From Synechococcus sp. PROS-U-1 (GTDB taxonomy: Bacteria > Cyanobacteriota > Cyanobacteriia > PCC-6307 > Cyanobiaceae): a stretch of DNA of 64,000 nucleotides. Shown piece by piece: positions 1-64,000 of the stretch (position 1 is the first letter of the stretch; each line of letters begins with the position of its first letter). The stretch spans positions 434,001 through 498,000 of the forward strand of contig NZ_CP047951.1 of the NCBI RefSeq assembly GCF_014279755.1, given 5' to 3'. The notes beneath the pieces are model-generated. The model saw nothing but the letters and a program-made list of their open reading frames with translations, made no database searches and was not told where the DNA came from. Both the position numbers and the translations under genes were made by a program.

Positions 1-240
1 GGCACCTTTAAGGAGTCTACGGTAAATAATATCGTAATTTTTATTTTTGACACTCTGGCCTTTCGGATTCTGTTTGCCGTTGTAGGCATGGAAGACATCG
101 CCTTTGGAGGAAAGGGATCCTGGATGTAGCCAGACCTTGGCGTCATAGCCAAGGCTTAGGATGGCGTCCACGAATGGAGGAGCAAGTTCTTCGTGGACTG
201 CTCCCATTTGTATCAGGGCGATTCGTTTTTTTGTTGCCAT
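1..240 (-). CDS. Hypothetical protein, 3' end cut by window edge
   Basis: From the ATG at 240 the frame stays open for 80 codons to the left edge, so this is the N-terminal part of a longer gene. It begins MATKKRIALIQMG, a basic stretch followed by a hydrophobic strand, which could open a nucleotide-sugar-binding or Rossmann-like fold (for example a glycosyltransferase), but no signature motif is visible. Its base composition is more AT-rich than the rest of the window, and it lies on the far side of a tRNA-Ser gene. That fits an accessory or surface-polysaccharide island, by inference only. No family assigned. Confidence 0.55.
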   Translation of the reverse strand, partial: MATKKRIALIQMGAVHEELAPPFVDAILSLGYDAKVWLHPGSLSSKGDVFHAYNGKQNPKGQSVKNKNYDIIYRRLLKGA

Positions 241-757
241 AAAAAATAAGATTAATCCGCTCGTTTTTGTAATTCTAACACCTTGAAGTTGTGATCAAAT
301 CAAGATGATCTCGCTGGATTGCTTCTCTGGTAAGGGTTTGATGCTGTGGTGGATTGCGTGTCGGGAGGAAATAGTGAGGTCTTGTAAGGGGTGTGTGGCT
401 AAGAAAAGGAGTGATATTCACGTTTTGTTGATCATTCAATGGATTGAAGCTTTCGCTTGTGGGTATGGTTGCGATGCTTCGAAGGATTCATCTATCACAA
501 GGCGTCTGGGATTTTAGATCTTTCGAATCCATGATAATTCTCTCGATGTCGTTATTGTTTTCCCGCTGCCTGCGACACCTGTTGATGTTGATTGGTTGAT
601 TTCAAAACACATTCCAAAATGCTTGGCATTTTTGATCCCAGCTTCCTTTCCTGCGCCCGCCATGTGCTGTTTGGGCTATCAGCTGATCAAGCATTGATGT
701 GAACCTGGCTGATCACCAAGGTTCAGGGGTGAAAACCCTGACAGGACATGTTTTGAA
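241..757. other. AT-rich intergenic stretch without a convincing gene
   Basis: About 500 bases separate the truncated gene from tRNA-Ser. A 70-codon frame on the plus strand (305-517) has no recognisable motif and no good ribosome binding site, so I do not call it. The first 60 bases (241-300) are about 28 percent G+C, far below neighbouring genes. The divergent promoter of the truncated gene is probably here. Confidence 0.5.
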
Positions 758-846
758 CGGAGAGGGAGGGATTCGAACCCTCGACAGAAGTTGCCTCCTG
801 TAACTCCTTAGCAGGGAGCCGCTTTCAACCACTCAGCCACCTCTCC
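758..846 (-). tRNA. tRNA-Ser (anticodon GCU)
   Basis: The reverse complement folds as a class II tRNA: acceptor GGAGAGG pairs with CCTCTCC, with discriminator G. The anticodon loop contains GCT, a long variable arm follows as expected for serine, and the T-loop reads GGTTCGAATCC. CCA is not encoded. It borders the AT-rich left edge. Confidence 0.95.
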
Positions 847-883
847 AGCGGCGCTCCTAGAGTACCAAGTGGTGGGCAGATGG

Positions 884-2014
884 TCAGATTTCCACCCGAG
901 GCAAGCGTCGTTTGAAACCACAGAGGATCTCCCAGGGGATTGAACCGCAGCAGTTGCTCCAGTCCTGAGGGCTTATTTCGAGATCCCCGTCACGTCCCAG
1001 CAGAGTGACGATGTTTCCTTCTTCAAGTTCGGGGGCGTTGGTGGCATCCAGCACGAGCTGATCCATGGTGATCGCTCCCACTTGTGGGAGCGGTCGATTT
1101 CGATGGAGGGCATGGATCTGTCCGCTGAGGGACCGCAAAACACCATCGGCATAGCCCAGTCCCACCACTGCTAGGCGGGATGGTCGTTTTGTGATGAAGC
1201 GATGGCCATAGCTGACGCCTGTCCCGGCAGGGACAGTGCGGATGAGGCTGACACGGGCGCGTACGGCCAGGGCGGGTTGCAGTGGAATGACGTTGCTCAG
1301 ATGGCTTGCGGGAGCATGGCCGTACAAGGCAAGGCCAACGCGCACGAGGTCGTGGTGCAGCTCACGATTGAGCAAGGTTCCCGCGGAATTGGCCAGATGG
1401 CGGGTGATGCTGTCGCCCGCTTGTGGCACGGCCGACAGCATGCTGACGAAGCGATCCTGCTGGAGGCTTGTCAGGGCATCGTCCGGTTCGTCTGCACAGG
1501 CCAGATGGCTGTAGATGCCCGCCAGATTGAGGTGTTTCAGCCTCTGCATGCCCGTCGCGGTCTGATGGCTGTCGCTGAGGGAGCAGCCCAGCCGTGCCAT
1601 GCCGGTGTCGATCTTCAGCTGCACGTCGAAACGTCGACCACTGTCGGCTGCGACCGCATTACAGAGCTGAGCATCTTTCAGACTGCTCAGGGTGGGCATT
1701 AACCGCCAGTGCAGGCAGGTGCGTAGGTCGTCCGGTTCGTTCAGGTTGCTCAACAGCAGTACCGGCGCCTCCAGACCGGCCCGTCGGAGTTCAAGACCTT
1801 CCTGCAGCGTCGCCACACCAAGGCTGGACGCTCCCCCTTGAAGCGCTGCACGCGCAACGGTTTCAGCGCCATGGCCATAGCCATCGGCCTTCACCACCGC
1901 CATCAGTAGGGTGCGAGGGCCGAGGTGCTGGCAAAGAGCCCTGGCGTTGGCCCGAATCGCTGCTGGTGAGACTTCCACCCAGGCACGCTGACGTGGATTC
2001 AGCTCCGGAATCAC
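884..2014 (-). CDS. alr: Alanine racemase
   Basis: A PLP enzyme that interconverts L- and D-alanine in the cytoplasm and supplies D-Ala for peptidoglycan. The 376-residue length fits the family. The PLP lysine lies in VVKADGYGHG (Lys42), and the second catalytic base is the tyrosine of GVSYGHRF in the C-terminal beta domain. The best start is a GTG at 2014 (MIPELNPRQR). It is divergent from the HNH nuclease gene, with about 70 bases between them for both promoters. It stands alone between tRNA-Ser and the nuclease. Confidence 0.95.
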   Translation of the reverse strand: MIPELNPRQRAWVEVSPAAIRANARALCQHLGPRTLLMAVVKADGYGHGAETVARAALQGGASSLGVATLQEGLELRRAGLEAPVLLLSNLNEPDDLRTCLHWRLMPTLSSLKDAQLCNAVAADSGRRFDVQLKIDTGMARLGCSLSDSHQTATGMQRLKHLNLAGIYSHLACADEPDDALTSLQQDRFVSMLSAVPQAGDSITRHLANSAGTLLNRELHHDLVRVGLALYGHAPASHLSNVIPLQPALAVRARVSLIRTVPAGTGVSYGHRFITKRPSRLAVVGLGYADGVLRSLSGQIHALHRNRPLPQVGAITMDQLVLDATNAPELEEGNIVTLLGRDGDLEISPQDWSNCCGSIPWEILCGFKRRLPRVEI

Positions 2015-2083
2015 AGGCAGTGCTCGGCGCTACCGAGACGGCTTCACATCGCCGATAGCATGAAGCTTATTGAGTGAGCTGGC

Positions 2084-2584
2084 ATGGGCCAGGTTCTCGT
2101 TCTCAATGCGTCCTACGAGCCGCTCAATATCACCACCTGGAGACGGGCGGTGGTGATGATGCTGAAGGGCAAGGCCGAGAGCCTGGAACACGACCCCTGT
2201 CGGCAACTGCGTCAGGGCACCAACCTGCCGACGGTGATTCGCCTGCGGCAGTACGTCCGCGTTCCCTTCCGTCAGCTGCCCCTGACGCGTCGCAACCTCT
2301 TCCAGCGGGACAACCACACCTGCCAGTACTGCGGCAGTCGTGAAAATCAGTTGTCAATCGACCATGTGATGCCCCGCAGTCGGGGAGGTGGTGACACTTG
2401 GGAGAACGTGACCACGGCCTGCCTCAGCTGCAATGTGCGCAAGGGCAATCGAACTCCGAGGGAAGCCTCCATGCCTCTGCGTCATGTCCCGCGTCGGCCA
2501 GCCAGCAGCCTCAGTTTTGAGGCCCGGCGCCAGATCCATTCCGGCCATCATCAGGAATGGGCGAAATACGTCATCGGTGCTTGA
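2084..2584 (+). CDS. HNH endonuclease family protein
   Basis: 166 residues. The C-terminal half is an HNH module: a zinc pair CQYC (80-83), the catalytic histidine in IDHVMPRSRGG (His94), the Asn in TWENV, and a second zinc pair CLSC (113-116). The N-terminal half (LVLNASYEPLN) is typical of the stand-alone cyanobacterial and actinobacterial HNH proteins of unknown role. No intein, restriction methylase or phage gene is adjacent, so this is probably a resident housekeeping nuclease rather than a mobile one. Substrate unknown. It converges with prfA. Confidence 0.85.
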   Translation: MGQVLVLNASYEPLNITTWRRAVVMMLKGKAESLEHDPCRQLRQGTNLPTVIRLRQYVRVPFRQLPLTRRNLFQRDNHTCQYCGSRENQLSIDHVMPRSRGGGDTWENVTTACLSCNVRKGNRTPREASMPLRHVPRRPASSLSFEARRQIHSGHHQEWAKYVIGA

Positions 2585-2587
2585 GGC

Positions 2588-3685
2588 TCAATCGTCGGTC
2601 TGGTTGGTCAGCGCTTCGAGCTTCTGGCGTTGCTCTTCGGCGATGCAGGCACCGATTAGGTCGTCCAATTGGCCCTCCAGCACAGGTTCAAGGGTGAAGT
2701 TGCGCCCCAGCCGGTGATCGGTGGTTCGGTTGTCTTTGTAGTTGTAGGTGCGAATTTTTTCGGAGCGGTCTCCACTGCCGACCTGGGCGCGTCGGTTGCT
2801 GCTTTCCCGTTCCGCGGCAGCAGCTTGTTCCCGCTCCAACAATTTGGCGCGCAAGATCTCTAAGGCCCGTTCCCGGTTTTGCAGCTGTGAGCGTTCCTGG
2901 GTGCAGAACACGCGGATGCCCGTCGGTTTGTGGAGGAGGTCTACGGCGGTTTCCACCTTGTTGACGTTTTGGCCCCCAGCACCCCCCGAGCGGGCGGTGC
3001 TGATCTCGAGATCCTTCGGATCGAGCTGAACTTCCACTGCATCGGCTTCAGGCATCACCGCCACAGTGGCGGTGGAGGTGTGGACTCTCCCTTGGGATTC
3101 CGTGGCCGGGACGCGTTGCACCCGATGGACCCCCGCTTCAAATTTCAGTTGGCTGTAGACGCTGTCGCCGCGCACCGAAAGAATTAGCTCGCGAAACCCT
3201 CCCAGGTCGGCCTCTGTGCAGCTGATCGGTTGCACCGCCCAGCCCACTTTCTGGCTGTAACGCTCGTACATCCTTGCCAGATCACCGGCCCACAGACAGG
3301 CCTCGTCACCTCCTGCACCGGCGCGAATCTCAAGCATCACACTGCGCTCATCGCGGGGATCCCGCGGTAGTAGAGCCAGGGTGAGGCGCTCGGTCAGCGT
3401 TGCGTGCTGTTCCTGGAGACTGAGCAACTCATCCTGCGCGAGCTCCTCCATTGCGGTATCACCGCGGCTGTCCTTGAGCAGCTGACGTGCGGAATCACGC
3501 TCGGTTTCGAGCTTTTTCAATTCCTCGAAATCGAGCACAAGTGGCTCAAGCCTGGATCGCTCCCGCGCGATCGATTCAAGCCGCTTTGGATCTGCGGCCA
3601 CATCAGGATCAGCCAGCTGCCGCTCGAGGTTGCGGAAGCTGGCTGTGGCTGTTTCCAGCCGAGTAAACAACGTCGAGGCGTCCAT
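2588..3685 (-). CDS. prfA: Peptide chain release factor 1
   Basis: Class I release factor for UAA and UAG. The GGQ motif that triggers peptidyl-tRNA hydrolysis is at residues 237-239 ([10 protein letters not shown]), and the RF1-type codon-recognition tripeptide PAT is at 193-195 (PxT rather than the SPF of RF2). The 365-residue length is normal. It is the last gene of the ribosomal superoperon, 15 bases after rpmE on the same strand, so it is likely co-transcribed with the ribosomal proteins. Confidence 0.97.
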
Positions 3686-3700
3686 GCCCCGGTCTCACCC

Positions 3701-3952
3701 TTAGGCCTTGGACTCGGCCTTGGCTTGGTCGGCACCTTTTTTCTTGGTGCCCATGCCGTACTTCTTCATGAAGCGGTCCACGCGCCCCTCGGTGTCGAGG
3801 ATCTTCTGGGTGCCGGTGAAGAAGGGGTGGTTGCCGCTCCAGACGTCGACGTGAATCTCCGGCTGGGTGGCACCAGTGGTCATCACCACTTCGCCGTTGC
3901 AGATCACCTTGGCGTCGGGATACCAGGTGGGATGAATGTCGGGCTTTGGCAT
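3701..3952 (-). CDS. rpmE: 50S ribosomal protein L31
   Basis: 83 residues starting MPKPDIHPTWYP. The open frame continues upstream to 4030, but that would overlap rpsI and the conserved L31 N-terminus begins at this ATG. The central block (WSGNHPFFTG) is the L31 signature. Zinc-ligand cysteines are largely missing (only VICNG), so this is the C-minus (zinc-independent) type. The C-terminus is Lys/Ala-rich. It lies between rpsI and prfA in the operon. Confidence 0.95.
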   Translation of the reverse strand: MPKPDIHPTWYPDAKVICNGEVVMTTGATQPEIHVDVWSGNHPFFTGTQKILDTEGRVDRFMKKYGMGTKKKGADQAKAESKA

Positions 3953-3962
3953 GAGTAAAAAA

Positions 3963-4364
3963 TCAGCGCTTGGAGAACTGAGGAGCCTTACGGGCTTTCT
4001 TGAGACCGTACTTGCGACGTTCCTTGGCACGGGGGTCGCGGCTCAGGTGGCCTTCTGTCTTGAGCGGCTTGCGGTTGTCGGCGGACAGCTCACAAAGGGC
4101 ACGGGCAGCACCCTGCTTGATGGCGCCTGACTGACCGGTCAGTCCACCGCCGTGAACATTCACCAGAATGTCGTATTCGCTAGTGAGGCCAAGGGTCTCC
4201 AGGGGAGCTTTGACCGCTGCGATGTACGAGGGGTTGTAGTTCAGATAGTTGTCACCGGGACGACCATTGATCGTGATCGTTCCATTGCCGGGAACAAGGC
4301 GTACACGGGCGACTGAGGTCTTACGACGACCGGTGCCCCAGTAAACGACGGAGTTGCTGCTCAT
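3963..4364 (-). CDS. rpsI: 30S ribosomal protein S9
   Basis: 133 residues ending in the basic tail [12 protein letters not shown] that reaches into the decoding centre near P-site tRNA. The N-terminal [16 protein letters not shown] motif is diagnostic. Its ATG overlaps the stop of rplM by four bases (ATGA), the usual coupling of L13 and S9. Confidence 0.97.
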
Positions 4365-4813
4365 TTGGCGGATGCGGAGGGGTTGAGCTGAAGAGCCTGG
4401 GGCTTCTGAGCGGCATGGGGATGCTCGGTGCCCTTGTAGACCTTGAGCTTGCGGAACATCTGGCGGCCCAGGGCGTTGTGGGGAAGCATGCCTTTGATGG
4501 CCTTCTCCACGATCCGCTCCGGAATGCGTTCCTGGAGAGCCTCGAAGGTTTCCACCTTCATGCCTCCGGGACGACCGGAGTGACGGCGGTACAGCTTCTG
4601 CTGGGGCTTACGGCCGCTGACCTTGATTTTCTCGGCGTTCACAACGACGACAAAATCACCGGTGTCCAGATGGGGGGTGAAGCTGGGGTTGTTCTTGCCG
4701 CGAAGCACGGCGGCCACTTCAGTGGCCAGACGGCCAAGGGTTTGATTCTCAGCGTCCACCACGTACCACTGGCGGTCGATCGAATCAATCGGGGGAAGAG
4801 AGGTCTTGTTCAT
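4361..4813 (-). CDS. rplM: 50S ribosomal protein L13
   Basis: 150 residues from the ATG at 4813 ([21 protein letters not shown]). The frame extends upstream to 4867, but the extra 18 residues are not L13-like. The [19 protein letters not shown] segment is the family signature. The upstream gap to truA (about 155 bases) could hold an L13 promoter, but I do not resolve one. Confidence 0.96.
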
Positions 4814-4970
4814 CGCGCCGGCATGCCGGTTCGGGTATGTCCCGCCTGATGCAGCGGAACTGGGCAAAGGGGGTCGGTCCAGAGCTGGACCTGACGGGGC
4901 TCAAGGATCGAGCTTACTCTTCGGCCCTCCAGCTCCTTCGAGTTGGGCAGCATTCCAAGTAGAGGCCCGT

Positions 4971-5852
4971 TTATCCCGGCGTTGAGGGTGGATCCGGAGG
5001 CGGATCACTCTCAGCCAGAAAAAACCACGGCTGACAATCGTACCAGCCGGCTTTGGTGAAGATGGGCTCCGCATAGCCAGCCCGAAGCAGGCAGAGGCCT
5101 GTTGCTGGCGCCGACTCCTTCACCTCATGGCGTCGTCGTTCCCGCCAACGATCCTCAAAGGCGGCAACACTGAGACGGTGTTCGCCGACCGCCACCAGCT
5201 GGGCCATCAACAGGCGAACCATGCCGTACAGAAAACCACTGGCCTGAATTTCCACCCGCAGCAGATCGCCCTGGCGTTCCACGAGCACCTCCTGCACGGT
5301 GGTTCGCGCATGGGCGCGACGGCTGCCTGCCTTCATGAAGGCGCTGAAATCGTGCAGGCCAAGCATGGTGTTCAAAGCGTCCCGCATGCGGGACGCGTCC
5401 AGCCTGTGTTGGTAGCGGTGCCAGCTCCAGGGGCTCAGAAACAAATTCGGACGGCGGCCGTTATGAATCGTGTACCGGTAACGCCGGTAGGTGGCCGAGT
5501 AACAGGCATGCCAATCCAGGGGACGGGCGACGGATTCACGCACACGAATCGTGCTCGGGAGGCGTCCGTTCAAGGCAGGGGCCCATTTGCGAGCGGGAAT
5601 CGGTCCACTGCAGTCGAAGTGCACCACCTGACCAGCCGCATGCACTCCGGCATCGGTGCGCCCGGCGGCAAAGGTTTGCACCGGCCGATGCGGATCGAGC
5701 TGGGCGATGGCGTCCTCCAGCACGGCCTGAACACTGCGACCGTTGCGTTGACGCTGCCAACCACAAAACGAAGAACCCTCGTACTGAAGGCTGAGCGCAA
5801 TCCGCTGGAGGAATGCTTTCTCAGGACCTGCAGACGAGGGTTCGGTGTTCAA
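4971..5852 (-). CDS. truA: tRNA pseudouridine(38-40) synthase
   Basis: Modifies U38-U40 in the tRNA anticodon arm. The catalytic aspartate is in [10 protein letters not shown] (Asp67). The N-terminal [12 protein letters not shown] and the central RRYRYTI and HDFSAF blocks match TruA. At 293 residues it is slightly longer than usual because of a C-terminal extension ending in a proline-rich stretch ([11 protein letters not shown]). It sits between rplQ and rplM, the common cyanobacterial order. Confidence 0.95.
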
Positions 5853-5877
5853 ACGTCAGGTTTGACGTGAGGTGTGA

Positions 5878-6228
5878 TCAGACCAGTTCAATGATGGCCA
5901 TCTCGGCGTTGTCGCCACGACGGGGAACGGTGCGGGTGATGCGGGTGTAGCCGCCTTTGCGATCGCTGTAGCGGTTGGGGGCCTTGTCGAACAAGGCATG
6001 CACCAGTTGCTTGTCGTAGATGTAGCCCATCGCCCGGCGACGGGAGGCGAGGCTGCCGTCCTTGGCCAGGGTGATCATGCGCTCGGCTTCGTCGCGAAGC
6101 GCTTTGGCCCGTGCCTTGGTGGTGGTGACCCGACCTTCGCGAATCAGCTGGGTGGTCAGGGCGCGCAGCATTGCCTTGCGCTGGTCAGCTGGACGTCCCA
6201 GCTGAGGAACTCGGCATTGATGACGCAT
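5878..6228 (-). CDS. rplQ: 50S ribosomal protein L17
   Basis: 116 residues, [27 protein letters not shown]. The N-terminal block and the C-terminal GGYTRI...[13 protein letters not shown] are the L17 signatures. It follows rpoA by about 50 bases, as in the bacterial alpha operon. Confidence 0.97.
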
Positions 6229-6277
6229 GGTTCTGTCGGTGACGAAGACGAAAAAGGACGTTCAGGCCGTTCTGCGG

Positions 6278-7216
6278 TTAGGCAGAGGTGCGGCTCTGGG
6301 GGATGGAAATGCCGATGCGCTCGAGGGCTTCGATCACTTCATCAGCGGATTTGGAACCGAAGTTCTTGATCTCGAGTAGATCCTCATAGCTGAAGCCCAT
6401 CAGGTCAGACACGGAGTTCACCTGGGCACGCTTCAGGCAGTTGTAGGCCCGAACCGAAAGGTTCAATTCCTCGAGAGGAATCTGTGCTTCCGCCGAGGGC
6501 TCCGGCTCAGCAGGGACTTCCTCAACAAGAGTGACCGTGGCCAGCGGCTGGAACAGCTCGATCAGTTGATTGGCCGATTGAGCCAGGGCGTCGTCAGGGG
6601 TAATGGAGCCGTCGGTGATGATCTCCATCCGCAGGCGCTCCCGTGCCGAGCCCCCTTCGGCAACGGCGGTTTCATCGATGGTGAAGTTGACCCGGGTAAC
6701 GGGCATGAACACCGCATCGATCTGGAGCAGATCAATCGCACTGGTTTCTTCGTTGTAACGATCCACCGGGCGATAGCCGACGCCGCGTTCCACATGAACT
6801 TCCAGCTCAAGGCTGTGTCCATCGGCCACAGTCGCGATCGGACGATCGGTGTCGACCACCTGGACCTGGGAGGAAAACTGAAGGTCGCCGGCCTTGACTT
6901 CGGCAGGACCAGCCACAACGAGGCGGCCGATCTCGAGCTCGCCAGAGCGGCTGTTGACAGTGAGCTCTTTGCAGTTCAACAGGATGTCGAGCACGTCCTC
7001 ACGAACACCAGGCACCGTGGCGTATTCGTGATTGACTCCTGCAATACGAATCGCAGTCACGGCACTGCCTTCGAGCCCCCCCATCAGCACGCGACGCAGC
7101 GCGTTGCCCAAGGTCGTGGCCTGGCCACGTTCAAGCGGACCAATCAGGAACACACCCGATTGGGCGCGATCCTCGGATACCTGATGCTCAATGCGATCAA
7201 TCTGGTACTGCAGCAC
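6278..7216 (-). CDS. rpoA: RNA polymerase alpha subunit
   Basis: 312 residues from the GTG at 7216 (read as [12 protein letters not shown]). The open frame extends to 7294, but the extra 26 residues would overlap rpsK and do not look like alpha. The N-terminal dimerisation domain carries [20 protein letters not shown]. The C-terminal domain ([15 protein letters not shown], then [13 protein letters not shown]) binds promoter UP elements and activators. It lies between rpsK and rplQ as expected. Confidence 0.96.
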
Positions 7217-7263
7217 TGTCTGAATCGGGGTAAGTGGAGAAACCGGACGGAAATCAGGTCGGT

Positions 7264-7656
7264 TCAGACGCGGCGGCGCTTGGGCCGCCGGCAACCGTTA
7301 TGAGGCAGGGGGGTGACGTCACGGATGAGCGTGATTTCGAGACCAGCAACCTGGAGAGCGCGGATGGCGGTCTCGCGTCCTGATCCAGGACCTCTCACCA
7401 GAACTTCGATTTGGCGCATCCCTTGATCAAGGGCACGACGGGCCGCTGCTTCGGCAGCCGTTTGAGCAGCGAAAGGGGTTCCTTTGCGGGCACCTTTGAA
7501 GCCACTCGCACCTGCGGACGACCAGGAAATCACTTCACCGGCAGTGTCGGTGATCGAAACGATGGTGTTGTTAAAGGTGCTCTGGATATGAGCAACACCG
7601 TTGGGGACGTTGCGCTTGGCCTTCTTGGGCCCGGATTTTTTGACGGTTTTTGCCAT
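7264..7656 (-). CDS. rpsK: 30S ribosomal protein S11
   Basis: 130 residues. [18 protein letters not shown] and the C-terminal [18 protein letters not shown] are diagnostic. S11 contacts the 16S platform near the mRNA exit. It lies between rpsM and rpoA in the alpha-operon part. Confidence 0.97.
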
Positions 7657-7691
7657 GGCCGAATGCAGTCAGGGTTAAGGACGTTGAGGGC

Positions 7692-8057
7692 TTACTTCTT
7701 CTTGCCGGCCACAGTTTTCCGCGCGCCGCGGCGGGTCCGAGCGTTGGTGCGGGTGCGCTGTCCACGAACGGGAAGGCTCATGCGATGGCGACGGCCACGA
7801 AGACAACCAATGTCCTGCAGGCGCTTCAAGGCCATTCCTTCCTGCCGGCGCAGGTCACCTTCAATGGTGTATTCCTCCATGGCATTCCGGAGCTTCTGAA
7901 GATCTCCGTCCTCGAGATCTTTGACCCGGATGTCAGGGCTCACACCGGCTTTGGCCAGAATGGCCTGCGAGCGGGTGAGACCAACTCCGTAGATATAGGT
8001 GAGGGACACTTCAACCCGCTTGTCGCGGGGAATGTCAACGCCGGCGATCCGTGCCAC
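7692..8057 (-). CDS. rpsM: 30S ribosomal protein S13
   Basis: 121 residues, starting [26 protein letters not shown], with the basic C-terminal tail [15 protein letters not shown] that touches P-site tRNA. It follows rpmJ and precedes rpsK. Confidence 0.97.
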
Positions 8058-8126
8058 GGTTGTTCAATTGAAAAGGACAGATGCCTCCGAGGTCCTGGAG
8101 GCGAGGATGTGAAGAACAGCTGGGGA

Positions 8127-8240
8127 TCAGCCCTGGCGCTGTTTGTGCTTGGGGTTGGCGCAAATGACCATGACCTTGCCGTGGCGACGGATCACCCGGC
8201 ACTTGTCACACATTTTCTTGACTGAGCTGCGCACCTTCAT
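8127..8240 (-). CDS. rpmJ: 50S ribosomal protein L36
   Basis: A 37-codon gene, easy to miss. It reads [20 protein letters not shown] and continues to [11 protein letters not shown]. The zinc ligands CxxC (Cys11, Cys14), Cys27 and His32 are intact, so it is the zinc-binding C-plus form. It lies between adk and rpsM, where L36 is expected. infA, often found here, is absent. Confidence 0.96.
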
Positions 8241-8286
8241 GAGGCGTGGCTCTCCAAATTTCCAAACGGCAACGTTACCATGCCGG

Positions 8287-8838
8287 TCAATCGAGCACTG
8301 ACTCGATCCGCTTGGTGATCTCTTCCACGGAGCCTTGGGCAGGAAAGGAAACCAGCAGTTCCTTGTCGCTGTAGAAGCGAATCAGAGGGGCTGTCTTCTC
8401 CCGGTACACCTCCAGTCGATTGCGGATCACAGCTTCGTTGTCATCGGCGCGACCACGCGACAACAGCCGTTCAATCAAAACAGCGTCATCCAGTTCCAGC
8501 AGAACCACGGCCTGGATGGGTTGCTGGAGTTCGGTCAGAAGTGGTTCAAGGGCTTCAGCCTGGGGCACTGTGCGGGGAAATCCATCGAGAAGCCAGCCGT
8601 CTGATGTCAATGCCTTCATCTGGCTTTCCACGATGGCCAAAACGAGGGCGTCACTGACCAGCTCACCACGGTTCATCACCGCTTCAGCTTCTTTTCCGAG
8701 TTCGCTGCCGGCTGCGACTTCAGAGCGCAGTAGATCTCCTGTGGACAGGTGCTTCATGCTGTTGGCAGCGCAGAGCCGAGCGGCCTGGGTGCCTTTGCCA
8801 GCGCCTGGAGGACCAAGGAAAAGCAAACGATTTTTCAT
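8287..8838 (-). CDS. adk: Adenylate kinase, short form
   Basis: Balances ATP, ADP and AMP. The P-loop GPPGAGKGT is at residues 9-17, and the NMP-binding DGFPRT follows near the middle. At 183 residues it is the short type: the LID region is a brief loop ([12 protein letters not shown]) rather than the long, often zinc-binding LID. It sits just downstream of secY, the classic secY-adk pairing. Confidence 0.96.
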
Positions 8839-8890
8839 GGTTGCGTAGTCGTGGGGTGGAGTGAACGGAAGGTGCGCTACTCAGCAGCGG

Positions 8891-10210
8891 TCACTGGCGA
8901 ACGAGTCCCTCGTAGCGCTGCGAAATCACATAGGTCTGCACCTGTTTGGCCGTGTCGATGGCCACACCAACAAGGATCAACAGCGAGGTGGCTCCAAGAC
9001 CTTGGAAGGTCTGCACATTGGTGGCGCGTTCGACGCCAGCTGGAATGATCGCGACGGCGCCGAGAAACAGACCACCCAGCAGGGTGAGACGGTTTTGGAC
9101 GCCCGAGAGATACGTTGCGGTGGCGCTGCCGGGCCGGACGCCGGGGATGGCAACACCACCCCTTTTCAGGTTGGTGGCAATGTCCGCGGGATTCACCGTG
9201 AGTGATGCATAGAAGTAGGAGAAACCCAGGATCAATCCAAAAAATGTGAGCGCATAGGGCCAGGGATTCGATGCTCCCGGATTCAGGGCGCTGGCAGCGC
9301 GGATCAACCACTCGCTCTTGGTCAGGTTGGCGATGGTGACGGGGAGGAAAATCAGGGCCGAGGCAAAAATGATTGGCATCACGCCGCCAGCATTCAGCTT
9401 GAGCGGCAGGTAGCTCTGACGGGTGGGGAGAACACCAGCGCCACCCACCTGGCGCTTGGCACTCACGATGGGGATCCGGCGCGCCCCTTCCTGCACGAAG
9501 ATGATTCCAACGATCGTGGCCAGGAACACAAGCACCAAAACAACGATGCCAAGCACGGTGTCGCGGTCACCGGTCTGAGCGGCTTCGATCGTCGCGCCAA
9601 GGGTGCGCGGCAGTGTCGCGACGATGTTCAGGAAAATCACCAAGGAGGCCCCTTGGCCGATGCCTCGCTCGGTGATGACTTCACTCAGCCACATCACCAC
9701 CATTGAGCCGGTGACCAGGGCGAGCGCTGTCTGCGCCACAAAGACCACTTCGCTCAGGCCCTCGACGGCGTACTGGCGCAGGATCATCGCGAAGACCACG
9801 CTCTGGACCAGACCCCAGCCCAGCGCCACATAGCGGGTGATCTGGGCGATCTTTCTTCGGCCCGCCTCGCCTTCATTCTTCTGCAGATCCTCCAACTGAG
9901 GCAAAGCTGCGGTTAGCAGTTGGAGGATGATCGAAGCATTGATGAATGGCAGGATCCCAAGGGCAAAGATGCCCAAGGTGGAAATGCCACCACCAGTGAA
10001 GATGTCCAGGAAGCCGATCAGTTGTCCGCCCTGATCGATGAACTGTTTGAACGCTTCTCGATCGATGCCCGGCATCGGGATGTAGATCCCAAGACGCACC
10101 AACAGCAGCAGCCCGAGCGTGGTGAGCACGCGACTACGTAGCCCAGGGTTGGTGATCAGCTGGCTGATCACTTCGGAGGCGTTGGGGTTGCGACCCCGAC
10201 TGACGAGCAT
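8891..10210 (-). CDS. secY: Preprotein translocase subunit SecY
   Basis: 439 residues with about ten hydrophobic membrane spans. It forms the protein-conducting channel of the cytoplasmic and thylakoid membranes. The N-terminal RVLTTLGLLLLVRLGIYIP and the C-terminal segment ending RYEGLVRQ fit the family. It lies between rplO and adk. About 100 bases separate it from rplO, a gap that holds no gene. Confidence 0.97.
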   Translation of the reverse strand: MLVSRGRNPNASEVISQLITNPGLRSRVLTTLGLLLLVRLGIYIPMPGIDREAFKQFIDQGGQLIGFLDIFTGGGISTLGIFALGILPFINASIILQLLTAALPQLEDLQKNEGEAGRRKIAQITRYVALGWGLVQSVVFAMILRQYAVEGLSEVVFVAQTALALVTGSMVVMWLSEVITERGIGQGASLVIFLNIVATLPRTLGATIEAAQTGDRDTVLGIVVLVLVFLATIVGIIFVQEGARRIPIVSAKRQVGGAGVLPTRQSYLPLKLNAGGVMPIIFASALIFLPVTIANLTKSEWLIRAASALNPGASNPWPYALTFFGLILGFSYFYASLTVNPADIATNLKRGGVAIPGVRPGSATATYLSGVQNRLTLLGGLFLGAVAIIPAGVERATNVQTFQGLGATSLLILVGVAIDTAKQVQTYVISQRYEGLVRQ

Positions 10211-10314
10211 GTCTGGAGGAAAGTGAAGTTGGGCGAAAAGCCAAGAAGCCGCCCGTGGATCGAAATCCAGCGGACGGCTCAGACCCTAGGGCTGACTTGG
10301 GGACGAGCCCCCGT

Positions 10315-10770
10315 TTAGTCGAGGGTTTCGCAGGTGCCGCCTGCAGCTTCGATCTTGGTGCGGGCGGAGGCGGTGAACGCCGTGGCTTGCACGGTCAGCT
10401 TTTTGGCTGTCAGTTCGCCATTACCGAGCATCTTCAGCGGATGCTTGGGGCTGGTCACAATGCCGTCCTTGACCAGGGAATCCAGGTTGACGGTGCTGCC
10501 CTCCTGCACGTTGTTCAATGCCGAGACATTGAGCACAGTGAAGTGCTTGGGATTCACCAGGGGGAAGTGCTTCAGCTTCGGCACCCGGCGGTACAGAGGC
10601 ATCTGGCCACCTTCGAAGCCTGGGCGAGTGGGGCGGCCAGAGCGGGACTTTTGACCGCGCATACCGAAGCCGCAGCTGGCACCCTGACCTGCAGCGATGC
10701 CGCGACCTTTGCGCAGTTTGCGGCGCCGAGCGCCCTTGTTGGATTTGAGGGAATCGAGTCGGAGAGTCAT
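10315..10770 (-). CDS. rplO: 50S ribosomal protein L15
   Basis: 151 residues. The N-terminal glycine- and arginine-rich loop ([18 protein letters not shown]) followed by [12 protein letters not shown] is diagnostic for L15, a late-assembling large-subunit protein. It follows rpsE by six bases. Confidence 0.97.
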
Positions 10771-10776
10771 CGCGAA

Positions 10777-11421
10777 TCAGGAGTAGATCTGCTCGAGGGA
10801 GATTCCCCGTTCCTTGGCCGTCTCCTTGTGGGTGCGGAGAAGCGACAGGGCCACCATGGCAGCCCGGGCATTGTTCAGGGGTGTCTTGCTGCCCAGGCGC
10901 TTGGCCAAGACATTTTTGATGCCGGCGAGTTCGAGCACCGTGCGGATGGATCCGCCGGCGATCACACCAGTACCAGGGGCAGCAGGGCGAATGAGCACGC
11001 TTGCTGCACCATCACGACCATTGGAGAGCGTCGGGATGGAGTTGTGACGGGTCAATGGCACTTTGACGAGGTGCTTTTTGCCGTCGGCAACACCCTTGCG
11101 GACGGCGCCGATCACATCACCAGCTTTGCCGACACCAACGCCGACTTGGCCTTTCTCGTTGCCGACGACGACGATGGCGCGGAAGCTCATCTTCTTGCCG
11201 CCTTTTACGGTTTTGGAGACGCGGCGGATTTGCACCACACGCTCCTGCCATTCGGAGTCGCGCTCTTGGCCGCGGCGACCGCCGCGACGGTCTCCACGAC
11301 GACCATCACGGTCGCCACGACCACGGCGTTGCTCCTGTTGCTGCTGCCCTTCGGCTGCTGCTGGAACGTCGGCCGCACCCGGTACGGCGTTGGGATTGGA
11401 TTGGGGGGAGGAATCTGTCAT
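10777..11421 (-). CDS. rpsE: 30S ribosomal protein S5 with Arg/Gly-rich N-terminus
   Basis: 214 residues, about 45 longer than the Escherichia coli protein. The extra length is an N-terminal low-complexity segment, first Ala/Gln-rich, then [19 protein letters not shown], before the canonical S5 start ([14 protein letters not shown]). The core carries the S5 dsRBD-like fold ([13 protein letters not shown]) and the C-terminal [12 protein letters not shown]. The basic tail probably adds RNA contacts, by inference. It lies between rplR and rplO. Confidence 0.96.
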
Positions 11422-11435
11422 GGGTTAAGCAGGAA

Positions 11436-11804
11436 TCAGAACTGAAGGCCCGCTTCCCGGGCGGCGTCGGCAAGGGCTTTAATCCGGCCGTGGTACAGAT
11501 TGCCGCCACGGTCGAACACCACCTGCTGGATGCCTTTGGCAATGGCTCGCTTGGCCACCAGTTCGCCAACGGCGACTGAGGCGTCGCAGCTTCCAGCAGG
11601 AGCCTTGAGACCGGTACGCAGCTCTTTGTCAACGGTGGACGCAGAGCAGAGAGTGCTCTGGGCCGCGTCGTCGATGACTTGGGCGTAGATGTGATTGTTC
11701 GAACGGAACACGGCCAGCCGTGGACGGTCTGGGGTGCCAGTGATGTGGCGGCGCAGTCGCCGGTGGCGTTTCTGCGTCTGTTGTTTGCGGGAAAGTTTGG
11801 ACAT
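11436..11804 (-). CDS. rplR: 50S ribosomal protein L18
   Basis: 122 residues. It binds 5S rRNA together with L5. [20 protein letters not shown] and the C-terminal [19 protein letters not shown] are the family blocks. It lies between rplF and rpsE in the spc cluster. Confidence 0.97.
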
Positions 11805-11837
11805 GGTGGATGAAAGGAAGGAACGTCAGGACAAGGC

Positions 11838-12377
11838 TTATTTCTTGCCGGACTTGCCCGCCTTGCGCAGGATGTGCTCGCCCTCGTACTTGATGCCCTT
11901 GCCCTTGTAGGGCTCGGGGGGACGGACGGCGCGGACCTTTGCGGCTTCGTTGCCCACCAGCTCCTTGTCGATGCCGGAGACGATCACCCTCGTGTTGTTT
12001 TCCACCTTGAAGGTGATGCCTTCAGGGGCCTCCAGCTCCACGGGGTGGCTGTAGCCAGCACTTACAACGAGAGTTTTGCCTTTGACCTGGGCACGGGAGC
12101 CCACGCCGACGATCTCCAAAGCTTTGCTGTAGCCGTTGCTGACCCCTTCGATCATGTTGGCGACAAGGGTTCGGCTCAGGCCGTGGCGCTCTCGGGAGAT
12201 GCGCTTGGTGCTCGTGGGGGAGACCACGATGGAGTTGTTGTCCTGACTGACGCTGACGCCTTCAGGAAGGGTGCGTTCTAGTTCGCCTTTGGGGCCTTTC
12301 ACCTTGACGGTCAGTCCGTCGAGGGAAACTGTGACCTTCTCAGGGACGGGAACGGGGTTTTTGCCGATTCGTGACAT
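11838..12377 (-). CDS. rplF: 50S ribosomal protein L6
   Basis: 179 residues starting [15 protein letters not shown], with the signature [17 protein letters not shown] near the C-terminus. It has two repeated L6 domains and lies near the factor-binding site. It is between rpsH and rplR. Confidence 0.97.
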
Positions 12378-12391
12378 GGTTCAGCTCCGGA

Positions 12392-12793
12392 TCAGTAGAC
12401 GTAACAGAGCACTTCGCCACCGACGCCCTCACGGCGGGCGTCGCGGTCGCTCATCACACCCTTGGAGGTGGAGATGATCGCCACGCCCAGTCCTCCGAGG
12501 ACTTTGGGCAGGCCGCGAGTGTTTTTGTAGATGCGGAGACCGGGCTTGCTGACCCGCTGCATGGAGCGGATGGTGGGCAGCCTGTGCTTGCCGCTGTACT
12601 TGAGGGCGAGCACCAGTTCGGTGCGAACGCCTTCACCCTGCTCGCTGATCTCGGAGATGAAGCCCTCCCGCTGCAGCACTTTGGCGATGCTGCGGGTCAT
12701 CCGCGAAGCGGGGATCTTGGTGGTTTCGTGACGTTTCTCACTCGCATTGCGAATGCGGGTGAGCATGTCGGAAATGGGGTCGTGGTTGGCCAT
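12392..12793 (-). CDS. rpsH: 30S ribosomal protein S8
   Basis: 133 residues starting [17 protein letters not shown], with C-terminal [27 protein letters not shown]8 is a primary 16S binder and in many bacteria the translational repressor of the spc operon. rpsN (S14), usually just before rpsH, is not here, so it must lie elsewhere in the genome. Confidence 0.97.
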
Positions 12794-12812
12794 AAGTGTC
12801 GACGGGGAGGGC

Positions 12813-13352
12813 TCAGTTGCTCTGGAACGGCATTCCCATCTCGCGGAGGAGGGCCCGGCCCTCTTCGTCCGAACGGGCGGTGGTCACGATGGTGATGTCC
12901 ATGCCCCGGATTGCATCGATCTTGTCGAAGGAGATCTCAGGGAAAATGATCTGTTCGCGCACCCCAAGGGTGTAGTTGCCGCGCCCATCGAAACTCTTGG
13001 GGCTGACCCCGCGGAAGTCGCGGATGCGAGGCAGCGCCAGGTTGATCAGGCGCTCGAGGAAGGCGTACATCCGATCACCACGGAGGGTGACGGCACAGCC
13101 GATCGGCATGCCCTGCCGAATCTTGAAGCCGGCGATGGCCTTCTTTGCACGGGTCACAAGGACCTTCTGGCCAGTGATCTGCGCCAGCTCATTCACCGAA
13201 GCCTCGAGAGACTTGGCGTTGGCGGCGGCTTCGCCGAGACCCCGGTTCACGGTGACTTTCACCACCTTGGGGACTTCATGGATGTTCTTGAGGGAGAGAT
13301 CCTTTTTCAGCTTGGGCTGAATGGTCTCCCTGTAGCGCTTCTTGAGTGACAT
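12813..13352 (-). CDS. rplE: 50S ribosomal protein L5
   Basis: 179 residues, binds 5S rRNA and contacts P-site tRNA. Blocks seen: [33 protein letters not shown], and the C-terminal [20 protein letters not shown]. It is directly followed by rpsH with no rpsN between them. Confidence 0.97.
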
Positions 13353-13392
13353 AAGGGGTTGGGGTGCTTCTGGACGTGGTCAGAAGTCGGGA

Positions 13393-13749
13393 TCAGTCGA
13401 GGACTTCACCGGTTTTCTTCAGCCGGCGTTTTTTGGTGCCGTCTTTCTCGACGACGATTTCAACGCGGCTTGCCACCTTTTTGTTGGTGGAGTACAGCAT
13501 CACGTTGGAGGCATGCAGGGATGCTTCCTCCGTGACAATGCGGCCGGTCTCGCCCTCCTGGGTGGGCTTTTCGTGGCGGGTGCGCATGTTCACGCCCTCC
13601 ACGACGACACGGTTCTCGTTGGGCAAGGTGCGCAGAACAGCACCTGTCTTGCCTTTGTCCTTGCCGGCAATCACCTGAACGGTGTCGCCTTTGCGGATGC
13701 GCATCTTCATGCGCTCGGTGGCCTTGGCCTTAGTGGTTGCAGTCGCCAT
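13393..13749 (-). CDS. rplX: 50S ribosomal protein L24
   Basis: 118 residues. The KOW motif [21 protein letters not shown] is intact. L24 starts 23S rRNA assembly. The gene begins two bases after the rplN stop, so the two are tightly coupled. Confidence 0.96.
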
Positions 13750-13751
13750 GG

Positions 13752-14117
13752 TCAGATCACCTCCGGAGCGAGGGACACGATTTTGGTGAAGCTGCGCTCG
13801 CGCAGCTCACGGGCAACCGGTCCGAAGACGCGGGTGCCTTTCGGGTTCTTGTCGTCGTTGATAATCACGGCGGCGTTGTCGTCAAACCGGATCGAGTTGC
13901 CGGTTTCACGGCGCATGGTGGCTTTGGTGCGCACCACGACAGCTTTGACGACGTCGGATTTTTTGACGCCCATGTTGGGGGCGGCATCCTTGACCGCAGC
14001 AACAATCACGTCGCCCACGTGGGCATAGCGACGGTTGGTACCGAGGACGCGAATGCACTGGATGCGCTTCGCGCCACTGTTGTCGGCAACGGTGAGATAA
14101 GACTCCTGCTGGATCAC
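13752..14117 (-). CDS. rplN: 50S ribosomal protein L14
   Basis: 121 residues ([20 protein letters not shown]). The start is a GTG whose last bases form the TGA stop of rpsQ (GTGA overlap). A good Shine-Dalgarno, AGGAGG, lies in the last codons of rpsQ. The C-terminus [16 protein letters not shown] is typical. Confidence 0.96.
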
Positions 14118-14410
14118 TGCTTCGCCTCCTGAGCTTCAGCCTTGGTGGCTTCCTCTGCTGCAGCCTTGGGGCTGTGGCTGAGAACCTCCGCGATGGACCA
14201 CCGCTTCTGGCGGCTCATCGGACGGGTTTCAGTGATGCGAACGCGGTCTCCGACGCGACAGGTGTTGTCTTCGTCGTGAGCCTTGTAACGAGTGGTACGG
14301 CTGACCGTCTTTTGATAGATGGGGTGAGGGAAGCGGCTTTCCACCGCGACCACCACCGTTTTCTCCATCTTGTCGCTGACGACGGTGCCGACCCTTTCCT
14401 TGACTGCCAT
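14114..14410 (-). CDS. rpsQ: 30S ribosomal protein S17
   Basis: 98 residues from the ATG at 14410 ([21 protein letters not shown]). The frame is open to 14707, but the upstream part runs antisense-like through rpmC and is not S17. The core ends near HSPKAAAEE and continues as an Ala/Glu/Lys tail of about 20 residues. That tail also encodes the ribosome binding site of rplN. Confidence 0.95.
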
Positions 14411-14427
14411 GGTTACGGAGGGGGGGA

Positions 14428-14637
14428 TCAGGAGGCGGTGGAGCGCTGGCGCTCCGACTGCACCGTCAGCAGCTGGGCCAGCTTGATGCGGACCTCTTTG
14501 AAACGGTGCGTGTTGGCGAGCTGGCGCGTGGCCTGCTGGAAACGGAGTTGGAACAGTTCGCGGCGAAGGCCATCGATCTGCTCGGTGATGTCCGAATCGG
14601 ACAGGCTGCGCACATCGGCGGCGTTGGGACGGGCCAT
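14428..14637 (-). CDS. rpmC: 50S ribosomal protein L29
   Basis: 69 residues. [24 protein letters not shown] is the L29 helical-hairpin signature. It lies at the peptide exit tunnel, where trigger factor and SRP dock. It begins two bases after the rplP stop. Confidence 0.95.
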
Positions 14638-14639
14638 GG

Positions 14640-15116
14640 TCAGGACTCCACGGTGACGGCTTCAGAAGCTGCCGGGGCCTTGGCACCAGCTGGCTTCTCC
14701 TGCTCATCCAGCTGGATGAACTTGGTCTTCACGGGAAGCTTGTATTGCGCGAGGCGCATGGCTTCCTTGGCGATTTCGGGGGTGATTTCATCACCGCCCA
14801 TCTCAAACAGGATCCGGCCAGGCTTGATCACCGCCACCCAGAATTCTGGGTTGCCCTTACCGGAACCCATCCGGGTTTCGGCAGCGCGCATGGTGACTGG
14901 CTTGTCGGGGAAGATCCGGATCCAGATTTTTCCGCCACGCTTGACGTAGCGGGTCATGGCACGACGGCTGGCCTCGATCTGGCGCGAGGTGATCCAGCCA
15001 CATTCCTGTGCCTGCAGAGCGAACTGTCCGAAGGCAATGGTGTTGCCCCGGGTGGCGACGCCGCGCATGCGGCCTCGCTGTTGCTTACGGAATTTGACGC
15101 GTTTTGGACTCAGCAT
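14640..15116 (-). CDS. rplP: 50S ribosomal protein L16
   Basis: 158 residues starting [19 protein letters not shown]. The [13 protein letters not shown] and [15 protein letters not shown] blocks are diagnostic. About 20 residues at the C-terminus ([19 protein letters not shown]) extend past the bacterial norm. It lies between rpsC and rpmC. Confidence 0.97.
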
Positions 15117-15132
15117 GGTTCAGGCCTCCTGT

Positions 15133-15861
15133 TCAACCCTCGTTGGAGCGGTCTTCGAACTGTTGGGGCCGACGGCTGGCCCGGCGCCGGGGGGCAGCAC
15201 CCACCGGCATTGGCTGAGCCTGTTCGCTCAGCACCTCGCCCTTGAACACCCACACCTTGATGCCAAGCACGCCGTAGGTCGTGCTAGCCACTTTGGTGGC
15301 GTAGTCGATGTCGGCACGCAGGGTGTGCAGGGGCACTCGACCCTCACGGGTCCACTCCGTCCGAGCAATCTCAGCACCGTTCAGGCGACCGGAGACCTGG
15401 ATCTTGAGACCCAGGACACCGGCACGCTGGGCGCGCTGCACAGCCATGCGGATGGTGCGGCGGAATGCCACACGCTTTTCCAGCTGCTGGGCGATGTACT
15501 CGGCCAGAAGAAAGGCATCGCCGTCGACGCGTTCGACCTCGACAACATTGATCCGCACCTGACGACTGGAGTCGCCGACAGTCTTCTGAATGCCGGAGCG
15601 AAGTTCTTCGATACCGCTGCCTTGACGGCCGACCAGCACACCGGGGCGTGCGGTCTTGAGTTCAACTTCCAATTGATCGGCCTTGCGGGCAATCAGCACA
15701 TCGCTGATGCCTGCCGAGCCGTATTTCTTGTGGATGAACTTGCGAATCCGGTCATCCTCTTGAAGGAGGGCCGGATAACTCTTGCTGGAGGCGTACCAGC
15801 GTGACCGGTGTTCCTGGGTGATCCCCAGGCGCAGACCGGTTGGGTTGATTTTGTGTCCCAT
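15133..15861 (-). CDS. rpsC: 30S ribosomal protein S3
   Basis: 242 residues. It has a KH domain ([15 protein letters not shown], with KH loop GRQGSG) and the C-terminal S3 domain with [15 protein letters not shown]. It sits at the mRNA entry tunnel. The C-terminal tail is Arg-rich ([13 protein letters not shown]). Confidence 0.97.
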
Positions 15862-15881
15862 TGGGTCGGAGTCCTCGGGGG

Positions 15882-16247
15882 TCAGGAATCGGTCTGAGCC
15901 GCCACAGCAATGCTGATGTGGCAGGTCTGTTTCTTGATCTGGAAGGCCCGGCCTTGGGCGCGGGGGCGATAGCGCTTCATGGAGGGGCCCATGTCAGCGC
16001 TCGCGCTCGCGATCACCAGAGATGAGGGATCGAGACCGAGATTGTGCTCAGCGTTGGCCACCGCAGACCGGAGCACCTTGGTGATGGGTCCGGTGGAGCG
16101 GTAAGGCATGAACTCGAGCATGATCAGTGCGTCGCGGTAGGTGCGGCCACGGATCTGGTCAAGCACACGGCGCACCTTCGAAGCGGAGCCTCGGATGAAG
16201 CGTCCGTGAGCCTGGGCAGTGGGTGCCGTTGGGGTTGACGATGTCAT
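15882..16247 (-). CDS. rplV: 50S ribosomal protein L22
   Basis: 121 residues. The long beta-hairpin that lines the exit tunnel is represented by [40 protein letters not shown] is the conserved start of the globular part. It lies between rpsS and rpsC. Confidence 0.97.
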
Positions 16248-16250
16248 GGA

Positions 16251-16526
16251 TTAGCGGCCTCCTTTCTTGTCTCTGATGTGGCCCTTGAAGGTGCGGGTGG
16301 GAGCGAACTCCCCCAGCTTGTGACCGACCATTTGCTCGGTGATAAACACCGGCACATGGGTGCGGCCGTTGTGTACCGCGATCGTGTGGCCGATCATCAT
16401 CGGCAGGATCGTGGAGGCCCGTGACCAGGTCTTGATCACAGACTTGTCGTCGTTGTCGTTCTGCTTTTCAACCTTGCGAAGCAGGCTGTCGGCAATGAAC
16501 GGACCTTTTTTGAGTGAACGTCCCAT
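16251..16526 (-). CDS. rpsS: 30S ribosomal protein S19
   Basis: 91 residues, [47 protein letters not shown] is the family signature. It lies between rplB and rplV. Confidence 0.97.
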
Positions 16527-16561
16527 AACGGTTTAAGCAAGCGGCAGAGAGATGGTTTGCA

Positions 16562-17425
16562 TCAGGAATCGCGTCCGCCACGGCTCCGCTTGGAGGTCTT
16601 GCGACGCTTCCGGAGCACGTATTGGTTGCTGGGTTTGTTCCGCTTGCGGGTCTTGAGACCGAGGGCGGGTTTGCCCCAAGGGGTCACCGGGCCGGAGCGG
16701 CCGATCGGTGCACGACCCTCACCACCACCGTGGGGGTGATCGCAGGGGTTCATCACACTGCCTCGAACTTGAGGACGACGACCCAGCCAGCGGCGACGAC
16801 CGGCCTTACCCAGGCTGGTGTTGCGCATCTCGGAGTTGCCGACTTCGCCGAGGGTGGCGTAGCACTCGCGTCGAACCAGGCGGACCTCGGTGGAGGGCAG
16901 CTTCAGGGCGACGTATTCACCTTCTTTGGCCATCACCTGGGCACTGGCACCGGCGGTACGGACCATCTGGCCGCCACGACCGGCGTAGAGCTCAACACAG
17001 TGAACAGCCGAACCGAGAGGCACCGAGGACAACGGCATGGCGTTGCCGTTTTCGATCGGGGCATCAGGGCCGGAGACCACGGTCTGGCCCACCTGAACTC
17101 CTGCGGGAGCCAGGATGTAGCGCTTCTCGCCATCGGCGTAGAAGAGCAGTGCCAGACGCGCGTTGCGGTGCGGGTCGTAGTGAATTGCGGCCACCTTGGC
17201 GGTGACACCGTGCTTGTTGCGACGGAAATCCACCACGCGGTAGAGGCGCTTGTGGCCGCCACCACGGTGGCGGCAGGTGATCACACCGCGGTTGTTGCGG
17301 CCCTTGCGGCGGTGTTTAGCCACCACCAGGGTCCGCTCCGGCTTGCGGCTGGTGATCTCACTGAAATCAGTGACCACCCGGGTGCGGGTACCGGGGGTGT
17401 AGGGGCGGAAATTACGGATTGCCAT
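16562..17425 (-). CDS. rplB: 50S ribosomal protein L2
   Basis: 287 residues. The C-terminal [19 protein letters not shown] holds the conserved His at the peptidyl-transferase region. The N-terminal [21 protein letters not shown] is also typical. It lies between rplW and rpsS in the S10 cluster. Confidence 0.98.
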
Positions 17426-17440
17426 GACGATTCAGACCCC

Positions 17441-17743
17441 TCAGGACTCAGGGAAGAGTTGGATCGAGTTGCCCTCCGCCAGGCGCACCACGGCTTTCTT
17501 CACTTGGGCACGTTTGCCGGCGAAGCGCCCCATGCGACGGGAACGTCGCGGGGGGTTCATGGTGCTGATGCCGGTGACCTTTACATCGAAGAGCTGCTCA
17601 ATAGCGGCCTTGATGTCGGGCTTCGCGGCGCGGTGGTCTACCTCGAAGGTGTACTGGTTGATCTCGAGGGCACGGGTGGCCTTCTCGGTGATCAGGGGAC
17701 GACGGATCACATCCGCCAGGCGTCCTTGGAAACGTTCAGTCAT
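17441..17743 (-). CDS. rplW: 50S ribosomal protein L23
   Basis: 100 residues from the ATG at 17743 ([23 protein letters not shown]). The frame is open upstream to 17797, inside rplD. This start gives an 8-base overlap with rplD and matches the family N-terminus. L23 is the main docking site for trigger factor and SRP at the tunnel exit. Confidence 0.95.
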
Positions 17744-18371
17744 CGCCGTAGACCTCCTGGATGGTTGCGAGAGCTTCCTCGCCCAGCACCAGAGCATTGG
17801 CGTGGAGCAGGTCGAAGACGTTCAGCTGATCTGCGGAGATCAACTTGACTTTCTCCAGGTTGCGCACGGAACGGCGAACAACATCGGAGGGGTTCGTCAG
17901 AACGATGAGCACCTTGGAGCCGGTAGCAACACCGAGGCGTCCCAGAGCATCCGTGATCTCACGGGTCTTGGGGGCCTCAAGTGCAGCACCGAAATCCTTC
18001 ACGACGGTGACATCGTCAATACGGGCCATCAGCGCAGTGCGCAGGGCCAGACGACGCTCCTTGCGGTTCATCGCAAGGTTGTAGGTGCGGGGCTTGGGTC
18101 CAAAGATGATGCCGCCGCCGGGTTTCAGGGGAGTCCGGATGGATCCCTGACGGGCCCGACCAGTTCCTTTCTGCTTGTAGGGCTTGCGACCACCACCGCG
18201 CACTTCTGAACGGGTGAGGGTGCTGGCAGTTCCTTGGCGTGCATGGGCCTGCTGACGCAGAACAGCCCGATGCATGAGATCAACGGCGGTGGTCTCTTTG
18301 GCCACCTTCAGGTCCAGGGTTGCCTTGCCGGCTTCCTTGCCCTGCCAATCACGAACGACACAACTGGCCAT
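17736..18371 (-). CDS. rplD: 50S ribosomal protein L4
   Basis: 211 residues from the ATG at 18371 ([15 protein letters not shown]). A GTG one codon upstream is also in frame. The ATG is preferred because it overlaps the rplC stop by one base (TGATG), and GGAGG in the last rplC codons is well placed. [19 protein letters not shown] is the L4 extended-loop signature. In Escherichia coli L4 represses the S10 operon; whether it does here is unknown. Confidence 0.96.
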
Positions 18372-19027
18372 CACTTACCTCCTTTGGCGGGCTTGGCGCC
18401 CACGCGCAAGGCCGGGCGGATGTTGAGCAGCGCACCAGGCTTGCCGGGCACGGATCCCTTCACCACCAGCAGGTTGTGCTCGCTGTCCACCTTGAGGATG
18501 GTCAGACCGCGGGTGGTGATTTTCTTGCCGCCGTAGCGACCGGCCATCCGCTTGCCGGGATAGATGCGGCCCGGGGTCGTACCGGCACCGGTCGAACCGG
18601 GCTCGCGGTGGTTCTTCGAACCGTGGGTCATCGGACCCCGGCTGAAACCGTGGCGCTTCTGGTAACCAGCGAAGCCGCGGCCGACGGTGTCACCGCTGAC
18701 GTCCACCTTCTGGCCGGCTTCGAAATCGCCGACGGTGATGGCTCCACCAAGTTCGAGCCCTTCAACGCTTTCGACGCGGTATTCGCGCAGATGACGCAGA
18801 AGGCCCTCACCGGATTTGTTCAGGTGACCCTGGGCGGGCTTGTTGATCAGCTTCTCGCGGGTTTCGCCAAAGCCGATCTGCACTGCGGAATAACCGTCAG
18901 TGTCGTCGTTTTTGAGTTGGGTGATGCGGCAGGGGCCTGCTTCGATCAAGGTGACCGGAACAGCTCTGCCCTGCTCGTCGAAGAACTGGGACATACCCAG
19001 CTTCTTCCCGAGGATGCCGATGGACAT
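18371..19027 (-). CDS. rplC: 50S ribosomal protein L3
   Basis: 218 residues from the ATG at 19027 ([18 protein letters not shown]). The frame is open to 19060, but the added residues are not L3. [15 protein letters not shown] and [10 protein letters not shown] are diagnostic. It is the first gene of the superoperon. rpsJ (S10), which leads this cluster in many bacteria, is not in the window and presumably sits with the str genes, as is usual in cyanobacteria. Confidence 0.96.
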
Positions 19028-19408
19028 GGATGGGGAGGAAGCGCCAGCGTGGACAACCACCAGGCGGAGAACCGCATGGGGTCAGGTGCTGATCGATTGG
19101 ACGCAGACGTGGTTCGAAAAGGGACTCCCGAAGGAGTGGATTCGAATGGGCTAGCGAACGATGCAGCGAGGCTGGGACTTGCATCTGCACGATGTGCTGT
19201 TGCAGTTTCCCGACGGAGATCTCCGAAGAAAGCTTCCGTACTGGCCTGGGGATTCGACGCAATCGCCGAATCTGTTCTGCCGACTGGAGGCCCGGCTAGC
19301 GGACGGGCACAGAAACACAGAACAAACAACGAACTTACAACACCGACCTCTCCACTCCCCCGATCCCTCTGCCTGCTGCCAGAATCCCCTCCAATCCCTG
19401 TAGCTGCC
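19028..19408. promoter_or_regulatory. Divergent intergenic region, superoperon/ndhN
   Basis: About 380 bases lie between the start of rplC (leftward) and the start of ndhN (rightward). No open frame in it looks like a protein. It must hold the promoter and leader of the ribosomal superoperon and the ndhN promoter. I cannot pick out a convincing -35/-10 pair on either strand, and I see no obvious L4-binding leader structure by eye. Confidence 0.5.
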
Positions 19409-19870
19409 ATGCCTCTGCTTCTCACCGGTCAGGCATTTCGCCGTGATCTCGAAGCCAATGGCTGCCTGGCGGTACAGGCTCCGCTCGAAGGCGGTGCAGA
19501 AACCCGCCTATTAAGACGTCTGCGCGGTGCCGGCTACAGCACCCGTATGACATCAGCGCGGGGGCTCGGTGATCCGGAGGTGTTCCTCACCCAGAAGCAC
19601 GGCATCCGTCCTCCCCATCTCGGCCATCAAAGCGTTGGTCGTGGCGCTGCTGTGGGAGAAGTGCAGGAGGTGGCTCCCCAGCTGGGTGATCTGTTTGAGG
19701 GGGATGCTCCTGTGGCTCTCTGGCTCCTGGAAGGCCAGGTGCTGTCGCGTTCAGAACTACTTTCGCTCTGCGATCTGTGCAAGCGCGAACCCCGTTTACG
19801 CATCATCGTGGAGATGGGTGGTGCTCGCAGCCTGAAGTGGGAACCGATGACCACATATCTGAAGGCCTGA
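19409..19870 (+). CDS. ndhN: NAD(P)H-quinone oxidoreductase subunit N
   Basis: 153 residues from the ATG at 19409 ([29 protein letters not shown]). The frame is open far upstream, but that part is antisense to rplC. NdhN belongs to the peripheral, cyanobacterial and plastid-specific part of the NDH-1 photosynthetic complex I on the thylakoid membrane, which drives cyclic electron flow and respiration. The C-terminus [23 protein letters not shown] is typical. It overlaps the start of the ldpA-like gene. Confidence 0.93.
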
Positions 19871-20868
19871 CCCCTGACGAAGCCCTCGATCAGGGCCGCT
19901 GGGTCAAGCTGATCTGTGGAGCAAGCAACCAGGACTTGCCCGCAATCGCTGATCTGGCAGCTGTTTTTGCGGCTGTTGGTGTTCATTGCGTGGATGTGGC
20001 TGCCGATCCAGCGGTCGCGCGCGCAGCCCGTCGGGGCCTGGACTGGGCTGAGGCTCACACGGGCCACCGTCCTTGGCTGATGGTCAGCCTCAGTGACGGA
20101 ATGGATGCTCACTTCCGCAAGGCCTGGTTCGATCCACACCGCTGTCCCACGGACTGTCCGCGTCCCTGCGAAAGGATTTGTCCGGCTGCAGCGATTCCGC
20201 CTGGTACGGGGGTCGACCAGCAGCGTTGCTACGGCTGTGGTCGTTGTGTACCGGCCTGCCCCCATGGCTTGATCGAGGAGCGCGACCACCGACTGGCACC
20301 TGAGCAGGTGATCTCCCTGCTGAGATCCATTCAGCCCGATGCTGTGGAGATTCACACAGCATCGGGGCATGACGAGGGCTTCTCGACGCTGATCCAAAGC
20401 CTTCAGCAGCACAAGGTTCCCTTGCGGCGCTTGGCCGTGAGCTCCGGTCTGGAGGGCCATGGCTTGAAGGCCGATCAGTTGGCTGGTTTGCTTTGGCGTC
20501 GCTATTCCTGCCTGCGGCAAGCCGGTTATCGACCCCTCTGGCAGTTGGATGGGCGTCCGATGAGCGGCGATGTGGGTGCTGGCACCGCGCGGGCTGCGGT
20601 TCGGCTTTGGCGTGCCATGCGTGGTTTGGCACCGCCGGGTCCGCTGCAGCTTGCCGGTGGAACCAACGCCGCAACGCTGGATTTCTTGCATCCGACGGAG
20701 CGGCCGGCTGGCATCGCCTTTGGTGGTGTGGCCCGTCGCTTGTTGATGCCTGTGCTGGATGAGGCGCAAACCCGTGGATCTGCCCTGTGGCAATGGCCCG
20801 AGGGTTGGGATCGCGCCCTCTCTCTCGCGCGTCCTTTGGTCTCGCCATGGCTGCAGCGCTCTTGCTAG
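19837..20868 (+). CDS. ldpA: LdpA-like iron-sulfur protein (circadian redox input)
   Basis: Two 4Fe-4S cluster motifs are visible: a Cys-rich segment [14 protein letters not shown] and a ferredoxin-type [14 protein letters not shown]. Light-dependent period A of Synechococcus elongatus senses redox state and feeds it to the Kai clock. The N-terminal [21 protein letters not shown] matches that family. Start uncertain: I take the GTG at 19837 (34-base overlap with ndhN), while an ATG at 19777 gives 20 more residues and a larger overlap. Coupling to ndhN places a redox sensor with a quinone-reducing complex. Confidence 0.85.
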
Positions 20869-20890
20869 AAGGCTGAAACGCGCAGATCCC

Positions 20891-22510
20891 ATGGGCACGC
20901 AACGGGTCACCGACGATCTGGATCGCCTTCTCGAGCTTCTGCCGGATGGCGTGCAGAAGCAGTTGCAGCCTGAGGAGGCCCGCCAGCAGTTGCTCGAGGT
21001 GGTGCTCGATCTCGGTCGGGTTCCGGAAGCGCGCTATCCAGGCCGTGCCCTGGCGCTGGGTTCCACGCCCTTGTCTCGGGAGGATCTGGCGGCCGTGGTG
21101 GCCAGAATTGGTCAGTTCGGTGGCGATAACCGGGCGGGAATCGAACGAACGCTTCACCGGATCAGCGCGATCCGCAACCGTCAGGGCGAGGTGGTCGGTC
21201 TGACCTGCCGGGTGGGTCGAGCCGTGTTCGGCACCGTTGCCATGGTGCGGGACCTCCTGGATGGAGGGCAGTCCCTGCTGTTGATGGGGCGCCCGGGTGT
21301 GGGCAAGACAACGGCGTTGCGCGAGATCGCTCGGGTTCTTGCGGATGAGCTGGAGCGGCGCGTTGTTGTGATCGACACGAGCAATGAGATCGCCGGTGAT
21401 GGCGACATCCCGCACCCCGCAATCGGTCGGGCTCGCCGCATGCAGGTCGCCAGGCCTGAGCTGCAGCACCAAACCATGATCGAGGCGGTGGAAAACCACA
21501 TGCCCGAAGTCATCGTGATCGATGAGATCGGCACGGAGCTGGAGGCGCAGGCCGCGCGCACCATTGCTGAACGTGGCGTGGTGCTTGTCGCCACAGCCCA
21601 CGGCAATGCTCTGGCAAACCTGATCAAGAACCCCACCCTCAGCGATCTGGTGGGAGGGATTCAGGCGGTCACCCTTGGGGATGAGGAGGCCCGGCGGCGG
21701 CGCAGTCAGAAGACGGTGCTGGAGCGCGCGGCGGATCCAACCTTTCCGGTTGCAATTGAAATGCACAGTCGACACCGCTGGGCCGTGCACACAGATGTTG
21801 CTGCCACGGTGGACCAGTTGCTCAGGGGCCTGCAGCCCCGAGTTCAGGAGCGCGAGCTGACGCCTGAGGGGGGCGTTCAGCTTGTCGATCCCCCGCAGTC
21901 GTCGGGTTTGCTAACCCCTCCCTCTCCTCGACCGGCAGCTGAACGGCTTGCGTCAGTTCCTGTCCCTCAGGCCAGTGCTGCCGAGGTGCTTTCTCCACCG
22001 GAGGCCACCGCCGAGCTTCTGCAGGTTCTCTGTTGTGGCATTACCCCCCGACTTGTTGACGAAACCATTCGTTCTCACGGTTGGACTGCGCGGGTGGTGG
22101 ATGATTTGAGTGAGGCGGATGTTGTTTTGAGCATTCGGCTGGGACTCAGCCGTCAACCATCGCTGCGACGTCAGGCCCAGGATCTCGGCATTCCCATCCT
22201 GGTGATCAAATCCGACACCTTGCCCCAGGTGACCCGTGCCATGGCTCGCCTCTTGAGTCGTCGTGCAAGTGAAACGGCTACGGATGCCATTTCCCCTGAT
22301 CGGTCGTCAAAGGACGATGAATTTGCCGCTCTTGAGGAATGCCGGCTTGCGGTGGAACAAGTGGTGATGCCGCAAGGCAGGCCCGTGGAGTTGTTGCCGC
22401 GAACGGAACGCGTGCTGCGCATGCAGGCGGATCTTGTCAGTCGTTACCAACTGCGTAGTGATGTCTTTGGACAAGCCGAGCAGTCGCGTTTGCGGGTTTT
22501 TCCTCGCTGA
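20891..22510 (+). CDS. ycf45: Ycf45-type AAA ATPase with R3H domain
   Basis: 539 residues from the ATG at 20891. The Walker [10 protein letters not shown] lies near residue 132, and the Walker [16 protein letters not shown] follows. The first 350 residues resemble SpoIIIAA/secretion-type AAA ATPases and Ycf45 of plastids. The C-terminal part ends in an R3H-like single-strand nucleic-acid-binding segment (around [14 protein letters not shown]...[16 protein letters not shown]). Probable RNA or DNA remodelling; the true role is unknown. It begins 22 bases after the ldpA-like gene. Confidence 0.85.
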
Positions 22511-22613
22511 TCGCCCTTCGCTTGATTCGCCCGGTGGATTGACGAAGGGTTGGCTGCTATGAGTAACTGTTAGTGCTCCGGTGAGCCGCAGGTTGCGGTC
22601 TTTTCCGGTTCAG

Positions 22614-22685
22614 TGGGCCGTCGCCAAGCGGTAAGGCAGCGGGTTTTGGTCTCGCCATTCCTAGGTTCGAATCCTAGCGGCCCAG
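22614..22685 (+). tRNA. tRNA-Gln (anticodon UUG)
   Basis: A 72-base cloverleaf: acceptor TGGGCCG pairs with CGGCCCA, with discriminator G. The anticodon loop holds TTG, and the T-arm is CCTAGGTTCGAATCCTAGC. CCA is not encoded. It lies just upstream of the HAD hydrolase gene. Confidence 0.96.
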
Positions 22686-22694
22686 TTTTTGTCC

Positions 22695-23444
22695 ATGAAC
22701 CATCGCCCACTGCTGGTCTTCGATTTCGACGGGGTCATCGTCGATGGAATGGCCGAGTACTGGTGGAGTGCATGGCAGGCCTGCCGTCGTCTTGATGCTG
22801 CTCCAGAGGACCTCTCTCCTGATGAGGTGCCTGATGCTTTCCGCCTGCTGCGTCCATGGGTGCATCACGGTTGGGAGATGGTGTTGCTGGCGGCTGAGCT
22901 GCCTGTTTTGGACCCTCAGGTTTGGCTGCAGTCCTACGGCGAAGCGCAGGCGTCAGCACTCCATCGGCGCGGATGGCAACCGGAGCAGCTTCAGGCCGCA
23001 CTCGATGCCTCTAGAGATGGAGCGGTTCGGCAGAACCGTTCTGCTTGGTTGGCGCTGCATCGGCCCTTCCCAGGCTTGGTGGAGCGGCTGCGGCAGTTTG
23101 AGGCTGAAGGGGTCGACTGGGCTGTCCTCACGACCAAAACCCAGGTCTTCACCGCTGAGCTGCTGAACAGCCTTGGCCTGCATCCCTGGCGTCTGGATGG
23201 TCGCGAGGCTGGCGCGAAGCCACAGGTTCTGCTCCAGCTCCAGAAGCAACGAACCTTGTGTGGTTTCGTTGAAGACCGTCGGGCGACGCTTGAAGCTGTG
23301 CGGTCAACACCAGGCTTGGAGCGGCTGCCCTGCTTCCTGGTGAGCTGGGGCTATCTTCGCCCCCAGGATCAGAGCAATCTCCCTCCTGGGATTGCGTTGC
23401 TCCATCCGGATCGTTTCCGGGCCCCCCTGGCGCAATGGCCCTGA
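22695..23444 (+). CDS. HAD-family hydrolase
   Basis: 249 residues from the ATG at 22695. Motif I is VFDFDGVIVDG (nucleophile Asp in DFDG). A helical cap follows, then the motif II threonine in AVLTTKTQ and a lysine in REAGAKPQ. Motif IV is probably GFVEDRR. These are the signs of a HAD phosphatase or phosphonatase-like enzyme; the substrate cannot be told. It starts nine bases after tRNA-Gln and precedes recA. Confidence 0.85.
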   Translation: MNHRPLLVFDFDGVIVDGMAEYWWSAWQACRRLDAAPEDLSPDEVPDAFRLLRPWVHHGWEMVLLAAELPVLDPQVWLQSYGEAQASALHRRGWQPEQLQAALDASRDGAVRQNRSAWLALHRPFPGLVERLRQFEAEGVDWAVLTTKTQVFTAELLNSLGLHPWRLDGREAGAKPQVLLQLQKQRTLCGFVEDRRATLEAVRSTPGLERLPCFLVSWGYLRPQDQSNLPPGIALLHPDRFRAPLAQWP

Positions 23445-23452
23445 TTCGTTAG

Positions 23453-23466
23453 GGTACGCTTGTACT
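23453..23466 (+). promoter_or_regulatory. LexA-binding site (SOS box) upstream of recA
   Basis: The 14 bases GGTACGCTTGTACT fit every position of the published cyanobacterial LexA consensus RGTACNNNDGTWCB. They lie 64 bases before the recA ATG, where a LexA repressor would cover the promoter. This implies recA is SOS-regulated in this organism, provided lexA is encoded elsewhere in the genome. Confidence 0.8.
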
Positions 23467-23530
23467 ACCTGAGACGATTCGGCGCTTCTGTGGCATTGGA
23501 TCTCTCGTTCCTTAGTTTCAGGTCTCTTCC

Positions 23531-24652
23531 ATGCCTGCAGATATGAAATCCAGTGCTTCCGACCCCCGCTCCTCTGGCGAGAAAGACAAGGCGCTGAATC
23601 TGGTCCTTGGTCAGATCGAGCGCAACTTCGGCAAGGGGTCGATCATGCGGCTCGGCGATGCCTCTCGCATGAGGGTGGAGACGATCTCCACCGGTGCTCT
23701 GACCCTTGATCTAGCCCTGGGTGGTGGTTACCCGAAGGGTCGGGTGGTGGAGATTTACGGCCCGGAAAGTTCTGGTAAGACCACCCTCACTCTGCACGCG
23801 ATTGCTGAAGTGCAGAAGCGTGGTGGTGTGGCGGCTTTCGTGGATGCGGAGCATGCTCTGGACCCCGTCTATGCCGCGTCGTTGGGTGTTGATGTGGAGA
23901 ACCTTCTGGTCTCTCAGCCCGACACCGGCGAGATGGCTCTCGAGATCGTCGACCAACTGGTGCGATCAGGGGCGGTGGATCTTGTCGTGATCGACTCGGT
24001 GGCCGCTCTCACTCCCCGCGCCGAGATCGAGGGAGAAATGGGAGACCTGGCGGTTGGCAGTCAGGCGCGTCTGATGAGTCAGGCCATGCGCAAGATCACC
24101 GGCAACATCGGCAAGTCGGGTTGCACCGTCATTTTCCTCAACCAGCTGCGTCTCAAAATTGGTGTGACCTACGGGAATCCGGAGACGACCACTGGAGGCA
24201 ATGCGCTCAAGTTCTATGCCTCGGTTCGCCTCGACATCCGTCGGATTCAGACGCTCAAGAAGGGGACGGAGGAATTCGGGATCAGGGCCAAAGTGAAAGT
24301 GGCGAAAAACAAGGTGGCGCCACCCTTCCGCATTGCTGAATTCGATATCCTTTTCGGCCGTGGCATCAGCACCCTGGGCTGTCTGCTCGATCTCGCCGAA
24401 GAGACAGGAGTGGTTGTGCGCAAGGGCGCTTGGTACAGCTACGAGGGAGACAACATCGGGCAGGGTCGCGACAACACCATCACCTGGATGGAGGAGAACC
24501 CGGAATCGACGGCCACGATTGAGACGCTCGTGCGTCAAAAGCTGACGGAAGGTTCGGAAGTGAAGTCGAATTCCATGCGGCCCCTGGCGGCTGCTGCGAA
24601 GGCGACTGTCGATAAGTCGACTCCGGGTAAGGCCCCGGAAGCGGCTGCTTGA
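23531..24652 (+). CDS. recA: Recombinase RecA
   Basis: 373 residues. Walker A is GPESSGKTT, and the L1/L2 DNA-binding loops lie around [16 protein letters not shown] and [22 protein letters not shown]. It drives strand exchange and LexA cleavage. The N-terminus could start at the first ATG (23531) or at Met5. The C-terminal tail is Ala/Lys-rich. Upstream lies a perfect LexA box. Confidence 0.98.
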
Positions 24653-24654
24653 GC

Positions 24655-24999
24655 TCAGCCGGCTTGGGCCAGGGACTGCTCGCCGCAGACCTGGCCCTGC
24701 TGCGCTAATTCAGCCATTCGCTGAAGTTCCTGGATGGCTTCTGCTCCCTCCAGTTTCACCAGTTCTCGGCCATTGCGGGATTCCACCCAGTTGATGCCGA
24801 AATCGGAGACAAGAAAGCGCACGATGTGGCCATCTCCGATGTCAGCCACAAAAGAAGCGCCATGGCCATCGCCGCCGTCGCCGCAGGAGTAACAGGTGGC
24901 TGTGACACCGGCACTTTGAAGGCTGCTGGCGAGGGCCTGAAGGCTCATCACCAAGTCTTCGACGACAGACCTGTAGTGCTCGGCTAAACGCGGAAACAT
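24655..24999 (-). CDS. DUF1815 domain protein
   Basis: 114 residues from the ATG at 24999 (MFPRLAEHYRSVVEDLVMSLQALA). The frame runs upstream to 25158, but the added part overlaps the promoter region and is not conserved-looking. The family is small, soluble and confined to cyanobacteria, without known function. CYSCGDGGDGHGASFV may be a glycine-rich turn with a Cys pair. It converges with recA: the two stops lie side by side. Confidence 0.8.
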   Translation of the reverse strand: MFPRLAEHYRSVVEDLVMSLQALASSLQSAGVTATCYSCGDGGDGHGASFVADIGDGHIVRFLVSDFGINWVESRNGRELVKLEGAEAIQELQRMAELAQQGQVCGEQSLAQAG

Positions 25000-25069
25000 G
25001 ACTGAGTCTCCAGTGAGATCAATCCTAAAAGTTTTCTTTCGTTTCCGCGTGTTTGGTCCGGCTGGTTGA

Positions 25070-25321
25070 TCAGGGGGTATCCGAGAGAGTCCACCAACCT
25101 GCGGCGGGTCCGATGAACCGCACCGTGATCCACAGAACCACCATGGCTCCGATGCCAATCCAGGCGCCGCGTGTGGTCACCGCCATGAACTGCTGTGTCT
25201 GATTGCGCGTCAGAGGAAGCCAGGACACCACTCGCGGCGATGTGTCAAGTGCTTTTGTGTTGGCCTTCTTGGGCTGACGAGGGGGCATGCCCTGTGCAGC
25301 TCGGCGGCGTGCTTCTCCCAT
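25070..25321 (-). CDS. DUF2839 small membrane protein
   Basis: 83 residues. A basic, proline-bearing N-terminus (MGEARRRAAQGMPPRQPKK), then SWLPLTRNQ, then one membrane span around IGIGAMVVLWITVRFIG. This matches the cyanobacterial DUF2839 family of unknown function, probably a single-pass thylakoid or plasma membrane protein. It lies between the DinG-like gene and DUF1815 on the same strand. Confidence 0.85.
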   Translation of the reverse strand: MGEARRRAAQGMPPRQPKKANTKALDTSPRVVSWLPLTRNQTQQFMAVTTRGAWIGIGAMVVLWITVRFIGPAAGWWTLSDTP

Positions 25322-25356
25322 GCACTTCTGAATGTTGAACGGAGGGTAGGCGTTGT

Positions 25357-26808
25357 TCAGTTCGGCAGCAGTCGCTGCAGTGGAATCCAGGGCTCAAGCC
25401 GATGCAGCACCTGATCACCCCAACTGCGCCCCCGGAGACGACCATCAAGGATGGCCAGGCGTCCACCGCTGCGTCGCAGTGGTGCAATGGCTGCTGGGAT
25501 CAAGCTCAACGCTTCCGGTAGAAGCAGGGTGCGAAACCAGTCCTCGCCCTGTTGTTTCAAGCGTTCCACCCGCGCGGAAGTCAGTGGATTGTCCAGGCTT
25601 GCGAGCGGAAGCATCCCGACAATTAGCTGAGCCGGGGAGGGGAGATGCTCCTGGTGCTCAAGCCACCAGTCCCAGCTGCACGTCACCACACCATTGCTTT
25701 CGGGCGCGGTCGACTCATGGACCACACGGCGTCCGAATTCGGCTGCCAGGGAGCTGGTGAGCTGGCGACGCAGTTGGTCGTCATTGATCAGGAGGATGGT
25801 CAGCCCCGGCTGACCAAGGATGAGTCGTCTGCTCTCCTCCAAGAGATGTTGGGCATAGATCCGTGTGTTTGGGAGAGGCTGGCGACGGGGTGCATAGAGG
25901 GGCAGGGGTTCATTGAGCTCCTGTTCCCTCAGCGTTGCTCGAACGTCGGGGACCACTCCGGCCTGCTCAAACTCCAGATTGAGCCGCGCGTTGTCTCCAT
26001 TGTTGCTGAACATCAGGCAGGGGTGTTCAAGCAGGACATCCCGCAGCAGCTGGAGTGGTTCCAGGGGTGCCAGCTGCCAACGCCACTGGAGCAATCGATG
26101 ATCGAGGTCAGCCCACTCGGCCCAGTCCGCCAGGTTGATCGTCCGGAGCTTGTTCCAGGGCTCAGGGCTCGTTGGTATCAGCTGGAGGAGGTCACGCAGG
26201 GCTTGACTTGCTGAGCCTTCTAGCCGCACCGCGCCGCCTGGTCGCGTGGCGCCAGCGAACAGCTGGCGGGTCATCCGGTCATGCAGCTCAACCAATCCTG
26301 CTTCAGCCTGTGGACAGGCCTGGCGGAGCTCGTCCCAGTTCTGATGGTTGATCTCAAACGTCAATGCATTGCGCATCCGACGGCTCAACTGATCCATCTC
26401 CGGAATCAGCAGTTGTCGCGTGCCCAGGTGTCCGTCGCGATGGGCCTGAATGAGCTCTGCAACATCCATCAGCCAGAGCTGTGGTCCCTCAGGAGGGGTC
26501 GGCCCCTGCCAGCACGGAAGCCGGAGCCCCTGGTTCCGTAAGCGGGGCAGTTCCAACTGGAGCAGCCGCCGACGCTGTTGGGCCGTCAACACAACCGCCC
26601 CTGCTTCGGGAGCCAGACAAAGCGGCACAAGAAGTCCCAGCCACCATCGTTCGCTGCTGCTGGGGGGGAGCTGGACGAGCGTCGTGTCGCGACGCCTCAA
26701 GCTTCTCGCCACCAGCCGGCTCAGGGTCAGGTGGTGGGGCCAGTCCGATTCCTCCTGGCGGAGCAGGGTTTTGATCTGATGGTGGGCCTGGGCTTCCAAC
26801 ATCGCCAA
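25357..26808 (-). CDS. DinG/XPD-like helicase relative with degenerate ATPase motifs
   Basis: 483 residues. The layout follows DinG-type superfamily 2 helicases, but the motifs are eroded. Where the P-loop GTGTGKT should stand, residues 44-55 read LVQLPPSSSERW. Motif Ia is recognisable (VVLTAQQRR, 72-80). Walker B DEAH is replaced by LMDVAEL (113-119). The C-terminal tail SGGRLAILDGRL (447-458) resembles the DinG motif VI end (DRRL...). It probably keeps the fold without ATP-driven unwinding. It is divergent from tyrA. Known in marine picocyanobacteria only as a possible helicase, I believe; function unknown. Confidence 0.6.
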   Translation of the reverse strand: MAMLEAQAHHQIKTLLRQEESDWPHHLTLSRLVARSLRRRDTTLVQLPPSSSERWWLGLLVPLCLAPEAGAVVLTAQQRRRLLQLELPRLRNQGLRLPCWQGPTPPEGPQLWLMDVAELIQAHRDGHLGTRQLLIPEMDQLSRRMRNALTFEINHQNWDELRQACPQAEAGLVELHDRMTRQLFAGATRPGGAVRLEGSASQALRDLLQLIPTSPEPWNKLRTINLADWAEWADLDHRLLQWRWQLAPLEPLQLLRDVLLEHPCLMFSNNGDNARLNLEFEQAGVVPDVRATLREQELNEPLPLYAPRRQPLPNTRIYAQHLLEESRRLILGQPGLTILLINDDQLRRQLTSSLAAEFGRRVVHESTAPESNGVVTCSWDWWLEHQEHLPSPAQLIVGMLPLASLDNPLTSARVERLKQQGEDWFRTLLLPEALSLIPAAIAPLRRSGGRLAILDGRLRGRSWGDQVLHRLEPWIPLQRLLPN

Positions 26809-26885
26809 ACCCTAAGCAGAGCCCCCCCACCGATTGGTTCATGGCAATCCATCCATCAACATGGCTTCACGACCCTGCAGGAGTG

Positions 26886-27767
26886 ATGGCGGTGCAACCG
26901 GGACGGGTGGGGATCGTTGGTCTTGGATTGATTGGGGGATCCCTCGGTCTGGATCTCCAGGCTCGTGGTTGGACGGTGCAGGGCCTCGTGCACCGTCAGG
27001 CCACCGCTGATCGCGCCATGGCCCGTGGACTGGTGGGGGCGGTGTCGACGGATCCGCGCTGTCTCGCGGATTGTGATGTGGTGATCCTGGCGTTGCCGAT
27101 CCCCTTGCTGCTGAACCCACCTGAGGCGCTAGTGGCCGCTCTACCTCAATCAGCGGTGGTGACCGATGTTGGTTCGGTCAAACAGCCCGTGCTGGAGGCT
27201 TGGCGCCAGCGGCATCCTCGCTTTGTTGCCAGTCATCCCATGGCTGGTACAGCTCAGGCGGGCGTTGATGCCGGTGTGGTGGATCTGTTCCGAGGCCGCC
27301 CCTGGATCGCAACTCCGGATGCAGCAACAGACCCCATTGCGCTCGACCAGGTTCGTGATCTCGCCATCAGCGTCGGAGGACATTGGCTGACATCCACCGC
27401 CTCTCAACACGACCAGGCCGTTGCTCTGATTTCCCACATGCCGGTGCTGGTCAGTGCCGCACTGCTGCGGGCGGTGGGCGATGAAAGGGATCCAGAGATC
27501 CGGCAGCTGGCGATGCTGCTGGCTTCCAGCGGCTTTGCTGACACCACTCGCGTGGGTGGAGGGAATCCGCAGCTGGGCGTGGCGATGGCCTCCACCAATC
27601 GAGATGCGGTGTTGCGCGGATTGGCCGCGTATCGCTGGAGTCTGGAGCAGCTCGAAGATGCCGTTCTCAAGCAAAACTGGTCTCAGCTGGAGTTGGAACT
27701 GATCCGAACGCAGACCATGCGTCCTGATTTTTTGAAAGCGCCCGGTGAGGTCAGCTCCGAAAGCTAA
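26886..27767 (+). CDS. tyrA: Prephenate/arogenate dehydrogenase
   Basis: Last NAD(P)-dependent step towards tyrosine. The Rossmann motif is GIVGLGLIGGSLG, the catalytic region ASHPMAGTAQAG carries the conserved His, and the C-terminal dimerisation helix domain follows. 293 residues from the ATG at 26886. An earlier in-frame ATG at 26841 adds 15 residues without homology. Cyanobacteria usually use arogenate. It converges with the CrtD-like gene, overlapping by 17 bases. Confidence 0.92.
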   Translation: MAVQPGRVGIVGLGLIGGSLGLDLQARGWTVQGLVHRQATADRAMARGLVGAVSTDPRCLADCDVVILALPIPLLLNPPEALVAALPQSAVVTDVGSVKQPVLEAWRQRHPRFVASHPMAGTAQAGVDAGVVDLFRGRPWIATPDAATDPIALDQVRDLAISVGGHWLTSTASQHDQAVALISHMPVLVSAALLRAVGDERDPEIRQLAMLLASSGFADTTRVGGGNPQLGVAMASTNRDAVLRGLAAYRWSLEQLEDAVLKQNWSQLELELIRTQTMRPDFLKAPGEVSSES

Positions 27768-29253
27768 GGGGTTGTCCCCGTTCAGCCCGGAGCTGACGGC
27801 AGGCATTGAGGGCCGACAAGCTGACCCCTGCAGTGCCTTCTCCCGGGTGGAGGCTGTCACCGCAGAGCCACAGACCGGGCATGGGCGTTCGTCCAGCCAG
27901 GCCGAAGGGGCCGAAACGGCGTGGATGCTGTCCGAGTCCCCCCACCATTCCATTGGGACGACCTGTCCAGCCGGCGAAGCCTCGTGGTGTCGCCAGTTCA
28001 GCGTGCAACCAGGCATCCTCCGGAAGCTTGAGCCAGCTGTTCAGTTCTGCTTGGATCAGGCTCATCATCTCGTTCTTTCGCCGCTGGTACTCAGGCTCTG
28101 GCAAGCGGCACCAGTCGGCCGTTGGTGTGAACACGCTGGCGATCAAGGTGGCCTGTCCCCGGGGTGCCCGCCCATCGCCGTCGCGGCTGATGGACACGAA
28201 CAAGGATCCCGGGGACGCACTGCTGCGCTGGAGATGGCCTGGGCAGGGATCCGGCAGTGCATCACGCCGCACCGCTCCGTAGAGCACCAGCGCACCACTT
28301 GGTTCATGCAGGTTTTCTAGTCGCCTTCGATATCCCTTGGGCAGCTGATCAGATTCGATCAGCTCCTGCAGGCACTGCGGGGGAAGGCTGCAGACCACAT
28401 CGCGACTGTTGAGTTGTTTGTGCTCGTCTCCCGCCGTGGTGACATGCACTTGCCAACCGGATGAGCAGGGCTGCAGTTTGGTAACCCGATGCTTCAGAAG
28501 CACGTTTCCGCCGTCGCGCTTAATGGCGGCCACCAGCTGGTCGCTCAGCACCTGCATCGAACCCTCCAGATGCCAGAGTCCCAGCGGCGCTTGCGCCATC
28601 TGCAGGACTGTGGCGCCATAGAGCGCGGCCGTGCGATCAGCCGGTTCCTGGGAGTACAGCTTCAGCTGGAGGTCAAGAAAGTGCCGCAGCCGTTGATCTT
28701 GACCGCACCCACAAAGTTGCAACAGATCGGCGATGGTGAGACCTGTGAACAGCCCCGATACCAGCGTCGCGGGACGCAGTGCCCGCAGCATGGTGCCGAG
28801 ATCCCAGAGGGAGCGAGGCGTCACTACGGGATCCTGGTTGGCGAACTGCCAGTTGCTGGAATGCAACTGATGACAGAGGCTCCAGAAACGTTTGCTACCA
28901 GGGAACTGACGCTCACGCTCAGCGGCCCACGCTTCCGGGTCATGCCAGAGCGAAATGGGAGGGGAGCCATCGCTCAGGTCCACCACACACCCTGGATCCA
29001 GAATCTCCGCTGAGGGGAGAGGCATGCCCAGATGCTTCAGCAGTCGCGCATGACTGCCCCCTGGTTCCAGACCGGCGACCTGGGTCGCACCCACATCGAA
29101 GACCCATCGACCGCGCCGGAATGTTCCGGCACATCCCCCCGTTTGGCGGTGCGCTTCCAACAGCGTGACCTTGACGCCATCGTGTGCCAGCAGTGCCGCT
29201 GCGGTTAAGCCTGCGATGCCACCGCCCACCACGATCACGCTGGAATCGCTCAC
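27751..29253 (-). CDS. crtD: FAD-dependent carotenoid desaturase, CrtD-like
   Basis: 500 residues. The N-terminal FAD dinucleotide motif is VIVVGGGIAGLTAAALLA, followed by the phytoene desaturase-type ARLLEAHRQTGGCAGTF region. The C-terminus LWLCGDSLHPGEGTAGVSLS is the FAD/carotenoid signature. It fits the C-3',4' desaturase of myxoxanthophyll/carotenoid synthesis, though the CrtISO/CrtH isomerase group is closely related and cannot be excluded. It overlaps tyrA's 3' end and is divergent from the kinase gene. Confidence 0.75.
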   Translation of the reverse strand: MSDSSVIVVGGGIAGLTAAALLAHDGVKVTLLEAHRQTGGCAGTFRRGRWVFDVGATQVAGLEPGGSHARLLKHLGMPLPSAEILDPGCVVDLSDGSPPISLWHDPEAWAAERERQFPGSKRFWSLCHQLHSSNWQFANQDPVVTPRSLWDLGTMLRALRPATLVSGLFTGLTIADLLQLCGCGQDQRLRHFLDLQLKLYSQEPADRTAALYGATVLQMAQAPLGLWHLEGSMQVLSDQLVAAIKRDGGNVLLKHRVTKLQPCSSGWQVHVTTAGDEHKQLNSRDVVCSLPPQCLQELIESDQLPKGYRRRLENLHEPSGALVLYGAVRRDALPDPCPGHLQRSSASPGSLFVSISRDGDGRAPRGQATLIASVFTPTADWCRLPEPEYQRRKNEMMSLIQAELNSWLKLPEDAWLHAELATPRGFAGWTGRPNGMVGGLGQHPRRFGPFGLAGRTPMPGLWLCGDSLHPGEGTAGVSLSALNACRQLRAERGQPLSFRS

Positions 29254-29303
29254 GACGCACTGGAGAATCGGATCATGCTGGCAAGACGGGCGGCTTGGTG
29301 AAG

Positions 29304-30191
29304 ATGAACAGCGAACTGCGCCGCGAACTCACAGCAGTGGATGGCCCCTTGGCGGGGGCTGTCATCTCTGAAGTTTCCCCCGTTGGTGGCGGCTGCATTC
29401 ATCAGGCCTGGAAACTGCGCCTCAGTGATGGCCAGCTGTTGTTCGCCAAAAGCGGCGGCTTAAGCGCACTGCCCCTCTTTGAGGTGGAGGTTGAGGCTCT
29501 TGAGGCCTTGCATGCCCATGCAGACAACACGTTTTTGGTGGTGCCGCAGCCCATGGCTCTGGCAGCACTGCCCCACGGTGCGGTTCTGTTGCTGCCTTGG
29601 TTGGATTGTCGTGGCAATGACCAAGCAGCCCTCGGCAGGGGCTTGGCACTGCTGCACCAGTCGTCGATGGCATCCAGCCCCGCTCGTTTTGGCTGGCACC
29701 GTGACGGCTTCATCGGCGCTGGTCCCCAGCCCGGTGGTTGGCGTGACGGTTGGGGATCAGCATTTGTAGAGCTGAGACTGCGTCCCCAACTCGAGACCCT
29801 GCAAGGGTTGAGTCAAGATTCAACCGGCCTTGACCAGTTGTTACTGCGCCTTGCAGAGCACCTGAATGAGTATCAACCGCGTCCTGCGTTGGTGCATGGC
29901 GATCTATGGGGTGGGAATGCCGCCAGCCTTATTGATGGACGGGGAAGCATTTTTGATCCCGCCAGTTGGTGGGCTGATCGGGAAGTCGATCTGGCCATGA
30001 CCCAACTGTTCGGTGGCTTCGGGGAAGAGTTCCGATCTGCCTATCGGAAAGTTCTTCCTGAGGTTCCAGGCGCTGACGGTCGGGTGGAGATCTACAACCT
30101 GTACCACCTGCTCAACCACGCCAATTTGTTTGGGGGCGGTTACATCAACCAATGTCGAGCCAGTCTTAGAGATCTGGCTCGACGGCTTTGA
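29304..30191 (+). CDS. Fructosamine kinase family protein
   Basis: 295 residues from the ATG at 29304 (MNSELRRELTAVDGPLAG). The frame is open upstream through the divergent gene. The protein-kinase-like fold shows the catalytic HGDLWGGNA (Asp and Asn), LLPWLDC, and DPASWWADREVDLAM (metal-binding DPA). The family phosphorylates ketosamine adducts on glycated proteins for repair. It lies between the CrtD-like gene (divergent) and the CurT-like gene (convergent). Confidence 0.88.
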   Translation: MNSELRRELTAVDGPLAGAVISEVSPVGGGCIHQAWKLRLSDGQLLFAKSGGLSALPLFEVEVEALEALHAHADNTFLVVPQPMALAALPHGAVLLLPWLDCRGNDQAALGRGLALLHQSSMASSPARFGWHRDGFIGAGPQPGGWRDGWGSAFVELRLRPQLETLQGLSQDSTGLDQLLLRLAEHLNEYQPRPALVHGDLWGGNAASLIDGRGSIFDPASWWADREVDLAMTQLFGGFGEEFRSAYRKVLPEVPGADGRVEIYNLYHLLNHANLFGGGYINQCRASLRDLARRL

Positions 30192-30194
30192 GGA

Positions 30195-30581
30195 TCAGCC
30201 CAGGTACTCCTGTCGGAGTGTTTGAACACGCTGAACGAGGGCGTTGCGCTTGTCGCTGGTGGTCAGGTTCTGCCAGCTCCATTGGCCGACCACAACCACG
30301 CCGAGCAGTTCAAGTAGCCCCGGAACGATCGGTAGGAGATTGATCGTGTCCAGGATGCCCTTGATCAGAATCTGGGCAATGATGACGGCGGCAAAGATGC
30401 CAACGATCTTGCCGATGCGTCCCATCTGACTCCAGTCGACCTGGTCAAGGGTGTCGTTCACCTTGCCCAGAACGTCGCTATAGCGCTCAGCAAAGGAGGT
30501 CGTGTCTTCCTGAGCAGGAGCGTCGATGGGTGTCGTCACAGTTGTGTCGGCATCCTTGACTTCAGTGGGGGCGTCACTCAT
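30195..30581 (-). CDS. CAAD-domain thylakoid curvature protein, CurT-like
   Basis: 128 residues. An acidic N-terminus, then an amphipathic helix (ADTLDQVDWSQMG-like), two membrane spans (IVGIFAAVIIAQILIKG and NLLPIVPGLLELLGVVVVGQWSW), and a C-terminal amphipathic tail. This is the CAAD architecture of CURT1/CurT, which bends thylakoid edges. The ATG at 30581 is used; an ATG at 30593 is also in frame. It is divergent from the JAMM gene with about 64 bases between the chosen starts. Confidence 0.85.
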   Translation of the reverse strand: MSDAPTEVKDADTTVTTPIDAPAQEDTTSFAERYSDVLGKVNDTLDQVDWSQMGRIGKIVGIFAAVIIAQILIKGILDTINLLPIVPGLLELLGVVVVGQWSWQNLTTSDKRNALVQRVQTLRQEYLG

Positions 30582-30645
30582 GGAAACGACCATGTCATTC
30601 GCTATTTCAGCTGAGGGTATCGGTGAGACGCGATATACGCCATCC

Positions 30646-31119
30646 GTGCTGCAAATTGATTACCGATGCCACACGGATCTGTGCTCCACGCTCCTGGCAC
30701 CTCACCCCGAGGAGGGTTGTGCATTGCTGCTTGGCGAACGGGTCTCGCCAGGGCTCTTGAGACTTCAAACGGCCTGGCCCTGTTGCAATGTCTGGGGGCG
30801 AGGAGGATCAGAGCCGCAGCCCGTCATCGGCCGCCGCCGCAGATTTCTGGTGGACCCCAGAGAACAGCTTGCAGCGCAGCGTTGGGCTCGTGCACGTCAT
30901 CAACGTTGTCTTGGCGTGGCCCACTCCCATCCGGCTTCCCCCGCAGTGCCATCGCATCACGATCGGCTTTGGGGAGAGACTGAAGGTCTGATGCTGATTC
31001 TTTCGGCTTCTGTTGGGTTGCGGGCCTGGTGGCTGCATGGCGACCGCACCGTGGATGAAATTCCCATCCAGCTTTGGGACACTCACAACCATGCAGGACC
31101 AATCGATGCTGAGTGCTGA
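30646..31119 (+). CDS. JAMM/MPN metallopeptidase
   Basis: 157 residues from the GTG at 30646 (read as MLQIDYRCHTDL). In-frame ATGs at 30580 and 30592 exist but would abut or overlap the divergent gene. The zinc site is complete: HSHP at 93-96 and Ser103-x-x-Asp106, giving HxHx7SxxD, with an upstream Glu in EEGCALLLGE. JAMM enzymes cleave isopeptide or C-terminal Gly bonds of ubiquitin-like or sulfur-carrier proteins. It overlaps the E1/rhodanese gene, so the pair is translationally coupled. The real substrate is unknown. Confidence 0.88.
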   Translation: MLQIDYRCHTDLCSTLLAPHPEEGCALLLGERVSPGLLRLQTAWPCCNVWGRGGSEPQPVIGRRRRFLVDPREQLAAQRWARARHQRCLGVAHSHPASPAVPSHHDRLWGETEGLMLILSASVGLRAWWLHGDRTVDEIPIQLWDTHNHAGPIDAEC

Positions 31120-32227
31120 TGAGCGGGGTCGCTATGCCCGCCATCTGATCCTTCCCGAGGTTGGCTCGGCAGGCCAGCTCCGGCTGAAATCTTCGTCTGT
31201 GCTGTGTGTTGGCAGCGGGGGGTTGGGATCTCCTCTGCTGCTTTATCTGGCTGCGGCAGGCGTTGGCCACATCGGAATCGTGGATGGTGATGTGGTGGAG
31301 CTCTCCAATCTTCAGCGTCAGGTGATCCACAGCACAAGTGGGGTTGGTCGTTCCAAGGCTCGTTCGGCAGCAACTCGAATCCATGAGCTCAACCCCCACT
31401 GCCAGGTCGATGTGCACGAACACATGCTTGATGTGGACAACGCCTTGGATCTCATCGGTGATTACGACCTGGTGTGTGACGGCACCGATAACTTCCCCAG
31501 CCGGTATCTGATCAACGACGCCTGTGTGTTGCTCGGCAAGCCCCTCGTCTATGGCTCCGTGCAGCGCTTTGACGGCCAGGTCAGCGTGTTCAACCGCACG
31601 ATGACCAGCCCCAACTACCGCGATCTGCTCCCGACACCTCCTCCTCCGGACGCAGTTCCGTCTTGCTCGGAGGCTGGCGTGATGGGTGTGATGCCGGGGC
31701 TGATCGGTCTGCTTCAGGCCACGGAAGCGATCAAGTTGATCACCGGCATTGGCGAGTGCCTTGATGGTCGGCTGCTGGTGGTGGATGCCCTGGCCATGCG
31801 ATTTCGCGAACTCACCCTCCGCGTTGATCCAGACCGACCGAAGGTTGAGAGCCTGATTGACTACCGCCAGTTCTGCCGTCCGGCGTCATCGAAGATGGAA
31901 GCCATCACTGTCACGGAGCTGAAGGCCCTGCTCGACTCCGCTCCAGACGAGATTGCGCTTGTTGATGTGCGCAATCCCGCTGAAGTCGAGGTGGCTTCGA
32001 TTGAAGGAAGCCATTTGGTTCCGTTGGCCTCGCTGGAGAGTGGAGAGGCGATCGATCGCGTTCGTGGTTTGGCGGAGGGACGGCGCCTTTTGGTGCACTG
32101 CAAGCTTGGGGGGCGCTCTGCGCGTGCCGTTGAGCTGTTGGGTCAGCAGGGCATCGCGGCCACGAATGTGACCGGTGGAATTGATGCCTGGTCGCAGCAG
32201 GTGGATCCTGCAATTCCCCGCTACTGA
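31091..32227 (+). CDS. moeB: MoeB/ThiF-type E1-like adenylyltransferase with C-terminal rhodanese
   Basis: 378 residues. The N-terminal ThiF/MoeB domain has the nucleotide-binding GSGGLGSPLLLYLA and VELSNLQRQV (metal/ATP contacts), and it adenylates the C-terminal Gly of a sulfur carrier (MoaD or ThiS class). The C-terminal rhodanese domain carries active Cys337 in HCKLGGRS. Unusually, both MoeB zinc pairs are lost: NYRD (175-178) and RPKV (249-252) stand where CxxC pairs occur in typical MoeB. Its start overlaps the JAMM gene by 29 bases. Alternative ATG at 31103. Confidence 0.9.
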   Translation: MQDQSMLSADERGRYARHLILPEVGSAGQLRLKSSSVLCVGSGGLGSPLLLYLAAAGVGHIGIVDGDVVELSNLQRQVIHSTSGVGRSKARSAATRIHELNPHCQVDVHEHMLDVDNALDLIGDYDLVCDGTDNFPSRYLINDACVLLGKPLVYGSVQRFDGQVSVFNRTMTSPNYRDLLPTPPPPDAVPSCSEAGVMGVMPGLIGLLQATEAIKLITGIGECLDGRLLVVDALAMRFRELTLRVDPDRPKVESLIDYRQFCRPASSKMEAITVTELKALLDSAPDEIALVDVRNPAEVEVASIEGSHLVPLASLESGEAIDRVRGLAEGRRLLVHCKLGGRSARAVELLGQQGIAATNVTGGIDAWSQQVDPAIPRY

Positions 32228-32242
32228 ACCCCCGGTCCTGGT

Positions 32243-33391
32243 TTAGTAATCCACCCCTCTCTTCAGGTCGACGCCCTGTTCGGCGTAGTGCTTGTGGCAC
32301 ACCATCTCTGAATGGATGCTGGCCAGATCGAAATAGGCCGGAGGGTTTTTGCAGCGACCGGTGATGATCACTTCGGTTTCCGCCGGTTTGCGCAGCAGGG
32401 TCTGCAGGATCGGTTCGACGGGCAGCAGCTCCAGGTCCACCGTGGGGTTCAACTCATCGAGGATCACGGTCTTGTAGAGGCCGCTGGAGATGGCGGCCCG
32501 TGCGATCTCCCAGGCCCGTTCGGCCTCCACGTAGTCAATCGGCTCCTGCTGGCCCCGCCAGACGATGGCATCGCGGCCGGAGCGGAGGTGGTCCACCAGG
32601 TGGGGATAACTCTCGCGAAGCGCGGCGATCGCCGCGTCTTCGGTGTAGCCGCTGCCGCCTTTCAGCCACTGCAGGATCAGAACACGATGGCTCTTGTCCT
32701 GGCTGATCCCTCGACCGATGGCCTGGAGACCCTTCCCGAGTGCACTGGTCGATTTGCCTTTGCCTTCCCCGGTATAAATCTCGATGCCGCTGCTCGCATT
32801 GAGAGGCACCACCCGGTTGTCGTTCATGCCCGGACGACGATGGGCCCGCATCTCGGAGTGGAGGTCGGCTTCACGCACCAATGGGGCAGGTGCGGCCCGA
32901 CCGGTGACGATGATTTCCATCCCCTCCGGACGGTTGCTGAGGGTGCGGACCACATCCTCAAGATCCAGCAGGCCGAGGTCCAGCACTGGATTGAGTTCGT
33001 CCAGCACCACCACTGAGTAGAGGGCACTGGCGATCGCGCCTTTGGCGATCACCCACCCGCGCTGTGCTTCCTCTCGGTCAAAGCGGGTGGCTTCCTCCGC
33101 CGTGAAGTGGTCTGCCCTTCCGGTGCGAAGGTGGTCGATCAGATGTGGAAAGCCCTGCTGCAAAGCCTCGATGGCTGCATCCTCGTCGTAGGCACGGCCT
33201 GGGCCCTTGAGGAAGCGCAGCAGCAGCACACGGGTCTGCCTCTGCTCGCAGATGCCCAGTCCGATGGTGCGAAGCACAACCCCAAGGGCGGCTTGGCTTT
33301 TGCCCTTGCCCTCGCCGTCATAGATGTGCAGCTGGCCATGGCTGCGCTCGCGACTGTCGGCGGCGGTGACGATGCCGATGCTTTGAGGCAT
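32243..33391 (-). CDS. cobO: CobO-type cob(I)yrinate adenosyltransferase, tandem duplication
   Basis: 382 residues made of two complete CobO-like domains joined head to tail (about 1-190 and 200-382). Each has a P-loop (GEGKGKS at 26-32 and 208-214) and a DELNP block. The second domain's P-loop continues STSALG as in ordinary CobO; the first continues SQAALG. CobO adenosylates corrinoid in B12 biosynthesis or salvage. The duplication is in a single frame with no stop. Convergent with the E1/rhodanese gene; divergent from larE, the 53-base gap probably holding both promoters. Confidence 0.9.
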   Translation of the reverse strand: MPQSIGIVTAADSRERSHGQLHIYDGEGKGKSQAALGVVLRTIGLGICEQRQTRVLLLRFLKGPGRAYDEDAAIEALQQGFPHLIDHLRTGRADHFTAEEATRFDREEAQRGWVIAKGAIASALYSVVVLDELNPVLDLGLLDLEDVVRTLSNRPEGMEIIVTGRAAPAPLVREADLHSEMRAHRRPGMNDNRVVPLNASSGIEIYTGEGKGKSTSALGKGLQAIGRGISQDKSHRVLILQWLKGGSGYTEDAAIAALRESYPHLVDHLRSGRDAIVWRGQQEPIDYVEAERAWEIARAAISSGLYKTVILDELNPTVDLELLPVEPILQTLLRKPAETEVIITGRCKNPPAYFDLASIHSEMVCHKHYAEQGVDLKRGVDY

Positions 33392-33444
33392 GGGGGCGGC
33401 TCTTACCGTTGGAGCCTACAGAGATCAACTGGTTTTCCCCGCTG

Positions 33445-34272
33445 ATGTTTCGGTTGCAGGAGCCTTTGGCCGATCGTGAGCAGCAGCAGCTGGCTGAATT
33501 GCGGCAATGGATGGATGCGCAGTCCGCACTGTGTGTGGCCTATTCCGGTGGGGTCGACAGCACTCTGGTGGCTGCAATCGCCTATGAATCCAAGGGCAGT
33601 GCAGCCCTGGCGGTGACTGGCGTATCTCCGGCTCTAGCTCCCCATCTGTTGCGGGAGGCGCGTGACCAGGCCGCCTGGATCGGCATTCCGCATCGGGAGT
33701 GTCCAACGGGAGAGTTGAGCGACCCCGATTACAGCAGTAACCCCGTCGATCGATGCTTTGCCTGCAAGCGCGAATTGCATCACCATCTCCAGCCCATTGC
33801 CGCGGCGGCGGGCGATGCGTTGGTGATTGATGGGGTCAATCTCGATGACCTGGGTGATCATCGCCCCGGCATCGAGGCGGCCCGACAGGCTGGGGTTCGT
33901 TCCCCTCTGGCTGAATTGTCGATCGACAAAGCAGCGATCCGTCTGCTGTCGCGGGCCCTTGGTTTCCCCTGGTGGGACAAACCAGCTCAGCCCTGCTTGG
34001 CCTCTCGCTTCCCCTACGGCGAAAGCATCAGCGCCGAGCGGTTGCAGCGGGTGGGCCAGGCGGAAGCCTGGTTGATCGCCAGGGGCTTCAGCACAGTTCG
34101 TGTGCGATCCCATGGTCTTGCGGCGCGCATTGAGGTGCCCAGTGAACAGATCCGTGATGTGCTCACGCTTGCGGAAACCGATGCGCTGGTGGAGGCCTTT
34201 CGCAAGCTTGGATTCACCTCCGTCAACCTGGATCTTGAAGGTCTCGTCAGCGGCAAGTTGAACCGCCGCTGA
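33445..34272 (+). CDS. larE: LarE-type sacrificial sulfur transferase
   Basis: 275 residues from the ATG at 33445. The PP-loop ATPase motif is SGGVDST (34-40), a Cys-rich FACKREL segment follows, and the sulfur-donor cysteine is in QPCLASRFPYGE (Cys184), as in LarE, which gives its own cysteine sulfur to the nickel-pincer cofactor of lactate racemase. larB and larC are not in the window. A TTG at 33409 would extend the frame but is less likely. Downstream is speD, convergent. Confidence 0.85.
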   Translation: MFRLQEPLADREQQQLAELRQWMDAQSALCVAYSGGVDSTLVAAIAYESKGSAALAVTGVSPALAPHLLREARDQAAWIGIPHRECPTGELSDPDYSSNPVDRCFACKRELHHHLQPIAAAAGDALVIDGVNLDDLGDHRPGIEAARQAGVRSPLAELSIDKAAIRLLSRALGFPWWDKPAQPCLASRFPYGESISAERLQRVGQAEAWLIARGFSTVRVRSHGLAARIEVPSEQIRDVLTLAETDALVEAFRKLGFTSVNLDLEGLVSGKLNRR

Positions 34273-34288
34273 ACTCTTGCCGGCCTGT

Positions 34289-34756
34289 TCAGGTGGGGAG
34301 CTGGGTCGGTGTTTCCACTGGTTCTCTCACCCCACTGGCAATAGCTGCAGGCGTTTCCCGTAGAAAGCTTTTCAGCGCGTGGCGTTTCGCTTGAAGTTCA
34401 CTGCAGAGAATCGCGCAGGCCTGTTCCGGCATGGTGTGGTCACCACAGGTGAAAACATCAACGGCTGCGTAGCCGGATTCCGGCCAGGTGTGGATGGAAA
34501 TGTGGGATTCCGCCAGCAAGGCCAGGCCCGTGACGCCCTGGGGATGAAATTGATGGGTGATCAGGTTCAGCAGCGTTGCACCAGCGCCTTTGGCTGCTGA
34601 GGTGATCGTTGTGCGGATGAATGCTTCGTCGTCGAGCCGGCTCGGATCGCAGTCGTAGAGCTCGAGAATGCAGTGTTTGCCGACCATGTCGGTGGCATGA
34701 ATCTCAGTTGCCCCCCATCCCGGGTTGGGATGCAGTTCAGAGAGGGTCTGCTCCAT
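34289..34756 (-). CDS. speD: S-adenosylmethionine decarboxylase proenzyme
   Basis: 155 residues from the ATG at 34756 ([15 protein letters not shown]). The self-cleavage site AESHIS gives a pyruvoyl group at Ser84; His89 and Cys104 (FTCGDHT) are the other catalytic residues. It decarboxylates AdoMet for spermidine/spermine synthesis. Upstream ATG at 34789 would overlap the end of recF and is rejected. Stop of recF is 23 bases before this start, so both genes may be co-transcribed. Confidence 0.93.
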
Positions 34757-34778
34757 CAGGCAGTGAGAGAAAAACAAG

Positions 34779-35849
34779 TCAGCCACCATATCCGATCTGT
34801 AGGTCGGGTCTCAGTTCTCTTGCTCCGAGAATTTGGGCCTGCTGCTGCCACCCGCCGCCAAATCCTTCGAGGTGGGTGGCGCTCACCAGGCATTGATGCG
34901 ATTCGCCTACCGCTTCGAGCAGGAGCTGCTGCCGGGTTGGATCCAATTCGGCGAGCACATCATCGAGAAGCAGCAGTGGTGGCTCTCCGCACAGCTGGGT
35001 CACCAGCTCCAGTTCCGCAAGCTTCAGGCCCAGCACCAACGACCGCTGCTGGCCCGCTGAACCAAACCGTCGTGCCGGGCTGCCCCCCAGCAGCAGTGCG
35101 ATCTCATCCCGGTGCGGGCCTACGCGGCAGCTGCCGAGCCGTTCTTCCTCCTCCCGTTGCTCGCGCAGTTGCTCTTCGATCGCGAGTCGCCATGGTTCTT
35201 CGGCATCTTCTCCGTCGAGTCGACTGCCCGGTTTGTATTGCAATTCCAGAGTTTCGGTTCCCCCGCTCAGGTGGGTCTGCCAACGCATAGCGATCGGTTC
35301 CAGCCGTTGCAGGGCCCGTTGGCGCCGACGGTGAATTCTGGTGCTCACCAGCGCCATCTGGACGTCAAAAGCGTCGAGGAGGGCATGGCGTTCTGCTCTG
35401 GATTGCTGTCTCTGGCGCCAGAGCTGGCTGCGCTGTCGCAACAACCGGTTCAGTCGTGCCATCAGATCGGCATACACCGGTTCGAGCTGCAGCACGACAC
35501 GGTCAAGCCACTGGCGGCGCAGCGCGGGCTCGCCGCGCACCAAATCAAGATCCAGGGCACTGAATCCGATGCAACGCAGCGGACCGATCAGGTCCAGCTG
35601 GCGATCCAGCAGCTTTCCGTTCCGCCTGGCTTGACGCCCTCCCTGGCGGCGTAGTTCCAGTTCGAGGCGATCACCATCTCCCACCTCGGCCCGGATCAGC
35701 GCCTGGGGTGCCTCCCACTGGATCAGATCCCGATCATTGCTGCAGCGATGGGATCGGAGACTCCCCAGCAATTCAACCGCCTCCAGCAGGTTGGACTTGC
35801 CAATGCCATTGGGTCCGATCACCAGCAAGCGCGGCTGCGTCAGGTCCAA
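34779..35849 (-). CDS. recF: DNA replication and repair protein RecF
   Basis: 356 residues from the TTG at 35849, but the real N-terminus is probably longer. Walker [10 protein letters not shown] (12-20), the SMC-like signature [15 protein letters not shown], and Walker [13 protein letters not shown] are intact. RecF loads RecA at gaps. In the codons upstream of 35849 the frame reads [18 protein letters not shown], exactly the expected RecF start, yet no ATG, GTG or TTG occurs before a stop near 35957. Either a rare start codon (CTG at 35921 or ATC at 35903) is used or there is an error. Confidence 0.9.
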
Positions 35850-35985
35850 CTGCAGAACGGTGTGGTTCCGGAAGCCCTGCAGTTGGAGCCTGTGGAGCCG
35901 GATGGGTGCTGGGGCGACCAGTGAGTAAGGTACTTGTATCGGGGCGGTTGCCGCTCGATATCACTGCGGCTTAACGCTGATCAGT

Positions 35986-36059
35986 GGGCATGTAGCTCAG
36001 TTGGATAGAGCATCAGATTCCGGTTCTGAGGGTCGGGGGTTCGAGTCCCTCCATGCTCG
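35986..36059 (+). tRNA. tRNA-Arg (anticodon CCG)
   Basis: 74 bases. Acceptor GGGCATG pairs with CATGCTC (one G-T wobble), discriminator G. The anticodon loop TTCCGGT gives anticodon CCG (codon CGG). T-arm GGGGGTTCGAGTCCCTC. CCA not encoded. Confidence 0.95.
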
Positions 36060-36076
36060 TGTTTGATCTCAATGTC

Positions 36077-36532
36077 TCAGCTCAGGCGGAGCCCCATGGC
36101 TCGGATGCCATTGGGATCAATCAGAAAACCTTGCTCTTTGAGGGCCTGCAGTGCCTCCGCGGGTGCCGAAATGGAAAGGCTGCAGCCCGGTAGATCCCTC
36201 CGCAGGATTTGCAGAGCACGATGCACCAGAACAGCGAAGAGGGCTGCTTGGTTCGGCCCCGGTTTCGCTGCCAAATTCCAAAGATTGGCGTTGAGGGCTA
36301 GGTCACTGGTGGCGCGCACAAACCCGATCAGTTCCCCATTCGCCTCATCCAGGATGCTGATCTGCCACAAACTTCGCTGAAGGGCGAGCTCCCAGCGTTC
36401 TTCCGGGTGGGTTGACTCCCCGCAGGACATCAGCAGGGTGTTGAGCTGCTTGGACGTTGGAGGAATCGATGTCTCCAGTCGTGTGCCCTGGGGCAAGGGT
36501 GGAATCGAGGGTTGTTGAAGAAACGACAGCAC
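36077..36532 (-). CDS. GNAT-like acetyltransferase
   Basis: 151 residues from a GTG at 36532, six bases after the ppc stop, so it is probably the last gene of the psaD-trpE-gshA-ppc run. The central strands (WQISILDEANGELIGFVRATSD, then LWNLAAKPGPNQAALFAVLVHRALQILRR) fit the GNAT fold with the Q/R-like acetyl-CoA loop weakly conserved. The acceptor substrate is unknown. Confidence is moderate because motif A is poor. Confidence 0.6.
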   Translation of the reverse strand: MLSFLQQPSIPPLPQGTRLETSIPPTSKQLNTLLMSCGESTHPEERWELALQRSLWQISILDEANGELIGFVRATSDLALNANLWNLAAKPGPNQAALFAVLVHRALQILRRDLPGCSLSISAPAEALQALKEQGFLIDPNGIRAMGLRLS

Positions 36533-36538
36533 AGTGGG

Positions 36539-39500
36539 TCAACCGGTGTTTCGCATTCCGGCTGCGATGCCGTTGAGGGTGAGTAGCGCACCCCGAAGCA
36601 GTTCACTACGGCTATAGGTGCGTGTGTCTTCGGGTGCACCCGGTGTTTCGCTCATGGGCGGTTGCCGGTTCTGATCACGCAGTCGCTTCAGCAGCGCAAC
36701 CTGGAGAAAGCCCAAGGGGACGATGGTGCGATTGCGTAGGTCAACGGACAACTGGAGACCTTGATCAGCTCCAAGCAGTCGGTTTTGTCCTGTGATTTCC
36801 AGAACCAGCTTGCGGGTGAGTTCGTATTCCTTGGCGATCACCTGGAAGATCGCTTCAAAGGCCTCCCGCTGTTCGGGGTGCCCCAGGCTGTTCATGTAGT
36901 GATGAGCCAGGTCGAGATCCACCTTGGAGAGAGTCATTTCTACTTTTGAAATGAGCATCCGGAAGAATGGCCAGCGTTGATGGAGGCGGCGCAGCAGATC
37001 GAGTTGTTCGGAGTCGCTGCCCACTTCTTCGGAAAGAGCTGTGCCGAAGCCAAACCAGCTCGGTAGAAGAAATCGGCTCTGGGTCCAACCGAAGACCCAG
37101 GGAATCGCCCGCAGACTGGACAGGTCCTTGGCGCCTGTTTTGCGTCGGGCCGGTCTGCTGGAGATCTGCAGTTTGCTGATTTCCTCGATCGGAGTGACTT
37201 GCTGGAAGAACGCCACCAGATCGGGATTGTCGTGAACCAACGCTCGGTAATGCTCCCTTGAACGGGTGGCGAGGCGACTCATCAGCTGATTCCAGCTTGG
37301 CGTCGCATCCAGCTGGTTGGTGACCAGGCTGTTCTGAACCACGGCCGTGGTGACGGTTTCCAGGTTGTACAGCGCCAACTCGGGCAGGCTGTACTTGGAG
37401 TTCAGTACTTCACCCTGTTCGGTGATTTTGATCCGGCCCTGCAGCGTGCCGCTGGGTTGGGCCAGGATCGCCTGGTAAGCCGGCCCTCCGCCTCGACTGA
37501 CCGACCCACCGCGGCCGTGGAAGAGGCGAAGCGCCACATCCTGGCGGCTGGCGAGTTCCTGAAGTGCGATCTGAGCCTGGTGAATCTCCCAGTTGCTGGA
37601 GAGAAAGCCGGAATCCTTGTTGCTGTCTGAGTAGCCCAGCATGAGCTCCTGCAGCGGCTGTTTCTGTTGGCCTGCAACCGGTAGGAGTTCGCGGTAGAGC
37701 GGCGTTTTAAACAACCCCTCCATCACCGCAGGGGCCCGTTGGAGATCCTCCACGGTTTCGAACAGTGGCACCACCAGTAGGGAGGCCCGTTTGTTCGGCG
37801 GGTCCACCAGGCCCGCCTCTTTCGCCAGCAGCAGAACCTCCAAGAGATCCGATGCCGTGTGGCTCATCGAAATCACATAGGAGTTGCAGATCCGCTGGCC
37901 GAATTCTTCCTGGAGGCGCTGCAGCATTCGGAACACCGCCAACGTCTCTGCTGTCGGCTCCGACCAACTGGCGGCTGGCGGAATCAGGGGCCTGCGGGTC
38001 TGCAGTTCCTGGAGGAGCCATTCCATCCGCTGCGTTTCGTCCATGTCCCCGTAGGGCTGGGGCAGTTCCAGGTTGCGGGTGAGTTCATCGATCGCATCGC
38101 TGTGGCGGGTGCTCTCCTGACGGATATCAAGGCTGGCCAGAGAGAACCCAAAGATGTGCACCTGGTGCAGCAGCGTGTCGAGCTGTTCGCAGCTCAATTC
38201 GGTGCTGACGAGGCTGTTGCGGACCAACTCCAGGTCACTGCGGAACTGATCCACCGAGGTGTAGTGGAGAACATCGGCTCCGCCGAGTCCGTCCTGGGGA
38301 TCGGCCAGGGCTTCACAGGGCATCTGCCAGCCCGCCTCCGACAGCTGATTGTTGCGGGCGAGCGTCCGCTCAAGCTTTTCGAGCACGTAGCAGAGCTTCA
38401 GCCGGTAGGGCTCCAGTCGGTATCGAGCTGCTCTGCGCTCGTAGATCTCTGGGAACCGGAGCCGATCCATCTCCAGCGACTCCAGCAGTGATGGTGCCAC
38501 CTGGCTCCACTGCATGGAAATGCTCAGCTGCTGCCGGAGCGACTGGACGGAGTGGATGTACAGCTCCAGCATCAGCTGACGCTGGTAACAGGCTGTTCGC
38601 CAGGTGATGTCGGGTGTCACCGAGGGATTGCCGTCCCGATCGGAACCCACCCAGGAGCCAAACGTGCAGAAGGATGCCTGTGGAACCTGGACATCGGGAT
38701 AGTGCCGATGCAAAGCAGTGATCAGCCTCTTACGCAGTTTCGGCATCGCGTCAAACAACACCTGCTGGAAGTAGTGCAGGGTCGAATCCACCTCATCGAT
38801 CACGGTGGGTTTGAACTGGTGGAGTTCATCGGTCCGCCACCACAGTCGGATTTCCTCTTCCAGTTGGTCGCGACAGTCCTCGCGCAGCTGATGTGCGAGA
38901 GGGGTGTCTGATTGAAGTTGCTGGAGCAAATTGGCCACACGTCGCTGCTTGTGACGCACTGTGTGCCGAACGATCTCCGTGGGATGGGCGGTGAACACCA
39001 GACGGATATCCAGCTCCCGCAGCAGGTGCTCCACCTGTGCGGGGGGGACGTTCATCCGACGCAGCCGCTCGAAGACTTCTCCAAAGGTGGCTGGATCAGT
39101 CTGATTGGCGAGAGGGGGCGCAAAGGGATCAAAGGCGTCCCGTTGAGCCGATTCAGCACTGAGATTGGGCCGCAGGCTATCGAGATAGCTGTCTTCCTCG
39201 ATCCGTTGCTCAAGGATGTTGATGAGCTGGAAATAGAGCGAAAAGGCGCGCGCCGCCGAGATGGCTTCTGAAAGATCCATGGCTCGGATCAGCTCGACGA
39301 TCGCCTCGCTTGTGCTGTCGCCATCTCGTCCTTCTAAGGAGACAGGGTCACTGAGTTGTTTGAGTCGCAGCAGACGTTCGCTCTGCTCGGGCGGGCACTC
39401 ACTGCGCAGCACCGTCTTCCAGAGGTCTTCAATCAGATCCAGACGGTGCTGAAGAAGCTGCCCGGCCCCGGATGCACCACCGTTCAAGCGTGTTGTCTCG

Positions 39501-39568
39501 TTGTCGGAGACATGGGTGGTGGACTCGGGCATGAAGTCTCCACGCTGCGACGGACTCAACATGATCAT
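36539..39568 (-). CDS. ppc: Phosphoenolpyruvate carboxylase
   Basis: 1009 residues. Catalytic His is in [13 protein letters not shown], and the Gly-rich [14 protein letters not shown] lies in the second half, followed by the C-terminal NTG. It makes oxaloacetate from PEP and bicarbonate, the anaplerotic step of a cyanobacterium. The ATG at 39568 overlaps the gshA stop by four bases (ATGA); ATG at 39562 is an alternative. The gene is unusual in being coupled to glutathione synthesis. Confidence 0.98.
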
Positions 39569-40710
39569 CCCAAACAGGGCTCCCCGTTGCTGATCTGTTG
39601 TTCTTCCTCCTGCATCCGCTGGATTCCCTCCTGAAGCAAGTCATCGATGGATTGGCCCTGGGCATGAGCTGCTTCCCAGCGCATGGCTTGATTGCCGTGG
39701 GTCAGCAGTGCATCCAACGGCTTCAGATAAGCGCTGAGCTGGAGGGATTCGGCGAGGGGAGCGAGCTCATCAAGCAGCTCCTGAAGCCAGTCCCTGCATG
39801 TGATTGCATGGCCATCCCGCCAATGCCTGAGTTCAGCGTTCAGGCTCGATTGAGCGACGGCTGCATCATTGCTATCAGCCAGCTGGGCCAGGTCATTTGC
39901 GGATAGTGCGCTGCTGCAAAGGGGATCGAGGCGATCCATGCTCTCTCTGAGGGCCAGCAACCGCAGCTCTAACAGGCAGGTGATCGCCAGCAGCTCATGG
40001 GGATTGGTGATGAGATCGCAGATGCGTAATTCCAGCCGGTTGAGGTCGTACGGGCGTCGCGGACCATTGGGACGAACGGATGTCCATAGATGACGTTCGT
40101 TGCGCATGGCCCCCGTGGCCAATTGCTCCTCCACCCACTGGATGTAGTGGTCGTGATCCTGAAATAAGGGAACCGTTTGCGGCGTCAGGGGGAATTGATG
40201 CCATCTCTGGGAGTGGTGGCTCGTGCTGCGCCCATCCAGGAAGGGGGAACTGGCGCTCATGGCGAGCAGGAGAGCCGCTTCGCAGCGCACGAGCCGTACT
40301 GCGGCAAACAACCAGTTCAGATCTGTGATGCCGAGGTTGATGTGAATGCTTGCCGTCACGACCCTGGTGCCGTAAAGCCGCTCGATGAGAGCGTGATAGG
40401 CATTGCCGGGATCCGAGCGTTCGAACCGGCTGCTGTCTCCCAAACTCAGGGTGCTGCCTGGCAGAAGCGTGAGCTGCCGGTCGTGCAGCCACCGCCGTAA
40501 CGTCCGCCGGGGAGCGAGCAGTGCCTCGGGGAGTGCGGCGTAATCCCTGATCGGGTCGGTGACGTATTCGAGATTGCGACAGTCCGGTTCTGTCACGAAG
40601 CCAGGCAGTTCCCTGGCCACGTCGGGGGCAACGCCGACGTTGGCTCCGTTGGGCTGACCGGTGAACAGTTCGACCTCGAAGCCTTTCAGTAGAAGGTGTT
40701 GTGCTGTCAT
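39565..40710 (-). CDS. gshA: Glutamate-cysteine ligase, cyanobacterial type
   Basis: 381 residues from the ATG at 40710 ([18 protein letters not shown]). This ATG overlaps the trpE stop by four bases. Family blocks are [24 protein letters not shown] (nucleotide/substrate binding), [14 protein letters not shown]. It makes gamma-glutamylcysteine, the first step to glutathione. It belongs to the cyanobacterial glutamate-cysteine ligase family. Upstream Met at 40728 is less likely. Confidence 0.92.
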
Positions 40711-42224
40711 CCCCGCGGATTCAGGCATGCCAGTGCTGTCAGCATTCCCCGTGCTTTGTTCAGGGTTTCCTCGAATTCAGCCGTCGGTTGCGAATCGGCA
40801 ACGATGCCAGCCCCGGCCTGCACTTTGACTTTGCATCCTCCACCATCTCGTGGTTGCACCACCATGGTTCGGATCGTGATGGCCGTGTTCAGGGCCCCGG
40901 CCAGATCGACGGATCCATAGACCCCGGAATAGGGACCGCGCGCATCGGGCTCAAGCGCATGGATGAGTTGCATGGCACGGATCTTCGGTGCGCCGCTCAC
41001 GGTGCCGGCTGGGAAGGCCGCCATCAGCAAATCCCACACATCGTGCGTCGGGGCCAGGCGCCCTTCAACTTGGCTGACGATGTGCATGACGTGGGAGTAG
41101 CGCTCGATCACCATGAGGTCTTGCACTGCCACGCTTCCGGGTTGGCAGACCCTGCCGAGGTCATTGCGTCCCAGATCAACCAGCATGACGTGCTCAGCAC
41201 GTTCTTTGGGGTCGGCGAGCAGATCAGCTTCCAGCTCTCGATCCTCTAGCGGCGTGGCTCCCCGTGGCCGGGTTCCCGCGATGGGCCGCAGGCTGGCATG
41301 GATGCCATCGGCGGCTGGCTCGGCTTGAACCATCACCTCTGGGCTTGAGCCGATCAGTTGCCAGTCTCCAAAGTCGAAGAACGCCATGTAGGGGGATGGA
41401 TTCACCATCCGCAAACTGCGATACAGCTCCAGGGGCGACTGAGGAACGTCGGTTTCAAGGCGCTGACTGATCACCAGTTGAAAGACATCGCCTGCCGCGA
41501 TGTGTTCTTTGGCAGTGTCGACAGCGGCTTCGAACTCATCGCGGCTGCGATTGGAGCGCACAGAAGGAAGTTCTTTGCTTCTGGCGTCCCAGGTCAGTGG
41601 TTTGACAGCCGGGAGAGGTGCATCCATCCGCTGGCGCAGGGCATCGATCCGTCCGATGGCGGTCTGCCAGGCCTGCTCTTCATCCGCTCCATCGGATAAA
41701 TCACCAAAGGCGACGGCGGTGATCTGTCGTTTCACCTGATCAAAGATCAGGATCGCGTCCATCAACATCCAGATCCCATCCGGGGGATCCGCAGCAGCTC
41801 GAGGGTGAACAGCGACGGTGGGCTCGATCCACTGGATCAGTTCGTAGCCCCAAACCCCATACAGCTGTCCAAGCGGAGGGAGGCCCGGCAGGTTGACGCA
41901 GGAGTAAGGAGCGAGGCAGTCGCGAAGGGATTCGAATGGATTGCCGTTAAAGGTCTCTTCACGACCGTCGCGCCAAGTGCGCGTTAGGCAATCATTGCGG
42001 GTTGACGCTGTCCACAGAGGATCGCAGGCGATCACACTCCAGCGCCCAAGGGTTTCACCACCTTCGACGGACTCCAGTAACACGCCTGGAGGCCTTCCAT
42101 CTCCCACCTTGATCCAGGTGGTGAGGGGTGTTTCAAGATCTGCGGGCCAACTCTGAGCCAGAGGAATCAGGTTGGCCCCACTGCAAACCGCCTGATGAAA
42201 GGCGTCGCGATCGGGACTGAACAT
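40707..42224 (-). CDS. trpE: Anthranilate synthase component I
   Basis: 505 residues. The chorismate-binding core ends in ELRDGGGCKVKVQAGAGIV-type sequence with AFPAGTVSGAPKIRAMQLI and the FDFGDWQLIGSSPEVMV segment. The N-terminal feedback region has LLESVEGGETLGRWSVIA. It converts chorismate to anthranilate with TrpG (not in the window). No leader peptide or trp attenuator is apparent. It lies 60 bases after psaD and its stop is fused with the gshA start. Confidence 0.96.
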   Translation of the reverse strand: MFSPDRDAFHQAVCSGANLIPLAQSWPADLETPLTTWIKVGDGRPPGVLLESVEGGETLGRWSVIACDPLWTASTRNDCLTRTWRDGREETFNGNPFESLRDCLAPYSCVNLPGLPPLGQLYGVWGYELIQWIEPTVAVHPRAAADPPDGIWMLMDAILIFDQVKRQITAVAFGDLSDGADEEQAWQTAIGRIDALRQRMDAPLPAVKPLTWDARSKELPSVRSNRSRDEFEAAVDTAKEHIAAGDVFQLVISQRLETDVPQSPLELYRSLRMVNPSPYMAFFDFGDWQLIGSSPEVMVQAEPAADGIHASLRPIAGTRPRGATPLEDRELEADLLADPKERAEHVMLVDLGRNDLGRVCQPGSVAVQDLMVIERYSHVMHIVSQVEGRLAPTHDVWDLLMAAFPAGTVSGAPKIRAMQLIHALEPDARGPYSGVYGSVDLAGALNTAITIRTMVVQPRDGGGCKVKVQAGAGIVADSQPTAEFEETLNKARGMLTALACLNPRG

Positions 42225-42235
42225 GACCTGATCAT

Positions 42236-42266
42236 CGCAGCCGAGAGCCGGAGCTCACAGGCTGCG
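42236..42266 (-). other. Stem-loop between psaD and trpE
   Basis: In the RNA the sequence CGCAGCC pairs with GGCTGCG, with an inner GAGC/GCTC helix and a TCCG turn. There is no U-tract. It may protect the psaD mRNA 3' end or slow the polymerase. Coupling to termination is unproven. Confidence 0.4.
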
Positions 42267-42284
42267 GAGTTCGTCCTTGATGGA

Positions 42285-42716
42285 TCAGGCGTCGAAAGTG
42301 TTGCGACCGCTGAACTTGATGTTGGCAGGGTTGACGTTTTCGCCGATGCGACGGGGGTTGTGCCCGACCATCGGACGACCTTCGTTCACCTTTTCGGGGA
42401 AAACACCATCCTTCGGATGCAGGAACTCGGTGTCACCACCGGGATAGATCCGGTAGATCTTGTAGTCCTCGATCCGGGGCTTGAATTTTGTGCGCAGTTG
42501 GGTGCCGAGGGCGAGGCACTGTTCTTTGCGGGCGAAATACATCAGGTTTTCGCCTGAGTTCATCAGGGCAGCTCCACCGGTGGGGAGCTCGAAAGCCTGT
42601 TCTGTCTTGCTGGTCCAGGTGATCGCGTATTTCTCTTCAGTCTCTGCTGAGTTCAGAAGGCCGCCAGTGCTGGCGATGTGCTGAGGAAGTTGACCATTCA
42701 ACGCCGTTGCTGCCAT
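42285..42716 (-). CDS. psaD: Photosystem I subunit II, PsaD
   Basis: 143 residues from the ATG at 42716 ([17 protein letters not shown]). PsaD sits on the stromal face and docks ferredoxin. The conserved blocks [28 protein letters not shown] and [20 protein letters not shown] are clear. Upstream Met at 42734 adds six residues and is not needed. The 5' region contains TTGACG, but I cannot find a matching -10. Confidence 0.97.
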
Positions 42717-42818
42717 GGCTGAAGGAATCCACAAGAGCCGTTACGACTGGAAAGTAGCACCGTCATCGGGTGGACTTTTGCTCTCCGAAAGCAAGCTTCA
42801 CACCCGTCAACAAACAAA

Positions 42819-44168
42819 TCAGTCGCCTGGGGTGTGCACAGGGAAGAAAACGGTGATGTCGCGATCGCGTCTGGGCTGATAGCGGCCCCCCAGGCTGGCC
42901 ATCATCTGGCGGGTTGCATCCTGACTCAACTGCAAACTCCCGGTGCTCGGATCCCAGCTCAGGACCGTCCCCACTTCCTCTTGCTGGGGGGCTGGGCCGG
43001 GCTCCGTGGCTCCGGTTCTGTCGGGGTGCTCGACCTGGAGTTGAAGCTTCACCCGCGCTCCCGCTGCTTGGAGATGAAGTGTCAGCTGACTGCCGGAGGG
43101 TAATCCCCTGGTGCTGCGGTCGATCAGGCCTCCCAACATCGGTTCCAGCCGTCGGGAATCGCTGAGGATGGCGGGTAGGTCAACGGCGAGATCCAGTTCC
43201 AGCGCGATCCCACGACGATCCAGTTGCTCCATCCAGCTGGGGGCAAGGGCGGTGAGCATGGCCTGTAGATCCGTGCGGGCCAAATTGGCTTCGTTGGGTT
43301 CTCGTTGAAGCTCAGCTGCATGGAAGATCAGGCCAAATCGGTCGATCTGTTCGCTGCATTCGACATCGATCTGTCGCAAGCGATTCACGACGACCTCCGG
43401 CAAATCCTTTCGCCGCAGCAGAGACCGGATCAGTGTTCTGATCGTTGCCAGAGGGGTTCTCACCTCATGGGTGATGGCTTCCAGCAAATTCAGATCTCCA
43501 TGGCTGGGGGCTTCTGGTGGGCGTTCGGCCTGAATGGGTTGCAGCATCAGCCCCGGGGCTGTCCCGGTGAGTCGTTCTGTGAGGTGGGGCCAGAACTGTT
43601 CTGACCAGGCCCCATCGCTTTGTAGCGAGCCGATGGATTCGAGTGCAGTGCGCAGCCGATCGGCCTGCGCCGGTGACTGGTGCTCCAGCCGTCGCCCCAG
43701 CTGCAGCAGAACATCGCTGAGTGTTGCTGGGTCACAACGCATCAACAACTGGCGCTTCTGGGCGGGGCCGTGCAGTGCTAGGGCGACCTGGACCTCGGGC
43801 GTGATCACCAGCAGCAGAGGATCATCCCCGTCGTCGCGGCGCAGGGACAAGCGTTGGAATCCCCGCAGCGTGCCTGGCTCATCGATGCTGGATCGCTCAG
43901 GCAGTGCCGTTGGATGTGTACTGAGTTGATCCAGTTGATCTGGAGCCCAGACCCATCCCTGCAGATGTTTCAGTAACTCCGGTTCGTAGAGAGCCGGCAG
44001 GGGCGCAGCCAGCCAGATTCCGCGTTCAATGCTGCGCTCCAGAAGGTCCTGTTGCAGGGTCTCCAGAGCCGCCCACCAAAGCCGTCGGACACCGATCTCG
44101 TCGCAGCGACCCTGAGGCACGTCCTGCGCCAGTAGTTGCCGCAGGTCGGTGAAGGATGGCCCGGTCAA
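42819..44168 (-). CDS. Histidine kinase-like protein with degenerate ATP-binding domain
   Basis: 449 residues. The H-box ITHEVRTPLATIRTL is intact (phospho-acceptor His234), preceded by an unrecognised N-terminal sensor region with no membrane span. The HATPase part is eroded: the N-box position reads LGGLIDRSTRGL instead of NLLxNAxKYS, and the G-boxes are reduced to LSWDPSTGSLQLSQD and ASLGGRYQPRRDRD. So it may be a pseudokinase or act on another kinase. Its ATG overlaps the rodA stop (ATGA). No response regulator is adjacent. Confidence 0.75.
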   Translation of the reverse strand: MTGPSFTDLRQLLAQDVPQGRCDEIGVRRLWWAALETLQQDLLERSIERGIWLAAPLPALYEPELLKHLQGWVWAPDQLDQLSTHPTALPERSSIDEPGTLRGFQRLSLRRDDGDDPLLLVITPEVQVALALHGPAQKRQLLMRCDPATLSDVLLQLGRRLEHQSPAQADRLRTALESIGSLQSDGAWSEQFWPHLTERLTGTAPGLMLQPIQAERPPEAPSHGDLNLLEAITHEVRTPLATIRTLIRSLLRRKDLPEVVVNRLRQIDVECSEQIDRFGLIFHAAELQREPNEANLARTDLQAMLTALAPSWMEQLDRRGIALELDLAVDLPAILSDSRRLEPMLGGLIDRSTRGLPSGSQLTLHLQAAGARVKLQLQVEHPDRTGATEPGPAPQQEEVGTVLSWDPSTGSLQLSQDATRQMMASLGGRYQPRRDRDITVFFPVHTPGD

Positions 44169-45403
44169 CGGAGTTGTGCCAAGGAGCGACGGCTCTGCCG
44201 AACCACGGACAGGCAGAGGCCGAGCGCGATGAAATTAACCACCATTGCTGAGCGCCCATAACTGAGGAAGGGCAAGGGGATCCCCGTGACGGGGCCAAGG
44301 CCGATGGTCATAAAGATGTTGACCACCACCTGGAACATCAGCATCGTGCCGATCCCGATGACCACGAGGGATTCGAAGTCGGTGCGGGCATTGCGCGCGA
44401 TTTGAAGCAACCGCGCCATCAAGGCAGCAAAGCCAAGAACCACCAGGAGACATCCAACAAACCCCGTCTCCTCGCCTAGAGCGCTGAAGATGAAATCGGT
44501 GTGCTGTTCGGGAATGAACCGCAGTTTGGTCAGTTGCCCTTGAAGCAGGCCTGTCCCCAAGACGCCGCCTGAACCGATGCCCACGGTGCTCTGAAGGAGG
44601 TGATAACCCCCACCGAGGGGATCCTTGCTGGGGTCAAGGAACAGCACCAAACGATCCCGTTGGTAGTCCTTCAGGCCATGCATCCAAAGCCATGGCGTCA
44701 CGGCAGCCATGGCGCTGTGGATGGCCAAGGTTGCTGTTGCCGCCAGGCGCTTCCAGGGCAGGGAGCGGTAGGCGACAACGACCATCAGTGGGAGCCAGAT
44801 TCCCATGGCCCAGGGGAGAAGCCCTGAGAGAAGGGCAGTCACCAGCGGTGACAGCAAAAGAATTACCCACTCAATCGGCATTCCCGACCAATAGAGCATC
44901 GTGAGCATCAGAGCGCCGAACACAAGGGATGTGCCCAGATCAGGCTGCATGAACACAAGGAGCCAAGGCACGGCGATTACCCCCAGTGGGCGCATGAGAT
45001 CGATCGGTCGTTCTACGGGATGCCGCGATAAAACTGCTGCTACAAGCAGGATCGCGGCGATCTTGGCAAATTCCGACGGCTGAACATGAACCCCGCCGAT
45101 GCTGATCCAGCGTTGGGCCCCCAGCGCCGTGGTTCCAATGACCCGTACCGCCACCAGACTGATTACGGTTAGGGCATAGACGGGAACCAGCAGCGGTCGT
45201 AGCCGCTGTAGTGGCAAGCGTTCTAGTCCCAGCGCCAGCAGCACCCCAAAGGCCGCGGTGATCCAGTGGTGATACCAGTCGGCGTAGTCCGCCTGGCGTT
45301 GTGTGCTGGCGATCAGCACGCCGGCGATGGCGATCATCCCGATCGGAACACCCCAGAGCACCCACTCCCGGTGCGATCTGCGGCGGTCACGTCGGCTGAA
45401 CAT
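44165..45403 (-). CDS. rodA: Rod-shape SEDS protein RodA
   Basis: 412 residues with about ten membrane spans. SEDS peptidoglycan glycosyltransferase; the family motif GIPLPFLSYGRSAM lies near the C-terminus, and LMQPDLGTSLV in the middle. It elongates the sidewall with a class B PBP. FtsW is close in sequence, but the length and context fit RodA better. It begins two bases after the mrp stop, and a kinase-like gene follows. Confidence 0.88.
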   Translation of the reverse strand: MFSRRDRRRSHREWVLWGVPIGMIAIAGVLIASTQRQADYADWYHHWITAAFGVLLALGLERLPLQRLRPLLVPVYALTVISLVAVRVIGTTALGAQRWISIGGVHVQPSEFAKIAAILLVAAVLSRHPVERPIDLMRPLGVIAVPWLLVFMQPDLGTSLVFGALMLTMLYWSGMPIEWVILLLSPLVTALLSGLLPWAMGIWLPLMVVVAYRSLPWKRLAATATLAIHSAMAAVTPWLWMHGLKDYQRDRLVLFLDPSKDPLGGGYHLLQSTVGIGSGGVLGTGLLQGQLTKLRFIPEQHTDFIFSALGEETGFVGCLLVVLGFAALMARLLQIARNARTDFESLVVIGIGTMLMFQVVVNIFMTIGLGPVTGIPLPFLSYGRSAMVVNFIALGLCLSVVRQSRRSLAQLR

Positions 45404-45405
45404 CG

Positions 45406-46482
45406 TCAGGCGGGCTGGCTGACGGCCTTCAGCACTGCATCTGCGAGCCCGTTGAACTCTGCAGCGCTGGCTGATTCGCTGCGATTGATCACGATCGGCC
45501 GTCCTGTGTCTCCACCTTCCTGCACAGGCATTTCCATCGGAATTTGGGCCAGAAGAGGAACGTCATAGTCGGAGGCGAGTTGGGCTCCGCCGCCACTGCC
45601 GAAGAGGGCATAACGGCAGTCGGGACGATCCGGAGGAATGAAAGCGCTCATGTTCTCCACCACGCCGAGGACGGGAATGCCCATCTGCCGGAACATGGCC
45701 AGCCCCCTTCGCGCATCTTGCAGCGATACCTGCTGCGGTGTGGTCACGATCACAACTCCTGCCATCGGAACTGCCTGGGCCAGGGACAACTGCGCATCAC
45801 CGGTGCCCGGCGGCAGGTCGACGACAAGAACGTCGCGCTCGCCCCACTCGGCCTGGTAAAGAAACTGACGAATAATGCCGTTCAGCATCGGGCCACGCCA
45901 GATCACGGGCTGGTGATCATCGATCAGCAGACCCATGGACACCATGGCGATTCCGCAAGTTTCGATCGGGACAATCCGCTGCTGATCTCCGCTTCCCTGC
46001 ACCTCAGGCGTTTGATCAGCCACACCCAGCATGGTGGGTGCGTTGGGTCCGTAGATATCGGCGTCCAGGAGCCCAACCCGCAGGCCGGTTTGGGCGAGTG
46101 CGCAGGCCAGATTGACGGCCACGGTGCTCTTGCCGACGCCTCCCTTGCCGCTGCTCACAGCAATCACCTGGCGAACTCCTGGGATCGACTGCCGTTCAGC
46201 CGGCTGTCCGTGGCCTGCTTGGCCAATCCCCCCCTGGCTTGGTGGTTGGCCGATCTCGATCTGGACGTCGTCGATGCCGTCGATGCTCAGCAGAGTTTCT
46301 CGTGCTTCGGTCACGATTCGGTCTCTCTGACCTTGGGCGAAGCCGGGAAGGCTGAGGCGAAATACGGCCCGCGGCGGGCTGATGCGGATTTGTTCGATCC
46401 AGCCGAGCTCAAGTGCCGATTTGCCACTGCCGGCATCTTTGACTTGCTGGAGGGCGTGGGTGGCCTGCTCGACCGGGTTCAT
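45406..46482 (-). CDS. apbC: Mrp/ApbC iron-sulfur cluster carrier ATPase
   Basis: 358 residues from the ATG at 46482 (MNPVEQATHALQQVK); ATG at 46491 adds three residues. The P-loop is the deviant Walker A SSGKGGVGKSTVAVNLA of the MinD/Mrp ATPases. It carries Fe-S clusters to targets such as photosystem I centres. The N-terminal MIP18-like domain (DUF59) is present. First gene of the mrp-rodA-kinase run; divergent from hemF. Confidence 0.94.
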   Translation of the reverse strand: MNPVEQATHALQQVKDAGSGKSALELGWIEQIRISPPRAVFRLSLPGFAQGQRDRIVTEARETLLSIDGIDDVQIEIGQPPSQGGIGQAGHGQPAERQSIPGVRQVIAVSSGKGGVGKSTVAVNLACALAQTGLRVGLLDADIYGPNAPTMLGVADQTPEVQGSGDQQRIVPIETCGIAMVSMGLLIDDHQPVIWRGPMLNGIIRQFLYQAEWGERDVLVVDLPPGTGDAQLSLAQAVPMAGVVIVTTPQQVSLQDARRGLAMFRQMGIPVLGVVENMSAFIPPDRPDCRYALFGSGGGAQLASDYDVPLLAQIPMEMPVQEGGDTGRPIVINRSESASAAEFNGLADAVLKAVSQPA

Positions 46483-46597
46483 CAGTTTCATGAGGGCAAG
46501 CCGGATCCTAGGGGCGTCGCCCGTGACAGTCCCTCACGGATGCTTGTCCAGGCCTGGGGTGACTTGGTTAGGTTTCGATGTCTTCAGTCTCTGACAC

Positions 46598-47686
46598 ATG
46601 GTCCGCTCCCTGATTCGCCGCGTCCTCGGACGCCAGGACGTGGGTGTCAGCAACTCCACCCTCGAGCTTCCTCCCAGCGACTCCAGAGATCGGGCTCGGG
46701 CAATGGTGATGGGGCTTCAAGACGAGATCTGCGCTGGTCTGGAAGCTCTCGATGGTGAAGGCCGCTTTGCAGAGGAAAGTTGGGTGCGGCCTGAAGGGGG
46801 TGGTGGCCGCTCCCGGGTGATGCGTGAGGGCCGCGTCTTTGAACAAGGCGGCGTGAATTTCTCAGAGGTTCAAGGGGAAGAACTGCCCCCATCCATCCTC
46901 AAGCAGCGTCCGGAGGCGAAGGGTCATCCCTGGTTCGCCACGGGAACGTCGATGGTGCTGCATCCGCGCAACCCCTACATCCCAACGGTTCACCTCAATT
47001 ACCGCTACTTCGAAGCTGGCCCGGTGTGGTGGTTTGGAGGGGGCGCCGACCTGACCCCCTATTACCCCTTCCTTGAAGATGCACGCCATTTTCATCGCAC
47101 CCATCAGGCGGCCTGTGATTCGGTTCATCCGGATCTGCACGAGGTCTTCAAGCCCTGGTGCGATGAGTACTTCTTTTTGAAGCACCGTGATGAGACCCGC
47201 GGCGTCGGCGGCATTTTTTACGACTATCAAGACGCCAACGGCACGCTTTACAAGGGACAGGACCCGGCGGGCCCAGCCGCCCAGGTGTCTGCACGTTTGG
47301 GGGCCAGGCCATTGAGCTGGGAGCAGCTTTTCTCGCTCGGCCAGGCCAACGGCAGAGCCTTCCTTCCCTCCTATGCACCCATCGTTGAGAAGCGTCACCC
47401 GATGGCTTATGGCGACCGCGAGAGAGAGTTCCAGCTCTATCGCCGTGGCAGGTACGTGGAATTCAACCTGGTCTGGGATCGCGGCACGATTTTCGGATTG
47501 CAGACCAATGGGCGTACGGAGTCGATCCTGATGTCTCTGCCCCCGCTCGTGCGCTGGGAGTATGGCTACACCGCAGAGGCCGGATCAAGGGAGGCCCTGC
47601 TGACCGAGCTGTTCACCAAGCCTCAGGATTGGCTTGGGGATTCCACCCTCGAAGACCGTTGCCGCCCCCATGGAGCGATCAACTAA
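46598..47686 (+). CDS. hemF: Oxygen-dependent coproporphyrinogen III oxidase
   Basis: 362 residues. Blocks: [38 protein letters not shown], and [22 protein letters not shown]. It makes protoporphyrinogen IX using O2, feeding chlorophyll, heme and bilins, and so also the phycobilins encoded later in this window. Convergent with the amidase-like gene, with a 4-base overlap. Confidence 0.97.
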
Positions 47687-48534
47687 CTGACGCCCTGAAC
47701 GAGTGCGTTAACCACGCGCTCGGCCAGGCAGTTCACGGTTTGCTCCCTTGTGCTCGGATCTCTGAGCTTCGTTTCGAGGGGGGGTTCAAGCATGGCGATT
47801 TCAAGAATCCCGATGCCACGCCTTGGACCTCCAAGGCCTCCTCGAAAATTCCGTGGGAATCGTCCAAAGGCCTTGGCCAAGCTTTCATCGACGACATTGA
47901 GTGCACGCACGTTCGTGAGCACGGGAATCAGGCCTGAGCCGAAGCCATGGGGCCGGTAGGCATCGAAATGGATCTCCAGCACGTATTCCCCGCGTTCCGA
48001 AAACACTTTGGCTTTCGACCAGTTGGTGGAAGGGTCGTTGTCGTTCGCGATGGTGATTGAGGGAGGGGTGTAAGACCGGATGTTCAAGCCACGGGCTTTG
48101 CCTTGGCTGACAACAGCGGCCTGAACCTCGCGGTTCCAGAACAGCTCATCCCGAATGCCCGGCTGCATCGGCGGACGGTTTTGCTGATCCACGGCATAAC
48201 CCGGTGTTCCGGGACTGGCGGTGCCCTGGGAGTCGGCGTGTCCTGCCATGACGACGATCGGCAAGTTGGTTTGAACAGGGCTGCTACCGACCCAGCTCCC
48301 GGATTCCTTCGTGCGCGGGCCCAGCAGCGGGTCTGGCGTGGCGGGCGCGGGACAGGGTTTTGGCTCTGGCGGTGCCGGCGCTAGTTGCTCTGGTGGTTGC
48401 TCTTTCGACCCTGGTGCGCTCAGCCAATTGCGCTGTTCAGCAGCCTTGGTCATGGCGAGCGTCACCAGGGATAGCCCTGTGATGGCAAGACCTGTGGCAA
48501 AGCGACGCCGTTGAATCCAGGCCGGCAGACGCAT
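47683..48534 (-). CDS. N-acetylmuramoyl-L-alanine amidase-like exported protein
   Basis: 283 residues with an N-terminal signal anchor ([17 protein letters not shown]) followed by a proline-rich linker. The Amidase_3-like zinc ligands may be His in MAGHADSQG, a Glu in RDELFWN, His in EIHFDAYRP, and the catalytic Glu in IGILEIAML. That would fit a peptidoglycan hydrolase, but spacing and sequence are divergent. It lies immediately downstream of the CCB-type gene on the same strand. Confidence 0.6.
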
Positions 48535-48537
48535 GGT

Positions 48538-49092
48538 TCAGATGGGGGAGGAGAGCAGGGATCCATCACTGGCGAGTTCAAGGGTCTCGGCCAGTTCCAG
48601 TTCGATCGCGATCAATTCGTCGCGATGGGCCCGCAAGCGAATGGCGCTGCCTTCTCCCTCTGGAGGAGGTAGCAACTGCAGTTCTAAGGCTTCTGTGCGT
48701 GAGGCTCGCCGTGTGTAAAGAGCTCCGGCCATAGGTCCGAAACCAATCAACAGCAACGGCCACCAGTGCAGTTGTGGTGACAGCTGACGCAGAACCAAGG
48801 CGAAGCAAGCGGAGCCGATGGCAGCCAGTAGAGACAGCAGGACGGCCAGGGGTTGGCTGGATGCCACCTTCCCCTTAAAGCGGAGCACCTGCCGCTCTGC
48901 ATCTCCGCCATCTCGGCTCCAACCGCGAGCCTCCAGCCAAGCGCTGAGCCCGTCGAGAACGGTCAAGGGCGGTTGGGGAGACATCACATCCACAACAGTG
49001 GTTCGGTCTTTGCTTGCTGCCCGCAGGAAGAACACCAGACCAATCGCCAGCAGAACGGTCAGCAGGAGAGTGGATTGGAATCCTGCAGGCAT
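48538..49092 (-). CDS. Cofactor assembly of complex C subunit B (CCB2/CCB4-like)
   Basis: 184 residues. One N-terminal membrane span (TLLLTVLLAIGLVFFLRAASK) and a second pair (LAVLLSLLAAIGSACFALVLRQL, WWPLLLIGFGPMAGALY) with conserved DRTTVVDVMSPQP. It fits the CCB2/CCB4 family, which attaches the unusual heme c-i of cytochrome b6 in cytochrome b6f. Assignment rests on pattern of membrane spans and length, so moderate. Confidence 0.65.
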   Translation of the reverse strand: MPAGFQSTLLLTVLLAIGLVFFLRAASKDRTTVVDVMSPQPPLTVLDGLSAWLEARGWSRDGGDAERQVLRFKGKVASSQPLAVLLSLLAAIGSACFALVLRQLSPQLHWWPLLLIGFGPMAGALYTRRASRTEALELQLLPPPEGEGSAIRLRAHRDELIAIELELAETLELASDGSLLSSPI

Positions 49093-49142
49093 GGGGTCCC
49101 GATCGTGATGAACCTTTTTAAGCCTTTCGCAGGCTGAATCGC

Positions 49143-49631
49143 TTAGTTCAACGCGAATCGGTGTGCGTCCAGCCAGCTGCGCCAGGGGGTCATGAGTCGC
49201 TCGGCTTCATTGCGGGCATCCGATTGAAGATGCAGCATGCGCCTTGGTCGTCCACGACTAGGGCAGCGTTGGGTGTAGCTGCTAATTGAGCCCTGTTGCT
49301 CGAGAAAATCCAGAGCCTGCTGCAGCACGGTTTCAGAGAGCCGCAGTTGTGGCTCTTCCTGGATCAATTTCTGCAGGAGCGCGGAGGGATAGTTGTCGTC
49401 TTTGAGCAGGCACTCAAGGATCCAGCAGACAGCCAGTTCCAGGTCGAGAAATTGTGGCGGTGGCTGGTGGAAGTACTGCTCGATGTCTGCCAGGCAGGTG
49501 CGCGATGGCTTTCTGCGGGAGAACACAGGCGAGGGATAACTCCCCCAATCAAATGCGATCTCATTTCGAGATTCAAGAGGAGAGTCTTGAGACTTGCTGT
49601 AGAGGCGGTTGGCCACACTGGCCCTATCCAT
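49143..49631 (-). CDS. Winged-helix-like hypothetical regulator
   Basis: 162 residues from the ATG at 49631; the frame is open to 49643, which would overlap the divergent exonuclease start. The C-terminal half (LSETVLQQALDFLEQQGSISSYTQRCPSRGRPRRMLHL) looks like a winged helix with a basic wing (SRGRPRRM), similar in style to PadR-type regulators. No cofactor motif. Divergent from the exonuclease; unknown target. Confidence 0.5.
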   Translation of the reverse strand: MDRASVANRLYSKSQDSPLESRNEIAFDWGSYPSPVFSRRKPSRTCLADIEQYFHQPPPQFLDLELAVCWILECLLKDDNYPSALLQKLIQEEPQLRLSETVLQQALDFLEQQGSISSYTQRCPSRGRPRRMLHLQSDARNEAERLMTPWRSWLDAHRFALN

Positions 49632-49641
49632 CCTTGAAGCC

Positions 49642-50286
49642 ATGGCTGAGCAGTCCTCGTCCCCTGCGGAATTCGCCGTCTTTGATCGCGATCTCGATGC
49701 AGCTTGGACGGAGCGCTATTTGCAGTGCCCGCGGCTTGCGGTCGATACCGAAGCGATGGGACTGATCCATGGCCGTGACCGGCTTTGTCTGGTTCAAATT
49801 GCGGACGCAGAAGACCGTGTCGCCTGCGTCCGCATTGGCTTGGGCCAGACCGAGGCGCCCAATCTGAAGCGCCTGTTTGAGGCCTCCACGGTGGAGAAGG
49901 TGTTTCACTTTGCCCGGTTTGATGTGGCAGCTCTCGCCGCTGGCCTGGGCATTGCGGTGGATCCTGTGTTCTGCACCAAGGTCGGCAGTCGCCTCGGCCG
50001 GACTTACACCCCTCGCCATGGCCTCAAGGATCTGGTGATGGAATTGGTCGGAGTTGAGCTCGACAAGGGTGCCCAGAGCAGCGATTGGGGCCGTGTGGAG
50101 GAACTCACGGATGCTCAGCTGGCTTATGCCGCCAACGACGTTCGCTATCTCTTGCCTGCTCGGGAGCGCCTGGAACAAATGCTCCGACGGGAAGGACGCT
50201 GGGATCTGGCTCAGCGCTGCTTTCAATGCGTTCCAGTGGTTGCTGAGCTGGATCGGCAGCGTTTTCACCAGATTTTTGAGCACTGA
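49642..50286 (+). CDS. DEDDy 3'-5' exonuclease (ribonuclease D-like)
   Basis: 214 residues from the ATG at 49642 (MAEQSSSPAEFAVF). Exo I VDTEAMG (Asp, Glu), Exo II FHFARFDVAAL (Asp), Exo III LAYAANDVRYLL (Tyr and Asp) form a DEDDy active site. No HRDC domain, so shorter than classical RNase D. It likely trims RNA 3' ends. Its start codon lies next to the divergent winged-helix gene. Confidence 0.9.
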   Translation: MAEQSSSPAEFAVFDRDLDAAWTERYLQCPRLAVDTEAMGLIHGRDRLCLVQIADAEDRVACVRIGLGQTEAPNLKRLFEASTVEKVFHFARFDVAALAAGLGIAVDPVFCTKVGSRLGRTYTPRHGLKDLVMELVGVELDKGAQSSDWGRVEELTDAQLAYAANDVRYLLPARERLEQMLRREGRWDLAQRCFQCVPVVAELDRQRFHQIFEH

Positions 50287-50289
50287 GGT

Positions 50290-50547
50290 TCAGTCTTCAA
50301 GCATGAAATTGCCGTCTCCCTCGCTCTGCTCCAGCAACGTGTCCAGCTGACGGGCGTGATCACCCTTGTCGTTGTCGAGGGCGGCCAGCATGGATTCAGC
50401 CATCGCCCGTCGCCCCGCCACATCGCGATGACCTTCACGGGCCGCGGCTTGCTCAACTTGGCGACGGGCACTGGCAAGGCTGATGCTCAGTCGACTCGCC
50501 AGCTGAGCGCAAAGTTTGACGAGGGTGGGGTCCTGAATCGCGGCCAT
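50290..50547 (-). CDS. Conserved-looking small hypothetical protein
   Basis: 85 residues from the ATG at 50547 (MAAIQDPTLVKLCAQLASRLS). The frame runs upstream to 50904, but that portion is antisense to the LpxB-like gene. Helical, Ala/Arg-rich, with acidic C-terminus. It follows the LpxB-like gene by 19 bases. Function unknown. Confidence 0.6.
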   Translation of the reverse strand: MAAIQDPTLVKLCAQLASRLSISLASARRQVEQAAAREGHRDVAGRRAMAESMLAALDNDKGDHARQLDTLLEQSEGDGNFMLED

Positions 50548-50566
50548 CGCATCCAACCGGGGATCT

Positions 50567-51877
50567 TCAGTATCCGTTGAAGCGATCCAAGATGAGGCGT
50601 GCAAGCTGATCGCTTCCTCCTGCAGGTCCCATCCGCTGTACACCGATGCGTCCCAACCTTGTTCGTTTTTCAGGGTCATCCAGCAGTTGTTCCAGCCGTG
50701 CGGTGAGCTCGGCTTCGCCAGAACATGGACGGACAGCTCCCCCCAGGAGACGACTTTGGCGGCGGGCGAAGCCCTGCTTGAACTGCGGCCCTGAACCAGG
50801 TAGGGAGAGGGCTGGGATGCCCAGACCCACCAGTTGTTCTGTGGCTGTTCCGGCAGTTGCGATTCCGGCTTCTGCCCAGCCGGCCCATTGGTCAAAACAA
50901 CCACGCCCGATCAGCACGAGGCAGGCTCCTTTCACCCAGCACGCTTCGGCACGGAGTTGATCCGAAGGAGGAAGGCTCCTTCGAAACCCCAGTTGTTCAA
51001 GACTGTTGCTCAGCGCTGATGCATCGGGTTGGGCACCTACCGCGACGAGCAGTGCCATCGGAACAAGGCCGGGCAGGCTCATGGCGCTGCGAACCAACCG
51101 CTGGAGGTTGCGCTGGGCTTCCGGCATGCGACTGCCGCACAGCAGGAGCACCCGTCGGCAGCGTTCTAGGGCCGACGGCAACGGATGAATCCGTAGGCCA
51201 TCCATCATCGGATTGCCCGGCGCCAGAGCATCAACTCCTTTGCGGCGCAGGCCACGGGCCGTGAGGCAATCACGCATGGCTACAACTCGACAGCGCCGCG
51301 AGCGCATCAAGCTCCATTCCCAGGGATCCCACTCACTGCCTTTGAGCAGGTGGTAGCAGTCGCTTCTTGCCCGTCCGGGCCCGCTGCGCCAGGTGTAGTC
51401 GCTCTTGGGAGTGCCAATGAAACCAAAAGGGGAACCACTGCTCCAGGCCATCAGCAGCGGCAGCAGATCGCCAACGGCAACGATGGGTTGGTGGTTATGA
51501 CCCAGGCGGCGCACCAGACGCCACTGGGTCCAGCTCAAGGTTGGAAGACCAGCGCTGAGGTCCGACACCAGTCCCCGCAGGCTTTGGTTGCTGAATCCAC
51601 CGCTTGGTAGAGCCGCTTTTGGCCCCATGCGCGTTAACCATCCCTGCTGAACCGCAGCATCAAAAACACGGCCCGTTCCCACCAGAGGAAGCACGGATAG
51701 GGAAAGTCGGGGAGCACGTCGATGGACGGCCTGGATGATCCGCAGGGTGATCAGGTCTTCTCCGTGGCCGTTGCAGAGAAACAGCAGAGAGCCAGGGGCA
51801 TGGCTGATACGATCCCCTGATGGGAGCGGCTGTTCCCCAGCGGCGGCATGGCCAAGTGGTAAGGCAGAGGATTGCAA
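50567..51877 (-). CDS. Lipid-A-disaccharide synthase-related protein
   Basis: 436 residues. FLCNGHGEDLITLRIIQAV and the GTATEQLVGLGIPALSLPGSGPQF segment match the cyanobacterial LpxB-related family, a GT-B-type protein not tied to true lipid A. The only in-frame ordinary start is the ATG at 51877, which lies inside the tRNA-Cys gene on the other strand; the conserved part begins about residue 29. So either the gene uses a nonstandard start nearer 51793 or its N-terminus is antisense to tRNA-Cys. Confidence 0.8.
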   Translation of the reverse strand: MQSSALPLGHAAAGEQPLPSGDRISHAPGSLLFLCNGHGEDLITLRIIQAVHRRAPRLSLSVLPLVGTGRVFDAAVQQGWLTRMGPKAALPSGGFSNQSLRGLVSDLSAGLPTLSWTQWRLVRRLGHNHQPIVAVGDLLPLLMAWSSGSPFGFIGTPKSDYTWRSGPGRARSDCYHLLKGSEWDPWEWSLMRSRRCRVVAMRDCLTARGLRRKGVDALAPGNPMMDGLRIHPLPSALERCRRVLLLCGSRMPEAQRNLQRLVRSAMSLPGLVPMALLVAVGAQPDASALSNSLEQLGFRRSLPPSDQLRAEACWVKGACLVLIGRGCFDQWAGWAEAGIATAGTATEQLVGLGIPALSLPGSGPQFKQGFARRQSRLLGGAVRPCSGEAELTARLEQLLDDPEKRTRLGRIGVQRMGPAGGSDQLARLILDRFNGY

Positions 51878-51912
51878 ATCCTTTATCCCCAGTTCGAATC
51901 TGGGTGCCGCCT
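51842..51912 (+). tRNA. tRNA-Cys (anticodon GCA)
   Basis: 71 bases. Acceptor GGCGGCA pairs with TGCCGCC, discriminator T. Anticodon loop ATTGCAA gives GCA. T-arm CCCAGTTCGAATCTGGG. CCA not encoded. The antisense strand carries the nominal start of the LpxB-related gene. Confidence 0.96.
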
Positions 51913-51923
51913 TTGAATCCTCG

Positions 51924-52397
51924 TCACAGTTGAGCCTCCGCGCTCACGTCGTGAATGTTGCGAGAGTGACTCTCGCAGCTGATTGTTCTGGCATCAATCC
52001 AACAGCGTCCGGTTGCGGTGCGTGCATTCGGCAGTCCCATGGGGAGTCCTTGGGCATCGAAGCGGACCCAAGCGGTGCTGATCAGGCTCGCGTTCCAGCT
52101 GCGCCGATTCAAGCGGCAGCCTGAGCTGTTGCAGTTGAGGGGACTTCCCGGATCTCCATCAAGGCTGACGAAGTTCAACTGATAACTAACGCCGGAATTC
52201 TCATCGTCTCCGATGAAGCGAAGCCGCACTCCGCTGCTTCCGCTCGCGCTGATTTGGAGGCGGTTGCACTCCAAGGGGCGACCGTCGACAACGATGCGGC
52301 AGTTCGAAGGTGTGTGCTCCAAGCGCCCAAAGACCAGAGTTGGATTGGCCATTGCCGGAACGGCCATGAGCAGTGTTGCCATCCAAAGGCGGTTCAT
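51924..52397 (-). CDS. Secreted Cys-rich hypothetical protein
   Basis: 157 residues from the ATG at 52397. A signal peptide (MNRLWMATLLMAVPAMANP) precedes a mature domain with six cysteines (in SNCRIV, LECNRL, NCNSSGC, GRCWID, ISCES), likely three disulfides. Periplasmic by inference. No family recognised. Its ATG overlaps the stop of the small Cys-motif gene by one base (TGATG). Confidence 0.7.
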   Translation of the reverse strand: MNRLWMATLLMAVPAMANPTLVFGRLEHTPSNCRIVVDGRPLECNRLQISASGSSGVRLRFIGDDENSGVSYQLNFVSLDGDPGSPLNCNSSGCRLNRRSWNASLISTAWVRFDAQGLPMGLPNARTATGRCWIDARTISCESHSRNIHDVSAEAQL

Positions 52398-52555
52398 CAG
52401 TAATCGCTGTCGGCGACGCACATGCCCAGGCAGCGAATGCCGTTGCTGGCGGTTCTTCGACAGTGGTTGCAGAGGATGCGTTCCTCGTCTGGATTCGCGC
52501 CCTCTACGGCCTGATTCGACGATGTCGCCGGTTCCTGTGCAGGGGATGCGGTCAT
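52397..52555 (-). CDS. 52-residue Cys-rich small protein
   Basis: MTASPAQEPATSSNQAVEG, then an acidic linker, then LCNHCRRTASNGIRCLGMC and VADSDY: two Cys pairs (CxxC and CxxxC), a plausible one-zinc ribbon. Start ATG at 52555 is the complement of the opening of the aldo/keto reductase frame (shared CATG). Stop overlaps the ATG of the secreted protein. The length and motif look like a conserved picocyanobacterial small protein. Confidence 0.7.
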   Translation of the reverse strand: MTASPAQEPATSSNQAVEGANPDEERILCNHCRRTASNGIRCLGMCVADSDY

Positions 52556-52583
52556 GACGCAGCGGGACGGGATGAAGGCGATC

Positions 52584-53570
52584 ATGGCTGGCAGCAGCAT
52601 CGCCCCGTTGAACGGCATCGGTTTCGGCACCTGGGCCTGGGGCAACAAGGCGGTTTGGGGGTACGACGCCCAACGGGACGACGTTCGCCTTCACGCCACG
52701 TTTCGACAGGCTCTCAGTTCTGGGCTCAACTTGATCGATACAGCGGATTCCTATGGAACGGGGAGGCTGAATGGACGCAGTGAAGAGCTCCTCGGCGACT
52801 TCCTTGCTGAGCTGCCAGCCCTGCGGCGATCCCAGTTGACGGTCGCGACAAAGTTGGCACCGTTCCCCTGGAGATGGGGCCGTCGAGGATTCGATGCCGC
52901 CTTCGAGGCCAGCCGAAAGCGTCTCAAAGGGCAGCTCCAGCGGGTGCAGTTGCACTGGAGTACAGCGCGCTATGCGCCGTGGCAGGAGATGGGCCTTCTC
53001 CATGGCTTGGCGGAGCTCGTGCTGTCTGGTCGGGTCGACGAGCTGGGGCTATCCAACCTGGGCCCACAGCGATTGGCTTTGCTCCACAGCCGTCTGCTGG
53101 AACGTGGTGTCCCCCTGCGCAGTGTTCAGGTGCAGTGTTCGCTTCTGGCTCCTGAGGATGATCAGCTGCTCGAGTTGATTGCCGTCAGCAGGGACCGGGA
53201 TGTGGAAGTGTTGGCCTATAGCCCTCTGGCCTTTGGAGTCCTTGGGTGTCCGCCCGGGGCTGAGGACATGCTCCCTGCCACCTGGTTGAGACGCCGCCTG
53301 TTCCGGCGACTTCTTCCCGCGAGTCGTGAGCTTCGCGGTGTGATGCATTCGATCGCGATCGAGCACGAGGCGTCGATGGTGCAAGTCGCCTTGAATTGGT
53401 GCAGAGCTCTTGGCACAACACCGATTCCGGGTCTTCGAACACCCGATCAAGCTAGGGATGTCGCCGCTGCGCTGGAGTGGTCCCTGTCGATGCAGGAGCG
53501 CCAGCGACTGGATGCTGCCCGTCGTATTTGCTGTGAGCGGATGCCCGCCAATCCCTTCCAGAGTCGCTGA
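52584..53570 (+). CDS. Aldo/keto reductase
   Basis: 328 residues from the ATG at 52584 (MAGSSIAPLNGIGFGTWAWG); earlier in-frame ATGs at 52554 and 52572 exist. TIM-barrel oxidoreductase: catalytic Asp-Tyr in DTADSYGTGRLNGRSE, Lys in ATKLAPFPWRW, and the NADPH-binding C-terminal TPIPGLRTPDQ. Substrate not predictable. Divergent from the small Cys-rich gene. Confidence 0.9.
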   Translation: MAGSSIAPLNGIGFGTWAWGNKAVWGYDAQRDDVRLHATFRQALSSGLNLIDTADSYGTGRLNGRSEELLGDFLAELPALRRSQLTVATKLAPFPWRWGRRGFDAAFEASRKRLKGQLQRVQLHWSTARYAPWQEMGLLHGLAELVLSGRVDELGLSNLGPQRLALLHSRLLERGVPLRSVQVQCSLLAPEDDQLLELIAVSRDRDVEVLAYSPLAFGVLGCPPGAEDMLPATWLRRRLFRRLLPASRELRGVMHSIAIEHEASMVQVALNWCRALGTTPIPGLRTPDQARDVAAALEWSLSMQERQRLDAARRICCERMPANPFQSR

Positions 53571-53579
53571 GCGACGCGT

Positions 53580-54212
53580 TCAGGCCTCCGAGACGGATTC
53601 AGGCGCTGGGCTTACCACGACCGGGAGGCTGTCACCGTCGTTGCGAATCGGAATGACCTTGTCCTGGGCGGGCTCAAGGGGGGTGGGGGCAGGGGCGGCA
53701 TCCTGTTGTTTTGCGCAGGCTGTGAGTGCTTCTTGCAGCAGGGAATCAAAGGTGGCCCCGGGCAATCGATGCCGGGCGACCTCCAGAAAGGTGCGAGGCA
53801 GGGATTCGCTTGCAGCGCTCCTCAGCGCAGGATTGTTCTGACGGTGTTCTTGCTCGTCCTGAATGGCGCGGATGAAGCGACGGGTGACTTCTCGTTTGGT
53901 AGATGCCTTGATCAAGGTGTCGCGTTCCTGAGGACCGTGACTGAGCTCCTGCTCCATGTCTTGAATCCGCCGTTCGAGGCTCTCAAGAACCTCCTCGGCT
54001 TCTTTACTGATGTGGGCTAATTGCCCATCCGAGAGATAGGGCATGTCGGCCACGAAGACCTTGCCGTGATCACGGAGCGTGAGAAACGTTGGCCTTGGCC
54101 CCTGCCTGTAGCCCTGCTGTCTGTCCTGGCCTTGAGTGAAAGGACGCCTTGGTGGAACGGGGCCTGCAGACGATCGACGGCGCGTGATGCGCTGGGGCTT
54201 ATCAAAAGGCAT
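53580..54212 (-). CDS. Hypothetical coiled-coil protein
   Basis: 210 residues from the ATG at 54212 (MPFDKPQRITRRRSSAG). Basic, Arg/Gln-rich N-terminus, then KVFVADMPYLSDGQLAHISKEAEEVLESLERRIQDMEQEL, a likely coiled coil, then an acidic, Pro/Ala-rich C-terminus. No signature domain. Between the aldo/keto reductase (convergent) and purM (same strand, 118 bases away). Confidence 0.65.
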   Translation of the reverse strand: MPFDKPQRITRRRSSAGPVPPRRPFTQGQDRQQGYRQGPRPTFLTLRDHGKVFVADMPYLSDGQLAHISKEAEEVLESLERRIQDMEQELSHGPQERDTLIKASTKREVTRRFIRAIQDEQEHRQNNPALRSAASESLPRTFLEVARHRLPGATFDSLLQEALTACAKQQDAAPAPTPLEPAQDKVIPIRNDGDSLPVVVSPAPESVSEA

Positions 54213-54330
54213 TGAAAAAAGATGTATTGACGTCGCTATCGGAAAAGAATCCGATGTGCTTAGAAGCAGCCTATTCGATTCACCCTGAGGCATGCAGCAT
54301 CTGCATTGAACCCGTCTGAAACTGACGCAA

Positions 54331-55368
54331 TCAGGCGGGCACCCCCTCGAGGCCCGGGGAGCTGCCCAGTGCATTTGACCGCACATCGCCAATCACCCAG
54401 GCTTGATGTTGCTTGACGCGGCAGTGATCGATGACATCGCCTTCGCTCCCCGCTGGCACCACCAGGCAGAACCCGATTCCGACGTTGAACGTGTGCCAAA
54501 GGTCTCGTTCGGGGATGTCTCCGGCTTCCTGAAGCCAGCGGAACAGGGGCGGCCTCGTCCAGTTGGTGGCGTCGATGCGAGCGGAACAGCCTTCTGGGAG
54601 GCACCTCGGCAGGTTTTCCGGCAGTCCCCCCCCTGTGATGTGGGCCATGCCGTGGAGGTCGCATCCGCTCTGCAAAAGATGTTGTACGAGCTCGGCATAC
54701 AGCGTTGTAGGCGCCAGCAGATCGCTGATCAGAGGGCGTTTGTTGTCTCCATACAGGGTGTTCGCATCAGCCTTGGCTCGTTCCAGCACCTTGCGCACCA
54801 GGCTGAAGCCGTTGCTATGCACTCCGCTGCTGGCGACACCGATCACGCTGTCGCCAGGCTGGATGCGATGACCGTCAATGAGGTCGTCCTCTTCGACGAC
54901 GGCCACGCAAAAGCCGGCGAGGTCGTAGCGCCCCTTGGGATAGAACCCCGGCATCTCGGCGGTTTCTCCGCCGAGCAAGGCACAGCCGCTTTGCCTGCAT
55001 CCATCGGCGATTCCCTCCACGACCTCAGCCATCGCCGACGGCGCTAGTGCGCCAGTGGCCATGTAATCCAGAAAAAAGAGAGGCGCTGCTCCTGAGGTGA
55101 TCACATCGTTGACGCACATCGCCACCAGGTCGATGCCAACGCCGTGATGGCTGCCATGCTCCTGGGCCAGTTCCAGTTTGGTTCCGACGCCATCGGTGCC
55201 CGACACCAGCAGGGGATTTCGCAGGCCGCTGGGGAGGCGCATCAGCCCCCCAAAACCCCCAAGGCCTCCGATGACCTCCGGTCGGTGGGTGGCTTCCACA
55301 GACGCCTTGATGCGCTGCACGAACGCACGTCCGGCTTCAACGTCAACTCCAGCGCTCTTGTAATCCAT
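54331..55368 (-). CDS. purM: Phosphoribosylformylglycinamidine cyclo-ligase
   Basis: 345 residues from the ATG at 55368 ([18 protein letters not shown]). Blocks: [45 protein letters not shown], and the C-terminal [13 protein letters not shown]. It closes the imidazole ring of purines. Upstream Met at 55386 adds six residues and is rejected. The 320-base gap upstream should carry its promoter. Confidence 0.97.
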
Positions 55369-55687
55369 GGAATGAATCCGTTGCAATAATCCTGCAATGC
55401 CGGGGCGCCTGTGCGGCTTGAGCTGCCGGCACAGCTTTTGATTCGATCTGCTTATCGGCTCTTTGTTTCCGGCTTATGAGTAGGGGCTTGCTTTCGGGCG
55501 TTGATCTGCCAGTCAGTGCGGGGATTGCCGGTGCAGTCGGGCTTGGGTTGTTGTGACGGTCATGGCGATGGGCCCCCATTTTCTTTCGGGAGCAGTTTTT
55601 TTAAGTTCGCGGGCAATTGTTTGATTAGGCCAGTCAACGCTTGGGAACTGCGACATCAGTTCCGTTTCGTTGGTCACGCCGCTCTGC
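55369..55687. promoter_or_regulatory. Divergent intergenic region, purM/rlpA
   Basis: About 320 bases between purM (leftward) and rlpA (rightward). A weak 47-codon frame on the minus strand (55513-55656, MSQFPSVDWPNQTIARE...) has no recognisable motif. Otherwise I see nothing; both promoters must be here. Confidence 0.4.
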
Positions 55688-56227
55688 ATGCGAGTCCTTC
55701 TGACGGTGGCCACGCTCTCCGGAGCGATTTCAGGGAGTGCTGCACTCTTGCCCGTGGTGGCAAGCGATTTTCTGGCTGTTGATGGTGCAGAACCATTGGA
55801 TCCCCTCGATCTGGTCGTCGAGCCCCAGGTGTCTGAGTTGCAGGCCACGCTCTCTCCTGCAGAGGTCAAGCAAGTCGATGCACCCCCTGCAGCGGAGCTC
55901 CCCAAGCCCAAGCTGAGGGTCGTCCCTGACGTCGTCAAAGTCATCACCGGAGAAGCCAGTTGGTATGGCCCCGGTTTTTATGGCAACCGAACAGCGAATG
56001 GCGAGGTTTATCAGCCCGGCACGATGACGGCTGCCCATCGCACGCTCCCCTTCGGCACCAAGGTTCGTGTGACCAATCTTTGGAACGGGCGAAGCGCTGT
56101 TATTCGCATCAATGATCGTGGGCCCTTCGTTTATCACCGTGTGATCGACCTCGGCCACGGCGCCGCCTCTGATCTTGGGCTGACCGCCTCTGGAATCGCC
56201 CAGGTCAAGCTTGAGGTGCTGCGCTGA
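55688..56227 (+). CDS. rlpA: RlpA-family septal ring lytic transglycosylase
   Basis: 179 residues from the ATG at 55688 (MRVLLTVATLSGAISGS), with a signal peptide. The double-psi beta-barrel domain is TGEASWYGPGFYGNRTANGEVYQPGTMTAAHRTLPFGTKVRV with catalytic Asp in INDRGPFVYHRVIDL. No SPOR domain and no lipobox, so it is a short soluble periplasmic form. Its stop overlaps the probable start of panC-cmk. Confidence 0.92.
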   Translation: MRVLLTVATLSGAISGSAALLPVVASDFLAVDGAEPLDPLDLVVEPQVSELQATLSPAEVKQVDAPPAAELPKPKLRVVPDVVKVITGEASWYGPGFYGNRTANGEVYQPGTMTAAHRTLPFGTKVRVTNLWNGRSAVIRINDRGPFVYHRVIDLGHGAASDLGLTASGIAQVKLEVLR

Positions 56228-56298
56228 GCCTTGTTGTTCTCTCCACGCAAGCCGAGCTGGAGATCTTCCGGACTGGCCTCCGTGGACAGCTTCAATTC

Positions 56299-57741
56299 GT
56301 GCCCACCATGGGTGGTTTGCATGAAGGCCACGGCCAGCTGATTCGCCGAGCTGCCCAACAAGGTCCTGTTCTTGTGAGTGTGTTCGTCAACCCACTCCAA
56401 TTCGGTCCCGCCGAAGATTTTGACCGCTACCCCCGCGCGCTCGATGCGGATCGGGTTTTAGCCCAAAGCAGTGGCGCCAACGCCCTCTGGGCTCCGACTG
56501 TCGACACGGTCTACCCCGGTGGACTTAATTCAGTTGTGTCCCGGTCAGCGCCGGCCGCCCTCCAGTCCCATCTCTGCGGCGCATCCCGTCCAGGTCACTT
56601 TGATGGTGTGGTCACAGTCGTGGCCCGTCTCCTGCAGCTGGTGAAGCCCTCATGTCTTTGGCTGGGTGAAAAGGATTGGCAGCAGCTCGTGATCCTGCGC
56701 CGGCTGGTCGCTGATCTGGATTTGAACCTGGCGGTGCAGGGGGTTCCCACGCTTCGTGAAGCGGATGGCCTGGCATTGAGTTCCCGCAACCAGTACCTCT
56801 CTGCTGCGGATCGTGAGCGTGCTGCTGCTCTGCCAGCAGCTTTGCGCCGTGCTGATCAGAACAATCCCAAGGATTCAGTCCGCAGGAGCCTGAGTGATGC
56901 AGGGCTTGAGGTGGAGTATGTAGAGAGGGTCGATCCCCTCAGTCTTCAGACCTGTGGGTCTGAAACCGCCATCTCGCTGCTGGCCGCGGCGGTGCGCTGC
57001 GGGACGACCCGTTTGATAGATCATGTCTTCCTGATGACTCGCCAGCCTCTCGTTGCCATTGATGGCCCGGCCGGTGCCGGGAAAAGCACCGTTACCCGTG
57101 CTTTTGCTGAGCGGTTGGGGCTGGTCTACCTCGATACCGGCGCGATGTACCGGTCGGTGACCTGGTTGGTGCAACAAAACGGTGTGGATCCCCAGGATGC
57201 GACGTCCATTGAGGCTCTCTTGCATGCCTTGGATCTTCAGCTGCGGTCGCTGCCCGGTGGCGGCCAGCAGGTGTTGGTGAACGGGCAGGACGTGAGCGAC
57301 GCGATTCGCTCCCCTGAAGTCACAGCATCGGTCTCGGCTGTGGCGGCTCACCGCTGCGTGAGGCAAGCACTGACGGCACAGCAGAAGGCGATGGGTGCCA
57401 AGGGTGGCTTGGTGGCGGAAGGTCGCGACATCGGCACGGCTGTTTTCCCGGATGCTGATCTAAAGGTGTTTCTGACGGCCACGGTGGGCGAGCGCGCCCG
57501 GCGTCGAGCTCTTGATCTTGAGCAGCGGGGTTTCCCGGTGCCAGAGCGATCTGAGCTCGAGGCACAGATCGCCGAACGGGACCATCTCGATAGCACCCGC
57601 GAGGAAGCCCCCTTGGTGCAGGCAGAGGATGCTGTGGAGCTCGTCACCGATGGCATGAGCATTGCGGCTGTGATCGACGCCCTGGTGAAGGAGTTCCGGT
57701 CTCGAGTGGCCGAAGAAGCCTGGCCTACGCCGGCGGGCTGA
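56299..57741 (+). CDS. panC/cmk: Bifunctional pantothenate synthetase/cytidylate kinase
   Basis: 480 residues from a GTG at 56299, with the true N-terminus likely longer. The PanC half has VPTMGGLHEGHGQLI (ATP-binding HxGH), FDGVVTVVARLL, and LALSSRNQYLS. The CMK half starts near residue 250 with IDGPAGAGKSTVTRAFA (P-loop) and ends with a complete CMK lid. Marine cyanobacteria typically carry this fusion. Upstream codons to 56224 continue the PanC N-terminus (VVLSTQAELEIFRTGLRGQLQF) but no ordinary start occurs before a stop at 56212; CTG at 56224 overlaps the rlpA stop. Confidence 0.94.
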   Translation: MPTMGGLHEGHGQLIRRAAQQGPVLVSVFVNPLQFGPAEDFDRYPRALDADRVLAQSSGANALWAPTVDTVYPGGLNSVVSRSAPAALQSHLCGASRPGHFDGVVTVVARLLQLVKPSCLWLGEKDWQQLVILRRLVADLDLNLAVQGVPTLREADGLALSSRNQYLSAADRERAAALPAALRRADQNNPKDSVRRSLSDAGLEVEYVERVDPLSLQTCGSETAISLLAAAVRCGTTRLIDHVFLMTRQPLVAIDGPAGAGKSTVTRAFAERLGLVYLDTGAMYRSVTWLVQQNGVDPQDATSIEALLHALDLQLRSLPGGGQQVLVNGQDVSDAIRSPEVTASVSAVAAHRCVRQALTAQQKAMGAKGGLVAEGRDIGTAVFPDADLKVFLTATVGERARRRALDLEQRGFPVPERSELEAQIAERDHLDSTREEAPLVQAEDAVELVTDGMSIAAVIDALVKEFRSRVAEEAWPTPAG

Positions 57742-58204
57742 GCTCGTCGAGCAGGTTGGAACAGGCATCCTCGAGCAGGTCGAGCACATGCTCGAAGCCC
57801 GCTTCGCCTCCGTAATAGGGATCTGGAACCTCTGTTTCAGAGAAGCTGCGGGCGTAGCTGAGCATCGGTTTGATGGTGGCTGTTGCCCTTTGGCCAGCTT
57901 CCCTGGCCAGTCCTTGCACGGCGGTGAGATTGTCGTCGTCCATGGTCAGCACCAGATCGAAACTCGAGAAATCGTCGAGGCTGATCTGTCGTGCGCGGCT
58001 GGGCAGCTGAATGCCACGGCGATTGGCCGCTCCCTGCATGCGTCGGTCCGCCGGATTGCCCACATGCCATCCGCCTGTTCCTGCGGAATCCACCACGAAC
58101 TGATCGCTGAGACCACGTTCCTGCAGCAGATGCAGAAACACGCCTTCGGCTGCTGGAGAGCGGCAGATATTGCCAAGGCAGACGAACAACAGTTTTTGGG
58201 TCAT
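57725..58204 (-). CDS. Low-molecular-weight protein tyrosine phosphatase
   Basis: 159 residues. The P-loop CLGNICRS (Cys9, Arg15) is the CX5R active site; the general acid Asp is in VPDPYYGG. Its ATG shares four bases with the cpcF stop (ATGA), so it is the last gene of the phycocyanin lyase operon. It may act on phosphotyrosine or arsenate; the substrate is unknown. Convergent with panC-cmk, overlap 17 bases. Confidence 0.92.
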   Translation of the reverse strand: MTQKLLFVCLGNICRSPAAEGVFLHLLQERGLSDQFVVDSAGTGGWHVGNPADRRMQGAANRRGIQLPSRARQISLDDFSSFDLVLTMDDDNLTAVQGLAREAGQRATATIKPMLSYARSFSETEVPDPYYGGEAGFEHVLDLLEDACSNLLDELSPPA

Positions 58205-58833
58205 CCGGCGTTGATGCGTTGGAGGGCTCGTTGGGCCCGCAGCTGCACCACCCTGACACCCTCAGCATCGGAAGCGAGCTGCTTCAGCGAGGCATGGCCC
58301 TGTTCTGCCAGTTGCTGCGACACAGTCGTGCCGCGCAAACGCTGCTCGAGTCCATAGGCAGCTGCGTAACGCACGACCCACTCGTCGTCTCGTCCCGCTT
58401 TGAGCAGTCCCTGGAAGCAACGTTCAAGCTGATCTTCCCCCGCGTCTTTGGGCAGCTCCAAGTCCGCCAGGCCGCGGGTTGCTGAGCGCCGCACGCTTGG
58501 TGCAATGTCGGCCTGGAGAGCATGTTCGAGAAGATCAAGACCCCGTGGATCCCTAAGCGCTGCAAGCACTTTCACCACCCATGCTCGTGCTCCGTAATTG
58601 CGGGAATCCAGGCTTACCAGAAGGGTGGGAACGATGTCTCGTCCCAGCTGAATCAGCCCCTGCGTCGCGACGGCTGCTACCGCAGGATTGTTGAATCCAA
58701 GTACCTTCACGAGCGGCTTGGCGGCCTCAAGGTCGTTCAGTGCACAGAGGGCTTGCGTTGCTCGGACCAGTTCAGGGGTGCTGGTGGCGCGGTCGAGCAT
58801 CTGAATGGCCTGGGCTAGTCCTGTCGTGGTCAT
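58201..58833 (-). CDS. cpcF: Phycocyanin alpha-subunit lyase, CpcF/RpcF type
   Basis: 210 residues of HEAT-like repeats (LVKVLGFNNPAVAAVATQGLIQLG, LVSLDSRNYGARAWVVKVLAALRDPRG). It pairs with CpcE to attach the bilin at alpha-Cys84 of phycocyanin. Its ATG overlaps the cpcE stop by one base, and its stop overlaps the phosphatase start. Whether PCB or PEB is attached (CpcF or RpcF) cannot be told from sequence alone, but PebA/PebB nearby make PEB available. Confidence 0.88.
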   Translation of the reverse strand: MTTTGLAQAIQMLDRATSTPELVRATQALCALNDLEAAKPLVKVLGFNNPAVAAVATQGLIQLGRDIVPTLLVSLDSRNYGARAWVVKVLAALRDPRGLDLLEHALQADIAPSVRRSATRGLADLELPKDAGEDQLERCFQGLLKAGRDDEWVVRYAAAYGLEQRLRGTTVSQQLAEQGHASLKQLASDAEGVRVVQLRAQRALQRINAG

Positions 58834-59606
58834 CAGAGCAGGCCATCCATCGCATCGAGGACCTCGTCTGGGTCGTCGTTGTGTTCCGCCAGTTCACGGA
58901 GTGCGACCAGCTTGAGGCTGGGCTCTACTGCAGCCGAGCGGATTGAGGGGATAGCGCCGATCCAGCCGGTGGCTCCGAGGTCGAGCAGCGCTCCACGGCG
59001 AACCAATGGTTCGGGATGGTTCAGCAGCTTTTTGAGTTCAACTCCCCAGTGATCAAGCGCTGTGAGCTGCAGCAGAGCTCGGCAGGCTGCTGAACGGATC
59101 AACGGCCGAGGATGTTTCGTGAACGGCTGAACCACTGCGAGGTTGCTGCTGCTGGCATCACCAATGTCACCAAGGGCCTCCAGCAGGGCTTCACAGGGTT
59201 CGTTGAGTAAGGGGGAAGAGGTCTGCTCTTGTCCGGCCCCCTCCAATCCACTGGCCAGCAAAGCGCGGATGCCCTCAACAGCCCCACGGCTGCCCATCGC
59301 TCCAAGAGTGCGAACGACCTCTTCGCGCACGGCGTAGTCGTTCGATCTCAGCAGCAGCAGCAGGCGTTCTTCTGCCCTCGCATCCCTAAGCAGAGCAAGA
59401 GCACGGATCGCGTTGAGAGCTATACCGCGTCGTTCGGGATCGATCGGCGTGTCATTCAGTGCCTCAAGGGCTTTCAGCAGCAGAGGGATGGCATCTGGAT
59501 GCTGGCTGCGCATCTTTCCCAGCCACCAGGCGGCGTAGTACTGCGCTGAAGGATCCTCCGTTTGGCGAAGGTTCTGGATCACCTGCGCTTCACTTAGCGG
59601 TTCCAT
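58833..59606 (-). CDS. cpcE: Phycocyanin alpha-subunit lyase, CpcE/RpcE type
   Basis: 257 residues from the ATG at 59606 (MEPLSEAQVIQNLRQTEDPSAQYYAAWWLGKM), which overlaps the cpcT stop by one base. HEAT-repeat scaffold like CpcE; forms the heterodimeric lyase with CpcF for alpha-84. Upstream frame to 59639 lies in cpcT and is rejected. Confidence 0.9.
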   Translation of the reverse strand: MEPLSEAQVIQNLRQTEDPSAQYYAAWWLGKMRSQHPDAIPLLLKALEALNDTPIDPERRGIALNAIRALALLRDARAEERLLLLLRSNDYAVREEVVRTLGAMGSRGAVEGIRALLASGLEGAGQEQTSSPLLNEPCEALLEALGDIGDASSSNLAVVQPFTKHPRPLIRSAACRALLQLTALDHWGVELKKLLNHPEPLVRRGALLDLGATGWIGAIPSIRSAAVEPSLKLVALRELAEHNDDPDEVLDAMDGLL

Positions 59607-60199
59607 CACACCCAGGCCGACGCCATGTCGGCTGTCCAACTTTGGGTTTTCTTGAACTGGAACGGTCCAGCGATCGAGCCCCAGCAGCGCTCATTTGTGG
59701 TTGGGTCATGACCGCGGTCCAGGGTCGATAGTGCTTCCCCCTCCAGGTGAAAGCTGCTCACCAGCACGGTGTCTTTGCCATCCCGCCGCACGATGCATTG
59801 GCAGCCGGGCTCCATGGCCCCGTGGTAGCCGTCTTGTTGTTCGACCACCTGGTAGTGGCATTGATCCAGGCTGATGAGATCACTGTCCTGAATGGCAAGC
59901 CGCAGTTGCGGGTCAAACGTTGCCCCAGCGAAGCGTTCCGGATCGCGGAAGATGTGATTCCAAAGCTTGATGGCACCGGAGGGCTGTGCTTCAGCGCGGA
60001 TCATTCGCAACCGATAGGGATGCTTGGGGTCGACTGCGTAGGTCTGCTCGAGCAGGATCGATCCTGGACGCAGCTGTGCCAGGGGGCGATACCTCAGGAA
60101 GATGTGGGCATAGAGAGGCGGGTTGTCGAAGGCTTGTTGCTGGTTGCTGTACTCGCCGCAGAGCAGGTTGAGAAAACGCCGAACATTGGGGGTGATCAC
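59606..60199 (-). CDS. cpcT: CpcT/CpeT-family phycobiliprotein lyase
   Basis: 197 residues. The T-type beta-barrel lyase family (RFLNLLCGEYSNQQQAFDNPPLYAHIFLRYRPL, and the C-terminal GCQCIVRRDGKDTVLVSSF). CpcT attaches the bilin to beta-Cys153/155 of phycocyanin. Its place just downstream of cpcA and upstream of cpcE supports that site rather than phycoerythrin. Confidence 0.9.
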   Translation of the reverse strand: MITPNVRRFLNLLCGEYSNQQQAFDNPPLYAHIFLRYRPLAQLRPGSILLEQTYAVDPKHPYRLRMIRAEAQPSGAIKLWNHIFRDPERFAGATFDPQLRLAIQDSDLISLDQCHYQVVEQQDGYHGAMEPGCQCIVRRDGKDTVLVSSFHLEGEALSTLDRGHDPTTNERCWGSIAGPFQFKKTQSWTADMASAWV

Positions 60200-60227
60200 A
60201 GCGCTCTGATAAGGCCAGAAAAGAACA

Positions 60228-60255
60228 ATAAAAAAAGCCCCCCGAAGGGGGCTTT
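60228..60255 (-). terminator. Intrinsic terminator after cpcA
   Basis: In the RNA: AAAGCCCCC, the UUCG tetraloop, GGGGGCUUU, then a run of U. A 9-base-pair GC-rich stem with an exceptionally stable loop. It follows cpcA by about 19 bases and precedes cpcT. This probably caps most cpcBA transcripts while allowing some read-through to the lyase genes. Confidence 0.9.
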
Positions 60256-60273
60256 GCAGACAACATCACCTGA

Positions 60274-60762
60274 TCAGATCAGGGCGTTGATGGCGTAGTC
60301 GATGTAGCTGTTGGCTTCGGTAGCAGCATCGCCGCTAAGGCCGTGGTTGGACTTGATGTGCTTCAGAGCTTCCACGTACCAGGAAGGGGAGAGCTCAAAA
60401 GTACGGTTGATTTCGGCCAGGCCGGCAATCAGGTAGTCGTCCATGGGGCCAGTACCACCAGCGACCAGGCAGTAAGTGATCATGCGCAGGTAGTAGCCCA
60501 CGTCACGGGAACACTTGGCCTTGCCTTCAGGGGTTGCTGAGTAATTGGGCCCCGCCATCTGAGTGGTGTAGGGGAACTTGGTGTACACAGCTTGTGCTGC
60601 GCCGTTCACCAAGGAATCGGCCTTGCTCGTAAGGGCTTTGGCTGCTTCGAGACTGGCTTTGGCGCGATTGAAACGGCCGGAGGCAGCCTGAACTTCGGTG
60701 TTGCTCAGGAAACGACCCTGGGAATCAGCTGCTGCAACAGCTTCGGTAAGAGGGGTTTTCAT
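60274..60762 (-). CDS. cpcA: Phycocyanin alpha subunit
   Basis: 162 residues ([21 protein letters not shown]). Globin-like phycobiliprotein. Bilin-binding Cys84 is in [10 protein letters not shown]. The Asp next to it (Asp87) coordinates the chromophore nitrogen. Highly expressed rod protein. It follows cpcB after 42 bases and ends with a strong terminator. Confidence 0.97.
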
Positions 60763-60804
60763 TGGTTGATAGGAGAAGTGAAAGACGTCGGATTAACGCG
60801 TCGA

Positions 60805-61323
60805 TCAGGCGACGGATGCTGCGGCCTTATCGAAGTAGGTGCCGATCTCGCTACTCAACGAGGCGCAGTCGCCAGTGGAAATACCTGTTTTGTCGTTAAC
60901 GATGGAAAGGGCTGCCTCCTTCATCAGGTTGACGCCTGCTGCAACCGAGGCACCAGGAGTACCAAGGGCCAGATAGGTCTCACGCAGGCCATTCAGGCAG
61001 CGGTCTTCCATCACGGAAGCGTCGCCGGTGAAAGCGGAGTAGGTGACGTAACGCAGGATGATCTCCATGTCACGCAGGCAAGCTGCCATGCGACGGGAGG
61101 TGTAAGCGTTACCGCCTGGTGAAATCAAAGAGGGCTGCTGAGCAAACAGCTGGCGTGCAGCCGAAGCAACAATGCTGGAAGCGTTGCTGGAAATGCGGTT
61201 AACGGCATCCAGACGCTTGTTGCTGTCGGAAACCATGGAAGCGAGGGCGTCGATCTCGCTGGTGCTGATGAATTGTCCCCGGGCATCGGCCTGGGCGACA
61301 ACCTTGGTGAAGGCGTCGAACAT
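60805..61323 (-). CDS. cpcB: Phycocyanin beta subunit
   Basis: 172 residues ([20 protein letters not shown]). Bilin cysteines are Cys82 (RRMAACLRD) and Cys153 (STGDCASL), and Asn72 (PGGN) is the site of gamma-N-methylation. It is the first gene of the cpcBA-TEF operon. A 176-base gap upstream holds the promoter. Confidence 0.98.
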
Positions 61324-61452
61324 GGTTGTTGTTCCTGTGAACTACGTCTGGAAGGGGAATCTCAGACATGAAAGGGATAGCTGAAGGCTATTGCCTCCAT
61401 CCCGTCGCCTGCGATTCTGACCAACAGCTCCGGAGCCTCCCGAAAGCTGTTC

Positions 61453-61480
61453 ATAATGCTTAACTCCCTTGCTACAACAA
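61453..61480 (-). promoter_or_regulatory. Candidate cpcB promoter
   Basis: On the minus strand TTGTTG (61475-61480) and CATTAT (61453-61458) are spaced by 16 bases, matching 4 of 6 at each box to the sigma-70 consensus. This would give a 5' leader of about 120 bases before cpcB. No other pair stood out. Moderate to low certainty. Confidence 0.35.
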
Positions 61481-61499
61481 GGAAGTGGTGAGGCTTTTC

Positions 61500-63594
<2,095 letters not shown>

Positions 63595-63654
63595 TGGCTT
63601 GAACCTGTTGAATAGATGAATTCAAGTCGACAAATGAATTATTGCCTAAGCGGA

Positions 63655-63888
63655 TCAAGATTGTGCTTGCTGCGCATTCTTCTGGGCGACGAGTTGTGAC
63701 ATGACTTCGTCGAGCCGTTGTAGCTCTGGATGCGCCGCTACCGTGGCGTCGATTTTTTTCTGTGAAAGGCGCAGTTTTTTGCCTAGACCAATTACATCTT
63801 GAAAAAGTCTTTCTCGGTAGGCAGCTAATTCCTCAATAGACTCTTGCAATTCTTTGAGGCTGGGTAAATCGGACGCTGCGTTGTCCAT
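63655..63888 (-). CDS. Coiled-coil hypothetical in phycobilin cluster
   Basis: 77 residues from the ATG at 63888 (MDNAASDLPSLKELQ); a GTG at 63897 is also in frame. Predicted largely helical, with charged heptads (ELQESIEELAAYRERLFQDV). No recognised domain. Upstream of cpeS on the same strand, so a possible small phycobilisome accessory gene. Function unknown. Confidence 0.65.
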   Translation of the reverse strand: MDNAASDLPSLKELQESIEELAAYRERLFQDVIGLGKKLRLSQKKIDATVAAHPELQRLDEVMSQLVAQKNAQQAQS

Positions 63889-64000
63889 GCATTTCACATG
63901 TTGACCCTGGCGATACTAAGCCTCCAACTCGCCTGCTTAAGGCTTTTGTGAACCTTCGCTCAGCATTGCTCAAACAAAGGAAAGAGTGCTGTTGAAGGTG

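What the first reader, a model, noticed from the sequence alone, without database searches (positions are those of the whole stretch)
30646..34272. JAMM peptidase, E1/rhodanese protein and LarE close together: possible sulfur-carrier or ubiquitin-like pathway
Seen: JAMM (HxHx7SxxD complete) overlaps an E1-like/rhodanese protein by 29 bases, and LarE (Cys184, PP-loop) lies about 1.2 kb away, beyond the CobO gene. Known: JAMM and ThiF/MoeB proteins act on ubiquitin-like or thiocarboxylated sulfur carriers, and JAMM-E1 pairs occur in bacterial cysteine and cofactor pathways. Inference: one enzyme charges the carrier's C-terminal Gly, rhodanese provides sulfur, and JAMM trims or regenerates it. 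No carrier gene lies here, and LarE may be unrelated.
Basis: partly seen in the sequence, partly recalled or inferred. Interest (0 to 1): 0.65.

Follow-up and report, generated by a model that had tools for sequence, protein, structure and literature searches.

The report
JAMM peptidase maturing thiamine carrier ThiS
In marine Synechococcus and many Prochlorococcus the sulfur-carrier protein for vitamin B1 is made with extra residues on its business end, and the peptidase gene in this window is very probably what cuts them off, because extra residues are found almost only in genomes that keep the peptidase and are gone where the peptidase has decayed.

Summary
In detail: an intact JAMM gene overlaps a MoeB/MoeZ-type E1-rhodanese gene by 29 bases, and LarE lies 1.2 kb further on beyond a reverse-strand CobO. 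No carrier lies in the window. The genome has two: MoaD (ends GG) and ThiS, which ends GGG-Ser, one residue past the C-terminal glycine the E1 must activate. The genome has one E1.

Across cyanobacteria, tails after ThiS GGG (1-22 residues, no conserved sequence) occur almost only where the JAMM is present. In the Synechococcus/Prochlorococcus family, 69 of 77 JAMM+ genomes are tailed. Of 13 genomes with the E1 locus but no JAMM, 12 are untailed. At least four separate losses inside the tailed clade accompany tail loss, most with JAMM remnants in place. Ten newly found tailed genomes outside the family were predicted JAMM+ before testing; all ten were. A correlated-evolution test rejects independence (p=1.6e-4).

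Best explanation: the JAMM matures pro-ThiS to expose GGG, then the E1 charges it for thiazole synthesis. Capped-carrier maturation is known (QbsD/QbsE); its use on thiamine ThiS appears unreported. The JAMM-E1 pair itself was listed in 2006 as uncharacterised. LarE is a syntenic bystander. Cleavage has not been shown.

The parts
30592..31119 (+). JAMM/MPN+ (Prok-JAB) peptidase, proposed pro-ThiS maturase; frame open from 30526, likely starts ATG 30592 or GTG 30646
   Evidence: PF14464 6.6e-16; catalytic Glu, HxH, Ser, Asp invariant in 40 aligned homologues; model pLDDT 87 matches PfJAMM1:SAMP2 and CsRpn11:Ub structures
31091..32227 (+). MoeB/MoeZ-like E1 adenylyltransferase with C-terminal rhodanese; the only ThiF-family protein found in the genome
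31091..31119 (+). 29-base overlap of the JAMM and E1 reading frames (probable co-transcription)
32243..33391 (-). Tandem CobO corrinoid adenosyltransferase: neighbour, not part of the system
   Evidence: PRK07413; kept where the JAMM is lost
33448..34272 (+). LarE, CXXC-C type: syntenic neighbour, not part of the system
   Evidence: TIGR00268; kept where the JAMM is lost. The proposed substrate gene, thiS, lies outside the window near G000:C1:919232-919441 (-), locus L002, downstream of thiE

Best explanation
The JAMM is the maturation peptidase of the thiamine sulfur carrier. ThiS is translated as a pro-form with one or more residues after its GGG end (Ser here). The JAMM cuts after the last Gly. 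The adjacent E1 then adenylates the exposed glycine, the rhodanese domain supplies persulfide sulfur, and ThiS thiocarboxylate feeds thiazole synthesis. Shown by computation: intact enzyme motifs, capped ThiS, single E1, and correlated presence and loss of JAMM and cap. From known chemistry: a capped carrier cannot be adenylated on its glycine. Inferred: that this JAMM does the cutting and that it is needed for thiamine synthesis.
For: (1) ThiS ends GGG-S, MoaD ends GG; one E1 in the genome. (2) Family: 69 of 77 JAMM+ genomes tailed; 12 of 13 JAMM- genomes with the E1 locus present untailed. (3) Losses in at least four lineages of the tailed clade, with broken JAMM remnants between CAAD and E1 in G205 and G268, fainter ones in G294/G311, and a shortened gap in g2. 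(4) Prediction noted before the test: 10 of 10 newly found tailed genomes outside the family are JAMM+. (5) Dependent over independent evolution, LR 22.5, p=1.6e-4 with G209 counted against. (6) Tails vary from S to 22 residues, as expected of a discarded propeptide. (7) In the near-complete single-contig genomes G026, G100, G174 and G181, ThiS is the only carrier found, and it is tailed with a JAMM present. (8) Literature: capped sulfur carriers typically need a protease such as QbsD to expose GG (PMC6006322); CsRpn11 cuts its ubiquitin precursor exactly after Gly-Gly (PMC6043591).
Against: No cleavage assay. thiS is not next to the JAMM. Most JAMM+ cyanobacteria outside the family have untailed ThiS, so the JAMM has, or had, another role there. 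G209 (90% complete, fragmented) is tailed with E1 present but no JAMM found. The tree is one gene (E1), and some deep branches are weak. Outside the family, association in the first sample alone is modest (Fisher p=0.027).
Confidence: 0.82

Rival explanations
1. The JAMM works on other carriers or conjugates (for example CysO-like release of cysteine, as Mec+ does, or removal of Ubl conjugates); the ThiS cap is removed by a general peptidase or is harmless.
For: Most cyanobacteria outside the family carry a third, CysO-like carrier and have untailed ThiS with a JAMM, so an ancestral role other than ThiS maturation is likely. Fold is close to conjugate-cleaving JAMMs.
Against: The third carrier is not found here or in most of the marine clade searched; cap and JAMM are lost together repeatedly; some genomes have ThiS as their only detected carrier.
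Confidence: 0.1
2. Coincidence of genome reduction: Prochlorococcus lost both the JAMM and the ThiS cap through streamlining without a functional link.
For: The losses inside the tailed clade are all in small Prochlorococcus-type genomes.
Against: Equally small JAMM+ genomes (1.7-1.9 Mb) keep both cap and JAMM. Streamlining does not explain why tails outside the family were found only on JAMM+ backgrounds.
Confidence: 0.04
3. JAMM, E1 and LarE form one sulfur pathway (nickel-pincer or other cofactor).
For: Conserved proximity in the family.
Against: The whole block from tyrA to ppc is syntenic, mostly unrelated genes; LarE and CobO persist where the JAMM is gone; CobO lies on the other strand.
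Confidence: 0.02

Closest known systems
QbsD-QbsE / PtmS1-PtmS2 capped sulfur-carrier maturation (PMC6006322); HcyD-HcyS of Wolinella (from memory)
   Same: JAMM peptidase, carrier with residues after GG, E1-type activator; cap must be removed before charging
   Different: Those carriers serve siderophores, antibiotics or methionine, and the qbs/ptm ones are encoded beside their JAMM; here the carrier is housekeeping ThiS for thiamine, encoded about 454 kb away
Iyer et al. 2006 operon type 4b: JAB + E1-rhodanese in cyanobacteria (PMC1779556)
   Same: The same gene pair, listed in cyanobacteria including Prochlorococcus and Synechococcus, as an uncharacterised operon
   Different: No substrate was named; the authors noted complete absence of JAB from thiamine operons and predicted a distinct mechanism. 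Here ThiS is identified as the probable substrate
CsRpn11 / PfJAMM1 with archaeal ubiquitin or SAMP
   Same: JAMM fold (Z about 17); CsRpn11 cuts precursors exactly after Gly-Gly
   Different: Archaeal proteins of a conjugation or SAMP system; low identity (13-25%)
Mec+/CysO/MoeZ of Mycobacterium (from memory)
   Same: JAMM plus MoeZ-like E1-rhodanese acting on a beta-grasp carrier
   Different: Mec+ releases cysteine from CysO-Cys; no CysO-like carrier was found in this genome

Membership tests
JAMM/MPN+ metallopeptidase (Prok-JAB) | Glu + HxHx7SxxD motif | tested here: met
   E41, H111, H113, S121, D124 invariant in 40 homologues
JAMM/MPN+ metallopeptidase (Prok-JAB) | MPN fold | tested here: met
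   Model pLDDT 87; top matches are JAMM/BRCC36/Rpn11 structures, Z 17-18
JAMM/MPN+ metallopeptidase (Prok-JAB) | Zinc-dependent peptidase activity | not testable with these tools
   Needs an assay
MoeB/MoeZ-type E1 with rhodanese | ThiF adenylation domain plus rhodanese with active Cys | tested here: met
   ThiF 2.7e-78, Rhodanese 1.8e-11, Cys337 in CKLGGRSA
MoeB/MoeZ-type E1 with rhodanese | Equivalog-level score for PRK07411 (MoeB) or PRK07878 (MoeZ) | tested here: not met
   543 of 633 and 458 of 647 bits; the subfamily model PRK05690 is passed, 297 over 266. So 'MoeB/MoeZ-like', not filed as either
Capped sulfur-carrier maturation system (QbsD/QbsE type) | Carrier with residues beyond the C-terminal Gly-Gly | tested here: met
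   ThiS ...IVGGGS
Capped sulfur-carrier maturation system (QbsD/QbsE type) | Cap occurs only with the JAMM, by co-occurrence | tested here: met
   Covariation, prospective test and Pagel-type test; one unresolved exception, G209
Capped sulfur-carrier maturation system (QbsD/QbsE type) | Carrier gene beside the JAMM gene | tested here: not met
   thiS is about 454 kb away; so it works like this system but is not filed as a member of that operon family
Capped sulfur-carrier maturation system (QbsD/QbsE type) | JAMM removes the cap in vitro | not testable with these tools
   Needs an assay
Iyer 2006 operon type 4b | JAB gene adjacent to E1-rhodanese in cyanobacteria | tested here: met
   29-base overlap here; adjacent in 39 of 50 loci of other families
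Mec+/CysO cysteine pathway | CysO-like carrier in the genome | tested here: not met
   Only MoaD and ThiS found at E<=0.001
Nickel-pincer (Lar) pathway | LarE family membership | tested here: met
   TIGR00268, 282 bits over cut-off 150
Nickel-pincer (Lar) pathway | LarA, LarB, LarC in the genome | not tested

The most novel reading that the evidence does not exclude
JAMM, E1 and ThiS form a reversible ubiquitin-like cycle: besides maturation, ThiS is conjugated to proteins and released by the JAMM, so that a vitamin carrier doubles as a protein modifier in marine picocyanobacteria.
Probability: 0.05. Interest if true: 0.9.

Novelty: new variant of a known kind. Interest (0 to 1): 0.68.

Why it matters
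It proposes a substrate for a cyanobacterial JAMM-E1 gene pair listed as uncharacterised in 2006 and puts a JAMM into thiamine synthesis, from which that survey said JAB was completely absent. It predicts an extra maturation step for vitamin B1 in very abundant marine phototrophs, and a strain difference: genomes with tailed ThiS need the JAMM; Prochlorococcus-type genomes that lost the JAMM do not. It also gives a repeated natural example of a propeptide and its protease being lost together. All of this is directly testable with small proteins.

Tried and rejected
LarE as a partner: rejected. CysO/cysteine pathway here: no third carrier. Assembly gaps as the cause of tailed JAMM- genomes: tested with the E1; five of seven lack the E1 too and one has the E1 cut by a contig end (G304), so they are gaps; only G209 remains. 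'JAMM requires a tail': false, since many JAMM+ genomes are untailed. Weak PF14464 hits (under 50 bits) were counted as JAMM-; they are probably other JAB-like proteins (not checked). One search read minus-strand loci in the wrong orientation (redone); misread G069 (corrected: untailed). Papers: no report of capped cyanobacterial ThiS or of a JAMM acting on thiamine ThiS in the held open-access library; subscription papers are not covered. The pattern searches miss tails beginning with TGY/TGG and atypical ThiS ends.

Full report
What is there. The JAMM frame (30526-31119, +) and the E1-rhodanese gene (31091-32227, +) overlap by 29 bases. Pfam gives Prok-JAB 6.6e-16 for the first and ThiF 2.7e-78 plus Rhodanese 1.8e-11 for the second. 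The E1 lies nearest the MoeB/MoeZ models of NCBIfam but under their equivalog cut-offs. The JAMM motif is complete, and its five catalytic residues are invariant over 40 homologues. An AlphaFold model (pLDDT 87) matches BRCC36, PfJAMM1:SAMP2 and CsRpn11:Ub structures at Z 17-18. Downstream lie a reverse-strand tandem CobO and LarE.

Context. The pair is old: in 39 of 50 JAMM loci of other cyanobacterial families the E1 is directly downstream. LarE is not part of it. In the window's family a block of 11 genes from tyrA to ppc is syntenic, and LarE and CobO remain where the JAMM is gone. Iyer et al. (PMC1779556) listed the JAB/E1-rhodanese pair in cyanobacteria as uncharacterised and noted that thiamine operons never contain JAB.

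The carrier. The whole genome (2.58 Mb, one contig) has two beta-grasp carriers: MoaD, ending FTGG, beside moaE; and ThiS, ending IVGGGS, downstream of thiE. It has one ThiF-family protein, the E1 of the window. An E1 adenylates the terminal glycine (established chemistry), so ThiS with a Ser cap must first be trimmed.

Test 1, the family (Synechococcus/Prochlorococcus/Cyanobium; names). ThiS ends were read for genomes with known JAMM status. JAMM+: 69 tailed, 8 untailed. JAMM- with the E1 locus present: 12 untailed, 1 tailed (G209); Fisher p=5e-9, not corrected for kinship. Seven tailed genomes first looked JAMM-. Five lack the E1 as well and one has the E1 cut at a contig end, so those are assembly gaps. 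G209 stays unresolved: its E1 sits in another neighbourhood and the JAMM was not found in either of two searches. Where the JAMM is truly lost from the tailed clade, the genes around the gap are in place. G205 and G268 hold JAMM homology broken by stops and frame changes between CAAD and E1 (tblastn about 1e-11 to 1e-12), G294/G311 hold fainter remnants, and g2 has a shortened gap. Their JAMM+ relatives keep tails: in genus g3 C, A and DSP against none in G294/G311; in g112 SLY and SYS against none in G268.

Test 2, phylogeny. On an E1 tree the JAMM losses fall in at least four places inside the tailed clade and once in an untailed lineage. A four-state likelihood test prefers dependent over independent evolution: LR 22.5, p=1.6e-4 with G209 scored as JAMM-; p=1.6e-5 with it unknown. 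The fitted tail-loss rate is high without the JAMM and near zero with it. Caveats: one gene tree, FastTree, weak support at some deep nodes.

Test 3, other families. Among 173 genomes outside the family, DNA patterns found 10 with tails; all are among the 122 JAMM+ and none among the 51 JAMM- (Fisher p=0.027). Ten further tailed genomes of unknown status were then found. The prediction that all carry the JAMM was written down and held 10 of 10 (the G375 copy is in two pieces). At a background of about 0.7 this has p about 0.03 by itself. Some of these genomes are relatives (G463/G467/G494; G357 and G375 have identical ThiS), so independent events number fewer than ten. Eleven further g2 genomes without pattern matches were JAMM-, as predicted.

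The tails. They run from one residue (S, A, C, N, T, F, I) to 22 (ALPDPFFHLTRVAPALFRNGWR) with no shared sequence. That fits a discarded propeptide rather than a functional tail. MoaD had none in the genomes read. One CysO-like carrier has an Arg after GG (G072, JAMM+).

Limits. JAMM+ untailed genomes are the majority outside the family, so tail maturation is not the only, nor probably the first, role of the JAMM; the CysO-like carrier common there is a candidate, but it also occurs without the JAMM. No activity is shown. The statement that capped thiamine ThiS is unreported rests on an open-access library.

Mechanism. Pro-ThiS is translated; the JAMM cuts after the last Gly (inferred; precedents QbsD, PMC6006322, and CsRpn11, PMC6043591); the E1 adenylates and the rhodanese domain thiolates it (family knowledge); ThiS thiocarboxylate serves thiazole synthesis. 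Evolutionary reading (inference): a JAMM makes stop-codon drift of thiS harmless; once a tail is fixed the JAMM becomes necessary; a mutation restoring GGG-stop frees the cell to lose the JAMM, as several Prochlorococcus-type lineages did.

Noticed in passing
32243-33391: CobO is a tandem duplication of the corrinoid adenosyltransferase domain in one protein (PRK07413); each half keeps a P-loop-like GEGKGKS.
   Followed up: no
33448-34272: LarE has CXXC (103, 106) plus Cys183, the pattern of [4Fe-4S]-dependent LarE of Thermotoga maritima (PMC9283937), not of the single-Cys sacrificial L. plantarum enzyme. LarA/B/C in this genome not tested.
   Followed up: partly
L003-L032, L063, L064: A third, CysO-like carrier ending PAIAGG/PAVAGG is common in cyanobacteria but not found in this genome or most of the marine Synechococcus/Prochlorococcus searched. 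It occurs both with and without the JAMM, so its partner is unclear.
   Followed up: partly
L015 (G072): The CysO-like carrier of one JAMM+ genome ends GGR, the only cap seen on that carrier in the 30 loci read.
   Followed up: no
L295, L415 (G209): E1 lies in a different neighbourhood, ThiS is capped with Ser, no JAMM found in a 90% complete genome: the one possible exception.
   Followed up: partly
L289 (G292): ThiS with a 22-residue tail after GGG (ALPDPFFHLTRVAPALFRNGWR), the longest seen; JAMM present.
   Followed up: no
31091-32227: The E1 lacks the zinc CXXC pairs of E. coli MoeB (NYRDL in place of CYRCL; comparison from memory).
   Followed up: no
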